DNA of 64,000 bases from Xestospongia bergquistia (lineage: Eukaryota > Porifera > Demospongiae > Haplosclerida > Petrosiidae). The DNA is taken from assembly GCA_963965975.1 (NCBI GenBank), contig OZ014415.1, positions 3,105,001 to 3,169,000 on the forward strand, read 5' to 3'. This document shows, one piece after another, positions 1 to 64,000 of the stretch. Position numbers and translations under genes: made by a program. The first letter of the stretch is position 1, and every line of letters starts with the position of its first letter. Below the pieces are notes generated by a model that saw only the letters and a program-made list of their open reading frames with translations, did no database searches and was not told the DNA's origin.

Positions 1-362
1 GTATCAAATTCTATGAATATTACATACATGTACATGTAAACATGTATGCCTCTCTGTCATTTGAATATTATTAATCTAGTGACAGTTTTAATAGCAAACA
101 GGCCATGATTATATGCATTGATCACAATATTGTACTCAACCTGAAGTATTTATGTCACTATTAACTAGTCTCTGGTCCAAGTTGTTCAAACAAGTACATC
201 ACACCTGTTTATAAGAGTTTGTTTCCTCAATAACCCAACTCAAGTTTTCAGTAATTTGCTAGGAGGTGTGGTTTAAAAACAAATCACTCCTACTTACTCT
301 AATAAATTTTAATCTAACCTAAGAGTACATTTAATACATTGTTCTTCTTTCTACATTCCCTC
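1..362 (+). repeat. Far-upstream block of the tectonin lectin unit
   Basis: Non-coding. This stretch is closely similar to 13199-13500, and parts of it recur at 14005-14200 and, reversed, at 19740-19965. It is therefore the distal 5' flank that travels with each tectonin gene copy. Shared marks are a Thr-free non-coding run around the words 'acatacatgtacatg' and 'ctgaagtat', and the 'aatcactcctacttact' segment just before the transposon. No open frame of interest. Confidence 0.75.
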
Positions 363-945
363 CAGCTTAGACATAGGGAGGCAGGGGACTTGAGCCCCCA
401 CTAATTTAAGACTGGGGAGTATAGCACCCCCTAATTTGAATGATTCAGCAATTTCAAAAAACCATTATCAAAAAATGAATAGTGTCAAAAAATGATGCTA
501 TAAACAACAACGTTACATATGAAGGATGCTTCCAGCTGTACACAACTTCATTCGTTTGTTCTTAACAGTACCTATCTCTTCATCCACATCTGAGAGATCA
601 TTTTCCGCTCAAATGACTATGCACTTACTTGTGTTCTCCAATGACTCAAAGCTGCTTAAAGAATTGTTTACTTCTGCATATACACAAGGACTATAATCTT
701 GATTAACTTTCAATAGCCAAGGAGTTTGTGAAGAGAAATGATAAAAGATGAAACTTTTGGACAATTTTAAAACTGTTTACTGATTGTTATACTGTTATTG
801 ATTCAAATTGTTCACATGTAACATATTTATTTTAATTCATTGTAATTTTTTTCGGCATGGTAGTAAAGACATCAGGTTACATTTGAGCCCCCCCCCCCCC
901 CTCCCCAAATTTGTTATGGTGTCTAAGCCACTAAATTTCCGTTCA
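360..945 (+). mobile_element. Degenerate hAT-type DNA transposon remnant
   Basis: Comparison with the same flank of the other lectin copies (19670-19750 reversed, 13510-13540) shows an insertion here: flanking sequence similar to 'tttctac...gttcag' is interrupted by about 580 bp. The insert ends carry a short inverted match (CTTAGACA near 366, its complement near 925). Translation at 571-609 reads PISSSTSERSFSA, the conserved C-terminal dimerisation motif of hAT transposases. A further fragment in another frame at 722-748 reads EFVKRNDKR, also typical of that region, followed by a stop. The two motifs being in different frames shows decay. A 14-base C run sits at 888-901. Confidence 0.65.
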
Positions 946-1466
946 AGATGGTTAGTTTCATCAAATACTTAAAATTGATGAAGTAATCATGCAATCATTG
1001 GTTCATCATGTATGTACATGTTCTGAGTGTACTATCATCATTAAAACAATATCAAGGCAAATAGTATATATAAATAATGGAATATTTGCCACAGGCTAAC
1101 AGCACTCGTATAGTCTACTTCTCCTGGCTATATGTTGCAATTATTTTTAACACTAAAGGATTGATTATACTCTCAGACAGTTTACCTACACTTTGCCTTT
1201 GTCTGTCGTCTCCGTAAAAAGGAAGGACAGTAACTCTATTCAGAGTGACAATTGTTATGATAAATGTAGACATCAAGGTCAAGCAAATACAGCAAGTTCA
1301 TGAACAAAACAGTCAACAACCTTATTCAAAGCCAATCTGCAGCCTCCTATACACTGCAATCTGTTGCTCTTATAAAAACATGCTATTGTAAATTACAGTA
1401 ATTAGTTCCTCTACTCCCAGACAGTTTGTTTGAACTTTAACAGACTATATGGCACCAAATAGTCTC
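946..1466 (+). promoter_or_regulatory. Proximal 5' flank of tectonin gene 1
   Basis: Non-coding. It is colinear with 13530-14740 (two tandem copies) and with parts of 18600-18800 and 20990-21010. The end of the block, 'atggcaccaaatagtctc', directly precedes the TATA box in every copy, which suggests a conserved core-promoter element rather than chance. Confidence 0.6.
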
Positions 1467-1474
1467 TATATAAA
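1467..1474 (+). promoter_or_regulatory. TATA box of tectonin gene 1
   Basis: TATATAAA inside the context 'agtctctatataaaggcag', repeated with the same spacing before all tectonin copies. It lies 68 bp before the chosen ATG, so initiation near 1497 would give a short 5' UTR containing the conserved 'agcttgacaata'. Confidence 0.75.
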
Positions 1475-1542
1475 GGCAGTTGTACCCCAGCTTGACAATA
1501 TTAACAACAGAGAAATCAGTTCATACAAATCTAAGAAATAAG

Positions 1543-2277
1543 ATGTTCAATATAGCAGTAGTTCTATTGCTTTTTTTTATTTCTTCAATTTCATGTCATC
1601 AATGGACTGAAATCCCTGGCAGTTTAAAAGATATTACAGGATCTCCTAATTATCTCTGGGGTGTGAACTCTGATTATGCTATATACCGATGTGCACAGCC
1701 TTGTACTGGAAGTTGGGTTAATGTTCCTGGACTGTTGAGACAAGTAGATGCTAATGACTACGAAGTTTGGGGAATAAACCATTATAATGACATATACAAA
1801 CGTTCTGTTGACGGGAGTGGTAATTGGATTAAACTTACTGGAAAGTTTTATCATGTATCTGCCTCTGGTAATGGTTATATTTGGAGTGTAAGTACTGATA
1901 GTTGTCCATATAGGTGTAATAAACCATGTAGTGGTTCGTGGTCAAAAATAGGCAACAAATGTGCATTTAAACAAATAGATGGAGGACAAAATTACGTATA
2001 TGCAGTTAATAATACTAACCATGTATTTTCTCGTCCAGTTGATGGTAGTGGATCATGGCGCTATATTCCTGGTAAAATGCAACATGTCACTGTAGGATCT
2101 CATGAAATATTTGGAGTAGATGCACAAAATGAGGTCCATCGCTGCAAGAAACCATGTATTGGTGAGTGGGAGAAGATATCATTTGATGATGGTGATATGA
2201 AGCGATGTGATGCTACAATTAATGGTATCTTTGGTGTTACTACTGGAGGAACTATATACTATCATAAACTACCATGA
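1543..2277 (+). CDS. Secreted tectonin-propeller lectin, copy 1
   Basis: Single-exon gene of 244 residues. Residues 1-18 form a signal peptide (hydrophobic VVLLLFFISSIS), so the product is secreted. The mature part is six tandem tectonin blades of about 37 residues, each opening with W-x(2)-hydrophobic-x-G and containing a WGV/YAV/FGV core. Blades 1, 3 and 5 end in a C-x(2)-PC-x-G module; blades 2 and 4 end in VDGSGS. This is the architecture of tachylectin-1 and fish-egg lectins, secreted beta-propellers that bind bacterial surface glycans and LPS; ligand here is inferred. The ATG at 1543 was chosen over the upstream TTG frame because it aligns with the starts of the two paralogues. AATAAA at 2492-2497 is a likely poly(A) signal. 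Confidence 0.88.
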   Translation: MFNIAVVLLLFFISSISCHQWTEIPGSLKDITGSPNYLWGVNSDYAIYRCAQPCTGSWVNVPGLLRQVDANDYEVWGINHYNDIYKRSVDGSGNWIKLTGKFYHVSASGNGYIWSVSTDSCPYRCNKPCSGSWSKIGNKCAFKQIDGGQNYVYAVNNTNHVFSRPVDGSGSWRYIPGKMQHVTVGSHEIFGVDAQNEVHRCKKPCIGEWEKISFDDGDMKRCDATINGIFGVTTGGTIYYHKLP

Positions 2278-2574
2278 AGTAACTTCAACAACAAAAATTA
2301 CAGTAACATACATTGTCCTACTTTCTGTGTGATAATTTTTATTTGATTCATATATATATTTGAGTATGTTTTTGTTCTAAATAATTGCTAATATAATAAT
2401 CGTGTAAATCATTTTATTGTTTTGATTATCAAATTGATAATGTCAGTCATTATTTGTTATGGTAGCAACAAAATGAGATGGCAAATAATAGAATAAAATG
2501 ATCACAAAAGGCAAATGTTGTATAAGTATTGAACAATTGTTATTCAAAAATATGTTTAATTACTTCGATATTTG
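2278..2574 (+). other. 3' flank of tectonin gene 1
   Basis: Non-coding and colinear with the 3' flanks at 15556-15850, 22540-22760 and (reversed) 19975-20150. Contains AATAAA at 2492. At about 2575 the similarity to the 22.7-kb copy jumps forward to about 23197, so roughly 440 bp present there are missing here. Confidence 0.65.
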
Positions 2575-3178
2575 ATTTTCAATACTTGAGATTAAACACT
2601 CTTGATAGACTGTTTTCATACCAGATATATATCCTGATTCCTGAACTACATGTAGCACTAAAAGAATCTATTTCTTCACTTCTTTGTTTATCCATTCATT
2701 CAATCACCATCCATCCATTCACATATTCCACCCATCTATTTGTCCATCTATCTGTTGATTCAACCATTCATTCATTCAGTCAGTCAGCCATCTATAGTCA
2801 TTCATCCATTTACCTATTTATCTAGATATTATTTATAAATTGGTGTACTTTTATAGACATCACCTTTTTATAATATTCTCTCTCTTTCTCATTAGTTTCT
2901 GGATAGAGTGTAAAATAAAAAGAGATAGATTAGATGTACAATATGTAGATGATTATCAGATTGATAGCTACATTTAGACATACATGTACAAGTGGCAAAA
3001 CAGACTAATGGACAGTATACTTAATATAGAAGTAAATGAACTCTGTATTTCATACTTAAAGGACACATTAATGAAGTTAATGATTAACATATTGAACATG
3101 ATTGATGAATTATTAAATTTGTCACACATTATATAATTGGTTGATTATAGTGGTATTGCACTGTCATAATGATACTGA
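2575..3178 (+). repeat. Duplicated block shared with 23197-24050
   Basis: Colinear with 23197-24050 in the same orientation, including a CCAT/CATT-rich low-complexity part (about 2670-2830) that also recurs inverted at 63600-63740. The apparent reading frame at 2529-2825 is a by-product of this simple repeat. The block ends inside the third exon of the neighbouring fibrinogen-like gene, truncating it. Confidence 0.65.
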
Positions 3179-3938
3179 TTTTTTCAAATTAAAATAAAAT
3201 CCATCAGGACTACTAAATTGATATCCTCTAACTTGTCCACACACTTTGTAATAGTTAAGACCAATTGTCGAGAATATAGACGAGCTACAACCACCTATAG
3301 GAGAAGTAGATTGACTACACATTCCATGATCAATATTGTTATATTGCTGTTGTGTTAGTCCAGTAGGACAGGTAGCACCAGATTCAGTCATATTAAGATA
3401 ACCCACTCTAGTCCAACCACCATTCCCATCACAGTGAGTACCCTTCATATCACAATAGACCTATAATAATAACTTGAATATTGATCCTCTTAGTAAATAT
3501 CACTTACCATCTGTTGAGTATTTCCATCAGGATATATTAGATAGACACAGCTCTTCCTTATCCCCAAATCATACCAATCCTTACAATTACGAGGTAGAAA
3601 ACACTCTGTAAAAGATGTGATACATAATTTATAAATGAGCAAGTTAGTTGTAAATATAATATGTGTGAACCTTCATTAAGAGGAGAGCAAGTGAGCGGTG
3701 ATGGAGATGGTGATGGTAAAGATGATCGAGTAATGTCCTTTTGAGTTGGTGAAGATGAAGGTGACAGTGTATAGTCCTTGACAGATGATGAAGGTAGTGT
3801 TGTTGTCTTCCTATCATCTAGAACAGATGTAGAAGAAGGCAAGGTAGATGACTCATCATTAGGATAGTTTCCAATGACAAGATTAGTAGAGTATAATAGA
3901 GTTACTACTACACACAGGAGTAGGAACACTGTGTTCAT
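3164..3938 (-). pseudogene. Truncated fibrinogen-like secreted gene, copy A
   Basis: Minus-strand paralogue of the gene at 6245-7370. Exons 3671-3938, 3508-3605 and 3164-3460 join in phase (GT-AG) to give 220 residues. Order: signal peptide (1-23), Ser/Thr/Pro-rich stalk, then the start of a fibrinogen-like domain (FLPRNCKDWYDLG, YCDMKG, GGWTRVGYLNMT). The copy runs parallel to its paralogue up to SPDG and then reads unrelated residues and a stop, because the exon is interrupted by the block shared with 24.0 kb. About 125 residues of the domain, including most Cys, are missing. Splice sites and promoter look intact, so a transcript is possible, but a stable fold is doubtful. Confidence 0.65.
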
Positions 3939-4060
3939 GATGAGGAGTAATAGTTAGTAGTTGATGTGATGTTGAACAGAATATGTGATAGTTAAGGAGG
4001 AGACATTATCTCTAAGATAGGGATACCTTATTTCCTAGTTCCTACAAATGAGTGTAGTCC

Positions 4061-4070
4061 TCTTTTTATA
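4061..4070 (-). promoter_or_regulatory. TATA box of fibrinogen-like copy A
   Basis: TATAAAAAGA on the minus strand, 123 bp before the ATG. The same box in the same context (agtctataaaaagagga) precedes the 4994-5119 stump and, as TATAAAAGAGA, the intact copy. Confidence 0.6.
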
Positions 4071-4140
4071 GACTGTAGTAGATGAGTGTCTACAGGATGT
4101 ATTCAGGTATAGAAGAAACGTAAAACATGTGTTACTATGG

Positions 4141-4993
4141 AAATATGTTCTGTTTGTTTTGGATCAGTTGCTCAATAAAGTTTTTCATATGTTTTTGGTA
4201 ACAGCACCTGTGTTTTGGTCTTTACTTCAACAAATGGCTCTAATGTTTTAGCTAAACTTTCAATAATATGGAGTATTCTTTCTCATTCTTATATAGTAAC
4301 TGGTTGGTTTTTCAACAGCACTATCACTTCCATCTGTCATATTTTTATTTTTAGGCAACACTACCAAAATCAACAAGACATCTTTTGCAATCCTTTCTAA
4401 ACTATCTTCTGCAACCTGAGAATGAACTTCTCAAGAAATTTTTATGTGTAGATTCATTCAATGAAAACATGATTAATTGCCAAAGACTTATAATAAGACA
4501 ACTTGGTAAACAGCTACAATATACCACACTTTATCATCCTCAGGCATCGTTGTTGGTCACTTTTGCTATACTTCAATTATCTGTTAATTGTTTATATAGG
4601 GTGACATTACTTCCATAGTTGTAAGCTTTGTCTGAGAATGCTGAATTTGCACAACAGAGACAGAGACAATAGGAACAGTAAGTTGAAGTTTTGAAAAAGG
4701 ACTTCTTGTATAAAGAATGGAGGGAGGTTGTGTGGATCACAAATGACTTAGACCATACAAGTTTATGAAAGATGTTAACAAAGGATTTTGGCTCTGAAAT
4801 CAGAGGAAAATAGTAAGATCATAAAAAGAAGCCATGGACCTATTTGAAAATTCATTGTACACATCTAACATTTTGTCAGAATATCATGTCTGCTATTATG
4901 AAATTTGTGAATATTTATACTCTGTATTTTATAACAGACATCATGAGACATACATCTCTCATGGCAATAGGTAATCATTATGTAAAAAATATA
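4141..4993 (+). mobile_element. Region with degenerate Ty3/gypsy integrase remnant
   Basis: Non-coding spacer between two fibrinogen-like copies. A short open stretch (4385-4618) reads a C-terminal integrase-core signature, TTLYHPQAS near 4525-4550, typical of Ty3/gypsy integrases where T-x-YHPQ precedes the catalytic-helix region. The catalytic residues, the reverse transcriptase and LTRs are not seen. The rest of the region shows nothing recognisable. Confidence 0.4.
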
Positions 4994-5119
4994 GACATCT
5001 AGAACAGATGTAGAAGAAGGCAAGGTAGATGACTTATCATCAGGACAGTTTCCATTGGCAAGATTAGTAGAGTATAATAAAGTTACTACTACACACAGGA
5101 GTAGGGACACTGTGTTCAT
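4994..5119 (-). pseudogene. Exon-1 stump of a fibrinogen-like gene, copy B
   Basis: The start ATG at 5119 and the first 41 codons (signal peptide LLLCVVVTLLYSTNLANG and the start of the Ser-rich stalk) match copies A and C. At about 4993, after SVLD, the similarity stops and unrelated sequence runs to a stop at 4865. The rest of exon 1, both introns and the whole domain are absent. The 5' flank (5120-5310) is nearly identical to that of copy A, so the copy was lost by truncation, not point decay. Confidence 0.75.
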
Positions 5120-5241
5120 GATGAGGAGTAATAGTTAGTAGTTGATGTGATGTTAAACAGAATATATGATAGTTAAGGAGGAGATATTATCTCAAAGGTA
5201 GGGATACCTTATTTCCTAGTTCCTACAAATGAGTGTAGTCC

Positions 5242-5251
5242 TCTTTTTATA
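5242..5251 (-). promoter_or_regulatory. TATA box left in front of copy B stump
   Basis: TATAAAAAGA on the minus strand, in the same context as the boxes of copies A and C. It is retained although the gene behind it is truncated. Confidence 0.55.
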
Positions 5252-6244
5252 GACTGTAGTAGATGAGTGTCTACAGGATGTATTCAGGTATGGAAGAAAC
5301 GTAAAACATGTGTTGGCATAAGAGTTAGTAACTATCATAGAATTACAGAACATGTTACTTTAGATAACAATTATCACATGTTCCAAATGTAACATATCAT
5401 TGTATTCGTATTTTCCCATGAGACAAAGGAACAGTGAGATTTTAATTGTTCAACTATAAACACCACTATGACCACTCCCCTTGAGTTGAGAAACATTATG
5501 ACATATAAGTTAGTAACTATTAAGGTAGTTAGTTAAGTTAACAATGATCATACTTTCTAAATGTAATGTCATCATTATATTTGTATATACCTAGCAGATG
5601 AGCTAACAAATACAATATTTTAGTATTTTATGATGTCCAAAATTATAATTTACTGAAAAAGGATAAGTCAGTTAAGAGATCTCCTAATAAACTAACATTT
5701 ATTCAAGAGACAAGTAACTCAAAGATTGTACTCACACACTATATATTAACTATATGAAATAGTGTGTGTATGTGTGTGTGTTAATGCAATAATGCAACTA
5801 CTACACCTTCCATCATTATTGATGTTATAATAAGCATTGTAGAATGTGTTTGTTTCACTAACAAAAACACTTTCATTTTTAATTTGTTTATAGTTTAATT
5901 TATGGAATAAATGAGTAAAACGTTTACTATTAGTTTATCTTGACTGTTGTATATATATCTTATAGTAGATCCATAGAGTGTATAGGAAAGGACTGAATTT
6001 TTTTCTTTAATTAGAGGTTCAAGTACAAAATACAATTACAACTGTTTCATACAATTCTGATAATGGCCATATAGCAGTTTATATGTATTGTTGTTAAAAT
6101 GACACAGCATTAATAATTATCATATAAAGCAGATAATTAGAAATAAATTGACTGCTCAGTATTCACTACATTCTATGATAATAATATACATCTATTGTAT
6201 ATACTTATAATTCTCTATAATATTCAATTAAATACATTGTAAGT
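5252..6244. other. Intergenic, with direct repeat 5740-6000
   Basis: No gene seen. The part 5320-5400 resembles 7555-7640, and 5740-6000 (starting with a GT microsatellite and ending 'gtataggaaaggactgaat') is about 90% identical by eye to 8445-8710. These are the 5' flanks of copies B and C, showing that the duplicated fibrinogen-like unit reaches at least 1.3 kb upstream of the gene. Confidence 0.6.
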
Positions 6245-7370
6245 TTATTGAACATATAGTTCAATGATATCTAAAGGTGTGTCTTCATTGGGAACACCTT
6301 CATCTCCACACAATCTCAGCTCTATATTGTCTAGAATCATATTATCAAGTTCTCTATAGAACCAAGGCTGTTTTGTATTCTTACAACAGGAAGCTTCTGA
6401 ACCTGGACAATCCTTTCCATCCCAGAGGATGTCAGTACCTGCTTCACAATAGTAATGGTTACCCACAAAAGATGGAAGTGGTGGGTTAATACTTGTAGCA
6501 CAGGGACAACGAACAAGATGCTTACCAGCATGATCAGCTGCGTAAGTCCAAATGTGTTGACGAGGACTTTGACCATGTGTGAGGGATATACCATCAACAT
6601 AGGGACTGCTAATGGTTTGGTCATTGAAAAAACGTAGAAATCCATCAGGGCTATTAAATTGATATCCTCTAACTTGTCCACACACTTTGTAATAGCTAAT
6701 ACCAAGAGTGGAAAATATAGTTGAACTGCAACCAGCAGAAGAGGGATTAGGCCGACCACAAAGTTTATGATCAATGTTGTTATATTGTTGTAGTGTCAGT
6801 CCAGTAGGACAGGTAGCACCAGACTCAGTCATATTAAGATAACCCACTCTAGTCCAACCACCTTTCCCATCACAATAGGTACCCTTCATATCACAATAGA
6901 CCTATAATAATAACTTGAATATTGATCTTCTTAGTAAATATCACTTACCATCTGTTGAGTCTTTCCATCAGGATATATTGGATAGACACAGCTCTTCCGT
7001 ATCCCCAAATCATACCAATCCTTACAATTCCGAGGTAGAAAACACTCTGTAAAAGATATGACACATAATTTATATATGTACAAGTTAGTTGTAAATATAA
7101 TATGTGTGAACCTTCATTAAGAGGAGAAGAAGTGAGTGGTGATGGAGATGGTGATGGTGAAGATGATCGAGTAATATCCTTTGGAGTTGGTGAGGATGAA
7201 GGTGACAACATATCGGCTTTTACAGATGGTGAAGGTAGTATTGTTGTCTTCCTATTATCTAGAACAGATGTAGAAGAAGGGAAGGTAGATGACTTATCAT
7301 CAGGACAGTTTCCATTGACAAGAGTAGTAGAGTAGAGCAGAGCTACTAGTACTAGGGACATTGTGTTCAT
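6245..7370 (-). CDS. Fibrinogen-like Cys-rich secreted protein, intact copy C
   Basis: Three exons (7112-7370, 6949-7046, 6245-6901) join in phase across GT-AG introns to give 337 residues. Residues 1-20 are a signal peptide, followed by a Ser/Thr/Pro-rich stalk to about residue 86. The domain starts FLPRNCKDWYDLG-x-YPIYPDG, then VYCDMKG and GGWTRVGYLNMT, the layout of the N-terminal part of fibrinogen-like domains. It continues with a conserved series: CGQVRGYQ, YVDGISLTHG, RQHIWTYA, CPCA, PSFVGNHYYCEAG, LWDGKDC, CC and a C-terminal acidic ELRLCGDE. This invertebrate family is known to me only as uncharacterised secreted proteins. Function is unknown; a recognition role is inferred from the fold and lectin neighbours. 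Confidence 0.82.
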
Positions 7371-7493
7371 GATGAGTAGTAGTAATAGTTAGTAGTTGAA
7401 GTGACGTTGAACGGAAGATATGATACTTGAGGAGGAGATGTTAATCTCTGAGGTAAAGGTTCTTATTTGGTATTGTCTACAAGTATTGTAGAT

Positions 7494-7504
7494 CTCTTTT
7501 TATA
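7494..7504 (-). promoter_or_regulatory. TATA box of fibrinogen-like copy C
   Basis: TATAAAAGAGA on the minus strand, 124 bp before the ATG at 7370, matching the position and context of the boxes of copies A and B. Confidence 0.6.
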
Positions 7505-9272
7505 GACTATAGTAATGCATAGACAGATACGTAAGAAATGTAAAACATGTGTTATATGTTGACATAAGAGTTAGTAAATGTCATAGATTTACAGGACACG
7601 ATACTTTAGATAACAATTATCACACATTTCTAACATAATATCATCATTGTTTTTATATTTTCCCATGAGACAAAGCCACAATATTAATAAAGTAATATTC
7701 AACTATAAACACTACTAGACCACTCCCCTTGAATTTTGAAGTGATATAACAAAGTATATTTATTATTATGACATCACTCCTTATTCTAGCTTAACACTTC
7801 TTCTTCATTTTCTTAATTATTGTTATTGTATGTTATTATAATGAGAAGAGACTGTTAATTTTATTATTTTACCACAGTCTAATAGACTAAGAACCAAATG
7901 ACAATTATATATCATTTGGTGAATATCTCAAACTTAAAGTATATTAAATTATTCTCATTATAAATCAGTGACAATAAAATATTCAGAACTGTATTCTTTA
8001 AACATCTCAAATGTTGTATTCATTCATTGTCAATGTAATCACTTTGTATATATGATTGAAGAGGAATAACTATGTTGTCTAAATAGTTAATTTAATGTTT
8101 GTTAGTTAAACAATAATATTGCCACCTCTTGTTTTGTCTACAATAAACATAGTGGATGTGACATTGAATAGAAAATATGATAGTTGAGTTTTAATAATGA
8201 TTATTGGATGTGATGTTATTTTTATGTACACAATTAAAGAATGATACCAGAGCTGTGACAAGAAGAGTATGTAGTAATATTGTGTTAGTTTACTAATAAA
8301 TTAACATACTATGGAAAAAACTAACATTTATTCAAGGATGTGTTACTCAAAGAATGCACCAACAATATATGAGTATCTTGAATTGTAGTCAGAAGAGTAT
8401 ATGAAAAATTATAAATATATGAATAAACTAACATTTATTTAAGATATGAGTTAACTATATGAAGTAGTGTGTGTGTGTGTGTGTGGGTATTAATGCAATA
8501 ATGCAACTACTACACCTTCCATCAATATTGATGTTATAATAAGCACTGTAGAATGTGTTTGTTTCAATAATGAAAACACTTTCATTTTTAATTTGTTTAT
8601 AGTTTAATTTATGGAATAAATGAGTAAAACGTTCACTATCAGTTTATCTTGACTGTTGTATATATATCTTATAGTAGGTACATAGAGTGTATAGGAAAGG
8701 TCTGAATTTTTCTTTATGATATATCAAACTTTGTATTAATTTAGTTGTTGGTATAGTGTCAGCTCATGTATATAAGTTTTGATTGTATACTTTTAATAAT
8801 ATAAATAAAATAACACTAGATATGTTTGACATCATTTTGAGTTAGATATTGAACACTAATAAATCAACAGTCATTAGTGGTAATTATGTCTGTTGAAAAA
8901 TACTAAGTAAACAGTTAACTTTTATGTGCAGTTACTAAAGTGTGTTCTCTGATTACTAGACAATACTGGTATACTATAATAAGCATTGAAATGATTCATT
9001 ACAGATGTTTGGATAATAGAGCTAAGCAATTTTAACCAACAATACTATGTTTTTTCTTTTGTCCTCAAAAAAATACTTCTGATGTACACATAAACCATGA
9101 TGTTGTGTGTTGCAATTTTTGTTGTTTAAATAACCGTGTTAAATGACTTCAATGTTAATAGACTACAAAATTTGTTTTAATATAACACAAAAAGTCATTT
9201 GTTTGAATAATTGTTATAACATAACAAACACTAGCAATAAAATATCAAATATATCAATGTAATTAGTTGTTA
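7505..9272. other. Intergenic, includes 8445-8710 direct repeat
   Basis: No gene seen. The repeat at 8445-8710 is the partner of 5740-6000 and includes a GT run at 8466-8486. The rest is AT-rich with no open frame or element I recognise. Confidence 0.55.
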
Positions 9273-9600
9273 TAATTTTACTTGCAAGGAACTTTCAAAC
9301 CTCAGAAAGTAGTTTTTCCCCTTCCTGTTATACCATATAATACCAACCCAATGTGTTACCTACAGGTACATAAGGACCACTTAAATGTGAAGTGTAGCAT
9401 GCACCAAACCACCAACCACCTTGAGCACCTGGTGCACAATTCCAGTCTTGATGATTATCATGATCTTTATCTTTTGTTGAGAACCTCATGATGTTATGAT
9501 AATTCAGAGAATCTCCAGCTGTGTTATTTTCACAGTCTCCAAGATCCACTTGTAGAGTGTTTTCTCCATCTGTTGTAAGACGATGCATTTTACTCATTTT
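9273..9600 (-). pseudogene. Decayed fibrinogen C-terminal (FReD) exon
   Basis: Minus-strand frame 9328-9597 reads LTTDGENTLQVDL, TAGDSLNYHN, MRFSTKDKD, NCA and GGWWFGACYTSHLSGPY, the signature series of a fibrinogen-related domain of the ficolin/tenascin type, including the calcium-site segment and the WW-x(2)-C step. Between VDLGD and TAGDSL the usual stretch of roughly 25 residues is missing. A stop after GWYYMV is followed, in another frame, by KGKNYFLRFESSL, the expected domain end. Internal deletion plus frameshift make it a pseudogene. Its upstream side runs straight into the minisatellite, so no earlier exon is visible. Confidence 0.7.
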
Positions 9601-9815
9601 ACTTGTGTCTATTGTATATATCTCCTATATCTGTCATGTGTATTCAGTAACTCATGTCTGTTATTTGAATTCAGTGTCCCTTGTATATATCTCTTACGTA
9701 TTCAGTAACCTCTTGTGTTTGTCATATATCTCGTGTCGTGTGAACTCAGTAGCCCTTGTGTATATCCCCATATGTCTATCTTATATATATCTTGTATCTG
9801 TCATGTATATTCAGT

Positions 9816-10123
9816 CAGTGGCGGAAGAACCTATGGGGCACCAGGGGCACATGCCCCCCCACCAAATATTACAACATGCTCATTGTGCCCCAAAACTTTT
9901 TACACTGAAGTATGCAATATGTAGAGAACAATGAAAAACACTCATTGTAATTATAATATAATTGTGGCAATTGGGTATTTACCACATTCATTGTAGATGT
10001 ATTTACATATACAATGAATTGTAAGCGAAAAGCAAAAAGACTCCTCAGCTTCTGGGGGACTGTGCCCCAGACTCCCCCCCCCCTTTGGTGCCCCCCAAAT
10101 TCAAATATGTTCCTCCACCCCTG
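9816..10123. mobile_element. hAT-type MITE, 308 bp, with 8-bp target duplication
   Basis: Starts CAGTGGCGGAAGAAC and ends with the complement of CAGGGGTGGAGGAAC, so 13 of 15 terminal bases are inverted repeats of the CAG-GG(C/T)GGA type common in hAT elements. Directly flanking on both sides is TATTCAGT (9808-9815 and 10124-10131), an 8-bp duplication as expected for hAT. One caution: the surrounding minisatellite itself contains similar words. No coding capacity. Confidence 0.75.
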
Positions 10124-10479
10124 TATTCAGTAACCCTTTGTGTCTGTTACATCTGTTGTGTGAATTCAGTAAGTGTACACCCCCCCCCCCCCCTCCCATT
10201 GTGTCTATTGTATATATCTCTTATGTCTGTCATGTGAATTCAATAACACTTATGTCTGTGAAATGAATTCTTACCCTATGTGTCTGTCATAATGTTATAT
10301 ATATTATGTATACTCAGTAGTAACCTCTTGTGTCTGCCATATATCTCTTATGTCTGTCTCATAAATTCAGTAACCCTTATGTCTGTTAAATGAATTCAGT
10401 AGCCCTTGTGTTTGCATGTGTATTAACCCTTGTGTCTGTCGGCAAACCAGAACAGAATACCTAATGATTTATGATTGTA

Positions 10480-10660
10480 TTGTCTTCCTTCAAGCTTGCA
10501 CAAGATGACAGTTACCTCTAAAACTGTATCAAGCTTTGCGTCAAGCTTCCATAACTCTACAAGCTCACACGAGAGGCTACTTAACTCAGAAATTATACAA
10601 ATCACAGAAACAAGCAGCTATTAAGATCCAATCATGCTTGAGAGGATGCTGGACACGCAT
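10480..10660 (+). pseudogene. IQ-motif gene fragment inside the minisatellite
   Basis: The plus-strand frame reads ASITLQAHTRGYLTQK and then QAAIKIQSCLRG, two calmodulin-binding IQ motifs in tandem as in ASPM or unconventional myosin necks. Just upstream (from about 10488) a third, LQACTR, is followed by a TGA where Gly is expected. Both ends pass abruptly into the minisatellite. This is a captured exon fragment, not a working gene. Parent gene not in the window. Confidence 0.6.
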
Positions 10661-10988
10661 ATATCTCTTATGTCTGTCATGTGTATTCAGTAGCTCCTTG
10701 TATCTGTCACATCTATTATCTGTCATGTGAATTCAATAGCCCTTATGTCTGCATATGTATTAACCCATGTGTCTATGGTATATATTTCTTATATCTGGTG
10801 TGTGTAATCAGTAACCCATTGTATCTGTCATGTATCTCTTATGTCTGTCATGTGAATTCAGTAGCCCTTGTGTCTGCATATGTATTAACCCCACGTGTCT
10901 ACTGTATATATTTCTTATGTCTGTCATTTGTTTTCAGTAACCCCATGTGTCTGTCATATATCTTATTTTTGTCATATGTATTCAGTAA

Positions 10989-11210
10989 CTTAGACTTAAG
11001 TCTAAAAAACTTCATCATCCATGGACTGGCCCATTTAAAATTGTGGAACAAATTTCAGAAAGTGACTACAAAATTAGAAATGTTCAAAGAAAGAAAAAGT
11101 TACAAGTAGTTCACTTTGATAGACTTAAACTATGTACACCAGGAACTAGGTTCTCTTCTGGTGCTACTGAAACTGTAGAGAGTTCTGAGTTGGATATAGT
11201 ACTGCTCGAA
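10989..11210 (+). mobile_element. Ty3/gypsy integrase C-terminal remnant
   Basis: The frame starting just after a TAA at 10986-10988 reads a GPF-type C-terminal integrase module: WTGPFKIVEQIS, then YKIRN, then LQVVHFDRLK and a following PGTRF. This layout is diagnostic for Ty3/gypsy polyproteins. Only about 70 codons remain; no LTR, RT or catalytic core is visible nearby. Confidence 0.75.
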
Positions 11211-13190
11211 AGGATTTCATTCCAAAATAATCAAAAACACATTTTTATATTGCAATCATATTATCACCTGCAACTATGCAAATCCTGTACATTTCAATGA
11301 TATAATTCATCCAAAATTACCTTCTTGTGACTTCTGAATATCAATTAACTAAAGTGTTATCATCACATGATACACAAGATATTAAAGTGTTTACTTAAGT
11401 GTACAATGATGTTTTTGGAAGACAATTCCTGGTTCTAACTACTCTCTTCAATGCCATTTGTAGATTTGTTCTAATTATTATTATTTATTAATTAGGAGAT
11501 ACCACATGTCACATCCTGTTGCATAATAACTAAAACAAATATTATCTTTTAATAATAGATACCAGTCTCAGTAATTCAGTTTCCAATATAACAGCTAAGT
11601 AGTTCTTGCTTCTTAACTATCTAGTTACTGCTGACTGTTAATTGAGTTGTCATGGCAACAAGATTAGTGTCTCATGAATCATTCATCACAAGTGGTACAT
11701 TTCAATCTGTTTCTCTGAAAGTATATAACAATTTTAATGAACTATATAAAATGTAGCCCAGATATCTAATAGTCAAAATGTCTAATTCTTTAATGATTAA
11801 AATGCTAATTAAAGTGATAAGTATTTAAGTCTTCAGGAAATGAAAGGTATCTATTCCTATGAACATGATGACTTCATGCATGCTTAGATAGATAGGGAGT
11901 CATGCAGCAAATGCCTCATTTTCAGATGGATCAACAGCAATATCCACATCTGTATCATTATATATGCAGGGTATCAATTTGTCTTAATTCCATCTAATGG
12001 ATATTTGTGCACAGTAACTTGTTTTCTGGATTACAATACCACTTTCACTTGTAACCCTTGCTCATCAACAAAATCACTTCTTACATTCTAATTACTTTTT
12101 TCCTGTGTTTATGTACCTATTGAGAATAAACATTGCTATTTGCCAAATAAGTGCTTCTTCTCCTTCTTGCATTTAATAATCTCCATTGTCTGCTCTTAAA
12201 TCATTATGAACCCAATGCAAAAATAACATACTTTTAAAGCTGCAGTAGAATTTTTACAACAACATGTAATTAACATTTTCGACACTATACTACCCTTTCT
12301 TTAGTTAGCACATTCTTTATACATTTTGGGAATATATAAATTGGGATTAGACATTTCGACTATTAGATATTTTGAGATTAGACATTGTGGGATGCTCCCT
12401 TAAGAAAAGAGGAAGGAGCATGAATCCACTATCCCAGTAATTGGTAATAGTCTTGAGAGTTCTGTAACTAGTGGTAAAATATATGTACAAACTCACAAAG
12501 AAGTAGCTAGGCATATGACTTAGCTATACAATGAAACAGACAGTCAGAATAGTGCTAATATAGCTAGGCTATCAATAGGCAAACCAGATTTTATAATTAA
12601 CAAATAGGACAGTACAAAGCAAGCTTATTCAGAGAGTATTCATGATTGTATATTGAGTTACTGATCTAACAATTCTACCTGGCAATTTGATTCATTTTAT
12701 TACAGGTTTACACATGTAAAAACTACATATATACGAGCTGTTCAAGAGAGCACTATGTAAAGAACCTGGGATGAAGGAACGTGTATGTATGTATGTGTAT
12801 ATCTCTACTAGGTATATATATTTCACACAATATCACTATATATATCATCAAATCTTACACTTAGTTTGTCACTAGCTAAAACAACTGCCATCATATTGAG
12901 TATTGTACAATGTGATCAGTTAATTAGTCCATATTAAACTAGTTGCCAAAACAAGTTTTGATGTCTCATAATTTAGTGTCTACATCAACGTGCTACTACA
13001 ATGTTTCAAATATTTGGACTATATACAAGTTTTCTAATAAATGCGTCTACTACATAAGTGATTTTAAAATGCTTAATTTAGCCAGCATGTATAATTACGT
13101 TTAGTAAATTATTAAGCCACGCCCAAAACTGATTTTGTTGTATAATCAGTTAACTTTTAGCAAGTGGTAATTTTAGTGATATTGCTGTCT
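11211..13190. other. Intergenic with a widely spaced inverted repeat
   Basis: No gene seen. A 26-bp inverted pair lies at 11762-11787 and 12345-12370 (24 of 26 match; core 'ctaatagtc-aaatgtctaat'), 557 bp apart, possibly a decayed MITE. The rest is AT-rich with a short TATG run at 12784-12797. Confidence 0.4.
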
Positions 13191-13198
13191 TAAGGTAA

Positions 13199-14744
13199 CA
13201 TGTTCTATGAACATTACATACATGTACATGTAAACATGCATGATTCTCTGTCATTTGAATATTATTAGCCTAGTGACAAGTTTTCACAGCAAACAGTACG
13301 TGATCTCAAGATCATACTCAACCTGAAGTATGCCAGTCACTATTGAATTGTCTCTATTGGCTTGATAATTTACTAAACTAGCACTTCACACCTGTTTCCA
13401 AGCCTTTCTTTCCTCAATAACCAAGCTCCAGTGCTGATTTGTACTAGTAATTAGCTAGGAAGTGTGGTTTAAAAATAAACCACTCCTACTTACTATAGTA
13501 AAAAATTTCATCTAATTAGCAGCTTTCTGTTCAGGATGGTCAGCTGCATTTAATTGTTGAAATGAAGTATTAATCATACAATCATTGGTTCAACATGTAT
13601 GTACATGTTGTGAGTGTACTACAATCATTAAAACAAATTCAAGGCAAATAGTATATATAAATAATGAAATATTTAACACAGGCTAACATCAATCACATAG
13701 TCTACTTTCCCTGGCTATGCTATAATTATTTTTAACATTGAAGCATTCTCAGACAGTTTACCTATACTTTGTCTTTGAGTCTCCTCTCTATAAAAAGAAA
13801 GTGTAGTAACTCTATTCAGAGTGATAAATTGCTATGATAAACTTAGATACCAAAGTCAAGTCAATGAAGCAAGTTCATGAACAAAACTGTCAACAATCTC
13901 ATTCAAAGCTAACCTGCAGCCTCTTATCACTGCAATCTGTTCTTATAAAAACATGTGATTGTAAGCTATAGTGATAAGTGTACTCTACTCAATGGTAACA
14001 GTAGTCGTCTCAAGATCATACTCAACTTGAAGTATGCCATTCACTATTGAATTGTCTCTATTGGCTTGATAATTTATTAAACTAGTACTTCACACCTGTT
14101 TACAAGACTTTCTTTCCTCAGCTCCAGTGCTGACTTGTACTAGTAATTAGCTAGGAAGTGTGGTTTAAAAATAAACCACTCCTATGTACTATAGTTAAAA
14201 AATTTAATCTAACTAGCAGTGTATTTGCATTCTGTTCAGGATGGTCAGCTGCATTGAGTTGTTGAAATGAGGTATTAATCATACAATCATTGGTTCAACA
14301 TGTATGTACATGTTGTGAGTGTACTACAATCATTAAAAAAAATTCAAGGCAAATAGTATATATAAATAATGAAATATTTAACACAGGCTAACATCAATCA
14401 CATAGTCTACTTTCCCTGGCTATTCTATAATTATTTTTAACATTGAAGCATTCTCAGACAGTTTACCTATACTTTGTCTTTGAGTCTCCTCTCTATAAAA
14501 AGAAAGTGTAGTAACTCTATTCAGAGTGATAAATTGCTATGATAAACTTAGATACCAAAGTCAAGTCAATGAAGCAAGTTCATGAACAAAACTGTCAACA
14601 ATCTTATTCAAAGCTAACCTGCAGCCTCTTATCACTGCAATCTGTTCTTATAAAATTATGTGATTGTAAACTATAGTGATAAGTGTACTCTACTCACAGG
14701 CAGTTTAGTTGACTTTAACAGACCATATGGCACCAAATAGTCTC
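13199..14744 (+). repeat. Tectonin 5' flank, tandemly duplicated (705-bp unit)
   Basis: The segment 13307-13990 is repeated at 14011-14695 with an offset of 704-705 bp and only scattered differences. Both copies are versions of the flank in front of gene 1 (1000-1440). Only the second copy continues into the TATA box; the first ends at 'gtgtactctactc' and is joined to the start of the second. So gene 2 has its upstream region twice. Confidence 0.8.
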
Positions 14745-14752
14745 TATATAAA
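14745..14752 (+). promoter_or_regulatory. TATA box of tectonin gene 2
   Basis: TATATAAA in the shared context 'agtctctatataaaggcag', 69 bp before the ATG. Confidence 0.75.
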
Positions 14753-14820
14753 GGCAGTTTTATTCCCAGCTTGACAATATTGAGAACAGAAAAATCAGTT
14801 CATGAAATCTAAGGAATAAG

Positions 14821-15555
14821 ATGATCAAGATTGCAGTAATTCTATTGCTTGCCTTTATTTCTTCAATTTTAGGTCATCAATGGACTGAGATTAATGGATC
14901 TTTAAAGGATGTTACAGGATCTCCTAATTATCTCTGGGGTGTGAGCTCTATTGAAGCGATATATCGATGTGCACAGCCGTGTACTGGAATTTGGGTCCAT
15001 GTTCCAGGACATCTCAAGCAAGTTGATGCCAATGATTATGAAATTTGGGGATCGAACAATCTTAACGATATATACAGACGTTCTGTTGATGGGAGTGGTA
15101 GTTGGGCTCATATTCCTGGAAAGTCTTATCATGTATCTGCCTCTGGTAATGGTTATATTTGGAGTGTAGGTACTGATAGTTGTCCATATAGGTGTAAAAA
15201 GCCATGTAGTGGTGTGTGGTCTAAAGTAGGCATTACATGTTCATTTAAACAAATAGATGGAGGACAAGATTATGTATATGCAGTTAATCGTACTAATTAT
15301 GTATTTTCTCGTCCAGTTGATGGTAGTGGATCATGGCGCTATATTCCTGGTAAAATGCAACATGTCACTGTAGGATCCTATGAAATATTTGGAGTAGATG
15401 CACAAAATGAGGTCCATCGCTGCAAGAAACCATGTATTGGTGAATGGGAGAAGATAACATTTGATGATGGTGATATGAAGCGATGTGATGCTACAAATAA
15501 TGGTATCTTTGGTGTTACTACTGGAGGAACTATATACTATCATAAACTACCATGA
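14821..15555 (+). CDS. Secreted tectonin-propeller lectin, copy 2
   Basis: Single exon, 244 residues, same layout as copy 1: signal peptide 1-18 (VILLLAFISSILG), then six tectonin blades with alternating C-x(2)-PC-x-G and VDGSGS ends. The last two blades are almost identical to those of copies 1 and 3. Blades 1-3 differ at many exposed positions (for example SSIEAIYRC, GSNNLNDIYRR, GKSYHV), which would alter the ligand-facing loops. Likely role: binding of microbial surface glycans outside the cell, by family inference. ATG at 14821 is the only in-frame Met giving the signal peptide. AATAAA at 15773-15778 is a likely poly(A) signal. Confidence 0.9.
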   Translation: MIKIAVILLLAFISSILGHQWTEINGSLKDVTGSPNYLWGVSSIEAIYRCAQPCTGIWVHVPGHLKQVDANDYEIWGSNNLNDIYRRSVDGSGSWAHIPGKSYHVSASGNGYIWSVGTDSCPYRCKKPCSGVWSKVGITCSFKQIDGGQDYVYAVNRTNYVFSRPVDGSGSWRYIPGKMQHVTVGSYEIFGVDAQNEVHRCKKPCIGEWEKITFDDGDMKRCDATNNGIFGVTTGGTIYYHKLP

Positions 15556-16310
15556 AGTAACTTCAAAAACAAAAAATAATAGTGACATGCATTGTTCTAC
15601 TTTCTGTGTGATAAGTTTCATTTGATTCATATATAAATTTGAGTATGTTTTTTTTCTAAATAATTGCTACTATAATAATCATGTCAATCATTTTATTTTT
15701 TTTGATTATCAAATTGATAATAGCAGTCATTATTTGTTATGGATAACAACAAAACGAGATGGTAAATAACAGAATAAAATGATCATGAAAGGCAAATGCT
15801 GTATAAGTATTGAATTAATACTAATCAAAATATGTTTAATTTGTTTGATATTTAATTTCTCTTAATAAAGTTATTATAGTTATGTATAGAATAGTGTGAC
15901 ATAGCAAAGTTCAATTCTCAAAGGTGATGTCATTTAATTCCACAATGGACAACTCTACATCTACAGCCAACATCAACTCTAACTTTATAATAGATATGAA
16001 AATCTAAAAATAAAACATATAATATATGAGATAATATAAGTGATAAAATGACATGATAAAGTGACATCTTAACCAATAGAGATAATAGACTAAACATTCC
16101 ATCTATAAATGAAACAATTGAATAAAGAATATTAAAGAATGTATAAAGGAAATGCATTTAACCTTTAAGACTAAATTTTAAAATAAACTATACCTGTACA
16201 CCTGGCATAACCAAAAATTATAGATACAAAAAGGAATAACTTCAATAAATAATAATATATGCTTAGAATATACTTAATCACCACTTATTTGTGACGAATA
16301 GTAAAATGAG
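15556..16310 (+). repeat. 3' flank block of tectonin gene 2
   Basis: Non-coding and colinear with 22566-23200, including 'gataaaatgacatg-taaagtgacat' (16041-16068) and the 'aggaataactt-aataaataataatatatg' part. The minus-strand frame at 15930-16157 falls inside this block and is disrupted in the other copy, so it is not called a gene. Confidence 0.6.
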
Positions 16311-17253
16311 GGAGCTCTTAATTAATTTATAAGAGACAATGCTCTGAGAATACTTATTATTACAAATTGTGAATGTGTGCTTTACAAATCTATTTCTCCT
16401 TCAGATGACTGTCCAGGTAAAGTCATCTATCTATGTTGAGTGTAGATTTCTCTTGTTACAAGTCTTATTGAAGCATTTTGTTTTTCTTTAATGTCACTTC
16501 CTTCTTAGACTTTCTTGCTTTGACATTTGCTAATGTTTCTAAACTGTTTGCTCCAATTAGTAAACATTTGTTTGAGTATTGATATGCAAATCATGTTATG
16601 ATGAACGTATTGTTGTTATTTCCAATTTACTACTTTCTTACCAGTAAATGCTTTAGTTTTTACGAATTTTAGGTGATGTTGCAAGATTTATTGAACAGTA
16701 AATTTCATTTCACTTTAGTTTATTTCTATAACATGAGATATAACATTGAGTCAAGAATCAATCTCAATCTAGACAGAGTATAGCTATATACACCAAGTAA
16801 CGTGTTACTTAATTATGTAAGTAAAAGGAGTGTTATATATATTTAAAATTGTAAGCACTCATTGAATAATAAATATTAACATCTCCTTTATTGCAAAAAG
16901 TGTAATCTATCCAGTGTACATCAAACTGGTAGTATTACTAACATTTATGTGTATACATTTGTGACTACATATGTAGTATTGTTTATATGTTTTAGTTACT
17001 ATTACATGTACATCATGTAAGTACAGGTAATGTTACATGTAGTGTATAATACATGTACTGTTATATAACAGGTGACCTTGTTATTTACTACATAGTATAG
17101 TCTCATTACTATGATATATGTTATACTAATAATATTACATTGTATACTGAATTACTGATATTAATACCTTATACCCTATAAAATTAAAATTATACAAACA
17201 ATACTAATATTCCACACATAATACAATTGATCATTTCAGTAAGATATACATAT
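16311..17253. other. Intergenic, nothing recognised
   Basis: AT-rich, with many 'acatgta' words at 16930-17070. No open frame, element or repeat partner was recognised by eye. Confidence 0.4.
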
Positions 17254-18397
17254 ATACATGTATATACAATGTACATATAAAAATTATAAAAATATGCTAT
17301 TGTAAATTATAGTAATTAGTTTCATTTACTCCCACACAGTTTGTTTGAAGTTTAACAGATTATATGGCACCAAATAGTCTCTATATAAAGGCAGTTGTAA
17401 TAGTATACCATACCATATCAACATATGATATAGTGAGTAATTCACATGAACTTTAGATTCCACCTTTGTAACCTATCGATCAGTCATTTAAAAATAGCAT
17501 ATTACCTTTCAGAGTTATATAAAGGCAGTTGTACTACAAGCTTGACAATATTAAGAACAAAGATATCAGTTCATGCAAAACTAAAAATAAGATGTTTTAA
17601 TATTAACATTATATGTACATTGTATATACATGTATTATGTTTAGTTACTAACTAAATGTTTATCAACATTATTGTTTGTAAAGATGGTTACAATTTAAAA
17701 TTATTTCATCTGTATGAGTACATTACTATACATATGACATCATTAATTTATAATGTCATATAATATCTTTATGACTACATTTCATTAAACTCAATATCAT
17801 AACAATTTAAAATCAGTCAACATGATTATGGGTAGTTACATGAAGTAATATTAAAGTGCTATAAATACCTATAAGAAGTTACATGTATCTTGAGATGTTA
17901 TAAATGAAATCAATTACAACAAGCAGTTCTACATAGTATTCTATTATGACATCATAATAACTCAATACAATACAGGCAATAACTCCATGGCCATTTTTAG
18001 TTAGTAACTAAACATAATACATGTATATACAATGTACATATAATGTTAGTTAATATTAAAACATCTTATTTTTTAGATTTGCATGAACTGATATCTTTGT
18101 TCTTAATATTGTCAAGCTTCTAGTACAACTGCCTTTTTATAAATCTGAAAGGTAATATGCTATTTTTTAATGACTGTTTGATAGGTTACAATGGTGGAAT
18201 CTAAAGTTCATGTGAATTACTCACTATATCATATGTTGATATGGTATACTATTACAACTGCCTTTATATAGAGACTATTTGGTGCCATATAATCTGTTAA
18301 ACTTTAAACAAACTGTGTGGGAATAAATGAAACTAATTACTATAATTTACAATAGCATATTTTTATAATTTTTATATATACATTGTATATACATGTA
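17254..18397. repeat. Inverted repeat 1: two promoter arms of about 400 bp
   Basis: Left arm 17254-17655 and right arm 18000-18397 are reverse complements with about 95% identity by eye, around a 344-bp centre. Each arm carries two TATA modules of the tectonin promoter: plus strand at 17382-17389 and 17516-17523, minus strand at 18263-18270 and 18134-18141. In the left arm the 5' UTR and start context (aaataagATG at 17591-17593) survive, but the frame stops after two codons (ATGTTTTAA). The promoters face each other across the centre. The frame at 17446-17655 is not a gene. Confidence 0.8.
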
Positions 18398-19400
18398 TTA
18401 TGTTTAGTTACTAACTAAAAATGGCTATGGAGTTATCGCCTGCATTGTGTTGAGTTATTATGATGTCATAATATAATACTATGTAGTTCATGCAAGTAAC
18501 TTACCATTGTAGTATATAAATTAATAGAGGTATTACAGTATTAGTAGTGAGTTTAGTAATGTTTTAAAATCATATAACATTTAGAGTTTTAAATATTTAC
18601 AATAAGTAAGTGATTAATGGTCAATTAACCCAATGCAGCAATTTGATAAACAATACAGTCAACAACCTTATTTAAACATAACCTGCATACTCTTATGTAT
18701 TGCAATCTGTTGTTCTTATTCAAACCATGCTATTATAAATTATAATGATGAGTTTGCTCTACCTCCACACAGTTTGCTTCAACTTTAACAGACTATCTGG
18801 CACCAAAAGACTTCCCTATACACTGTAAAATCTAATATGATTGTAACAACTGCTTTGTAGCTTACAAGTAGGAATTACTATGGAATCTAGATTTCATGTA
18901 ACTTACCAACTATATCCATTGCTTTGTAATAGTATACCATATCAACATATGATATAGTGAGTAATTCACATGAACTTTAGATTCCACCTATGTAACCTAT
19001 TGATCAGTCATTAAAAAATAGCATATTACCTTTCAGAGTTATATAAAGGCAGTTGTACTTCAAGCTTGACAATATTAAGAACAAAGATATCAGTTCATGC
19101 AAATCTAAAAAATAAGATGTTTTAATATTAACATTATATGTACATTGTATATACATGTATTATGTTTAGTTACTAACTAAAAATGGCTATGGAGTTATTG
19201 CCTGTATTGTATTGAGTTATTATGATGTCATAATAGAATACTATGTAGAACTGCTCTGTTGTAATTGATTTCATTTATAACATCTCGAGATACATGTAAC
19301 TTCTCATAGGTATTTATAGCACTTTAATATTACTTCATGTAACTACCCATAATCATGTTGACTGATTTTAAATTGTTATGATATTGAGTTTACTGAAATG
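17770..19400. repeat. Inverted repeat 2, nested with repeat 1
   Basis: The segment 17770-18260 (centre of repeat 1 plus its right arm) is the reverse complement of 18905-19400. The latter holds another plus-strand tectonin TATA module at 19040-19047 with the 5' UTR and start context, again ending ATGTTTTAA. Shared words are 'tttagttactaactaaaaatggct' split across the axis and 'acatgattatgggtagttac'. So the same promoter piece exists here three times in alternating orientation. Confidence 0.75.
18398..18904 (+). repeat. Decayed tectonin 5' flank without TATA box
   Basis: The part 18640-18825 matches the proximal flank of gene 1 (1300-1460) up to 'ggcaccaaa', where 'agacttccctatacactg' replaces the TATA segment. 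The same replacement is seen at 21055-21075 (minus) and 21635-21650, so it spread by duplication. No gene. Confidence 0.55.
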
Positions 19401-20150
19401 TAGTCATAAAAATATTATATGACATTATAAATTACGATGACATTAAATTGTAATCTTTACAAACAATAATATTGATAATAATCAAGATCAAAGTTGATTG
19501 CTTTCTCTCACTAAATTTAGAATTAAGATATTCAGTTATTGTTCCACATATCAACTTATTTAGTAACTAATTATAACTAGGTCTTTGTCCAATACCAAAC
19601 ATTGTCACAACATATACATACATACATGCTGAACCAACGATTGCATGATTGCTTCAATGATTCAATGCACCTGACCATTCTGAACAGAACGTAGAAAGAA
19701 CAACAAATAGACTGTTAGGTTAAATTAATTTATTTCAGTAAGTAGGAGTGATTTATTTTAAACCACGCCTTCTGGTTAATTACTAGTACTTGAGCTGGGT
19801 TATTGAGGAAACAAACTCTAGTTATAAACATGTGTGAAGTACTAGTTTGAACAACTTGGACTAGAGACAAGTCAATAGTGACCAGCATACTTCAGGCTGA
19901 ATACGATCTTGAGATTCCATATATAATCATGACCTGTTTGCTATGAAAACTTGTCATTAGACTAATACCCATAACAAATAATGACTTCTATTATCAATTT
20001 GATAATCAAAAACAACATAATGATTTACATGATTAGTAGAAATTACCTAACACAAAAACAGAAATCAAATTTATATGTGAATCAAATAAAAGTTCTCACA
20101 CAGAAAATAGGACTATATAAGTCACTATAGTTTTTGTTCTTGAAGTTACT
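19401..20150 (-). repeat. 3' flank of gene 3 joined to another unit's 5' flank
   Basis: Minus strand: 20150-19970 matches the tectonin 3' flank; at about 19970 it passes into the far-upstream block (19965-19600, matching 13255-13620). This is head-to-tail order, as if a second minus-strand unit followed, but no gene follows it: the sequence enters the inverted repeats at 19400. Also contains 'aagatattcagttattgttccacat', shared with 21335-21355 (reverse) and 22073-22098. Confidence 0.6.
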
Positions 20151-20885
20151 TTATGGTAGTTTACGATAGTATATGGTTCCTCCAGTACTAACACCAAAGA
20201 TACCATTATTTGTAGCATCACATCGTTTCATATCACCATCATCAAATGTTATCTTCTCCCACTCACCAATACATGGTTTCTTACAGCGATGGACCTCATT
20301 TTGTGCATCTACTCCAAATATTTCATAGGATCCTGCAGTGACATGTTGCATTTTACCAGGAATATAGCGCCATGATCCACTACCATCAACTGGACGAGAA
20401 AATACATGGTTAGTATTATTAACTGCATATACATAATTTTGTCCTCCATCTATTTGTTTGATTGCACATTTGTTGCCAATTTTTGACCACGAACCACTAC
20501 ATGGTTTATTACACCTATATGGACAATTATCAGTACCTACAGCCCAAATATAACCATTACCAGAGGCAGATACATGATAAAAATGTCCAGAAACTTTAAT
20601 CCAATTACCACTCCCGTCAACAGAACGTTTGAATATCTCGTTAATACTGCTTATTCCCCAAACTTCATAGTCATTAGCATCTATTTCTTTCAAGCCTCCA
20701 GGAACATTAACCCAAATTCCAGTACATGGCTGTGCACATCGATATATAGCATCATTAGAGTTCACACCCCAGAGATAATTAGGAGATCCTGTAATATCTT
20801 TTAAAGATCCATTGATCTCAGTCCATTGATGACCTAAAATTGAAGAAATAAAGGCAAGCAATAGAATTACTGCAATCTTGATCAT
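20151..20885 (-). CDS. Secreted tectonin-propeller lectin, copy 3
   Basis: Single exon on the minus strand, 244 residues. Signal peptide 1-18 is identical to copy 2, followed by six tectonin blades with alternating C-x(2)-PC-x-G and VDGSGS ends. It is a mosaic: the signal peptide and first blade follow copy 2 (AFISSILGHQWTEINGS), while the region NWIKVSG to NYVYAVNNTNHVFSRP follows copy 1. This suggests gene conversion among copies. Private differences include GGLKEIDAND, ISSINEIFKR and YYRKLP at the end. Secreted glycan-binding role inferred as for copies 1 and 2. The 3' flank carries no clear AATAAA before the rearrangement at 19970, so its poly(A) site may differ. Confidence 0.9.
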   Translation of the reverse strand: MIKIAVILLLAFISSILGHQWTEINGSLKDITGSPNYLWGVNSNDAIYRCAQPCTGIWVNVPGGLKEIDANDYEVWGISSINEIFKRSVDGSGNWIKVSGHFYHVSASGNGYIWAVGTDNCPYRCNKPCSGSWSKIGNKCAIKQIDGGQNYVYAVNNTNHVFSRPVDGSGSWRYIPGKMQHVTAGSYEIFGVDAQNEVHRCKKPCIGEWEKITFDDGDMKRCDATNNGIFGVSTGGTIYYRKLP

Positions 20886-20935
20886 CTTATTCTTTAGATT
20901 TCATGAACCGATTTTTCTGTTCTCAATATTGTCAA

Positions 20936-21785
20936 GCTAGGGTACAACTGCCTTTATATAGAGACTATTTGGTGCCATATAGTCTGTTAAAGTTCAAGCA
21001 AACTGTGTGGGAGTAAAGTGAAATCATCACTACAACTAGACTATATGGCAACAAAGACTTCCCTATACACTGTAAAATCTAATATGAAGTCATGTAGTCA
21101 TAAAGATATTATATGACATTATAATTAATGATGTCATATATATAGAAATGTACTCATACAGATGAATTAATTTTAAATTGTAATCATCTTTACAAACAAT
21201 AATGTTGATAAACATTTAGTTAGTAACTAAATGTAATACATGTATATGCAATGTACAAATAATGTTAATATTAAAACATCTTATTTTTTAGATTTGCATG
21301 AACTGATATCTTTGTTCTTTAAATAAGTTGATATGTGGAACAATAACTGAATATCTTAATTCTGAATTTAATGAGAGAGGGAAGTTAATCAACCTTGATC
21401 TTGATTACTATCAACATTATTGTTTGTAAAGATGATTACAATTTAAAATTAATTCATCTGTATGAATACATTACTATACATATGACATCATTAATTTATA
21501 ATGTCATATAATATCTTTATGACTACATTTCATTACAAAGCAATGGATATAGTTGGTAAGTGACATGAAATCTAGATTCCATAGTAATTCCTACTTGTAA
21601 CCTACAAAGCAGTTGTTACAATCCTATTAGTGTATAGGGAAGTCTTTGTTGCCATATAGTCTAGTTGTAGTGATGATTTCACTTTACTCCCACATAGTTT
21701 GCTTGAGCTTTAACAGACTATATGGCACCAAATAGTCTCTATATAAAAGGCAGTTGTACCCCAGCTTGACAATATTCACAACAGA
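20936..21785. repeat. Inverted repeat 3 at the gene 3 promoter
   Basis: Left arm 20936-21225 is the promoter and 5' flank of gene 3 on the minus strand (TATA box 20953-20960). Right arm 21410-21785 repeats it inverted, with a roughly 100-bp extra piece (21530-21630) and its own plus-strand TATA box at 21740-21747. Beyond the right arm the 5' UTR (to 'acagaaaaata', 21790) jumps into 3'-flank sequence 'acatggtaaagtgacat', so no gene is left there. The two promoters are divergent. Confidence 0.75.
20953..20960 (-). promoter_or_regulatory. TATA box of tectonin gene 3
   Basis: TATATAAA on the minus strand in the shared context, 68 bp before the ATG at 20885. Confidence 0.75.
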
Positions 21786-22442
21786 AAAATAACATGGTAA
21801 AGTGACATAAAAATGACATGGTAAAGTGACATATTGACCAACTAAGATAATACACAAAATATTTCTCTATAAAGGAAACAATTGACTAAAGAGAGGAAAT
21901 TAAGTTTAAAGGTTAAAGGAAATTAAGCAACAATTAACCTTTAAAATTAAAAATTAATTTTAAAATAAACTATACCTCTAATGAGGAATAACTAAAATAA
22001 ATAATAAATAACAATAATGTTGATAGTAATCAAGATCAAGGTTGATTACTTTCTCTCATTAAATTCAGTATTAAGATATTCAGTTATTGTTCCACATATC
22101 AACTTATTTAAAGAACAAAGATATCAGTTCATGCAAATCTAAAAAATAAGATGTTTTAATATTAACATTATATGTACATTGTGTATACATGTATTATGTT
22201 TAGTTACTAACAAAATATTTATCAACATTATTGTTTGTAAAGATGATTACAATTTAAAATTAATTTATCTGTATGAGTACATTTCTATATATATGACATC
22301 ATTAATTATAATGTCATATAATATCTTTATGACTATATGACTTCATATTAGATTTTACAGTGTATAGGGAAGTCTTTGATTTCACTTTACTCCCATACAG
22401 TTCGCTTGAACTTTAACAGACTATATGGCACTAAATAGTCTC
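21786..22442 (+). repeat. Scrambled tectonin flank pieces
   Basis: Non-coding mosaic. 21790-22020 matches the 3' flank (compare 22930-23130); 22060-22200 repeats 19050-19190 in part; 22205-22340 repeats 21410-21520; 22350-22440 is a proximal promoter leading into the gutted gene. Confidence 0.6.
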
Positions 22443-22450
22443 TATATAAA
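22443..22450 (+). promoter_or_regulatory. TATA box of the gutted tectonin copy
   Basis: TATATAAA in the shared context, 68 bp before an ATG at 22518, as in the intact copies. Confidence 0.7.
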
Positions 22451-22517
22451 GGCAGTTGTACCCTAGCTTGACAATATTGAGAACGGAAAAATCGGTTCAT
22501 GAAATCTAAAGAATAAG

Positions 22518-22565
22518 ATGATCAAGATAGCAGTAAAATTTGATTTCTGTTTTTGTGTTAACTAA
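22518..22565 (+). pseudogene. Tectonin copy with almost the whole reading frame deleted
   Basis: Promoter, 5' UTR and start context match gene 3. The ATG and next five codons read MIKIAV as in copies 2 and 3, then the sequence jumps directly into the 3' flank 'aatttgatttctgtttttgt', which in gene 3 lies about 65 bp past its stop (20077-20058). The remaining frame is 15 codons and a TAA. A short GTAA at the joint occurs at both ends of the lost segment in gene 3, so a simple microhomology deletion of about 790 bp explains it. The flank continues intact downstream. No lectin can be made. Confidence 0.85.
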
Positions 22566-24302
22566 TTTCTACTAATCATGTAAATCATTATGTTGTTTTT
22601 GATTATCAAATTGATAATAGCAGTCATTATTTGTTATGGATAACAACAAAAATGAGATGGTAAATAACAGAATAAAATGATCATGAAAGGCAAATGCTGT
22701 ACAGTATTGAACAAATATTATTCAAAAATATGTTTAATTACTTTGATATTTCTCTAAGTAAAGTTATTGTAATTATATATAGAATAGTGTGACACAGCAG
22801 AGTTCAATTTTTAAAGGGAATACTATTTAAAGCACAATGGATAACTCTACATATACAGCAACAACAACTCTAACTTCATGCATAATAGATATTAAATCTA
22901 CAAATAAAACTTATAATATATGAGATAATGTAAGTGATAAAATGACATGGTAAAGTGACATATTGACCTACTAAGATAATAGACAAAAAATTTCTCTATA
23001 AAGGAAAAAAGTGACTAAAGAAAAGGAAATTAAGTTTTAATGTTAAAGGAAATTAAGCAACAATTAACCTTTAAAATTAAAAATTAATTTTAAAATAAAC
23101 TATACCTGTAATGAGGAATAACTTAAATAAATAATAATATATGTTTAGAATATACATAATCACCACTAATTTGTAATAAATAGTGTAATGTGAGATCTAT
23201 ATTCTGATTTTCAACTCTTTGGATTAAACTCTCCTGCTGGACTGGTTTTCACACCAGATATAATGTCCTGATTCATGAACTATATGTAGCCCTAAAAGAC
23301 CCATTTCTTCACTTCTTTGTCTATTTATTCATATAACCACCCATCTATTTGTTTATTCAGCCATCCAGTCAGTCAGTCAGTCAGCCATCTAGCCATTCAT
23401 CCATTTATCTATTAATTTATATAAAATATATTTATTTAATTTAGCTAATGAATTACATATTAATTAATACTAAAATAAAATATGAGAAGAGAGACAAGTC
23501 CAATTATTATGGCATCAAATGTCAGTTATTGGCTATGATGGTCAAAGGATAGCAAACAGGTGATAGTCATGTGAGAATCATGTGATTGTAATACATACGT
23601 TATATGAAGATCATATGATCATAACACACAAGTCATTATTGTCTTTCTGTCTTTAGGGTTTGTCTCTGTTGGAGAAAGAATTAGTTATTTAAGGTTCTAT
23701 GGGCAGTAATATACCCCTCTCTGAAAATTTATAATATTCTCTCTCTCTCTCTCTTCTCATTAGTTTATGGATAGAGTGTGAGATAAAAAGAGATAGATTA
23801 GATGTACAACATGTAGATGACTATCAGATTGATGACTACATTTAGATGTACATGTACAAGTGGAAAAACAGACTAATAGACAGCATACTTAATGAACTCT
23901 GTATTTTCATACTTACAGGACACATAGGTGGAGTTACTGATTAACATATTGAACATGATTGATGATTTATTAAATTTGTCAACCATTATATAATTGATTG
24001 ATTATAATAGCATTGCACAGTCATAATGCTACTGATTTTATTTTAATTAGAATTCAGTTGGTTTGCAGAGTGAGCTAGCTTACATAACCACTAATAATTG
24101 AGTTTTAAAAGGAAATAAGAAAAGTATATCAATTCTAGTGACAAACAAATTAAACTAACATTACATCTGGTGCTGATAAACCTCAAAATCAGCCTACAAA
24201 TTTCTTTGGATTTATAATTGGAGGTAAGGCCTACAAAAAGTCAAACAATATAATTATATTTTACAATGTATGCATTACTCTCAGCATGTTTGATAGTAAT
24301 CA
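22566..24302 (+). repeat. 3' flank and duplicated block next to fibrinogen-like copy D
   Basis: 22566-23200 matches the 3' flank of gene 2; 23197-24050 matches 2575-3178. A CCAT/CAGT-rich simple repeat lies at 23330-23415. No gene recognised. Confidence 0.6.
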
Positions 24303-25397
24303 TTACTTAACATAGAGTTCATAGTAAGCAACTGGACAGTCTTTGTCACTGGTAGGTTCATCTCTACATATTCTCATTTCAATATAGTCAGTAGTAGAAT
24401 AGTCAAGTTTTTTATGGAACCATGGTAGACCAGGTATGAGACAACATGCCTCTTCTTACAGTCCACACTGCTTACCATCCCAAAGTGGATCAATACAATT
24501 TACATTTCCTTGAAAGAATACAGGACAACCTGATTCACAGAAGTAGTCATTGCCAATAAAAGATGGCACAGTCGTAAATGGACTATTAATAGCACAAGGA
24601 CACTCATGTACACCAATAGTAGAAGCCATAAAAGTCCAGATGTGTTTACGAGGATTACCACAAGTAATGCTAATACCATCAACATATGGTCCATTGAGGC
24701 ATTGTCCTCTTGTTAAAGGATAAATGGCATCAGGATTTTCAATTGAATGCCCAATGACTTGACCACATACTTGAGAGTACCTAATACTATATGAGGGGAA
24801 GTTAACTGATTGACAGGAACCACCTGATAATGATGCTCGTCCACAAGCTCTTATTCCATTCCAATTATATAGTCTAAATCCAGGTGGACATTCTTCAGTG
24901 GGGTCAGACATGTTGAGGTAGGCTACTCTCATCCATCCTCCTCCAGAGTTACACAGTTATTCCATATGACAGTAGACATGACGAGGATGTCCATTAGTAT
25001 CAGCTATGATGTAATAGTCAGAAGGACTATCAGGCCAGTTAGACTTGATCTCCTCACAGGAGTGAAGGAGAGAAGAAAGAGGATAGAGATCGGTGATATT
25101 ACTATATGCCATTAATTGATCAAGTATAGCATTAATCTTAGTGTCAAGTTGTTGAAGCTTTTGTGCAATAACCTTACAATCCTTGTTATCTTGCATAGGA
25201 GTTGTAATAGAGCAAGTAGTAGTAACTGTACAACTTCCATTGTTAGTACTGGCACCATTGGCTTGAACTAAACATACAGAAAGACCTAAGGCGAAATTCA
25301 CCAGTATTCTTCTAAATTCTCTCTTGAACACAAAAGGCATTATGGTCAGCATGAAGAATAGATTACAGCCATTATTGCTGTGTAAAAGCAACAACAA
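24303..25397 (-). pseudogene. Intronless fibrinogen-like gene with two in-frame stops, copy D
   Basis: One continuous minus-strand frame, interrupted only by TAA at 24957-24959 and TAA at 24456-24458; no frameshift occurs over 1.1 kb. A start at 25340 gives a signal-peptide-like segment (LVNFALGLSVCLVQANG), then a coiled-coil-like stretch (IAQKLQQLDTKINAILDQL), then the domain: HVYCHME-stop-LCNSGGGW, RVAYLNMSDP, CGQVIGH, YVDGISITCG, RKHIWTF, CPCA, PSFIGNDYFCESG, LWDGKQCGL-stop-EEACC and an end YELYVK with stop at 24303. All Cys landmarks of copy C are present. It lacks both introns of copy C and has no Ser-rich stalk, so it is a distinct subfamily member or retrocopy. Young pseudogene is likeliest; readthrough cannot be excluded. 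Confidence 0.75.
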
Positions 25398-26771
25398 AAG
25401 ATGGTAATATTAAAGTATATATATAGTTATCTACAGATCGTGGGTTGTATTAGTTCTGCTTATAGCAAATACATATAAAAATACAGGATCTTGGCACAAA
25501 TGTCAACAAAATGGATCTTCAAATAATATGTATTGAAAAAAGGCACAAAAATTTATAAAGAACCAACATTAGTACTTATTACAATAGTTACCTATTAATC
25601 TGTGCAAATAATATATAATATGCATCTAACTGCTAACTGCATAAGTACACTAAATTTTCCAGATTAAAATGAATATGATACACTAATGAGTTGTCCATCC
25701 ATTATATCTGACACATATTTTTATAGCTACTAAATATAATAATTAAAAAAATCAGCGAAAGTACATATGTTGTTAATCACAGTTAAGTAACCAAAATCAA
25801 TTTTGTGTAAATGAATTCTTCAAGCGACATCTTAATATCCTCAATCAAACCTTCTTTACTTTTATCACTCCTCCATGGCTTATTCAGAATAATATAATTT
25901 GTTCAATAGTGTGTGGAATGATATATCTGAAAATGGATATTTGAAAATGGATATTAAACACAAACACACTTTCAATGCATAATTAAGACATTGAAGACTA
26001 TTGTTGTCTATACAAATAAACTCTGCATGATCATAAAAATAGTTGACAATATAATTATGTTATAAAATAAAGTCTACTTAGCGTTTTAGATAGCTTGTAA
26101 GCCAATTGAAATAACAATTAAATTAAAAACGAGGTTAATGTAGAACACTCATCTTTTAACTAACAGACTTGTATTTCTTTAGTCAATGTAAGGATGTTTT
26201 GTAATGTAATGTTTTGTCTTACGTCATACATAGAAAGAGCCCCCATATGAAATTTAATTTGATATGACATTAAATATATTTTAAATAGCAGGCCGAGCAG
26301 AATAATTGACAGTAACTAAGTTTCTAACACTATATATTAATAAACAAATAATATGGCCTTCATATAATTAACAAAAGACTAGTTAGATCTGTTAGTTTAA
26401 TAAAACACTTTATCTATTTTAATGTGTCAACTTAAAGAAATAATCCTTAAAGATATTCTGAGTAATGTGTGACTTCATATCAAAGATCAATTGATGTCTT
26501 GAACATTAATACATAAAATTAAAATTACTTTAAGGAATCTATACCAGTCTTAAAGTCCCATTACATAACAATCACATTATAACTATAATCTTGAGGTGGG
26601 ATGTTACATAGAAGTAATATTGAACTGCTGGTTGGTGCAGGTTAAAATAAATAGAGAGTATTAAGTCATAAAACCTTGCTATATTTAAATATTTAAACAG
26701 CTTACTGAAATGGCAATCAATGTATGTTTGAATATTAAACAAAGTGAGCATTTATATTATTAAGAAATTTT
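25398..26771. other. Intergenic, nothing recognised
   Basis: AT-rich spacer between the lectin cluster and the 3' end of the receptor kinase. No open frame, element or repeat partner recognised. Confidence 0.45.
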
Positions 26772-32486
<5,715 letters not shown>

Positions 32487-34019
32487 TTTTCTTTGTATAT
32501 CGAGCCAGACCCTCCTTTTTGCTGATGCCAAAGTATAGAATGCCAAGCTGGGAGGGCGTGGCAGTCTGGGGCGTGAGAACGTTATTCATTATTCATTCAT
32601 ACCTACAGTTATACCAACCTGAACAGAGTGTAACGAAGCTCTTTGATGCTTGTTATCTAAATAAGATTTAGTCTTGCGTAACCAGTATGCAATGAAATGC
32701 GTGGTAAGTTTATAAAAGTCTTGCTTAGCCATACGGGAATGGAGACGAAAGTCGGTAGGCGCGTTAAGAGGGAGGAGGGAAAACACCGACTTTAACAAAG
32801 CTGACTCGACATGTGGTGCCATCATTATCAATGAAGTAGGAAATCTATCTATAACTCATTGATTGTACCCTATTAAGGGTAGGACCATTTATATCATGCT
32901 GGTGTATGAGAATGGAAGCAAAAAATTCCTATTTCAAAAGGATAGCTCAGATTGGTAATCTCAAGAACCTACCTTTTTCAATTGCAAACCATCACCAAAA
33001 ATTAATGTGTGGTTATCTTCAAGGCTGGTTTTAGTTTTTGGGAACTGCAATGTGGTCCATGTAAGTTTACATATATTAATTAATTTCATACTTATGATTC
33101 ATTTATTATTACTTTCATATTTTATGTAATAATATTTTTCACTTGTGTTTTCAGGTAAGACTAATACATTAAACAAAGATGTCCTTGTTACTGAGATATT
33201 TGACATGCTACCACAGGAGAATTTGATAGCAACAGTTTCTACATAAGTAATAATAATTAATGAGAGATATCATTTAGTTTGTTGGACTTAATTGGGTTAA
33301 AATTTATGGTCAGGTGTATAATCATATCTACATAATGATAATTGGCAAGATCATTTACAGCAATTTGTTAAAGTCATCGATATTTTAGTCATTTCTGATT
33401 TTATTTTACTTTCTGTTGAAGTATATATTACAGTAGGTGTGAATGATCATATATTAGGATATTTGGATTAATGAGACTCATCATTTTTCTGTAGTATGTC
33501 TATCAAATTCTTTTCTTTTGAAGTTTATTGTGCACATGTATTCAAGGATTATTTGTATTAATGTATGTGTTCTTTTGTTGAAAATACATCAACTTGAGTA
33601 ATAAGTTATATAATAACAAAATGATGAATCTACAATACTCATCCTTTAGAACAGTTTTAGTAGTGTCGACAGAACTGGTACATGGTAAATTGACAAATGT
33701 ATTGTAGCAACTATAAGGTGTTGTAGTTGTAATAGCAAAACAACGTTTTTTCAACAAAAATAATTATAATTTACTGTAACAACAACACATTAACAATTTT
33801 TGTTAAAATGACAAACCAATTTTCACTGTGTACTTTAAATAAACATAGACATTTTAGTTTGTTTGTTTAAAAAATACTAGTCTATTTAATACTGATCTAT
33901 TTTGAATATTAGTGACTTTTGCTGAACATTTCTTTGGTCCTCATAAAGAACTACGGAAGCAACAAGATCTAGAAAGTAAATTTTGACTCAGACACAGCAC
34001 CTCAAGTACTGCTGTCATT
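32487..34019. other. Divergent intergenic region
   Basis: Lies between the minus-strand receptor kinase and the plus-strand beta-helix gene. 32500-32830 is less AT-rich than its surroundings and holds one small frame (listed separately). 32850-34019 shows no TATA box or element that I can support; the small minus frame at 33542-33757 has no recognisable similarity. Confidence 0.4.
32589..32831 (-). CDS. Possible small unknown ORF or first exon
   Basis: Minus-strand frame of up to 80 residues, beginning near MMAPHVESALLKSV and containing FYKLTTHFIAYWLRKTKSYL. It stands out by higher GC and coding-like codon use. Potential donors (CAG-gttggt at about 32618) lie near its end, but no matching downstream exon was found before the receptor kinase starts at 32486. 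It is not recognised as any family; it could be a conserved first exon, a short protein or chance. Confidence 0.25.
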   Translation of the reverse strand: MIMMAPHVESALLKSVFSLLPLNAPTDFRLHSRMAKQDFYKLTTHFIAYWLRKTKSYLDNKHQRASLHSVQVGITVGMNE

Positions 34020-37000
34020 ATGAGCTGGTGTTATATCTATTATATAACATCAGTTATACTGTATATCTACAGTGGATATGTTACTGCTTCTGAGTATTAT
34101 GTCTCTGCAGCTCCTAATGGAGAACCTTGTCCTTCTACGTACCTACCTTGTCATAACATCTCCTACTATAATTCTGGTGTGTTCTACTTCACTGATGATA
34201 CGGTCTTTTACTTCCTAGAGGGAACTCATATTCTACAAGGTCCATTACGTATCAGTGATGTAAGTAATATAACTCTACAGGGACTGGGTCATGTAGAACA
34301 AGTTTTTTATGAAACGGTTATGCAATCTGCCTCATTAATAAAGTGTATTGATAACAACAGAGCTGGTATACAATTTACTAATAGCACAGATGTCGTAATG
34401 AAATCATTAACAATAGCAAACTGTGGTTTTCATACTTTTATCAGTCACCAAGGATATGTTCACAGTGCCAATGTTAGCTTATTTGTTGCTGATGTTAATA
34501 ATTTCACATTGGAATGGGTATCAGTCCAGAATGGTTCAGTTTTTGGACTCTGTCTAGTGAATACTTTTGATGTGTTAATTGTTAATTCCAATTTTGCCAA
34601 TAATAAAGGTCCTAAGGATTTAGGAGGCAATGCATTGATTGTCTATGATGACCATCATAAAGGAGTGTTCACAGTTAATATAGTGAAATCTAATTTTACA
34701 TTTGGTTTATTAACTAGCATGGGTTTGTGGTATGGTAACAATATTAAAGCTAAGGTAGTCTTTGAAAATTGTACTTTCTCACATAATATTGTCAAGGTTG
34801 GAGGTGGAGTGTACATTGTTTCATATGGGACTGGTAGTATTGAGTTTCGTAATTGTACTTTATACAACAATACTGCTTCAGTGTATGGAGGAGGAGTGTA
34901 CTTTAGATCACGTGGGAATGTTAGCATTGAGTTTCAAGATTGCACTATCTATGCTCAACATGATGGAGGAGGAGTGTATATTGATTCACATGGAAATAGT
35001 CGTATTGAGTTCAAAAATTGCACTATATACAAAAATGCTGCTCAACAATATGGAGGAGGAGTGTACATTCATTCAAATGGGAATAGTAGTATTGAGTTCT
35101 GTAACTGCACTATATACAACAATAGTGTTTGGTATATTGGAAGAGGAGGAGGAGTGTACATTCGTTCAAATGGAGAAAGTGGTAGTATCGAGTTTCATAA
35201 CTGCTCTATATTCAACAATATTGCTCACTATGACGGAGGAGGAGGGGGTGTGGCTATTAATTTATTAGGAGGTGGTAGTATTGTGTTTAGTAACTGTATT
35301 ATATACAACAATATTGCTCAGGATGGAGGAGGAGTGTACATTGACTTGTATGAAGGAGGTGGTAATATTAAATTTGGTCACTGCATTATATACAACAATG
35401 CTGCATATCTTGGATCAGGGCTGTTTCTCCGTGCTCTTCTTGTTACTTCAACAGGTACCTTTTATTTTCAAAATGTTTTATTCCAATTTAATAAAGCAAG
35501 CAATAAACTGGTTGTATATCGAAATGTATATCAATCTGCTGTTGTATTATTCAACATTGCTAATGTTATATTTGACCAAATTGATGTTAGTAATCATAAT
35601 ACAACTGGTTTAGTAGGTTTCAATAGTCTACTGACATTTCATGGATATAACACATTTGTAAATAATTCTGGCATTGATGGTGGAGGTATTTCTTTATATG
35701 AGTCTTCCCAATTATTGCTAAAAGGACGTGCAAACATATCATTTGTCAATAATCATGCCAGTGACTCAGGTGGTGGAATTTTTGTATCACAAGTTCTTGA
35801 TGTAGAGAAGAGTATTGATTGTTCCTTTGAAGTTATTCCATACTATAATTCTAGTGCTGTGTTATATTTTGTCAACAATACAGCTGACATATCAGGTGAT
35901 GTCCTATATGGTGGTAATGTTGATAATTGTTCTAATGAGGAAGACTTATTTAAAAACCTTTTCCAATACCCTCAACAAACAGGGCTATCAGTAGTGTCAT
36001 CAGATCCTATCCAAGTGTGTTTTTGTGAATCAGACAAACCAAATTGTTCCATTACAAACATCAACATAACTGTAATACCTGGAATTGATGTTAATATATC
36101 ACTAGCTACTGTTGGTTTAAATGATGGCTTAACACAGGGTGTGATAAAATTGACATCGTCAGATAATTCATCTACTGTGCAAACTAGACTAAATGCAAAT
36201 TGTACCAATGTACACTTGAAAACAAACCTTTTGTTGGACAAAGCACATATATATGCTAGACTTGAAAGTGAGCCTTCATTAGCTAAGATCATTGAAGTTA
36301 CAATTAAGTCCTGTCCAATCGGATTTATGTTGGGAAAGGATGCATGTATTTGTGGGCCTGAATTAAATTTATCTTCAATAACTTGTGATATTAACACTAA
36401 AAATATAATTAGAGATGGTAATTTGTGGATTGGTTATAAAAATGACTCAGACTGTCTTATTGTCTATCAACATTGTCCCTTTGATTACTGCAATGATCAA
36501 ACAATTCAATTTAAAGTCACTTCTCCTGATCCTCAATGTCTTCACAAAAGGTCTGGCATACTCTGTGGACAATGTACTAAAGGGTTCAGTCTCATGTTAG
36601 GTTCCAATCAATGTGGACAATGTACTAATGACCACATAGCTCTTATTATCCCATTTGCTGTGGCTGGTATAGCACTGGTAGCTTTGGTCATTGTTTTAAA
36701 TCTAACTGTGTCTGTAGGTACTATCAATGGACTTATTTTCTATGCTAATGTTGTCAAAATATATGAACACATCTTCTTTCCTGGTGGTCCTGTTCCATTT
36801 CTTAGTCAGTTCATTTCGTGGATCAATTTAGATCTGGGTATTAAGACTTGCTTCTATCATGGCATGGGTTCCTGCAGTAAGGCATGGCTACAGTTTATCT
36901 TTCCAGCCTATGTTTGGTTTATTCTAATTCTTATCATAATATTGTTACGATATTCCAGCAAAGTGGTTCAACTTGTAGGAAGACAAGCAATTCCAGTATT

Positions 37001-37856
37001 AGCCACTATGATCCTTCTCTCTTATACTAAACTGATACGCACTGTTTTTCATATCATCCATTACACCAATATTCAATGCAATAATGACATATCACTAAGG
37101 TGGTATATTGATGCTAATATCCAGTATGTTGGAGGTTGTCATATACCATTGTTCATACTCTCATTGGCTGTATTTACATTACTTATTGTTCCATACACCT
37201 TCTATCTTCTTACTATACCATTATTTGAAGGACCTCTATGTAAATACATGAGCTGCTGTCAAAAGTTGTCAATATATATGAAGCCTTTCTTTGATGCATA
37301 TGGAGGTCCGTATAAGGACAAGTGTCGTTTTTGGACTGGATTTTTACTTCTAGTTCGTGTTGTCTTAGCACTGGTTGTGTCTGAAGATACTGAGGATACA
37401 ACAAGCTTGGATGTGTTAACATCTCTTTTAATCATTATTATGTTCATGTATTTTCCTTTGAGAGGAATGTATCGACATTTTCCTTTGGTTTGTCTTGAGG
37501 TGATTTTTATTCTTAATCTTATGTTTATGACTCACATAAACCTACAAACATCTGAAAAATCCAAACGACAAGTATCAAGTATTGTTTCAGTTTCAGTAGC
37601 ATTTGTTATATTCTGTGGTATTATACTATATCAAGTCTGGAATCGTCTATTAAAGTCTCATTCACAAAAAACAATTTCAAAAGTCAAAGAAATTCTCAAG
37701 AAGCCTCCACCACCCTCTTGTTCTAATAATATTAAATTTACTTCAACCATCTATAATTCAATTCGTGCAGGACCCCTTAGTGTTGAAAGTACAACTCCTT
37801 CAATGTCAGTTGTGTTAATAGATACAAGGAGAGAACCACTATTGTGTGAGGACTAA
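34020..37856 (+). CDS. Beta-helix ectodomain protein with about eight TM helices
   Basis: Intronless, 1278 residues. Residues 1-23 are a signal peptide. From about 30 to 690 there is a right-handed parallel beta-helix: repeated GGGVYI-x-S-x-GN-x-SIEF-x-NCTIYNN units of about 30 residues, many with N-glycosylation sites. A Cys-rich region follows (about 690-870), including CPIGF, CDINT and a small EGF-like knot GILCGQCTKGFSL-x-CGQC. Hydrophobic helices then start near 872 (ALIIPFAVAGIALVAL), 955, 985, 1040, 1110, 1135, 1160 and 1188, followed by a short cytoplasmic tail. This belongs to a large, uncharacterised family in sponges and some protists. A surface receptor or adhesion role is inferred only. 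The ATG at 34020 gives the signal peptide directly. Confidence 0.85.
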   Translation: MSWCYIYYITSVILYIYSGYVTASEYYVSAAPNGEPCPSTYLPCHNISYYNSGVFYFTDDTVFYFLEGTHILQGPLRISDVSNITLQGLGHVEQVFYETVMQSASLIKCIDNNRAGIQFTNSTDVVMKSLTIANCGFHTFISHQGYVHSANVSLFVADVNNFTLEWVSVQNGSVFGLCLVNTFDVLIVNSNFANNKGPKDLGGNALIVYDDHHKGVFTVNIVKSNFTFGLLTSMGLWYGNNIKAKVVFENCTFSHNIVKVGGGVYIVSYGTGSIEFRNCTLYNNTASVYGGGVYFRSRGNVSIEFQDCTIYAQHDGGGVYIDSHGNSRIEFKNCTIYKNAAQQYGGGVYIHSNGNSSIEFCNCTIYNNSVWYIGRGGGVYIRSNGESGSIEFHNCSIFNNIAHYDGGGGGVAINLLGGGSIVFSNCIIYNNIAQDGGGVYIDLYEGGGNIKFGHCIIYNNAAYLGSGLFLRALLVTSTGTFYFQNVLFQFNKASNKLVVYRNVYQSAVVLFNIANVIFDQIDVSNHNTTGLVGFNSLLTFHGYNTFVNNSGIDGGGISLYESSQLLLKGRANISFVNNHASDSGGGIFVSQVLDVEKSIDCSFEVIPYYNSSAVLYFVNNTADISGDVLYGGNVDNCSNEEDLFKNLFQYPQQTGLSVVSSDPIQVCFCESDKPNCSITNINITVIPGIDVNISLATVGLNDGLTQGVIKLTSSDNSSTVQTRLNANCTNVHLKTNLLLDKAHIYARLESEPSLAKIIEVTIKSCPIGFMLGKDACICGPELNLSSITCDINTKNIIRDGNLWIGYKNDSDCLIVYQHCPFDYCNDQTIQFKVTSPDPQCLHKRSGILCGQCTKGFSLMLGSNQCGQCTNDHIALIIPFAVAGIALVALVIVLNLTVSVGTINGLIFYANVVKIYEHIFFPGGPVPFLSQFISWINLDLGIKTCFYHGMGSCSKAWLQFIFPAYVWFILILIIILLRYSSKVVQLVGRQAIPVLATMILLSYTKLIRTVFHIIHYTNIQCNNDISLRWYIDANIQYVGGCHIPLFILSLAVFTLLIVPYTFYLLTIPLFEGPLCKYMSCCQKLSIYMKPFFDAYGGPYKDKCRFWTGFLLLVRVVLALVVSEDTEDTTSLDVLTSLLIIIMFMYFPLRGMYRHFPLVCLEVIFILNLMFMTHINLQTSEKSKRQVSSIVSVSVAFVIFCGIILYQVWNRLLKSHSQKTISKVKEILKKPPPPSCSNNIKFTSTIYNSIRAGPLSVESTTPSMSVVLIDTRREPLLCED

Positions 37857-39770
37857 TGCACCGTTTGCTAATTATTAATTTTATATCATTAATATTTTCA
37901 TGTCTTTTGTATAATAGTACAATAATTGAAATTATTTATCATGTCTTATATGTACTAATAGTAGTGCATTAAGAATGATAAGAAAATTGTGCTGACTTAA
38001 CAATTATTATATCAAATGCTACGATACTTTTTTGTGCTATTGCTGGATAATGAGAAAATCCCTTTTTCTATTATAACAAACATATAATGTTTATGTACAC
38101 CAAGTGACAGATTACTTGACAGTTACAAGTTACAATTAGTGTACAAGTCACCTCTTACCCACTTACCATATGACTACTTATCACAACAATTATATGGCAA
38201 AACAAACTTGTTAAGGTGATAACAGTCAATAATATAATACACAAACATGCATAATTAGTAGTGAGTGTACAGACTACATGATTAATAACTTTTTCATTTG
38301 GTTTAGAAATAGTAATTGCACTGTCAGTTTTGTTAATGAATTCTTTAAACGTAGCCAGTAGTGAGAGCCTTACAAGTAAATAGCTTTGAAATAAACTACA
38401 CAAATAATAATTCAAGAGTACATTCAAAATCAAGCTATGTTACAGACAGCAGTTTTGCATGAGTTGACAATACAAGATTGAGTTAATATGACACAGAGCT
38501 TTGTGATTTGTGAAGAGGTCATTCCTTAGAATATCATGTATGTATTCCTTGTTGTTAATATTGATGTTTTAGTCTGGTGTTACCAACAAAAATTATTTGC
38601 CTTGAAAGGTCAACAATACAATGTATTGTCAACTCATGCAAAACTGCAGTCTGTAACAATACTAGACTGTTTGGTCATATACAATAATAGCAGTAAAATA
38701 CTAAATATTATTTCATAACAGATTGTAAATATAAGTATGTCTTGCATTTCTCAACAAAACTGCAAAGTATTTATGTATGTGCATCAATAATATTTGCAAA
38801 GTATTTATGTATGTGCATCAATAATATTGTACATAAACTTATTACTAATGACTAATTAAATTTTGTAAAAGTTATCTCCATCTGCCATTAATATTAATAT
38901 TTTTACTTTACTATTGTAAATTGTTTCACTAAAGCAACATATTCTTGATAAAACCAGTTGTCATATGGTCCAGGATATAATGAAGAGGTTATATTTTCTT
39001 TTATTGGAAAATATCAATTTTTCTCTTCTTTACAAGACCAATATCAAATGAGTGACTGTCATAAGTTCTATAATGTACAAAATGCTTGACCTTTAGTGAT
39101 AGAAAATCTTTTTATTGTAGAAACAATATTCCAGGTTTTCTCACAATGCCTTGAGGAATAGTTTCTTTTAGTTTTATAACTAACATTCCAAGTTTAGTAG
39201 TCATTTGTCATTTATAAGCTAACATAGAGCATTATTTTTAACATGGTCATGTTAAAGCTGATTTTTTGAACAAATATTGATCAGAAATGTTAGTAGAAAT
39301 ACTTAAAAATATATATAGTCATGTATGAGCTGCAGAATTAAAGAAACTGATCTATAGATAATAAATTCAATCATATGATCTCCTTGACATGCTTTATAAT
39401 GATCAGGGCATTGCCTCAACAAGAAATGGTACAAAACTCACAACTGATAATATTATATACTACATATTTATCAGAAAAATTTAAATAAGCTAATAATATT
39501 CTAAATAAGCAATAATATATGATATTTACTATACATCATTAAGTGGATTTGAAAAATGTACTATAATATATAATACTACACATAAAAGTAATATACAGTA
39601 CGAAGCATTAAGCATATGATTAATTGTCTCATTGATATAAATACATGAAAGATTTACTCACATATCTCTGTTAAACATAATACCAGCTAGAAAAATTTAA
39701 ATGCATGTATAAAAACTAAAATAATCTACATCAAACTTAAGTAATTATACCATTCCAACAATTTATTATT
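37857..39770. other. Intergenic; 34-bp tandem duplication at 38759-38826
   Basis: Convergent 3' ends of the beta-helix gene and the ROCO gene. The only structure seen is an exact-looking tandem pair of 'tttgcaaagtatttatgtat' plus 'gtgcatcaataata' around 38759-38826. No open frame of interest. Confidence 0.5.
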
Positions 39771-42700
39771 TCATTGAGATGTCTTGATTTCAAGTGCAAT
39801 TCGTTCTTCATTCATCAATTTAAGAGCGTCAATCAAAACATTCTTACTTGCTCTTCCTCCACTTATCCATTGGGTTAGCATATCTCTACGAGCTGGTTTT
39901 GTTTGAAAGTAGTTGTCTTGTTCTATAGTACGCAATGTGGAATATGAGACTCCTAAAAATTCACCGAGGATATCCCAATGATATACCTCTCTAACAGCAT
40001 ACACTAAACCAGGAAGGTGACTGTCATCTATAGTATTATGTAGAAACTAATACATAACTTGTTATAGTAGCTAGATAACTAATAATGTAGTTAAGTGCAA
40101 CAACAAAACTTCTATCATCACTATAACTGAATAATCATAAATCTCATTCTGCCTACAAAAACAACTACTTGAAAGCAGAAGTACTAGAACAGTACTTTAC
40201 AAAATGTTAAATGTAATTAGTGCAGCAACTTCAAAATGTCAATCTGATTAGCACAGTTAACCAATTGAGTGGGAAGCGGGTGTGTTAATGAATGAACAAC
40301 ATAAACAAAATCTTTAATTTCTATATTTATATTCACAGTATACTTTTGTAAAGAAGAGACTTTGATAACTGAAGTGCAAATATTTCAGAGGCGCACAATT
40401 CTTATGCCATACAGGCTTCTTTTTTGAAAAGAAATAACAATTTAACACTAAATTGTTTACTTTATGCACAACATCTATTACAAAGCTTACTTAGTGGACC
40501 ATCAGGTAAACCAACAGGGATAGCAATTGAATCAGACACTATAAGGTAGGCATCAATAAAAACAAAAAATACATCTACTCAGTTACCTTGTAGCCAACAA
40601 ACTTGTCTTTCATTTGTTATGATAAAAGGTGGAATATCTTTATCTTCGGGGTATTGTGCAATGTATTCTCCTCTATCATACTTCAATGAGATACCATGAA
40701 ATTTAATATTGTGTTTAACATGTTTCTGATAACATGGCAAAGTTACAGTCACTTCTAAGGATGCATCATCATAGGCAAGTAGCTCAGTGCAAGATTTTAT
40801 TGCATCTTTGATAACCTGACGAAGAACTGGGCAGTTCCTTGTTAATCCAATAAAATAGACTTCTATCCATTTAAAGGTATCGACCAACAATACTGAGCCA
40901 AGGAGATCTTCAGAATAGAGTCTGACTGCATATCGTAGCTGTCTTGGAAATGAAGGTGAACTACTATCAAGAAAAAAGTGAGGTCTGTTATATCTGTTTA
41001 TGAGTGCTACCACAAGTGATGGAAACACACCCTATATAAATTAAATGGTAAGTGCATATCAAATTACTTTTAAAATACCTGAGGTACCACTTTGCTCTGA
41101 AATGTAATTATCATTGGATCACATGACCTCATAAACATAGTTTTATCTTCTTCCATTAGCTGACAAGGAGGCAATGCAACAGGAATGAAGTAACGTGTTA
41201 CAGAGTCTGGTGTAGTAAGTGGCGCGATGATATAAAGATATTGAAGCAAATCCAGAAATTCTTTTTCTGTAAATAGTGAGGTAACAAAAGGAAGTTTAAG
41301 CTTATCAAGCAAGGACTTTTCAAATAATCCCTTTTCACGTAGCAGTAATTGGGTCTCTCGTGTCACATATTGACCTTTTGGTAAAATTTCTTCTAAACAA
41401 TCAACAAATAAGAGCCTTATCAGAGTTGACAACAAGTCCAGAAGATATTGAGGATTAGTGAAGATTACATTAGGAAGTATTTTTGAAAAGTACAGGAACA
41501 ATGTCATTGAATACAGATGGGTAACAGAATCTATTACATCATTCCTATCCATTCCTAACTTTAATCCAATCTTTAGAGAGGATTCCAAGGAGATCATTCC
41601 ATGTGAATTGTGTGATGCTTCTTCCTTAACATGTATTTCAAACATATACCAACGTACTGGTATAGGAACAGTGACACTAATTTTTTTTTGCTGCGACATA
41701 ATACATTCACGGATCAATGATGATTTTTTTTTCGATTCCAGTGACACAGGTTGTCAACAAGAAATATTAACTCTTCAGAGGCTTCATTATAAAATACAAG
41801 ATGATCATGAAACTCATGAAGAACAGCAAGAAGCTGAGCATTCTTTTCCTCCAGAGATTCAAAATTATTAAGTAACTTTTTCAGCCCCCGTGTTTTGTCA
41901 TAGTAAGTTCCAATGACAGCAAATAAAGACTTAGAAGCTTCTCTTTGATTGTCTCCTTGTGCTACAACCATATTCTTAGAAGCAGCTATTGATCGCACAA
42001 AATGTTTATAAGTTCAATGTTGGTCATTTGTAGCTCACTTGGTTGATTGAGTAATTTACCATTTATTGAGTAACAAAACTGTGGTTTATCAGAGAGGCTT
42101 TCTGTTAACTTAGTGCAAATTATGTTAATAGTATTTCCACGAAGAAAAGCACATGATATATCAGCAAATTGTGGTTGACCACCACTATCTAATATATGTA
42201 TCCATGTGGATTTATGTAGATCATCAGACTTATTTCGCTCAGCGAGAAGACGAAGAACATCTTTAGAGTAGTCAGCATCAGGTTGGGGTTTGAAACGAGA
42301 TCTTTTTTGACTTGGTTTCATCTGGGTATTAGTGACTGATGAAGTACTTTGTGACAACTTATCAGACTCTGGGTCTGGGTCATCAGTGATTGAAGAAATG
42401 TTGCTTAAAATATCGGTTTCTTCACATGGGGGTATTCCTGTGCTTGCATGGAACACAACAGCACTATTTTCAGGAACTATTTGTGGATCTTCCTCTCCTG
42501 GTAAGATTGAATTATGTGGGGGAATAATTACAGGAGACATATGAAAATTACTGGACAAGTCGGGTTCTTCAATAACCATTTTCCTAGGAACAGCTCCTGT
42601 TGTTGGCTGAGTAGAAGCAACTGATTTTGGTAGCAAAATACCGTCAATGGGATCTTTTGGAAATTCTGACTCATCATCAAAGGCACGAATAGCATCTGTC

Positions 42701-45700
42701 AGCATCTTTAATAATTCAAAACCAGTAATAGTTATCCAAATTTTTCCTTCTTTTAGTTCAGCTACTCTCTCTATTGCACGAATTGGTCTAGTTGCTAATG
42801 CTGTACTGTCATGAGCTTTAGGAGCTGGCCAGTTAAATAAGAGGGATTTGAAAGCAGTTTTACCAACACAAGGTGGACCCATAAGGACAATTCTCATATT
42901 AGTCATATCCACATTGGCATCATTGAGTCCTCGTTTGAGAACACGACGACATTCTATGGTAAAAAATAATATAGGGATATCCATTAACTAACAATATCAA
43001 TATGCATGAACAATAGCTTACATTGGCAACCCATTATCTGTGTTATATTTGCATAGTTTGACATCTGTACATTATAAACAGTATATAATTTCAGGGATGC
43101 CAAGCCAATGGACCTTCTAAAAAACTATTCCATCACCAAAATGATTAAAAATTACCACAAAAGATACATAGATTGTAAAAATGACAATGATAATGTGTGT
43201 AAGGCAGCCATATAGACTAGTTCAATAAATTTTGTAGCCATGCATGATAAAAAGTTTCGTAATATTTTGACAAGTCAAAAGGATAATGTTACTGCTATCC
43301 TTTAACTTTTCTGTTAATTCATTGATGCTAAAATCTTTACTTAATTTAAGATAGAACATATTAAGTATTACATACCTTGGTCAGTAACAAATCTCACAAT
43401 TTCTATATTCAGAGCAACATCAAGCGGAGTCTTGCCATCCTGAATCAAAAATGAAGCATTAATAAATTAGAAATCTAGAAAATCTATGGACACATATACC
43501 ATGCATCACACATTGTTCTTAGCAAGAAGCAAGAAGGCTCATTTTGAACCACATAATATACCCAGTAGGGACAATTTAACTTCATATATCAATTATTTAA
43601 CATAGCTTAATGTATGAATTACTATCAATAGTTTTACAATGAAACAAGACTATAATTGAAAAATCATCCTATAATTTTTGGAATGTACTGACTTTACAGT
43701 GAAATACTGACTAAAGCTACAATGTTTGTATGCTATATACATTTACATGATGTGATCATAATACTGACCTTGTCAATAGCATGCAAATTAGCACCATACA
43801 TGTACAAGATTTCAACAACTTCAATATGTCCTTTATTACAAGCACAGTGCAATGGTGTCCAGTGATTCTGAAATTAGAATTGATCACTATTGTTATGTGA
43901 AATTTAAAACAGATAAAAAGGATGGAACTCTTCATCAGTCAATCATCTAATGACAAAATTGTCCTAAGATTATTATAATGGTATTATAAGAGTATATAGT
44001 TAGAAAAAGCTATTTGAATCTCCCAGAAGACATTTCTCAAATATGGTCAAGGTAACAGTAATAATATTCAGTGGTTGCTATGTGTGTGTGTCAGTGGTTG
44101 TCTTAAGTGAGTAATTTCATTTGTTGCTCTTGTAAGTTATATATATATATATATATATATACTATAAACAAACTTAGGACTACTTGGCACATCTTCTTAC
44201 AACAATTATATATAGTACTCACTTTTCACATTATAATTGCCAACCACACCTTAGTACAAGGTAACAAACTAATGAAGAGAAAGTAGCAAAATGTCACCTT
44301 CGTTTTTATTGCCAAGCACCTTAGCATGAGGCAGCTAATCTGAATGGTATGTCAAAATAAAACCTTAGTTCATACGTGTGTGTGTGGTTCAGTCATACTT
44401 AGCAATGCAACAATTGTTTTTTTAGAACCAAGAACCACAGGCATGCAAAAGCATGTGATCAGTTATGTTCACAGTTAAAATATTTACTCAATGTTTAGCA
44501 ATGCAATAAACCTGTAGAAAGAAAAGCAGACATATTTAAAACAATTAAAAAATGTGTACAAGATGTCTAAAGCAGTATGAAGGTGAATAAGATCGAAGAC
44601 TAAGTTATAAGATAGATATTATACTACAAACGCTGAAGTTTACTTTATTGTGGATACACTAAGAAATCGAAGTCATGTTTGCCATTAACTATAGCCTATC
44701 ACTGCACAAAGCAAACCATACATATCCATGTATTCCTAATATAATTTTAACATATATGAATGTATGTGGTTTGATCACATTTAGGAATGTGATAATTGCT
44801 TTATCAGAACTTGGAACCTTAGGCATGCAAGAATACATGCTTAATAGTGTCACAAGAGAAAATTTACTTGACATTTAGCAATACAAGAAAGCAAAAACCT
44901 AACATTCTGAATGATTAAAAGCGAAATTTTACTTACATAGACATGTAAAACAATGTGAAAGTGAAGGAGATAAATTAGAATCAGAAATTACTCTAATGTC
45001 TAATGACTCAGACTGAGATTAAAGTCATACTTACTTGTCAATAATAATAATTCAGTATTCTATTGCACAAGGCAGATCTTATGTATCTAGGTTTTTAAAA
45101 CCTAATCATATTACTACTAAAGAAACTTTGATATTGTTTTCTATTTGTGGCCTTTAATAGTTCACTAGTATTGTTTTGTTGAAACAGATTACCTTATCAA
45201 TAGCCTGCATATTAGCACGATATTGATAGAGCAGCTCAATAACTTTAGTATGTCCATTAGTACAAGCAGAATGTAAAGGTGTTTGATGATCCTATAATAA
45301 TGTAGATAATAATGATACAAAAGATAAAAAAATAGCCACTAACACACCTTATCAACAACATGTATATCAGCACCATACTGATATAGGAGCTCAACAACTT
45401 CAAAATATCCAGCTGTACAAGCACAATGTAATGGTGACTGGTGATTCTGTAGCAATAGGTACAGTAAAATTTATTTTAAGTGGTTTAAGAATTATATCAT
45501 AAATAACAACAGGCATGTCTGTTAAATTTAACTGTAGCTAACTCTGAATATTTGATTTATGGGGAAATTAAGATTTAATTAATCAGAAAAATCATTTTTT
45601 AATAAAGTAGCTAACAAATAAAGAACACTATAGTGTTCTTTATTTGTTATAACAAAAGAATACTAGATACAGTAGTACATTGGAGAGTAAAAACATTTAG

Positions 45701-48700
45701 TCATTAGCAATGATAAATTAAGCAGACAAAAATTATTATATGTTGATATGATCTAAATATTTTATAGATCTTGTTTAATAACTTCTTCAAGTTTATTACC
45801 TTGTCAACATCCTCTATATTAGCACCATACTGATATAGGGTCTCAGCAACTTTACAATGTCCATTAGCACAGGCTGTGTGTAATGATGTCTGGCCATACT
45901 ATAGAAACAAAAGTATTTGAAATATAAATTCTTTAATTTACCAATAAAACAAAGTCAATAATCATTAATGATTAATTACCAGCATTACAATAGTTCTGTC
46001 CATTAATTATGGATTTGGTTTTTCAATAGGCTTATTCAAGTATGCTCATTTAGTCCTGCAACATGATACAATTTGTCATAGTAAATACCTTGTCAACAGC
46101 ATGGATGTTAGCACCATATTGATATAAGAGCTCAACAATTTTAATGTTTCCACTAATACAAGCATGATGTAATGAAGTCCTCTGATCCTGTAATAAAAAT
46201 AATTACCTTTTGTTGCACATTTTATTACTATACTATACAGCATGATGTAATATCAATATCATAGTGTAGAGGATAATACCACATTGCTATGTGGTTGTTC
46301 TGATAATGTTAACTAGAAGTTATTTAGATTTGCCACTTTCATACCTTGCTGCCTAGGTTGGCCTTTCGTGGCGTCATGTCATTACAAGGAAACAAAAGCA
46401 TTACCTAAGAAATTTTTTTTGTGTGCAAACATATTGAGCTAATAAAACATTGTAGACCAGTTACTAAGCTTCAGAGTAATAGGAAAGACAAAGAGAAAGT
46501 AAGTATAATTATAGACTTCTTCTAAAGTCCAAAATGAGTGAATTAACTCTAGATCTGATGATTAAGGACCAGATAGTTTAAACCTAGCTTTTACTATAAT
46601 CTAAGAAATATTTCTATACCAGTCATACTGTATTTGTGTGCAACAACAAATCTTTTTAGATAGTTATCTGTACAATAAGCCTCTCATTGGATGGCTAACT
46701 GTCCAACATTGGCTACATTGGATTTGTCTTGCTTGTAGTTGGCTCATCCTTTGGACGGCCTAAATGCAGCACAGACATATCTAATATATATCAATCCAAT
46801 TATATAACTCCATCACAACAGGAATAACATGGCCACTATACAAAGTCCTCTGTATCACAGTATAGACTTACGTTGTCAACAGCATTCATGTTAGCACCAT
46901 ATTGATGCAGGAGTTGAACAACATCAAGATGTCCTCCATTACAAGCACAGTGCAAAGGTGTCCATTGATTCTATCATAATAATATTAAGGAATTTCAATT
47001 AACATGTTTGGCATAATATAAAGTTTATAATCAATCACATGGCATCAGTGCCTACACAGGATGACCTGTACCAATCATGAATTTAAAAAAAACTAGTTAG
47101 ATGCAAAATTAGATTGTAGTAAGGCAAATGTCTCAACTATGACCAGTGTATATTAACAGTATTTTAGCAGTACAAATTCTTAGATCAAAAGACCAGAATG
47201 CAGTGATTTAAGTAAAAAGTCTGGTGCTTTAGTATTGGTCAGGGTAATTAATATCAACATGGGGCAAATAGCTAAGCTATAATTCTGCTATATATCAGCA
47301 TTAAAGTTTCTATAGATTGTACTGACTATGTAATCACTGGACTGAAAACCACTGTGTCTTTCACTAAACTACAGCTAGTACTCCTTGTTCTAGGAAGTAC
47401 TTATTGTTAATAGGGTGAAAAGCTAAAAAGTGTTTTTAATTCTGCATAATAAACAACAAAAAAGTGATAAACTAAACTTAAACAGCAATACTTCTATTTT
47501 ACTGCCAAACTAAATTGTTGGACTGGATGGTTTAAATATGTTAAAGTTCTAAAGTTCTAAAGTATAAGCATTTTCAGCAAAATTCCATATGTTAAAAGAG
47601 TTTTTCTAAAAGAATTGGTTAAAAACATTTTAGTCTTATTCATAAATACTGTTTATTTTAGACTATTTTAGTCACATGAACAATCATAGTATGGTTTTTA
47701 CTACTTTCCAAGCAAAGCATAGGAGACAGTCCCATAATTATTTTGGACCATGCAGTATATTTCTATACAGTTATGTCTATTGACGTAGTTTATTCTAGTT
47801 TTGCATGCAATAATTAAAAGCAACAAATTTATGTATACTGTATTTGTTACCTGCACATTCAACCAATGAATTTCATTGGTCTTTACTATGATTGCTTTGA
47901 CAATGAGCACATCTGATCTAACTTTGAGCTAGCTTGCTTTTCTGACTTCTAGCATTGTATTCTCTCTCAAAGTTCTCCATTTTACAAAACTCAATTCTTT
48001 AATTTGAAAAGTTATAAGTGATTTTAAATTTTATAGTTCTGGTAACTGAAGTTGTATAACACTAGTACTGGCAAGATTATGGAGTTCTCCTTTTTATACA
48101 GGATTAAAACTCTTGGGCATGTTTAAATTTTAAACTAGTAGATAATAAACATTACCTTTGTAACAGCATCTATATTGGTACCACATTGATGAAGGACTTC
48201 AACAACTTTGACTCGTCCATTAGCACAAGCATGATGCATTAGTGTCCACAAATTCTACAAATGAACGTTGTGCTTTAATAACTTTAACTGATAAATGCAT
48301 TTTTAGGTACATTATTATTAGACATATGTATATAATATAGAGCTTGCTTACTTTGTCAACAGCATCAATATTACCACCATACTGATGTAAGACCACTACA
48401 ACCTTTAAATGCCCTCTATCACAAGCAAAATGCAAAGGGGTTAACTTGTCCTATAATGACAACAAATATTTTGAGAATAATGTATTACAAAATCTTAGCC
48501 ACATATTTATACTAACATACATGTATAGCTGATCTATCCCTATTCAGTTAATCAAACAAACAAGTTACGAAATTGATAACAGATAATTAATTATTTGTCT
48601 ACTAAAGTAGAATCATTGCTAATTTTTCCAATAAAAAGCTGACAATCATCACTGTATTTCCATGATTAAATGTCCCTGCATTTATTTAGCTTGGAGATTT

Positions 48701-51700
48701 GTTGACTAAGCACTAAAACAAGGCAGACATTTATTTAAGAAGGGTACTTATTTATTAACCTTTAACTGGCGACATATACAAAACATTAGCAGTTCTGCTT
48801 TGCATTACTTTTTAGCTTTTTAGAGATATTTTATAACAAAATAAAAAATAGTAAACTTTTTATGATAAAAAGTGTTTAATAATTAATGACATGCCCTGCA
48901 GCATGATGCCAATACATATTATAATACCAGTTGGTTCATGTGAAATCGTTCTCTGACAAGCTTGAGTTCCTTAAGTGACTATAGCTATGCTGGGTAAACT
49001 TTCTTTTATCTTAACTAATTAAGATATGAATCACAATATTCATTATGACACTTAATCATGCTGGCACATGATTGATATCTAGGCCCAACATTAACTTGAG
49101 TCAGACCTTTATTAGCTTAATAAAGATTTTATCCTGAGAAGATAGACATTCGTTTAAGGTAATCATTTAATTATAATATCAACCACAGTCTACTCATATA
49201 AATATCTTCTAAATTAGTACTCACTTTATCAGTAACATTCGGATCTGCACCAATCTCTAATAACAGCGCTACTACATCATTATGACCCTCTTTGACTGCC
49301 ATATATAGAGGGGTCTGCTGGTTCTATATAAAGAATATGCAATTTCAAAATTATAGCTAAGTTAGAAATGAGAGCAAAATAACAAAAATTCGTAATCATA
49401 TACCATGGAGAACATAAATTGCTTGCATGCATGATATATATCATTATTAATATATTATGATCATTGTAATGAATAGACTAACCTCATCACGAGCATGGAT
49501 ATTAGCCTTACACTTATTTAGGAAATTGACAACTTTAACATGACCTTTTGCACAAGCTACATGCAATGGGGTCCATTCATTCTGTAATAGAAAAAGCCAC
49601 ACACAAAATTAACAGGAATAGGGTCTACCTCATTTAAGCAAAATTATTGATTGACTATTATCAGAATAATAATAATTATATTAACTAATTTATCAAAGTG
49701 TTTCAACAATGAAGTGTTAATAAATTATTCTTAAGATTGGAATAGCATTCAAATAAATATATACAAACAATTTACCATGTCAACAGCATTTATATTGCCA
49801 CCATATTCATAAAGGACCAAAGCAACTTTAACATGTCCCTTGTCACAAGCTACATGTAAAGCTGTCCAATAATCCTGTAATAAGAAGTATCAACACTAAA
49901 AAGCCTTAAAATTTCATATAATAAAAGTTGCAAATTTTTCTGAATTTTGCTACTAGTAATTAACATCAATTTATGTCTACAGTTATTTTTTGAACAACAG
50001 GTTATGAAATTATGCTCTTCATTGATGCTTTCTCAAGCAAACAGACTTGGGAGACTATGATAGTGTAATTAAGTAACCATGCAGACCATCCATTATTACT
50101 CCATAAACCAACTCTAATTACCTATCCACTCCTTATAAACTATAGCCACCCATGTAAGTCATACTGTTGGTTAAAATAACAATGCAAATTAGTACTCTTT
50201 ACTACCAACCTTGTTAAAAATATTAGGATCAGCACCATTTTTTAATAACAATCTTGCTATATCAGCATGATTTTGCATTGCTGCAGCAAATAAAGGTATC
50301 TGTTGGAACTGTATTTAAAAAGTCACAAACATAAAACTAGTAAGCTGTAAATGTTCTAAGAATTTGGGAAAGTAGATTCCCATAAAGTAATTTTAAAGAT
50401 AGTAAGTTGTAAAGCAATAAAATTTTTATATTGTATAATCATTTTATTGAAATAAGAGGACGTTGTCAATTGAAATTGAGTTCTTTATAAAAATGTTTGT
50501 TGAGACTGTAACAGTTTTTATTGTGAAAGAAATCTTGACAACAAACACAACTAGAAGTTTCAATCATTTCTAAAACAGGTTTATAGTAGACTTACAGACA
50601 ATCTCAAATATGACAGATTCTTATCATGAAGCTCTAGTTGTTTTTACGGGGCTTTGCTTGCATGCATGTTGAATTAAGAGGAAAGTAAATTATAATCATA
50701 AAACAATTATATAAACACAATTATTTTTTGGAACTTCACAATATTATAAAAATAGATTTCAGAAAGTGTTATATACGCACATGTACATATATGTGCATAC
50801 ACACATAAGAATACAATTGTACTTACTAAATAATCAGCATAATAATTTGGATCACCACAACTCTTTAGTAGCAACTGAACAACATCAATATAACCTAGCC
50901 TTGCTGCAGCATATAATGGTGTTTCCTTAACCTGAGTAAAAAGTGACATCAATGTAACATTAAAATCTTACTATTGTTACTTATCAGTGATATAACTATA
51001 AATAAATTTAGACATGAAATGCACTTACTATTTGCTACCCATAACATTCAAAAATAATAAGAATGTGAAGATAATGAAGGTAATATGCCATCATCTTGTA
51101 AAATTATAGTCTAGCAAAGTTAGCCCCTCCTCATTTTTAATATTTGCTGATAAAAACTGTTAATACAATTGCCAAGTAGAATTATATTATATTATACACA
51201 CACACACACATACACATGCCTTCTTTTCCTCCACATATAACTCCCACATGGCCATTGTACTAAAGGTTATAACCATTATGTAAACATTTGAGTTACTCTC
51301 CCATATTCCATGCATTCCTATGGGGTAGTGAGCCTAGTTCACTTCTCCCACCTGTCAGCTTATCAAAAAGGAGGAAGGGCTAGCTTAGTAAAATTAGTAA
51401 CACTTACATAATATCCAGAATTAGCGTTACCTCCATTTTCAATGGCTCTCTTTGTTTGTTTAATATTACCACTTACAGAAGCATCATATAATAATTCATC
51501 CTAAGTTAGCGGAGAGTCAATAAGCTAAAGAGGTCAATAAACTTATAACCAAAATGAACATGCATTTAAGTATACTTTTAGTGGTTTCAGCATGTCATAA
51601 TCATAGAACTAATACAACAACACTGGTTTTAATGTATAGAACATAATTTTAACAATATTTAGTCTAAATTCCTCTTAAGGAAGACTGCTCCATGCAGGTT

Positions 51701-52492
51701 AATTACATGTTGATAATTTCTGCATGTTGTTGATATTTAATTACATATAGATAGTGAGAAGAAGAACACAATTTGTTCCTCTGGACACACACAGATTTTT
51801 AAAGTCAAATCTTTACCATCAAACCATAAAATTAGACTTAAAAAATTATATTTAATTACTTAATTAATTGATAGTAGTTGGATGTAGAAAAATTAAATTA
51901 TACATATAAATACTACACAAAAACTCCATTAAATATAGTCACATTATACTATAAATGAGGCATAGTTTCTGCTGCTTTAATTTTCTCAGACATTTAATAA
52001 TAAATCCTCCTTTGTTATAAATTGGGCTAGCTTAAAACGACTGTGTTGGATTAACTTCAGTAATATTGGTTGACAAGGTATTTAAATAAAGATAACAATA
52101 GTTTTAAAATGGCTAGATTATAAGTTTATCCTGCTACTATTGTTATGGAGGTAGCCACATCACTTAAGACAAAACAAGTGGACTTTAAAGTTTGTCAGTG
52201 ATGAGGAGACAGAATAGATTGATCATGTGATCAGCAAAACGATTGCAACTGTATCTATATAAAGTTTACGTGAAAAAAAAGTTAAATAAATCCTACATAT
52301 ATATTTACATAATTTAAAACCCAATGCTGAACGTAGAGCCTCTGTTTTTTGTCTGGAGCAGCCAGCCCTGGCTGCGCGAGAATATTCTGTTACATTTTAC
52401 TGTAGGTTAGTCGCTCAGCGTTGCTGGGTACATGGTGAATTATTTAGCTGAAGATAATAACTTACCAGATTCTCCTGCGATGGTCTAGTCAT
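39771..52492 (-). CDS. Ankyrin-ROC-COR-death-domain (ROCO family) protein
   Basis: Twenty exons: 52466-52492, 51408-51500, 50827-50931, 50210-50308, 49776-49874, 49483-49581, 49225-49323, 48352-48450, 48156-48254, 46872-46970, 46089-46187, 45800-45898, 45348-45446, 45193-45291, 43769-43867, 43376-43439, 41079-42953, 40587-41031, 40491-40538, 39771-40027. About 1367 residues if two one-base gaps are corrected. Ankyrin repeats fill residues 10-490. The Roc GTPase has P-loop GPPCVGKT (518-525), a Ser/Pro-rich insert, DSGGQ (about 748) and GTYYDK. COR follows (RWYMFEIHV to the 40.6-kb exon). A death domain ends the protein (WDILGEFLG, MLTQWISGG, LIDALKLM). Frames break at 42005-42007 (AAA, four expected) and 41724-41732 (nine A). 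A signalling or cell-death GTPase switch is inferred. Confidence 0.85.
44139..45030. repeat. AT microsatellite and diverged duplication in ROCO intron
   Basis: An AT dinucleotide run lies at 44139-44160. Beyond it, 44370-44640 and 44745-45020 look like diverged direct copies ('ggcatgcaa-a-catg', 'tttagcaat-caa', 'gtgaaggtgaataa/gtgaaggagataaa'). No ankyrin exon is recognisable here, so the size of this intron comes from duplicated non-coding sequence. The small frames at 44675-44878 are not genes. Confidence 0.4.
45612..45649. repeat. Perfect 38-bp palindrome in a ROCO intron
   Basis: Arms 45612-45630 and 45631-45649 (TAACAAATAAAGAACACTA and its complement) are perfect reverse complements with no spacer. 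It lies in the intron between exons 45800-45898 and 45348-45446. It could form a cruciform or be a deleted MITE. Confidence 0.85.
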
Positions 52493-52650
52493 GGTGATAT
52501 CAGCTTGCTCGATTCAATTTTTTAATCATCAGTAACAACAACTTCCTGCCACTACTTAGCGTGGGCGTGTCACTGAAGAAAATTTTGCCTCCCACATATC
52601 TAGATTAGTACCTAACCCTAAGAATTGTTAACCCCAGACCACTCGTTATC
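52493..52650. promoter_or_regulatory. Bidirectional promoter, ROCO and TPR-AKR-DUF885 genes
   Basis: Only 158 bp separate the two start codons, which face away from each other. The stretch is less AT-rich than the surroundings and contains 'gcgtgggcgtgtcac' at 52559-52573; no TATA box is visible. A shared promoter is the simplest reading, in contrast to the TATA-driven lectin genes. Confidence 0.6.
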
Positions 52651-55600
52651 ATGGCTGATCTATCAGGCGTAGTTTCATTATTAATGAAAGAAGGAGAGCA
52701 ATCACTTCTCCAGGGCAATCTAGACAAAGCAAATTGGTCTTTCAACACAGTAATTTTCTTAGATCCCAAACAAACTCCACATTTATGGCAACGAGGGTTA
52801 AGTCTGTACTATTCGAGTCATTACAAAGAAGGAATGTTGCAGTTTCAACAGAATATGGATGTTAATGGCAGTGATATTGAGGAAGTCTTGTGGCACTTCA
52901 TCTGTAAGGCAAAAATTTTAGGTTACAACAAGGCATGTGAAGATGGATTTCTCTCGTTACATCAGTCTGAAACCCCACCTCCATTACCAATGTCAGAAGT
53001 ATTGGCTCTTTTTCAAGGAAATGGAACTGTTGATGATGTTATAGCTGCTGCAAGTAGTTCAAGTGCAGGAGAAATAGTTCATAGTTATAACAATACTGAT
53101 GCATTGGGATATGCTCACTTTTATATTGGTCTTTATTATGAACTACAAGGATCTATAGAGCTTGCTGGTAGACATTTGAAGCAAGCTGCTGAAATTAGAA
53201 ACACAGATTACATGGGTCAACTTATGGTGATGCACTTTGAGCTTTTTCAGAGAACTATTCTCCGTAATTCTCTTGTTCCTCTTATAACTATCAGTTCTGA
53301 TGGTACTAAATTAAGCAACACTCACTCAGCTATTATTTTGGGTGGTTGGCAACTGTGTCATGGGCACAATACAAGTAACAATGAGAATTTAAGTAAGTGA
53401 TGACAAGGAGTCGAACAATATTTATTGGTATGTTTTATAGTTAATTTTGTCTACTAATAATTATTAAGAATATAAACAAACTTCTTGTTAAAGATTTAAG
53501 CTATGCCTTATGTAAATGAATAAACATCTAGTCTTTGCTGTTGGTTTCACATATATTTAAAAATGGTCTGTATGTATGATAAGACTTTGAAAACTTGTTA
53601 TAACAAGCCATATTGTGTCTGCTTTAAATGACCTGTTTGTGATATTGAGCTAATGCAGATGTCACAGTTCACCCATACCTTGTACTAACCCTTGTTTTTG
53701 ATGCCATTTTGTGTGACAATAATGAGTACATAGAAGGGTAATAGTCACATGGTAATGAAATTTAGTTCTTATGACCTACTACATTACGCTTCTTTTTGTG
53801 ATTATGATGGAACCCTACACCACAACAGTATGTATCATTTTACTATTCAAATGACAAGTGTTATCCATTGTATGTGATACCTTTAATGTTTTTTGTTCAT
53901 CGATTATGAGAACCATTAATATTAAAGGTATTTTAAAGCTAACACTATAATTATATACTAATTTGGAACACATGCAATATTAATAGTGTGCCCTTTTTCT
54001 TTTTTTTAGCCCATTCAGAAATGATATCAAAACTTTTAGAAGCTATTGACAATGGTATTACTGGATTTGACTGTGGAGATATTTATACTGGAGTAGAAGA
54101 AATATATGGTCAACTTTTGAAGGCCTTTTTAATGAAAAGAGGGAGGAGGGAGGACATTGCTATTAACTCAAAATTAGTACCAGATTTGAATGTAATTAAA
54201 GAGGGTGAAGTTAATGAATCATATGTTCGTGGAGTCATCCTTCGATCATTGAATCGACTTAGAACATGTTACATTGATTTGATTCAGTTTCATTGGTGGG
54301 ATAACTCATGTCCAGGTTATATTGAGACAGCTCAGTTATTGGTATCGCTGAAGAATGAGGGGTTAGTAAAGCAAATTGGAGTAACTAACTTTGGAGTAAA
54401 AAATACTTTGGAATTACTACAAGCTGGGATTCCCATAGCTTCAACTCAGGTCAGTTTGGTGTATACTATATTGTTGGTATATTTTAATGACATCTAGTAT
54501 TGTTCTTAATTCTGCCTAATGACTAAGAAATAAAATTATATACATGTGTTCTTGTAAATATAAATGCCACAATAATTTGTTTGAAAATACCAATTTCACT
54601 AAATGGACTATTTGGAAGTTAAGAATAGAGGAATTGATAGAATTTATGAGATAACCAGAAGGTGTAAGTTTCAAAGCATAAATGTTTACACTCATCAATT
54701 GCTGTAGGCTGTAACACTACAAACAGAACTATTTGGATAGGTTGTAATACTGCCAATAGCACCATCAAGGACTGCCCTAGCATATAAGATATGGTTACTT
54801 CTATAACTAGACCCCACCCCAACATTAACACTGGTGACACGATTGGACATCACATTAATTAAGCCTACATCATATCAATAATTTCTTTATATACCGTAAA
54901 TGTCAAAATTTTCGCCGCTCAAACTTTCGTGTGTAAATTTTTCACGAACTCATAATTTTGTGTTTTGTGTCAATCGCAAAAATTTGATTAATTATTCGCG
55001 AGTCTAATTTTCTCGTTTTGTGTCAACCATGAAAATATAACTACCTTGAAAATGTTGACGTTTACAGTACTTCATTAATTCAGTAGTTGCTACATGTGTT
55101 GTGATAAAAGCAATTTTTTGTATGTTATAGATCCAGTACTCATTGTTAGATGATCGTCCCCTTCAGTCAGGGCTGGTATCATTATGTATTAAACACAATA
55201 TAACAATATTAGCTTATGGTGTATTAGCTGGTGGATTCCTTTCTGATCACTGGATAGGACAACCTAAACCAACTAAGGTAGACTATTAATGTAAAGGAGA
55301 TTAGTAGCTGTGCATAACTATGTAGCACATTTATACACAATTTATATTATATTTATGAACATATATGAGTCCTAGGAATGCATATTCAATTAGTGGTTGT
55401 CCTATTTTTAAGAGCTCTTAATGAGGCAAATTAAATTGTAACTTTATTAAACTGTATAGATGCAACTGATTACAGGTTATTCTGATTATACATGTATATA
55501 TGAATTAGGTATAGTCCTTGGAGTATATACTGGTTTTAAGAGCATCAATATCTAGTAGCTGTATCCTTGTTTGTATCATAGTAATATTATTTGACAACAT

Positions 55601-58600
55601 GACTAGAATTTTTGCCTTTTCAGAGTACATGCCCTTTTGTGCTTTACTCCTTTAATCAAGGTGTACTAGAAGTCTGTTATTATAACTATGTAGCTCTATT
55701 CTACTATGAGCAAATGTAATAGGATTATGTTTTATTTTGTTTTCAGTTTGACAATCGAAGTCTTATAAAGTATCGCCTTATTATTAATGAGTTTGGAGAT
55801 TGGGATTTATTTCAAGAGCTTCTTGCTGTCCTATGTTTAATTGGTGATCGTCATTCTCCATTAACTATAACACTGCCAACTACTGAAGTTGTCTGTGTTG
55901 ATCATGTGACTGTTTCTATGGTAGCTATTGCATATATATTGAATCAGCCAGGAGTAGGCGGAGTCGTCTTAGGATCTCTAAACACAAGGTGAAATAACTG
56001 TGATTGTAGTAGTACCTTTACCATGAGGAAAAGTAAGAGATTGTAGGTATGTAGACAAGTTTATAAACAACTTCACAGTTGTACCATTTTTCCTTGATTA
56101 ATAGCCCTGAAGTTTATTTTGCTCATAACACTCTTGAACAGGCATTTAAACCAAGTAGGCATTCATCTAAAGTAGACTTTTAGTGTCTTCAACTTCTCCA
56201 TAGTTACTGGAACATCAATAACTCTAGTGATAACTTAGTGGCAATGCTAACAAGTGTTTCGAGGCACCGCCTGACCATGCTGAGGCATTTATTCCAGTGA
56301 GACATTTATTTACACAATCATAATGCTCACTCTTGGCATTTATTCAAGGCAGGCATTAAGTGTTTAATCAAGGAAATATATTATATTATAATAGTACCTA
56401 TTCATTTTAGTGAGGTTGTAGATCAACATTAATAGTTCCAATATTTTACTTGTATAATAAAGTTAAAATATTTAGATGTAAGAAACTCTGCTTTATGTTC
56501 CTTTTGAATGTTTTTATGTGCAAGTTTCAAAGCTGACATGTAAGACACATCGAACTAATGATTCATTTTTTCTATCATGAGTACTATTGATTATGAGAAA
56601 GTTTCTGATGTGTCTTGAGCTTCTTTTAGCATTCTAACTTCAATTATTAAAGTTTGTGACATAAAATCTGTGAAGTTAAAAATGCCAACAAATGTTTAGA
56701 CGTAATAAAGTGACATCACAACCTTGTATCTAGATACAGTGCTGACATCAGCAGATATTGGGCTGTGGCATCATTATAAACACTTATATCCTAACCTGCA
56801 TTCTACTGTATTGACATCTCTTCAAGCATCTATGGTATCAAGCCACAAATACATTATGCCCAAATCTTGGACTTTATTACAGATACAACATGTGACGTCT
56901 TGGTCTTGTGGTCCTCAATATCACATGCTGTATCAGCAACAAGACCACTGTAGTTAGACAATAACATATACTTATTACTAATGCAACTTCAATTTCAGTA
57001 CTAATGAAACAATCCAGACAGTTATATTTTTGTTCTTACCCAAAACACATAAAAGATAATAAGAAAAGATAAAACAAGGAAATAGTATGAAATTTTGTGC
57101 AATTGATTAAAAGGCAGGATCTACTCTGGGAATTATGTAACTTGAATATAAATTGACTAAGCCACAATGAAGTGTAATGGCAATGCCATATCCCTATGTA
57201 ATAGCATGCAACAACTATACTGCTTTGCTGAAATGGCAATATGAAAATGGCTTCATAGAAGCCACAAAGTCAAGTGTGCAAAGTTTAATTAGCACAATAG
57301 TTAAAGATAGTTATAATGATAAAGCAGTATTAGTTGTTGTTTTTTTAATAATATCACAGTGAGAGGATCTTCTGTGTGTCTACTCTGTAGGTAATTTCAA
57401 ACCCCTTCTTATTCTGATCTTATTTCTTATTTAAGATGGCTTACTGCCATCTTACTTTTCAATATTTTTTTAAAGATTTTTTTTCATGTTCACATAAATT
57501 TTTTATGACACTATGTTTTTCAAGATTGATAAACACCATGTTTTATGTGACACATTATTATCTAAAATAATCATTATAAACTCTCAGTTTTGGAGTTAAT
57601 TATTATGGACAAAAGAAGACAAGAATATTATGCCATCAATGCATTGGTAGTGCTAATCAATAAATGTAATGAGAATAGTTAGCATTTGTGATCAGAATAC
57701 AATTCTGTGTTTGTTATACAATTAATTTGACAAATATTACTTCTTTTTGCAGCCATATTAAGGAGTCCATTCTTTCGTCTCACTTAAAGCTGACAGAACA
57801 GGATTTTAAGGATATTAATGAAGTTCTTAAGAAAAGGCGTGGTCCAAATGGTGAAGTTTATGAACTGGAAAGAAAGCAAGAAGGACCACATGGACAAATT
57901 ATGAAATATAATTTAAGTCAATTAAATGAACCATCTCATTTTGAAGAATTATGTATTCGGTAAGTACATACTATTATTTATTACGTTTGTTCACGTTTTT
58001 TAATTATCCTTTTCTATTGATTAGATTTCTGGAATTATATTTCTCAGCCAATCCAGTGGAAGCTACCTGTAAAGGTTACATGTTAACATCATTAAATCCT
58101 AAACAGTACAGCCTTACTTCTGAGTGTTATGTCAAATATGCAATGCAAGCTATGTCATATGACTTTGTTCTAAATTTAACCTCCAAAGATGAAATAGAAG
58201 CCTATTTGTGTAATCTCAGGTTATTTTTACTTGAAATTGAAGGAGTTAATAAAAGTAGATTATCACCTGATCAAAATGTTGATCTTGAGATTATTATAGC
58301 TCAAATAAATCTTGAGTGTATGAAATGGTTAGATGTAAAACTACACGAAAGAGACCCTGCAATATATTTGCCATTTGATGCTATCAATTATCTGCTACCC
58401 TCTTGGGGACCTCAGGAAGACAAACACGATCTCACACATAAGCAACCTGATAACCAAACATTTCTTAATCAATTATTTCACCCAGGTGTTGTGTCTCTTC
58501 CCATCGAACATCGCTTGTTAGCACTTCTCTCTCGCTTACGTGGAATACCTAAGTCCTTGAAAGATGGTCTTGAAAACCTGATTAATCCTGTTAAAATATT

Positions 58601-59987
58601 CACTGAAAGGGCCATTAAACTTTGTAATAGTTTTGAAGTGTTCTTAGAAAAAGATCTTTTAGTCTTAGTAGAGAAAATGGTTGTGTGCCTTGCACATCAA
58701 ACACAGCAAGCTTCCAGGTTAACTGAAGAAATTATTCTTGCTGCTAAAATTGCAGCTGTATCTGTGTCTATTTTTAAAATGTCACTAATAAACGATGTCT
58801 TACCTAATTCCACTAACACACCTCTTGCTGTTGGCAGACCAGTATATGACAAGCTTTTACATTATGGACATTTTATTTCTGATAGTTCAGCACTGTTAGA
58901 GCTAGGAGAAACTCATTTTGCTCAAGTAAAGAAACAGTTGGAAAAAATTGCTAATGAAATTGATCCAAACAAAACTTGGTTGGAAATTACAGAAGAATTA
59001 ATCCGTCCAGTACATCCAACAACTGATGAATTACTTACCGCCTACTTAAAAGAGATTTCAAGAGCAAAAGAACACATGATAAAGTATGACTTAGTACCTT
59101 CTTTACCCGAGGGAGAAAATATCCAAGGATTTTACACTCCAGACTTTTTAGTTCCTTTCTCTCCTTTTGGTGATTTTCTCAATCCTGCACCATTTGCATG
59201 CAAATCTTCTATTATCGATGACACTAGTCCATTTACAGGGTATCTTATGCTTCATTCAGTGGCTGCTAAATCTCTTGTACCTGCCAAAGAAGAAGCTCTC
59301 TTACGAGCTCATGATTTTACATGGATCAGTGTAATAGCTCCTCACGAGTGTTATCCTGGACATCATGTACAAGCATTGTTGGCACAGCAACATCCTCGAG
59401 TTCTGCGTAAAGTTTATGAGTCAGCTTTTTTCTATGAAGGATGGGGTCTTTATTGCGAGGAACTTGCTTATGAAACTGGTTTTTTTCATAAGGAAATAGA
59501 CATGATGAGTGGCCAAGAATCAGAAGATGGACAAAATAATGCCAAAAACAAAGTATATCTTTCAGGAGACAAACAGCCATCAACGAAAGTAATTCCTGCA
59601 TCTCTCTATTCTAGATTGTCTCGACTGACTCAATTAAGATTACAACTATGGAGAGCAGCACGTGTTATACTTGACATCAAGTTTCATAGAGGAGAGATGA
59701 CATTTGAAGAATGTGAAGCATTTCTTTGTCATGAAGTCATGTTTAGTCCACATGCCTCTCAGGGTGAAGTATTTATGTATGCTTCAAGGCCAACATATGC
59801 TACTTGTTATATAGCAGGCTATGTAGAGCTGATGAAGTTGAGAGATTCAGAAAGAAAGAGGTGTGAGTGTGAAGGTACAATGTTTAGTTTAAAAGAGTTT
59901 CACACAAAATTATTACAACTGGGTTGTTTGCCCTTTCCTTTAATAAAACAACTATTCAAAGTATCTAAAGACAGGATTTTACAATGA
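52651..59987 (+). CDS. TPR - aldo/keto reductase - DUF885 fusion protein
   Basis: Six exons join in phase to 1246 residues: 52651-53392, 54010-54449, 55131-55277, 55747-55988, 57753-57959, 58025-59987. Residues 1-215 are TPR-like helices (GNLDKANWSFNTVIFLDP, GYAHFYIGLYYELQG). An aldo/keto reductase follows, starting AIILGGWQL, with full tetrad: Asp268 and Tyr273 in FDCGDIY, Lys302 in NSK, His342 in QFHWW, then VTNFG and VVLGS. A linker (RRGPNGEVYELERKQEGPHG) leads to a DUF885 domain with HECYPGHH (1033-1040) and EGWGLYCEE (from 1064), probable metal and catalytic residues. A cytosolic multi-enzyme is inferred; substrates are unknown. Domains could also be annotated as two genes, but exon phases (2-2 at both late joins) support one transcript. 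Confidence 0.82.
54894..55067. mobile_element. 174-bp MITE flanked by TA, in an intron
   Basis: Begins CCGTAAATGTCAAAATTTTC and ends with the complement of CTGTAAACGTCAACATTTTC: 17 of 20 terminal bases inverted. Flanked by TA on both sides (54892-54893 and 55068-55069), as for mariner/Tc1-type targets. The inside holds further short 'cgcaaaaattt' inversions. No coding capacity. It lies in the third-exon-side intron of the fusion gene. Confidence 0.7.
55278..55746 (+). other. Intron of the fusion gene, nothing seen
   Basis: GT-AG intron with no element or frame recognised. Confidence 0.5.
55989..57752 (+). other. Long intron between reductase and DUF885 parts
   Basis: The longest intron of the gene (1.76 kb), bounded by AG-gtgaaa and ttttttgcag. 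Small frames at 56724-56957 and 57177-57362 show no family similarity and are not called. This is where a second gene start would have to lie if the DUF885 part were separate; no TATA box or signal is evident. Confidence 0.45.
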
Positions 59988-60728
59988 TTGCTACTATATA
60001 TTGTGAATTTGTTATAGTGTTGTGTTTCTAACTTGATTAATTGAAATAATAAGTTGTTGACCATGAAAAAGAAACCTGTTCTAGATGGGATCATGCGTTA
60101 ATGTTTACTAACATATTCCTACACTTAATGTTATACACTTGTGACTCTCTTCTTATGCTAAATACACTGACAAATAACAATTATGTCCAGCTCAGTAAGT
60201 TAAGGTATCATCTCCAGTCTGATAGTTATATAACCAATGTAATCTGTCTGTGAGCTAATTGGCCATGGATCTGGTATGCCTGAGGAAACATAGTTTCCCA
60301 TAAGAAAGGTGCTTTAATACCATCATGCAAGATAATACTAAACCACTATTAGAAGTCTGACGCTACAAAATATCAGGAAAAATCCCATTATATATATATA
60401 TATATTTGTTATAAAACTGTTCATCAAGTAGTAGCGTAATGAGAGCTATTGTATTCATATATTAACTATTGACAAAGACAGCCAACAGTTTCCAAACAAC
60501 TGAATGTTTTCAAAAGTTAGTCCAGCAGACTTTTGTTTTAGCCACACGAGACTAATCAAGAGTTTATCTCTGCATAAAACTAAGGAAATTTCTTACGATA
60601 CGTTAATAGTAGCTAAATATGAGGTGACACTTAATGATTGTGTATTACATCCTTTATTTAAGGATATTGAAAGGTAATTATGAGTAATGTCAAAGAAATG
60701 GGCGGTAACGTCAGACTATTGCGAAACT
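59988..60728. other. Intergenic between fusion gene and DAG lipase
   Basis: No gene. A short TA run is at 60391-60404. The last 60 bp before the lipase start contain 'atgggcggtaacgtcag' (60698-60714), a CRE-like TAACGTCA word. Genes are in the same direction, 741 bp apart. Confidence 0.4.
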
Positions 60729-63100
60729 ATGCCAGCCTTAGTTGCCTGTGGAAGAAGATGGGAGTTTGGAAGTGACGACCTGGTATTTCCAGGACTTGCG
60801 TTGGTAGTAGTTCGATCAATTTGGTTATTTTTACAGGTGAGATGGACATAAGATTAACACTTTCTCCTTCCATACTTATTATATACGTGTACATTTTTCT
60901 TGGTCTATGGATGTACTTAGATACAGAGCTAAACATATAATGAGTTGATATCAACTATAGCCAATCTATATGCCATTCACCATGTTAAAGGAGTTTCATT
61001 TGACTTCAGGTTTAATGGCTATTTGTATGGTGTAAAGACCTTATCATATGTGTTAAAATTATTCTTACGTGCCAACCCCTTAGACCTAAAGATTAATGAT
61101 ATATAGAAAAACTGCTATTAAAGTAGCCATTATGTTAATAATTTGTCTTATATTAATAATTATACCAGTTTTCTAATGGCCTCTTATCTATATAGATTGT
61201 GGGTGTGGCTATCTACCATGATGTACTTATCTGTGAACATTCCCATGAATTTGCTACTGTTGCCTATATATCCATTATAATGACAATATCTATTATTATC
61301 CTTGAGATATTAATCGTCATAGCCAGTTCAAGAGGGACAATTCGTCACAGTCGACCTCGAAGATTTGTTGCTCCTCTTTTATATTGCCGTGTTATAGTGT
61401 TTGCTGTTGAGATAATAGCTTTAATAGTAAAGACAGCATTAGCTGCTCAGATAAATCAATCTGCTGACACGAATCAATGTCCAGACTTAGATACAGCTAT
61501 TGTTATTACCTGTGTTGTGGTGGCCGTCACGTGGTTAATCTTCTCTATTGTGTTATTGTCTGTTTTCGTTTATCTTGATCCTTGTCATTGTTACTCTATT
61601 AAAATGGATTTCAGTGCTCTTAATCGTCATGGTAACACAGACAATATTGATGAGGATATCAGTCATCAGTGGCAGTTGACTCAATTTGTATGGGAGAAAA
61701 GGTTTAGAAGTATTGGTTGCTGTATTGGTAGTGATGAGTCTCATCAAGTTGCATTCAAAGAGGTATCAGAAATAATAGCCCACCTCTTTTACGACAGTAA
61801 TTTAGTTGTCTCTGACATTGCTGCTGGTTTAATTTTATTACAAAAGAAACATTTTGAACATGAAATATCAACTATAACTTCACCTGATCCATTTCAATCA
61901 GCTCGATCAATCAGTGTTAATTTTCATGATCCAGAGGAAAAACAACAATTTTTTGATGCCTTTCACTTCTTAAAATTTGCTCTAGGCATATATTCATGGC
62001 CAATTCACATGTTCATGAATCCTCTTTGTGGTTGTTGTCATTTACTTTCACATACCTTTTGCGGGCAATCATCACATAGGAACATTGTAGGTGATAATTG
62101 TTGTCATTGTGGTTTTGCTGGTTTTCTGTCTACAACAGACATTAATGAAATGGACATTGTGTATTTACGTTTTGAGAATGATTTGTATCGAGTTCCTTTT
62201 GTAGTCTGCGTTGACCATGATGAGAAGGCTGTGGTAATAGCTATTAGGGGAACACTATCACTTCATGATGTCATCACTGACTTAACAGCATCTTCACATC
62301 CTGTTGAGTTGCCTGGCTGGCCAAGGTTTACAGTTCATAAGGGTATGTACCAAACTGCCTTGTGGATTAAAGGACAGCTTGACGAGGAAGAGGTATTAGA
62401 GGAAGCATTCAGAAGAGTTCCTCAATATAAGCTAATAATTGTTGGTCACTCTCTGGGATCAGGTTGTGCTTGTGTTTTAGGACTTTTACTTCGTGAACAA
62501 TACCCAGATGTACGTTGCTTTTGTTACTCACCTACTGGCTCTCTATTAAATGCAACTGCTGCAGCATATACACAATCCTTTGTGACCTCAGTCACATTAG
62601 GTCAAGATCTGGTCTGTCGTCTTAAAATACGGACAGCTCATCAGTTTAAACAGGAAGTTATAAATGTAATTAAATCTTGTCATAAACCTAAATATCGTAT
62701 CTTTTTAGAAGGAGCTTTAGAAACAATAGGAAAATGTTGTGGGCATCATATACTATTTAAAGAAGTAACTGACTCTAGATTAGATGACATTATCAATAGC
62801 GAAGATTTATCACCATTAATCTTGTCTGAATCTACATCCTTTGCCTTTGATTCTATTGAAGAAGAAGAAGAAAATCCAACTATACCTCGTCTTTTCCCAC
62901 CTGGACGTATCATTCATATTGTTGACACTCTTGAAGAAAGGCGTTGTTTCTTTGCACGTCGTCAGCTAGAAGCTAGATGGAGCTCTGCTAATAGCTTTGA
63001 AGAGATTGTGGTATCTCCAGATATGATTCGTGATCATTTTCCAGATGTCCTATTTCGTGCTATGAAAATGATATATGATCAAAAAAAGGAAGAACTATAA
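60729..63100 (+). CDS. sn1-specific diacylglycerol lipase, DAGL-beta-like
   Basis: Two exons (60729-60836, 61196-63100) give 670 residues, close to the length of vertebrate DAGL-beta. The first exon reads MPALVACGRRWEFGSDDLVF, the conserved DAGL start. Four membrane helices follow (about 20-42, 53-78, 90-117, 128-160), then a cytosolic alpha/beta-hydrolase with GHSLGSG (nucleophile Ser455), Asp507 in LGQDLVCR and His610 in PPGRIIHIV. Family role: hydrolysis of diacylglycerol to 2-arachidonoylglycerol-type monoacylglycerols at the plasma membrane. The ATG at 60729 was chosen because it supplies the family N-terminus missing from the long second exon. The Cys-rich segment CGCCHLLSHTFCG (about 310-325) resembles the Cys-rich insertion of DAGLs. 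Confidence 0.92.
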
Positions 63101-64000
63101 CATATTAGAGCTCTTAATAGAGTAGAAAGTGATTAATACATGTACATATATTTTATTGTCTGAATTGTTATTATTTCATTCTTTTTTTCATGAATATAGC
63201 ATATATTTTAACACTACTTACTTATTTCTATCTACTGAAGTTATACAATAGAAATCATATATATCCTATGGGGACAACCCATCGTATGTGTATCTTGGAG
63301 AGCAATTGCATGGCTGTTGTTGAGGGTGAAAGAACTGGGACTATTGTTTATGGTGTTAAAGCTATTCTCTATTTAGCAATTATATGCATTTAGTGGATGG
63401 AGTGCCCATAGATTATACACGTGTTGGAGGGTACGGGTGTAGTGGATTCTTTATGACATTGTGGCCTAACCCAAAACACCATCTCTACCTGTAGACAACT
63501 ACATGATCTTTTAAAGTACTTCATGTGCAGCCTCTTCATGAGTTTACATTATCAATCTATTTAATCATATACATGTACATGTACCATTATACAGAAATAA
63601 TAATTTCAATAAATAAATATTATATAGATTAATGGATAAATGGATGAATACCTAGATGGATAACTGAATGAATGGATGGTTAAATAAACAAATAGATAAA
63701 CAAATGAATGGTTATATGAATGGATGGATGGATGGTGGTTAAATCAATATATAAACAGAGAAATGAAATGAAACAGTCTGGTAACTGAACTCTGAAATGT
63801 GAGACTGAGACTTATTTGTAAGGACGATTAGTTTCAACTAAAGCAAATGTATCTAAGAGAGAATAGGTAGTATCTAAATAGCAATTTCTTTCCCCAAAGA
63901 GATGTTTAAGTTTGACTTAATTTAGAATCTAAGTTATAGCCATTTGAGATTTTTAGTACTTATTACAGAGACTACTTGGGTTACATGGACAGATGGATGA
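63101..64000. other. 3' flank with tetranucleotide repeat 63625-63735
   Basis: No gene supported; the small frame at 63190-63393 has no recognisable similarity. 63600-63740 is rich in GGATGAATG-type words and resembles the reverse complement of 2670-2830 and 23330-23415, so it is a dispersed low-complexity repeat. Confidence 0.45.

Follow-up and report, generated by a model that had tools for sequence, protein, structure and literature searches.

The stretch of DNA considered here (the window, 64,000 nucleotides from the sponge Xestospongia bergquistia) carries on its plus strand, within 52651-59987, a gene of six exons. Its proposed splicing, deduced from the sequence, yields a single frame of 1246 residues with a terminal stop only, and all of its introns are GT-AG. 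The predicted protein is composed of three parts: a weakly NlpI/TPR-like helical module (residues ~1-200), an aldo/keto reductase domain (residues 228-549, followed by a conserved tail up to residue 578), and a DUF885 domain (residues ~585-1235). Exon 1 (52651-53392) holds the ATG, the N-terminal module and the first segment of the reductase, with the motif GGWQL at residues 231-235. The reductase is spread across exons 1-5. Exon 2 (54010-54449) carries residues D268, Y273, K302 and H342, exon 3 (55131-55277) encodes a further reductase segment, and exon 4 (55747-55988) contains the NRSLIKYRLII block and an insertion of ~16 residues. Exon 5 (57753-57959) encodes the reductase C-terminus, its tail (HGQIMKYNL, residues 570-578), a linker, and the first DUF885 residues (HFEELCIR). 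An intron of 65 nucleotides (57960-58024), located directly past the reductase/DUF885 joint, leads to exon 6 (58025-59987), which encodes the DUF885 domain and the stop. The latter exon displays the sequence HECYPGHH (residues 1033-1040), corresponding to the predicted metal-site motif HE-x2-PGHH (59343-59366, plus strand), and the triplet EGW (residues 1064-1066).

Both domain joints are found within exons, that between the TPR-like module and the reductase in exon 1, and that between the reductase and DUF885 in exon 5. The 1764-nucleotide intron at 55989-57752, which the initial annotation had singled out for checking, thus interrupts the reductase itself, a correction to that annotation; a transcript ending in this intron would leave a truncated reductase, and not a clean two-domain product. 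The reductase/DUF885 joint rests on exon 5, which encodes both the reductase tail and the DUF885 start, and on the 65-nucleotide intron. In the frame of the gene, the GC content is 0.252 at third positions versus 0.492 at first positions, a pattern of coding DNA, and the exons (0.33-0.38) are richer in GC than the introns (0.23-0.31). A random frame of 653 codons would be open with a probability of ~3e-23 at the same base composition; together with the alignment of the reductase with three bacterial relatives over its full length, this excludes chance. The host genome (146 Mb, 21 contigs) has one DUF885 locus, and residues 1-611, used as a query against it, returned six matches, every one of them an exon of the fusion gene. 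The neighbouring genes are of animal type, with 11 Sushi repeats and a class 3 lipase. At the level of the deduced protein, the fusion of TPR-like, reductase and DUF885 parts in one frame is confirmed as real. The splice-consistent frame claimed at the outset is therefore upheld, with its 1246 residues, its GT-AG introns and two domains above cut-offs.

The reductase domain matches Aldo_ket_red (PF00248) over residues 228-549 with an E-value of 1.8e-53 and a score of 182 bits against a cut-off of 24 (Pfam, spliced protein). Its nearest solved structures are YhdN/GSP69 (PDB ID: 1pz1) and IolS (PDB ID: 1pyf), and alignments to both place D268, Y273, K302 and H342 at the tetrad positions. The D, Y, K, H tetrad, with a role attributed to each residue, is the defining catalytic set of the aldo/keto reductase superfamily; all four residues are intact, as had been noted from the letters. 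Along its length, the domain is 41-42% identical to three bacterial relatives, which display the same blocks and share the letters of the HGQIMKYNL tail, two of them ending within ten residues after it. The identity of the tails is partly a selection effect, since HGQIMKYN was among the six patterns used to find the bacterial relatives; in the relative at locus L034 (genome G150), the tail reads HGSIMKYNL. The window reductase possesses both marks of a group of reductases linked to TIGR04076 genes, the HGxIMKYNL tail and the NRSLIKYRLI block. The ~16-residue insertion of exon 4 is absent from the three aligned bacterial relatives. Orthology to radial spoke protein 5 of flagella, another aldo/keto reductase, is not favoured, since the score of this protein is lower than those of YhdN and others and its match is limited to part of the profile.

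Prokaryotic loci harboring such reductases were collected from several samples. A scan of a genome collection gave three; the reductase was found in 13 of 398 genomes of one phylum (E 1e-15, the centre genome of the sample being among the 13), in 20 of 385 genomes of one class (E 1e-40, three of them common to the phylum set), and in one of 299 genomes of one order (E 1e-30), that one being the centre genome itself. Three genomes of the phylum set (G074, G126 and G174) are absent from the neighbourhood analysis. In 29 of 32 reductase loci searched by tblastn, a TIGR04076 gene lies on the same strand at no more than 130 bases from the reductase; in two others the distance is larger (1216 and 3385 bases), and in the last locus no such gene was found. 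The TPR part of the window protein has no match in any of the 32 loci with the same program. At locus L040, the opposite strand encodes, at a distance of ~3 kb, a protein annotated as tetratricopeptide, which has no detectable similarity to this part. All three annotated loci contain TIGR04076, the reductase, a substrate-binding protein, an ABC transporter of the branched-chain-amino-acid type and a second reductase, and two of the three also contain GntR. All eight second reductases scanned with Pfam are AKR-RidA fusions (those of L029, L105 and L108, among others, fall outside these eight), and a neighbouring FAD enzyme belongs to the DAO family in the three cases scanned, from three reductase loci. 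This bacterial setting, with its amino-acid-type importer, RidA fusion and DAO-type oxidase, points to an amine/imine/carbonyl chemistry.

A tree of 36 rows, which includes four second reductases and from which one of the 32 loci (L109) was dropped by a filter, separates the window reductase from the second reductases at 100/100 support and puts it with the TIGR04076-linked first ones. Its position within the first reductases is weakly supported (two nodes at 84/86 and 81/82 are drawn open, and its group of three receives 94/86), and it forms a long branch of unusual make-up. The named members of the reductase loci near that of the window are mostly alphaproteobacterial. The tree neither dates nor directs any transfer, since the window reductase is the sole eukaryote sequence included. 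The L034 reductase is the top BLAST match to it among the 32 loci (307 bits, the next being 298); the tree, however, does not join them, and a special kinship between the two is unsupported. Searches of the host genome by family or by protein, run without a positive control, did not find TIGR04076, the usual neighbour of these reductases, which weighs against the favoured reading given below.

The DUF885 domain matches PF05960 over residues 645-1235 with an E-value of 3.9e-55 and 188.9 bits against a cut-off of 32.4 (Pfam, spliced protein). The HE-x(2)-PGHH motif first read in the letters is indeed present, and residues H1033, E1034, P1037, G1038, H1039 and E1064-G-W are kept, in columns that are invariant in four aligned sequences; both the HE..PGH motif and the downstream EGW..Y.E motif are found. 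According to PMC12572635, the DUF885 family is placed in the Peptidase_MA clan, and a DUF885 protein has a predicted zinc site made of two histidines (HExxH motif) and a glutamate. The motif of the window, like that of PDB ID 3u24, is HExxPGH and not a literal HExxH; its second histidine comes six places on, and the metal ligands are therefore predicted ones. Among 42 DUF885 loci compared with that of the window, 32 matched, the best being a haloarchaeal stand-alone protein with 26% identity, which aligns over the full length of the domain and does not possess an RR-type leader. A social amoeba DUF885 appears in a table of transferred genes in PMC3188802.

The N-terminal part scores below the TPR_2 cut-off in Pfam (13.7 of 27 bits on the spliced protein, 20.6 on exon 1 alone). 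The NCBIfam model PRK11189 (NlpI) aligns positions 109-263 of its 297 positions with residues 18-179 at an E-value of 7e-10, yet with 38.9 of 250 bits. Matches in the PDB consist of consensus TPR designs (E 2.5e-4) and NlpI chains (E ~0.002). A structure model of exon 1, produced without alignments, is all-helical but poor (mean pLDDT of 40.7); that of exon 6 is likewise poor (35.9), and neither of these single-sequence models is good enough for domain packing to be assessed. Of the TPR-like helices initially described, there remains a weak TPR/NlpI resemblance that stays below the curated cut-off in every profile. In bacteria, NlpI is a lipoprotein that scaffolds peptidoglycan hydrolases, as stated in PMC7049810. 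The scaffold role that the initial annotation gave to the N-terminal part is putative.

A DUF885 gene was found by tblastn in one of the 32 reductase loci, L034. On the minus strand of this locus, four genes follow one another with 4-base overlaps and form an apparent operon: DUF885 (4820-2997), an MFS transporter (3000-1717), TIGR04076 (1720-1370) and, last, the reductase (1373-321). A promoter and terminator scan of L034 returned 0 and 0. The DUF885 of this operon is of another subtype, aligning with that of the window over ~205 C-terminal residues only, and by inspection it begins with an RR-type leader. At the genome level, DUF885 occurs in four of 32 reductase-bearing genomes (0/3, 1/12 and 3/17 in their three sets; these genomes and the 32 loci make up different lists) and adjoins the reductase in one. 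Compared with a background of 78 of 398 genomes in the Pseudomonadota sample (75 over the cut-off), a group of different make-up, this indicates no genome-level association between the two enzymes.

The reading favoured here, which is held tentatively and put slightly below an even chance, is that an animal-type gene gives rise to one protein with two enzymes that probably handle, one after the other, a single small nitrogenous compound with an amide link. The protein would probably be cytosolic, as by inspection it has no obvious N-terminal signal. Its DUF885 domain would bind a metal and function as a peptidase-like enzyme or amide hydrolase, and the aldo/keto reductase would reduce a carbonyl with a nicotinamide cofactor. 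The former might cut the amide, after which the latter would reduce a carbonyl on the released part; alternatively, reduction would come first and amide cleavage second. The N-terminal TPR/NlpI-like module may provide self-association or binding. An amine-imine-carbonyl chemistry is favoured by the bacterial setting, the substrate, step order and possible channelling being putative. The initial annotation had proposed that the two enzymes share a substrate or handle successive ones. A shared pathway gains support from the L034 operon, the single supporting case; against it stand the presence of DUF885 in one of 32 loci, the lack of genome enrichment and the different subtype of the operon DUF885. 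A more specific version, in which a single chain would carry out hydrolysis and reduction as a pathway derived from bacteria, with TIGR04076 replaced by the joined DUF885 and TPR-like module, is rather unlikely. If true, it would offer the first handle on the function of an animal DUF885 enzyme.

It is also quite possible, if somewhat less so than action in sequence, that the fusion is real and that its enzymes have unrelated substrates, joining having fixed their stoichiometry or cell location, or having resulted from a neutral gene merger. The scarcity of DUF885 near the reductase and in reductase-bearing genomes fits this explanation, and so do the nearest relatives, which differ among those examined (mostly alphaproteobacterial loci for the reductase, haloarchaeal for DUF885). 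An operon holding both genes together with a transporter and TIGR04076 argues in the other direction, as do the key residues kept in both domains.

The single real weak point of the gene model is the 65-nucleotide intron (57960-58024). If it were retained, the reductase frame would stop right after residue 593, and the exon 6 frame can be followed back through it, without a stop, as far as an ATG at position 57951, which would place MYSVSTYYYLLRLFTFFNYPFLLI ahead of the domain. Two products might then be made, a TPR-reductase ending in this intron and a separate DUF885 protein starting at that ATG with a hydrophobic leader; several AATAAA/ATTAAA words occur nearby, although the DNA is AT-rich. 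The intron, however, has a consensus-like donor (TTCG/GTAAGT) and an AG acceptor. Furthermore, DUF885 homology starts seven residues past the reductase tail: the haloarchaeal DUF885 aligns from residue 585 with the whole protein as query, 27 bases further upstream in the haloarchaeal record than with exon 6 alone. The homology therefore spans the intron and, once the frame is spliced, takes in ~nine residues of exon 5; the remainder of exon 5 is reductase. Two separate products are thus improbable. Contamination, mis-assembly or a dead gene, suggested by the prokaryotic relatives of the reductase and DUF885, is largely refuted and very improbable in view of the five introns, the animal-type neighbours on a long contig, the joints lying inside single exons, and the intact frames and catalytic residues.

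The fusion is a new combination of known domain families. No report of a TPR-reductase-DUF885 fusion was found in the open literature, in agreement with the initial impression that this arrangement had not been described; as the searches covered this literature, with eukaryote protein databases outside their scope, the fusion may be catalogued in the latter. Works naming both DUF885 and "aldo" deal with Mycoplasma proteome data and bacterial halotolerance, and none reports a fusion by title. Likewise, no title among the works in the open literature naming DUF885 announces a functional study of it, although DUF885 is present in 78 of the 398 sampled Pseudomonadota genomes. PF00274 is an aldolase family. 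A ciliate "aldo-keto reductase" fusion, the domain of which bears this label in PMC13344042, was for this reason rejected as a precedent. In viral contigs, exon 1 has no relative, none of 90 pattern matches to the reductase was confirmed, and one DUF885 fragment was found. Phages, queried with DUF885 only, gave no match. Plasmids gave no match to the TPR part, and none of 923 plasmid records, in which four reductase regions and three DUF885 regions were inspected, covers 80% of the whole protein. The fusion to a reductase of a recognisable group, together with an operon containing relatives of both enzymes, narrows the substrate guess to amide-linked carbonyl or amino compounds and opens it to testing. 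The fusion would also be a further case of an animal multidomain protein that has incorporated two enzymes related to those of prokaryotes.

Compared with known systems, the window reductase resembles the TIGR04076-linked prokaryotic reductases, for which no family name was found, in its blocks and tail. Those seen are stand-alone proteins, whereas that of the window is flanked by the TPR-like and DUF885 parts. The bacterial AKR-RidA fusions of the same clusters are also reductases fused to a second enzyme-type domain, although their reductase group and their partner are different. The N-terminal part matches NlpI weakly over residues 18-179, far under the curated cut-off, and in contrast to this lipoprotein, no lipoprotein signal is seen by inspection in the window protein. 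The DUF885 domain shares the domain match and the HE..PGH and EGW..Y.E motifs with the solved DUF885 structures (PDB IDs: 3u24, 3o0y and 3iuk), and differs from them in being C-terminal in a fusion, without a signal of its own. DUF885 proteins had been described in the initial annotation as mostly single-domain; a printed exception exists in Talaromyces, where, according to PMC8478523, a phosphorylase-type domain is joined to DUF885. Both proteins are eukaryotic and carry a C-terminal DUF885 in a multidomain chain, the partner being a nucleoside-phosphorylase-like domain in Talaromyces and an aldo/keto reductase in the sponge.

The aldo/keto reductase part of the fusion gene resembles a prokaryotic reductase group whose genes are tightly paired with TIGR04076, the two lying no more than 130 bases apart at 29 of the 32 loci examined by tblastn for neighbouring genes. 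Among these 32, the pairing extends to a Saccharibacteria locus, and at a haloarchaeal locus the two genes are 3.4 kb from each other. In the literature library searched, a single paper (PMC8667426) mentions TIGR04076. Two genomes (G938 and G852) carry the reductase in tandem pairs, at loci L106 and L107.

In the window itself, the downstream neighbour of the fusion gene is a class 3 lipase encoded by one long open frame (61196-63100, +), with a hydrophobic N-terminus. Three tectonin-type open frames, mutually very similar, are found at 1474-2277 (+), 14806-15555 (+), and 20151-20900 (-), the first being the only one checked by a Pfam run. A single open frame at 29710-31710 (-) harbors 11 Sushi repeats, and another of 1289 residues (33987-37856, +) contains repeats of the right-handed beta-helix type, together with a C-terminal half that includes hydrophobic stretches.

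Adjoining the TIGR04076-linked reductase in the bacterial clusters is a second reductase of 480-530 residues, which proved to be a fusion of an aldo/keto reductase with RidA (Ribonuc_L-PSP) at all eight loci scanned (L030, L031, L032, L033, L037, L038, L040, and L121). A literature search combining reductase, RidA, imine, and gene cluster returned a single review, on another topic. The three annotated records name this protein simply "aldo/keto reductase".
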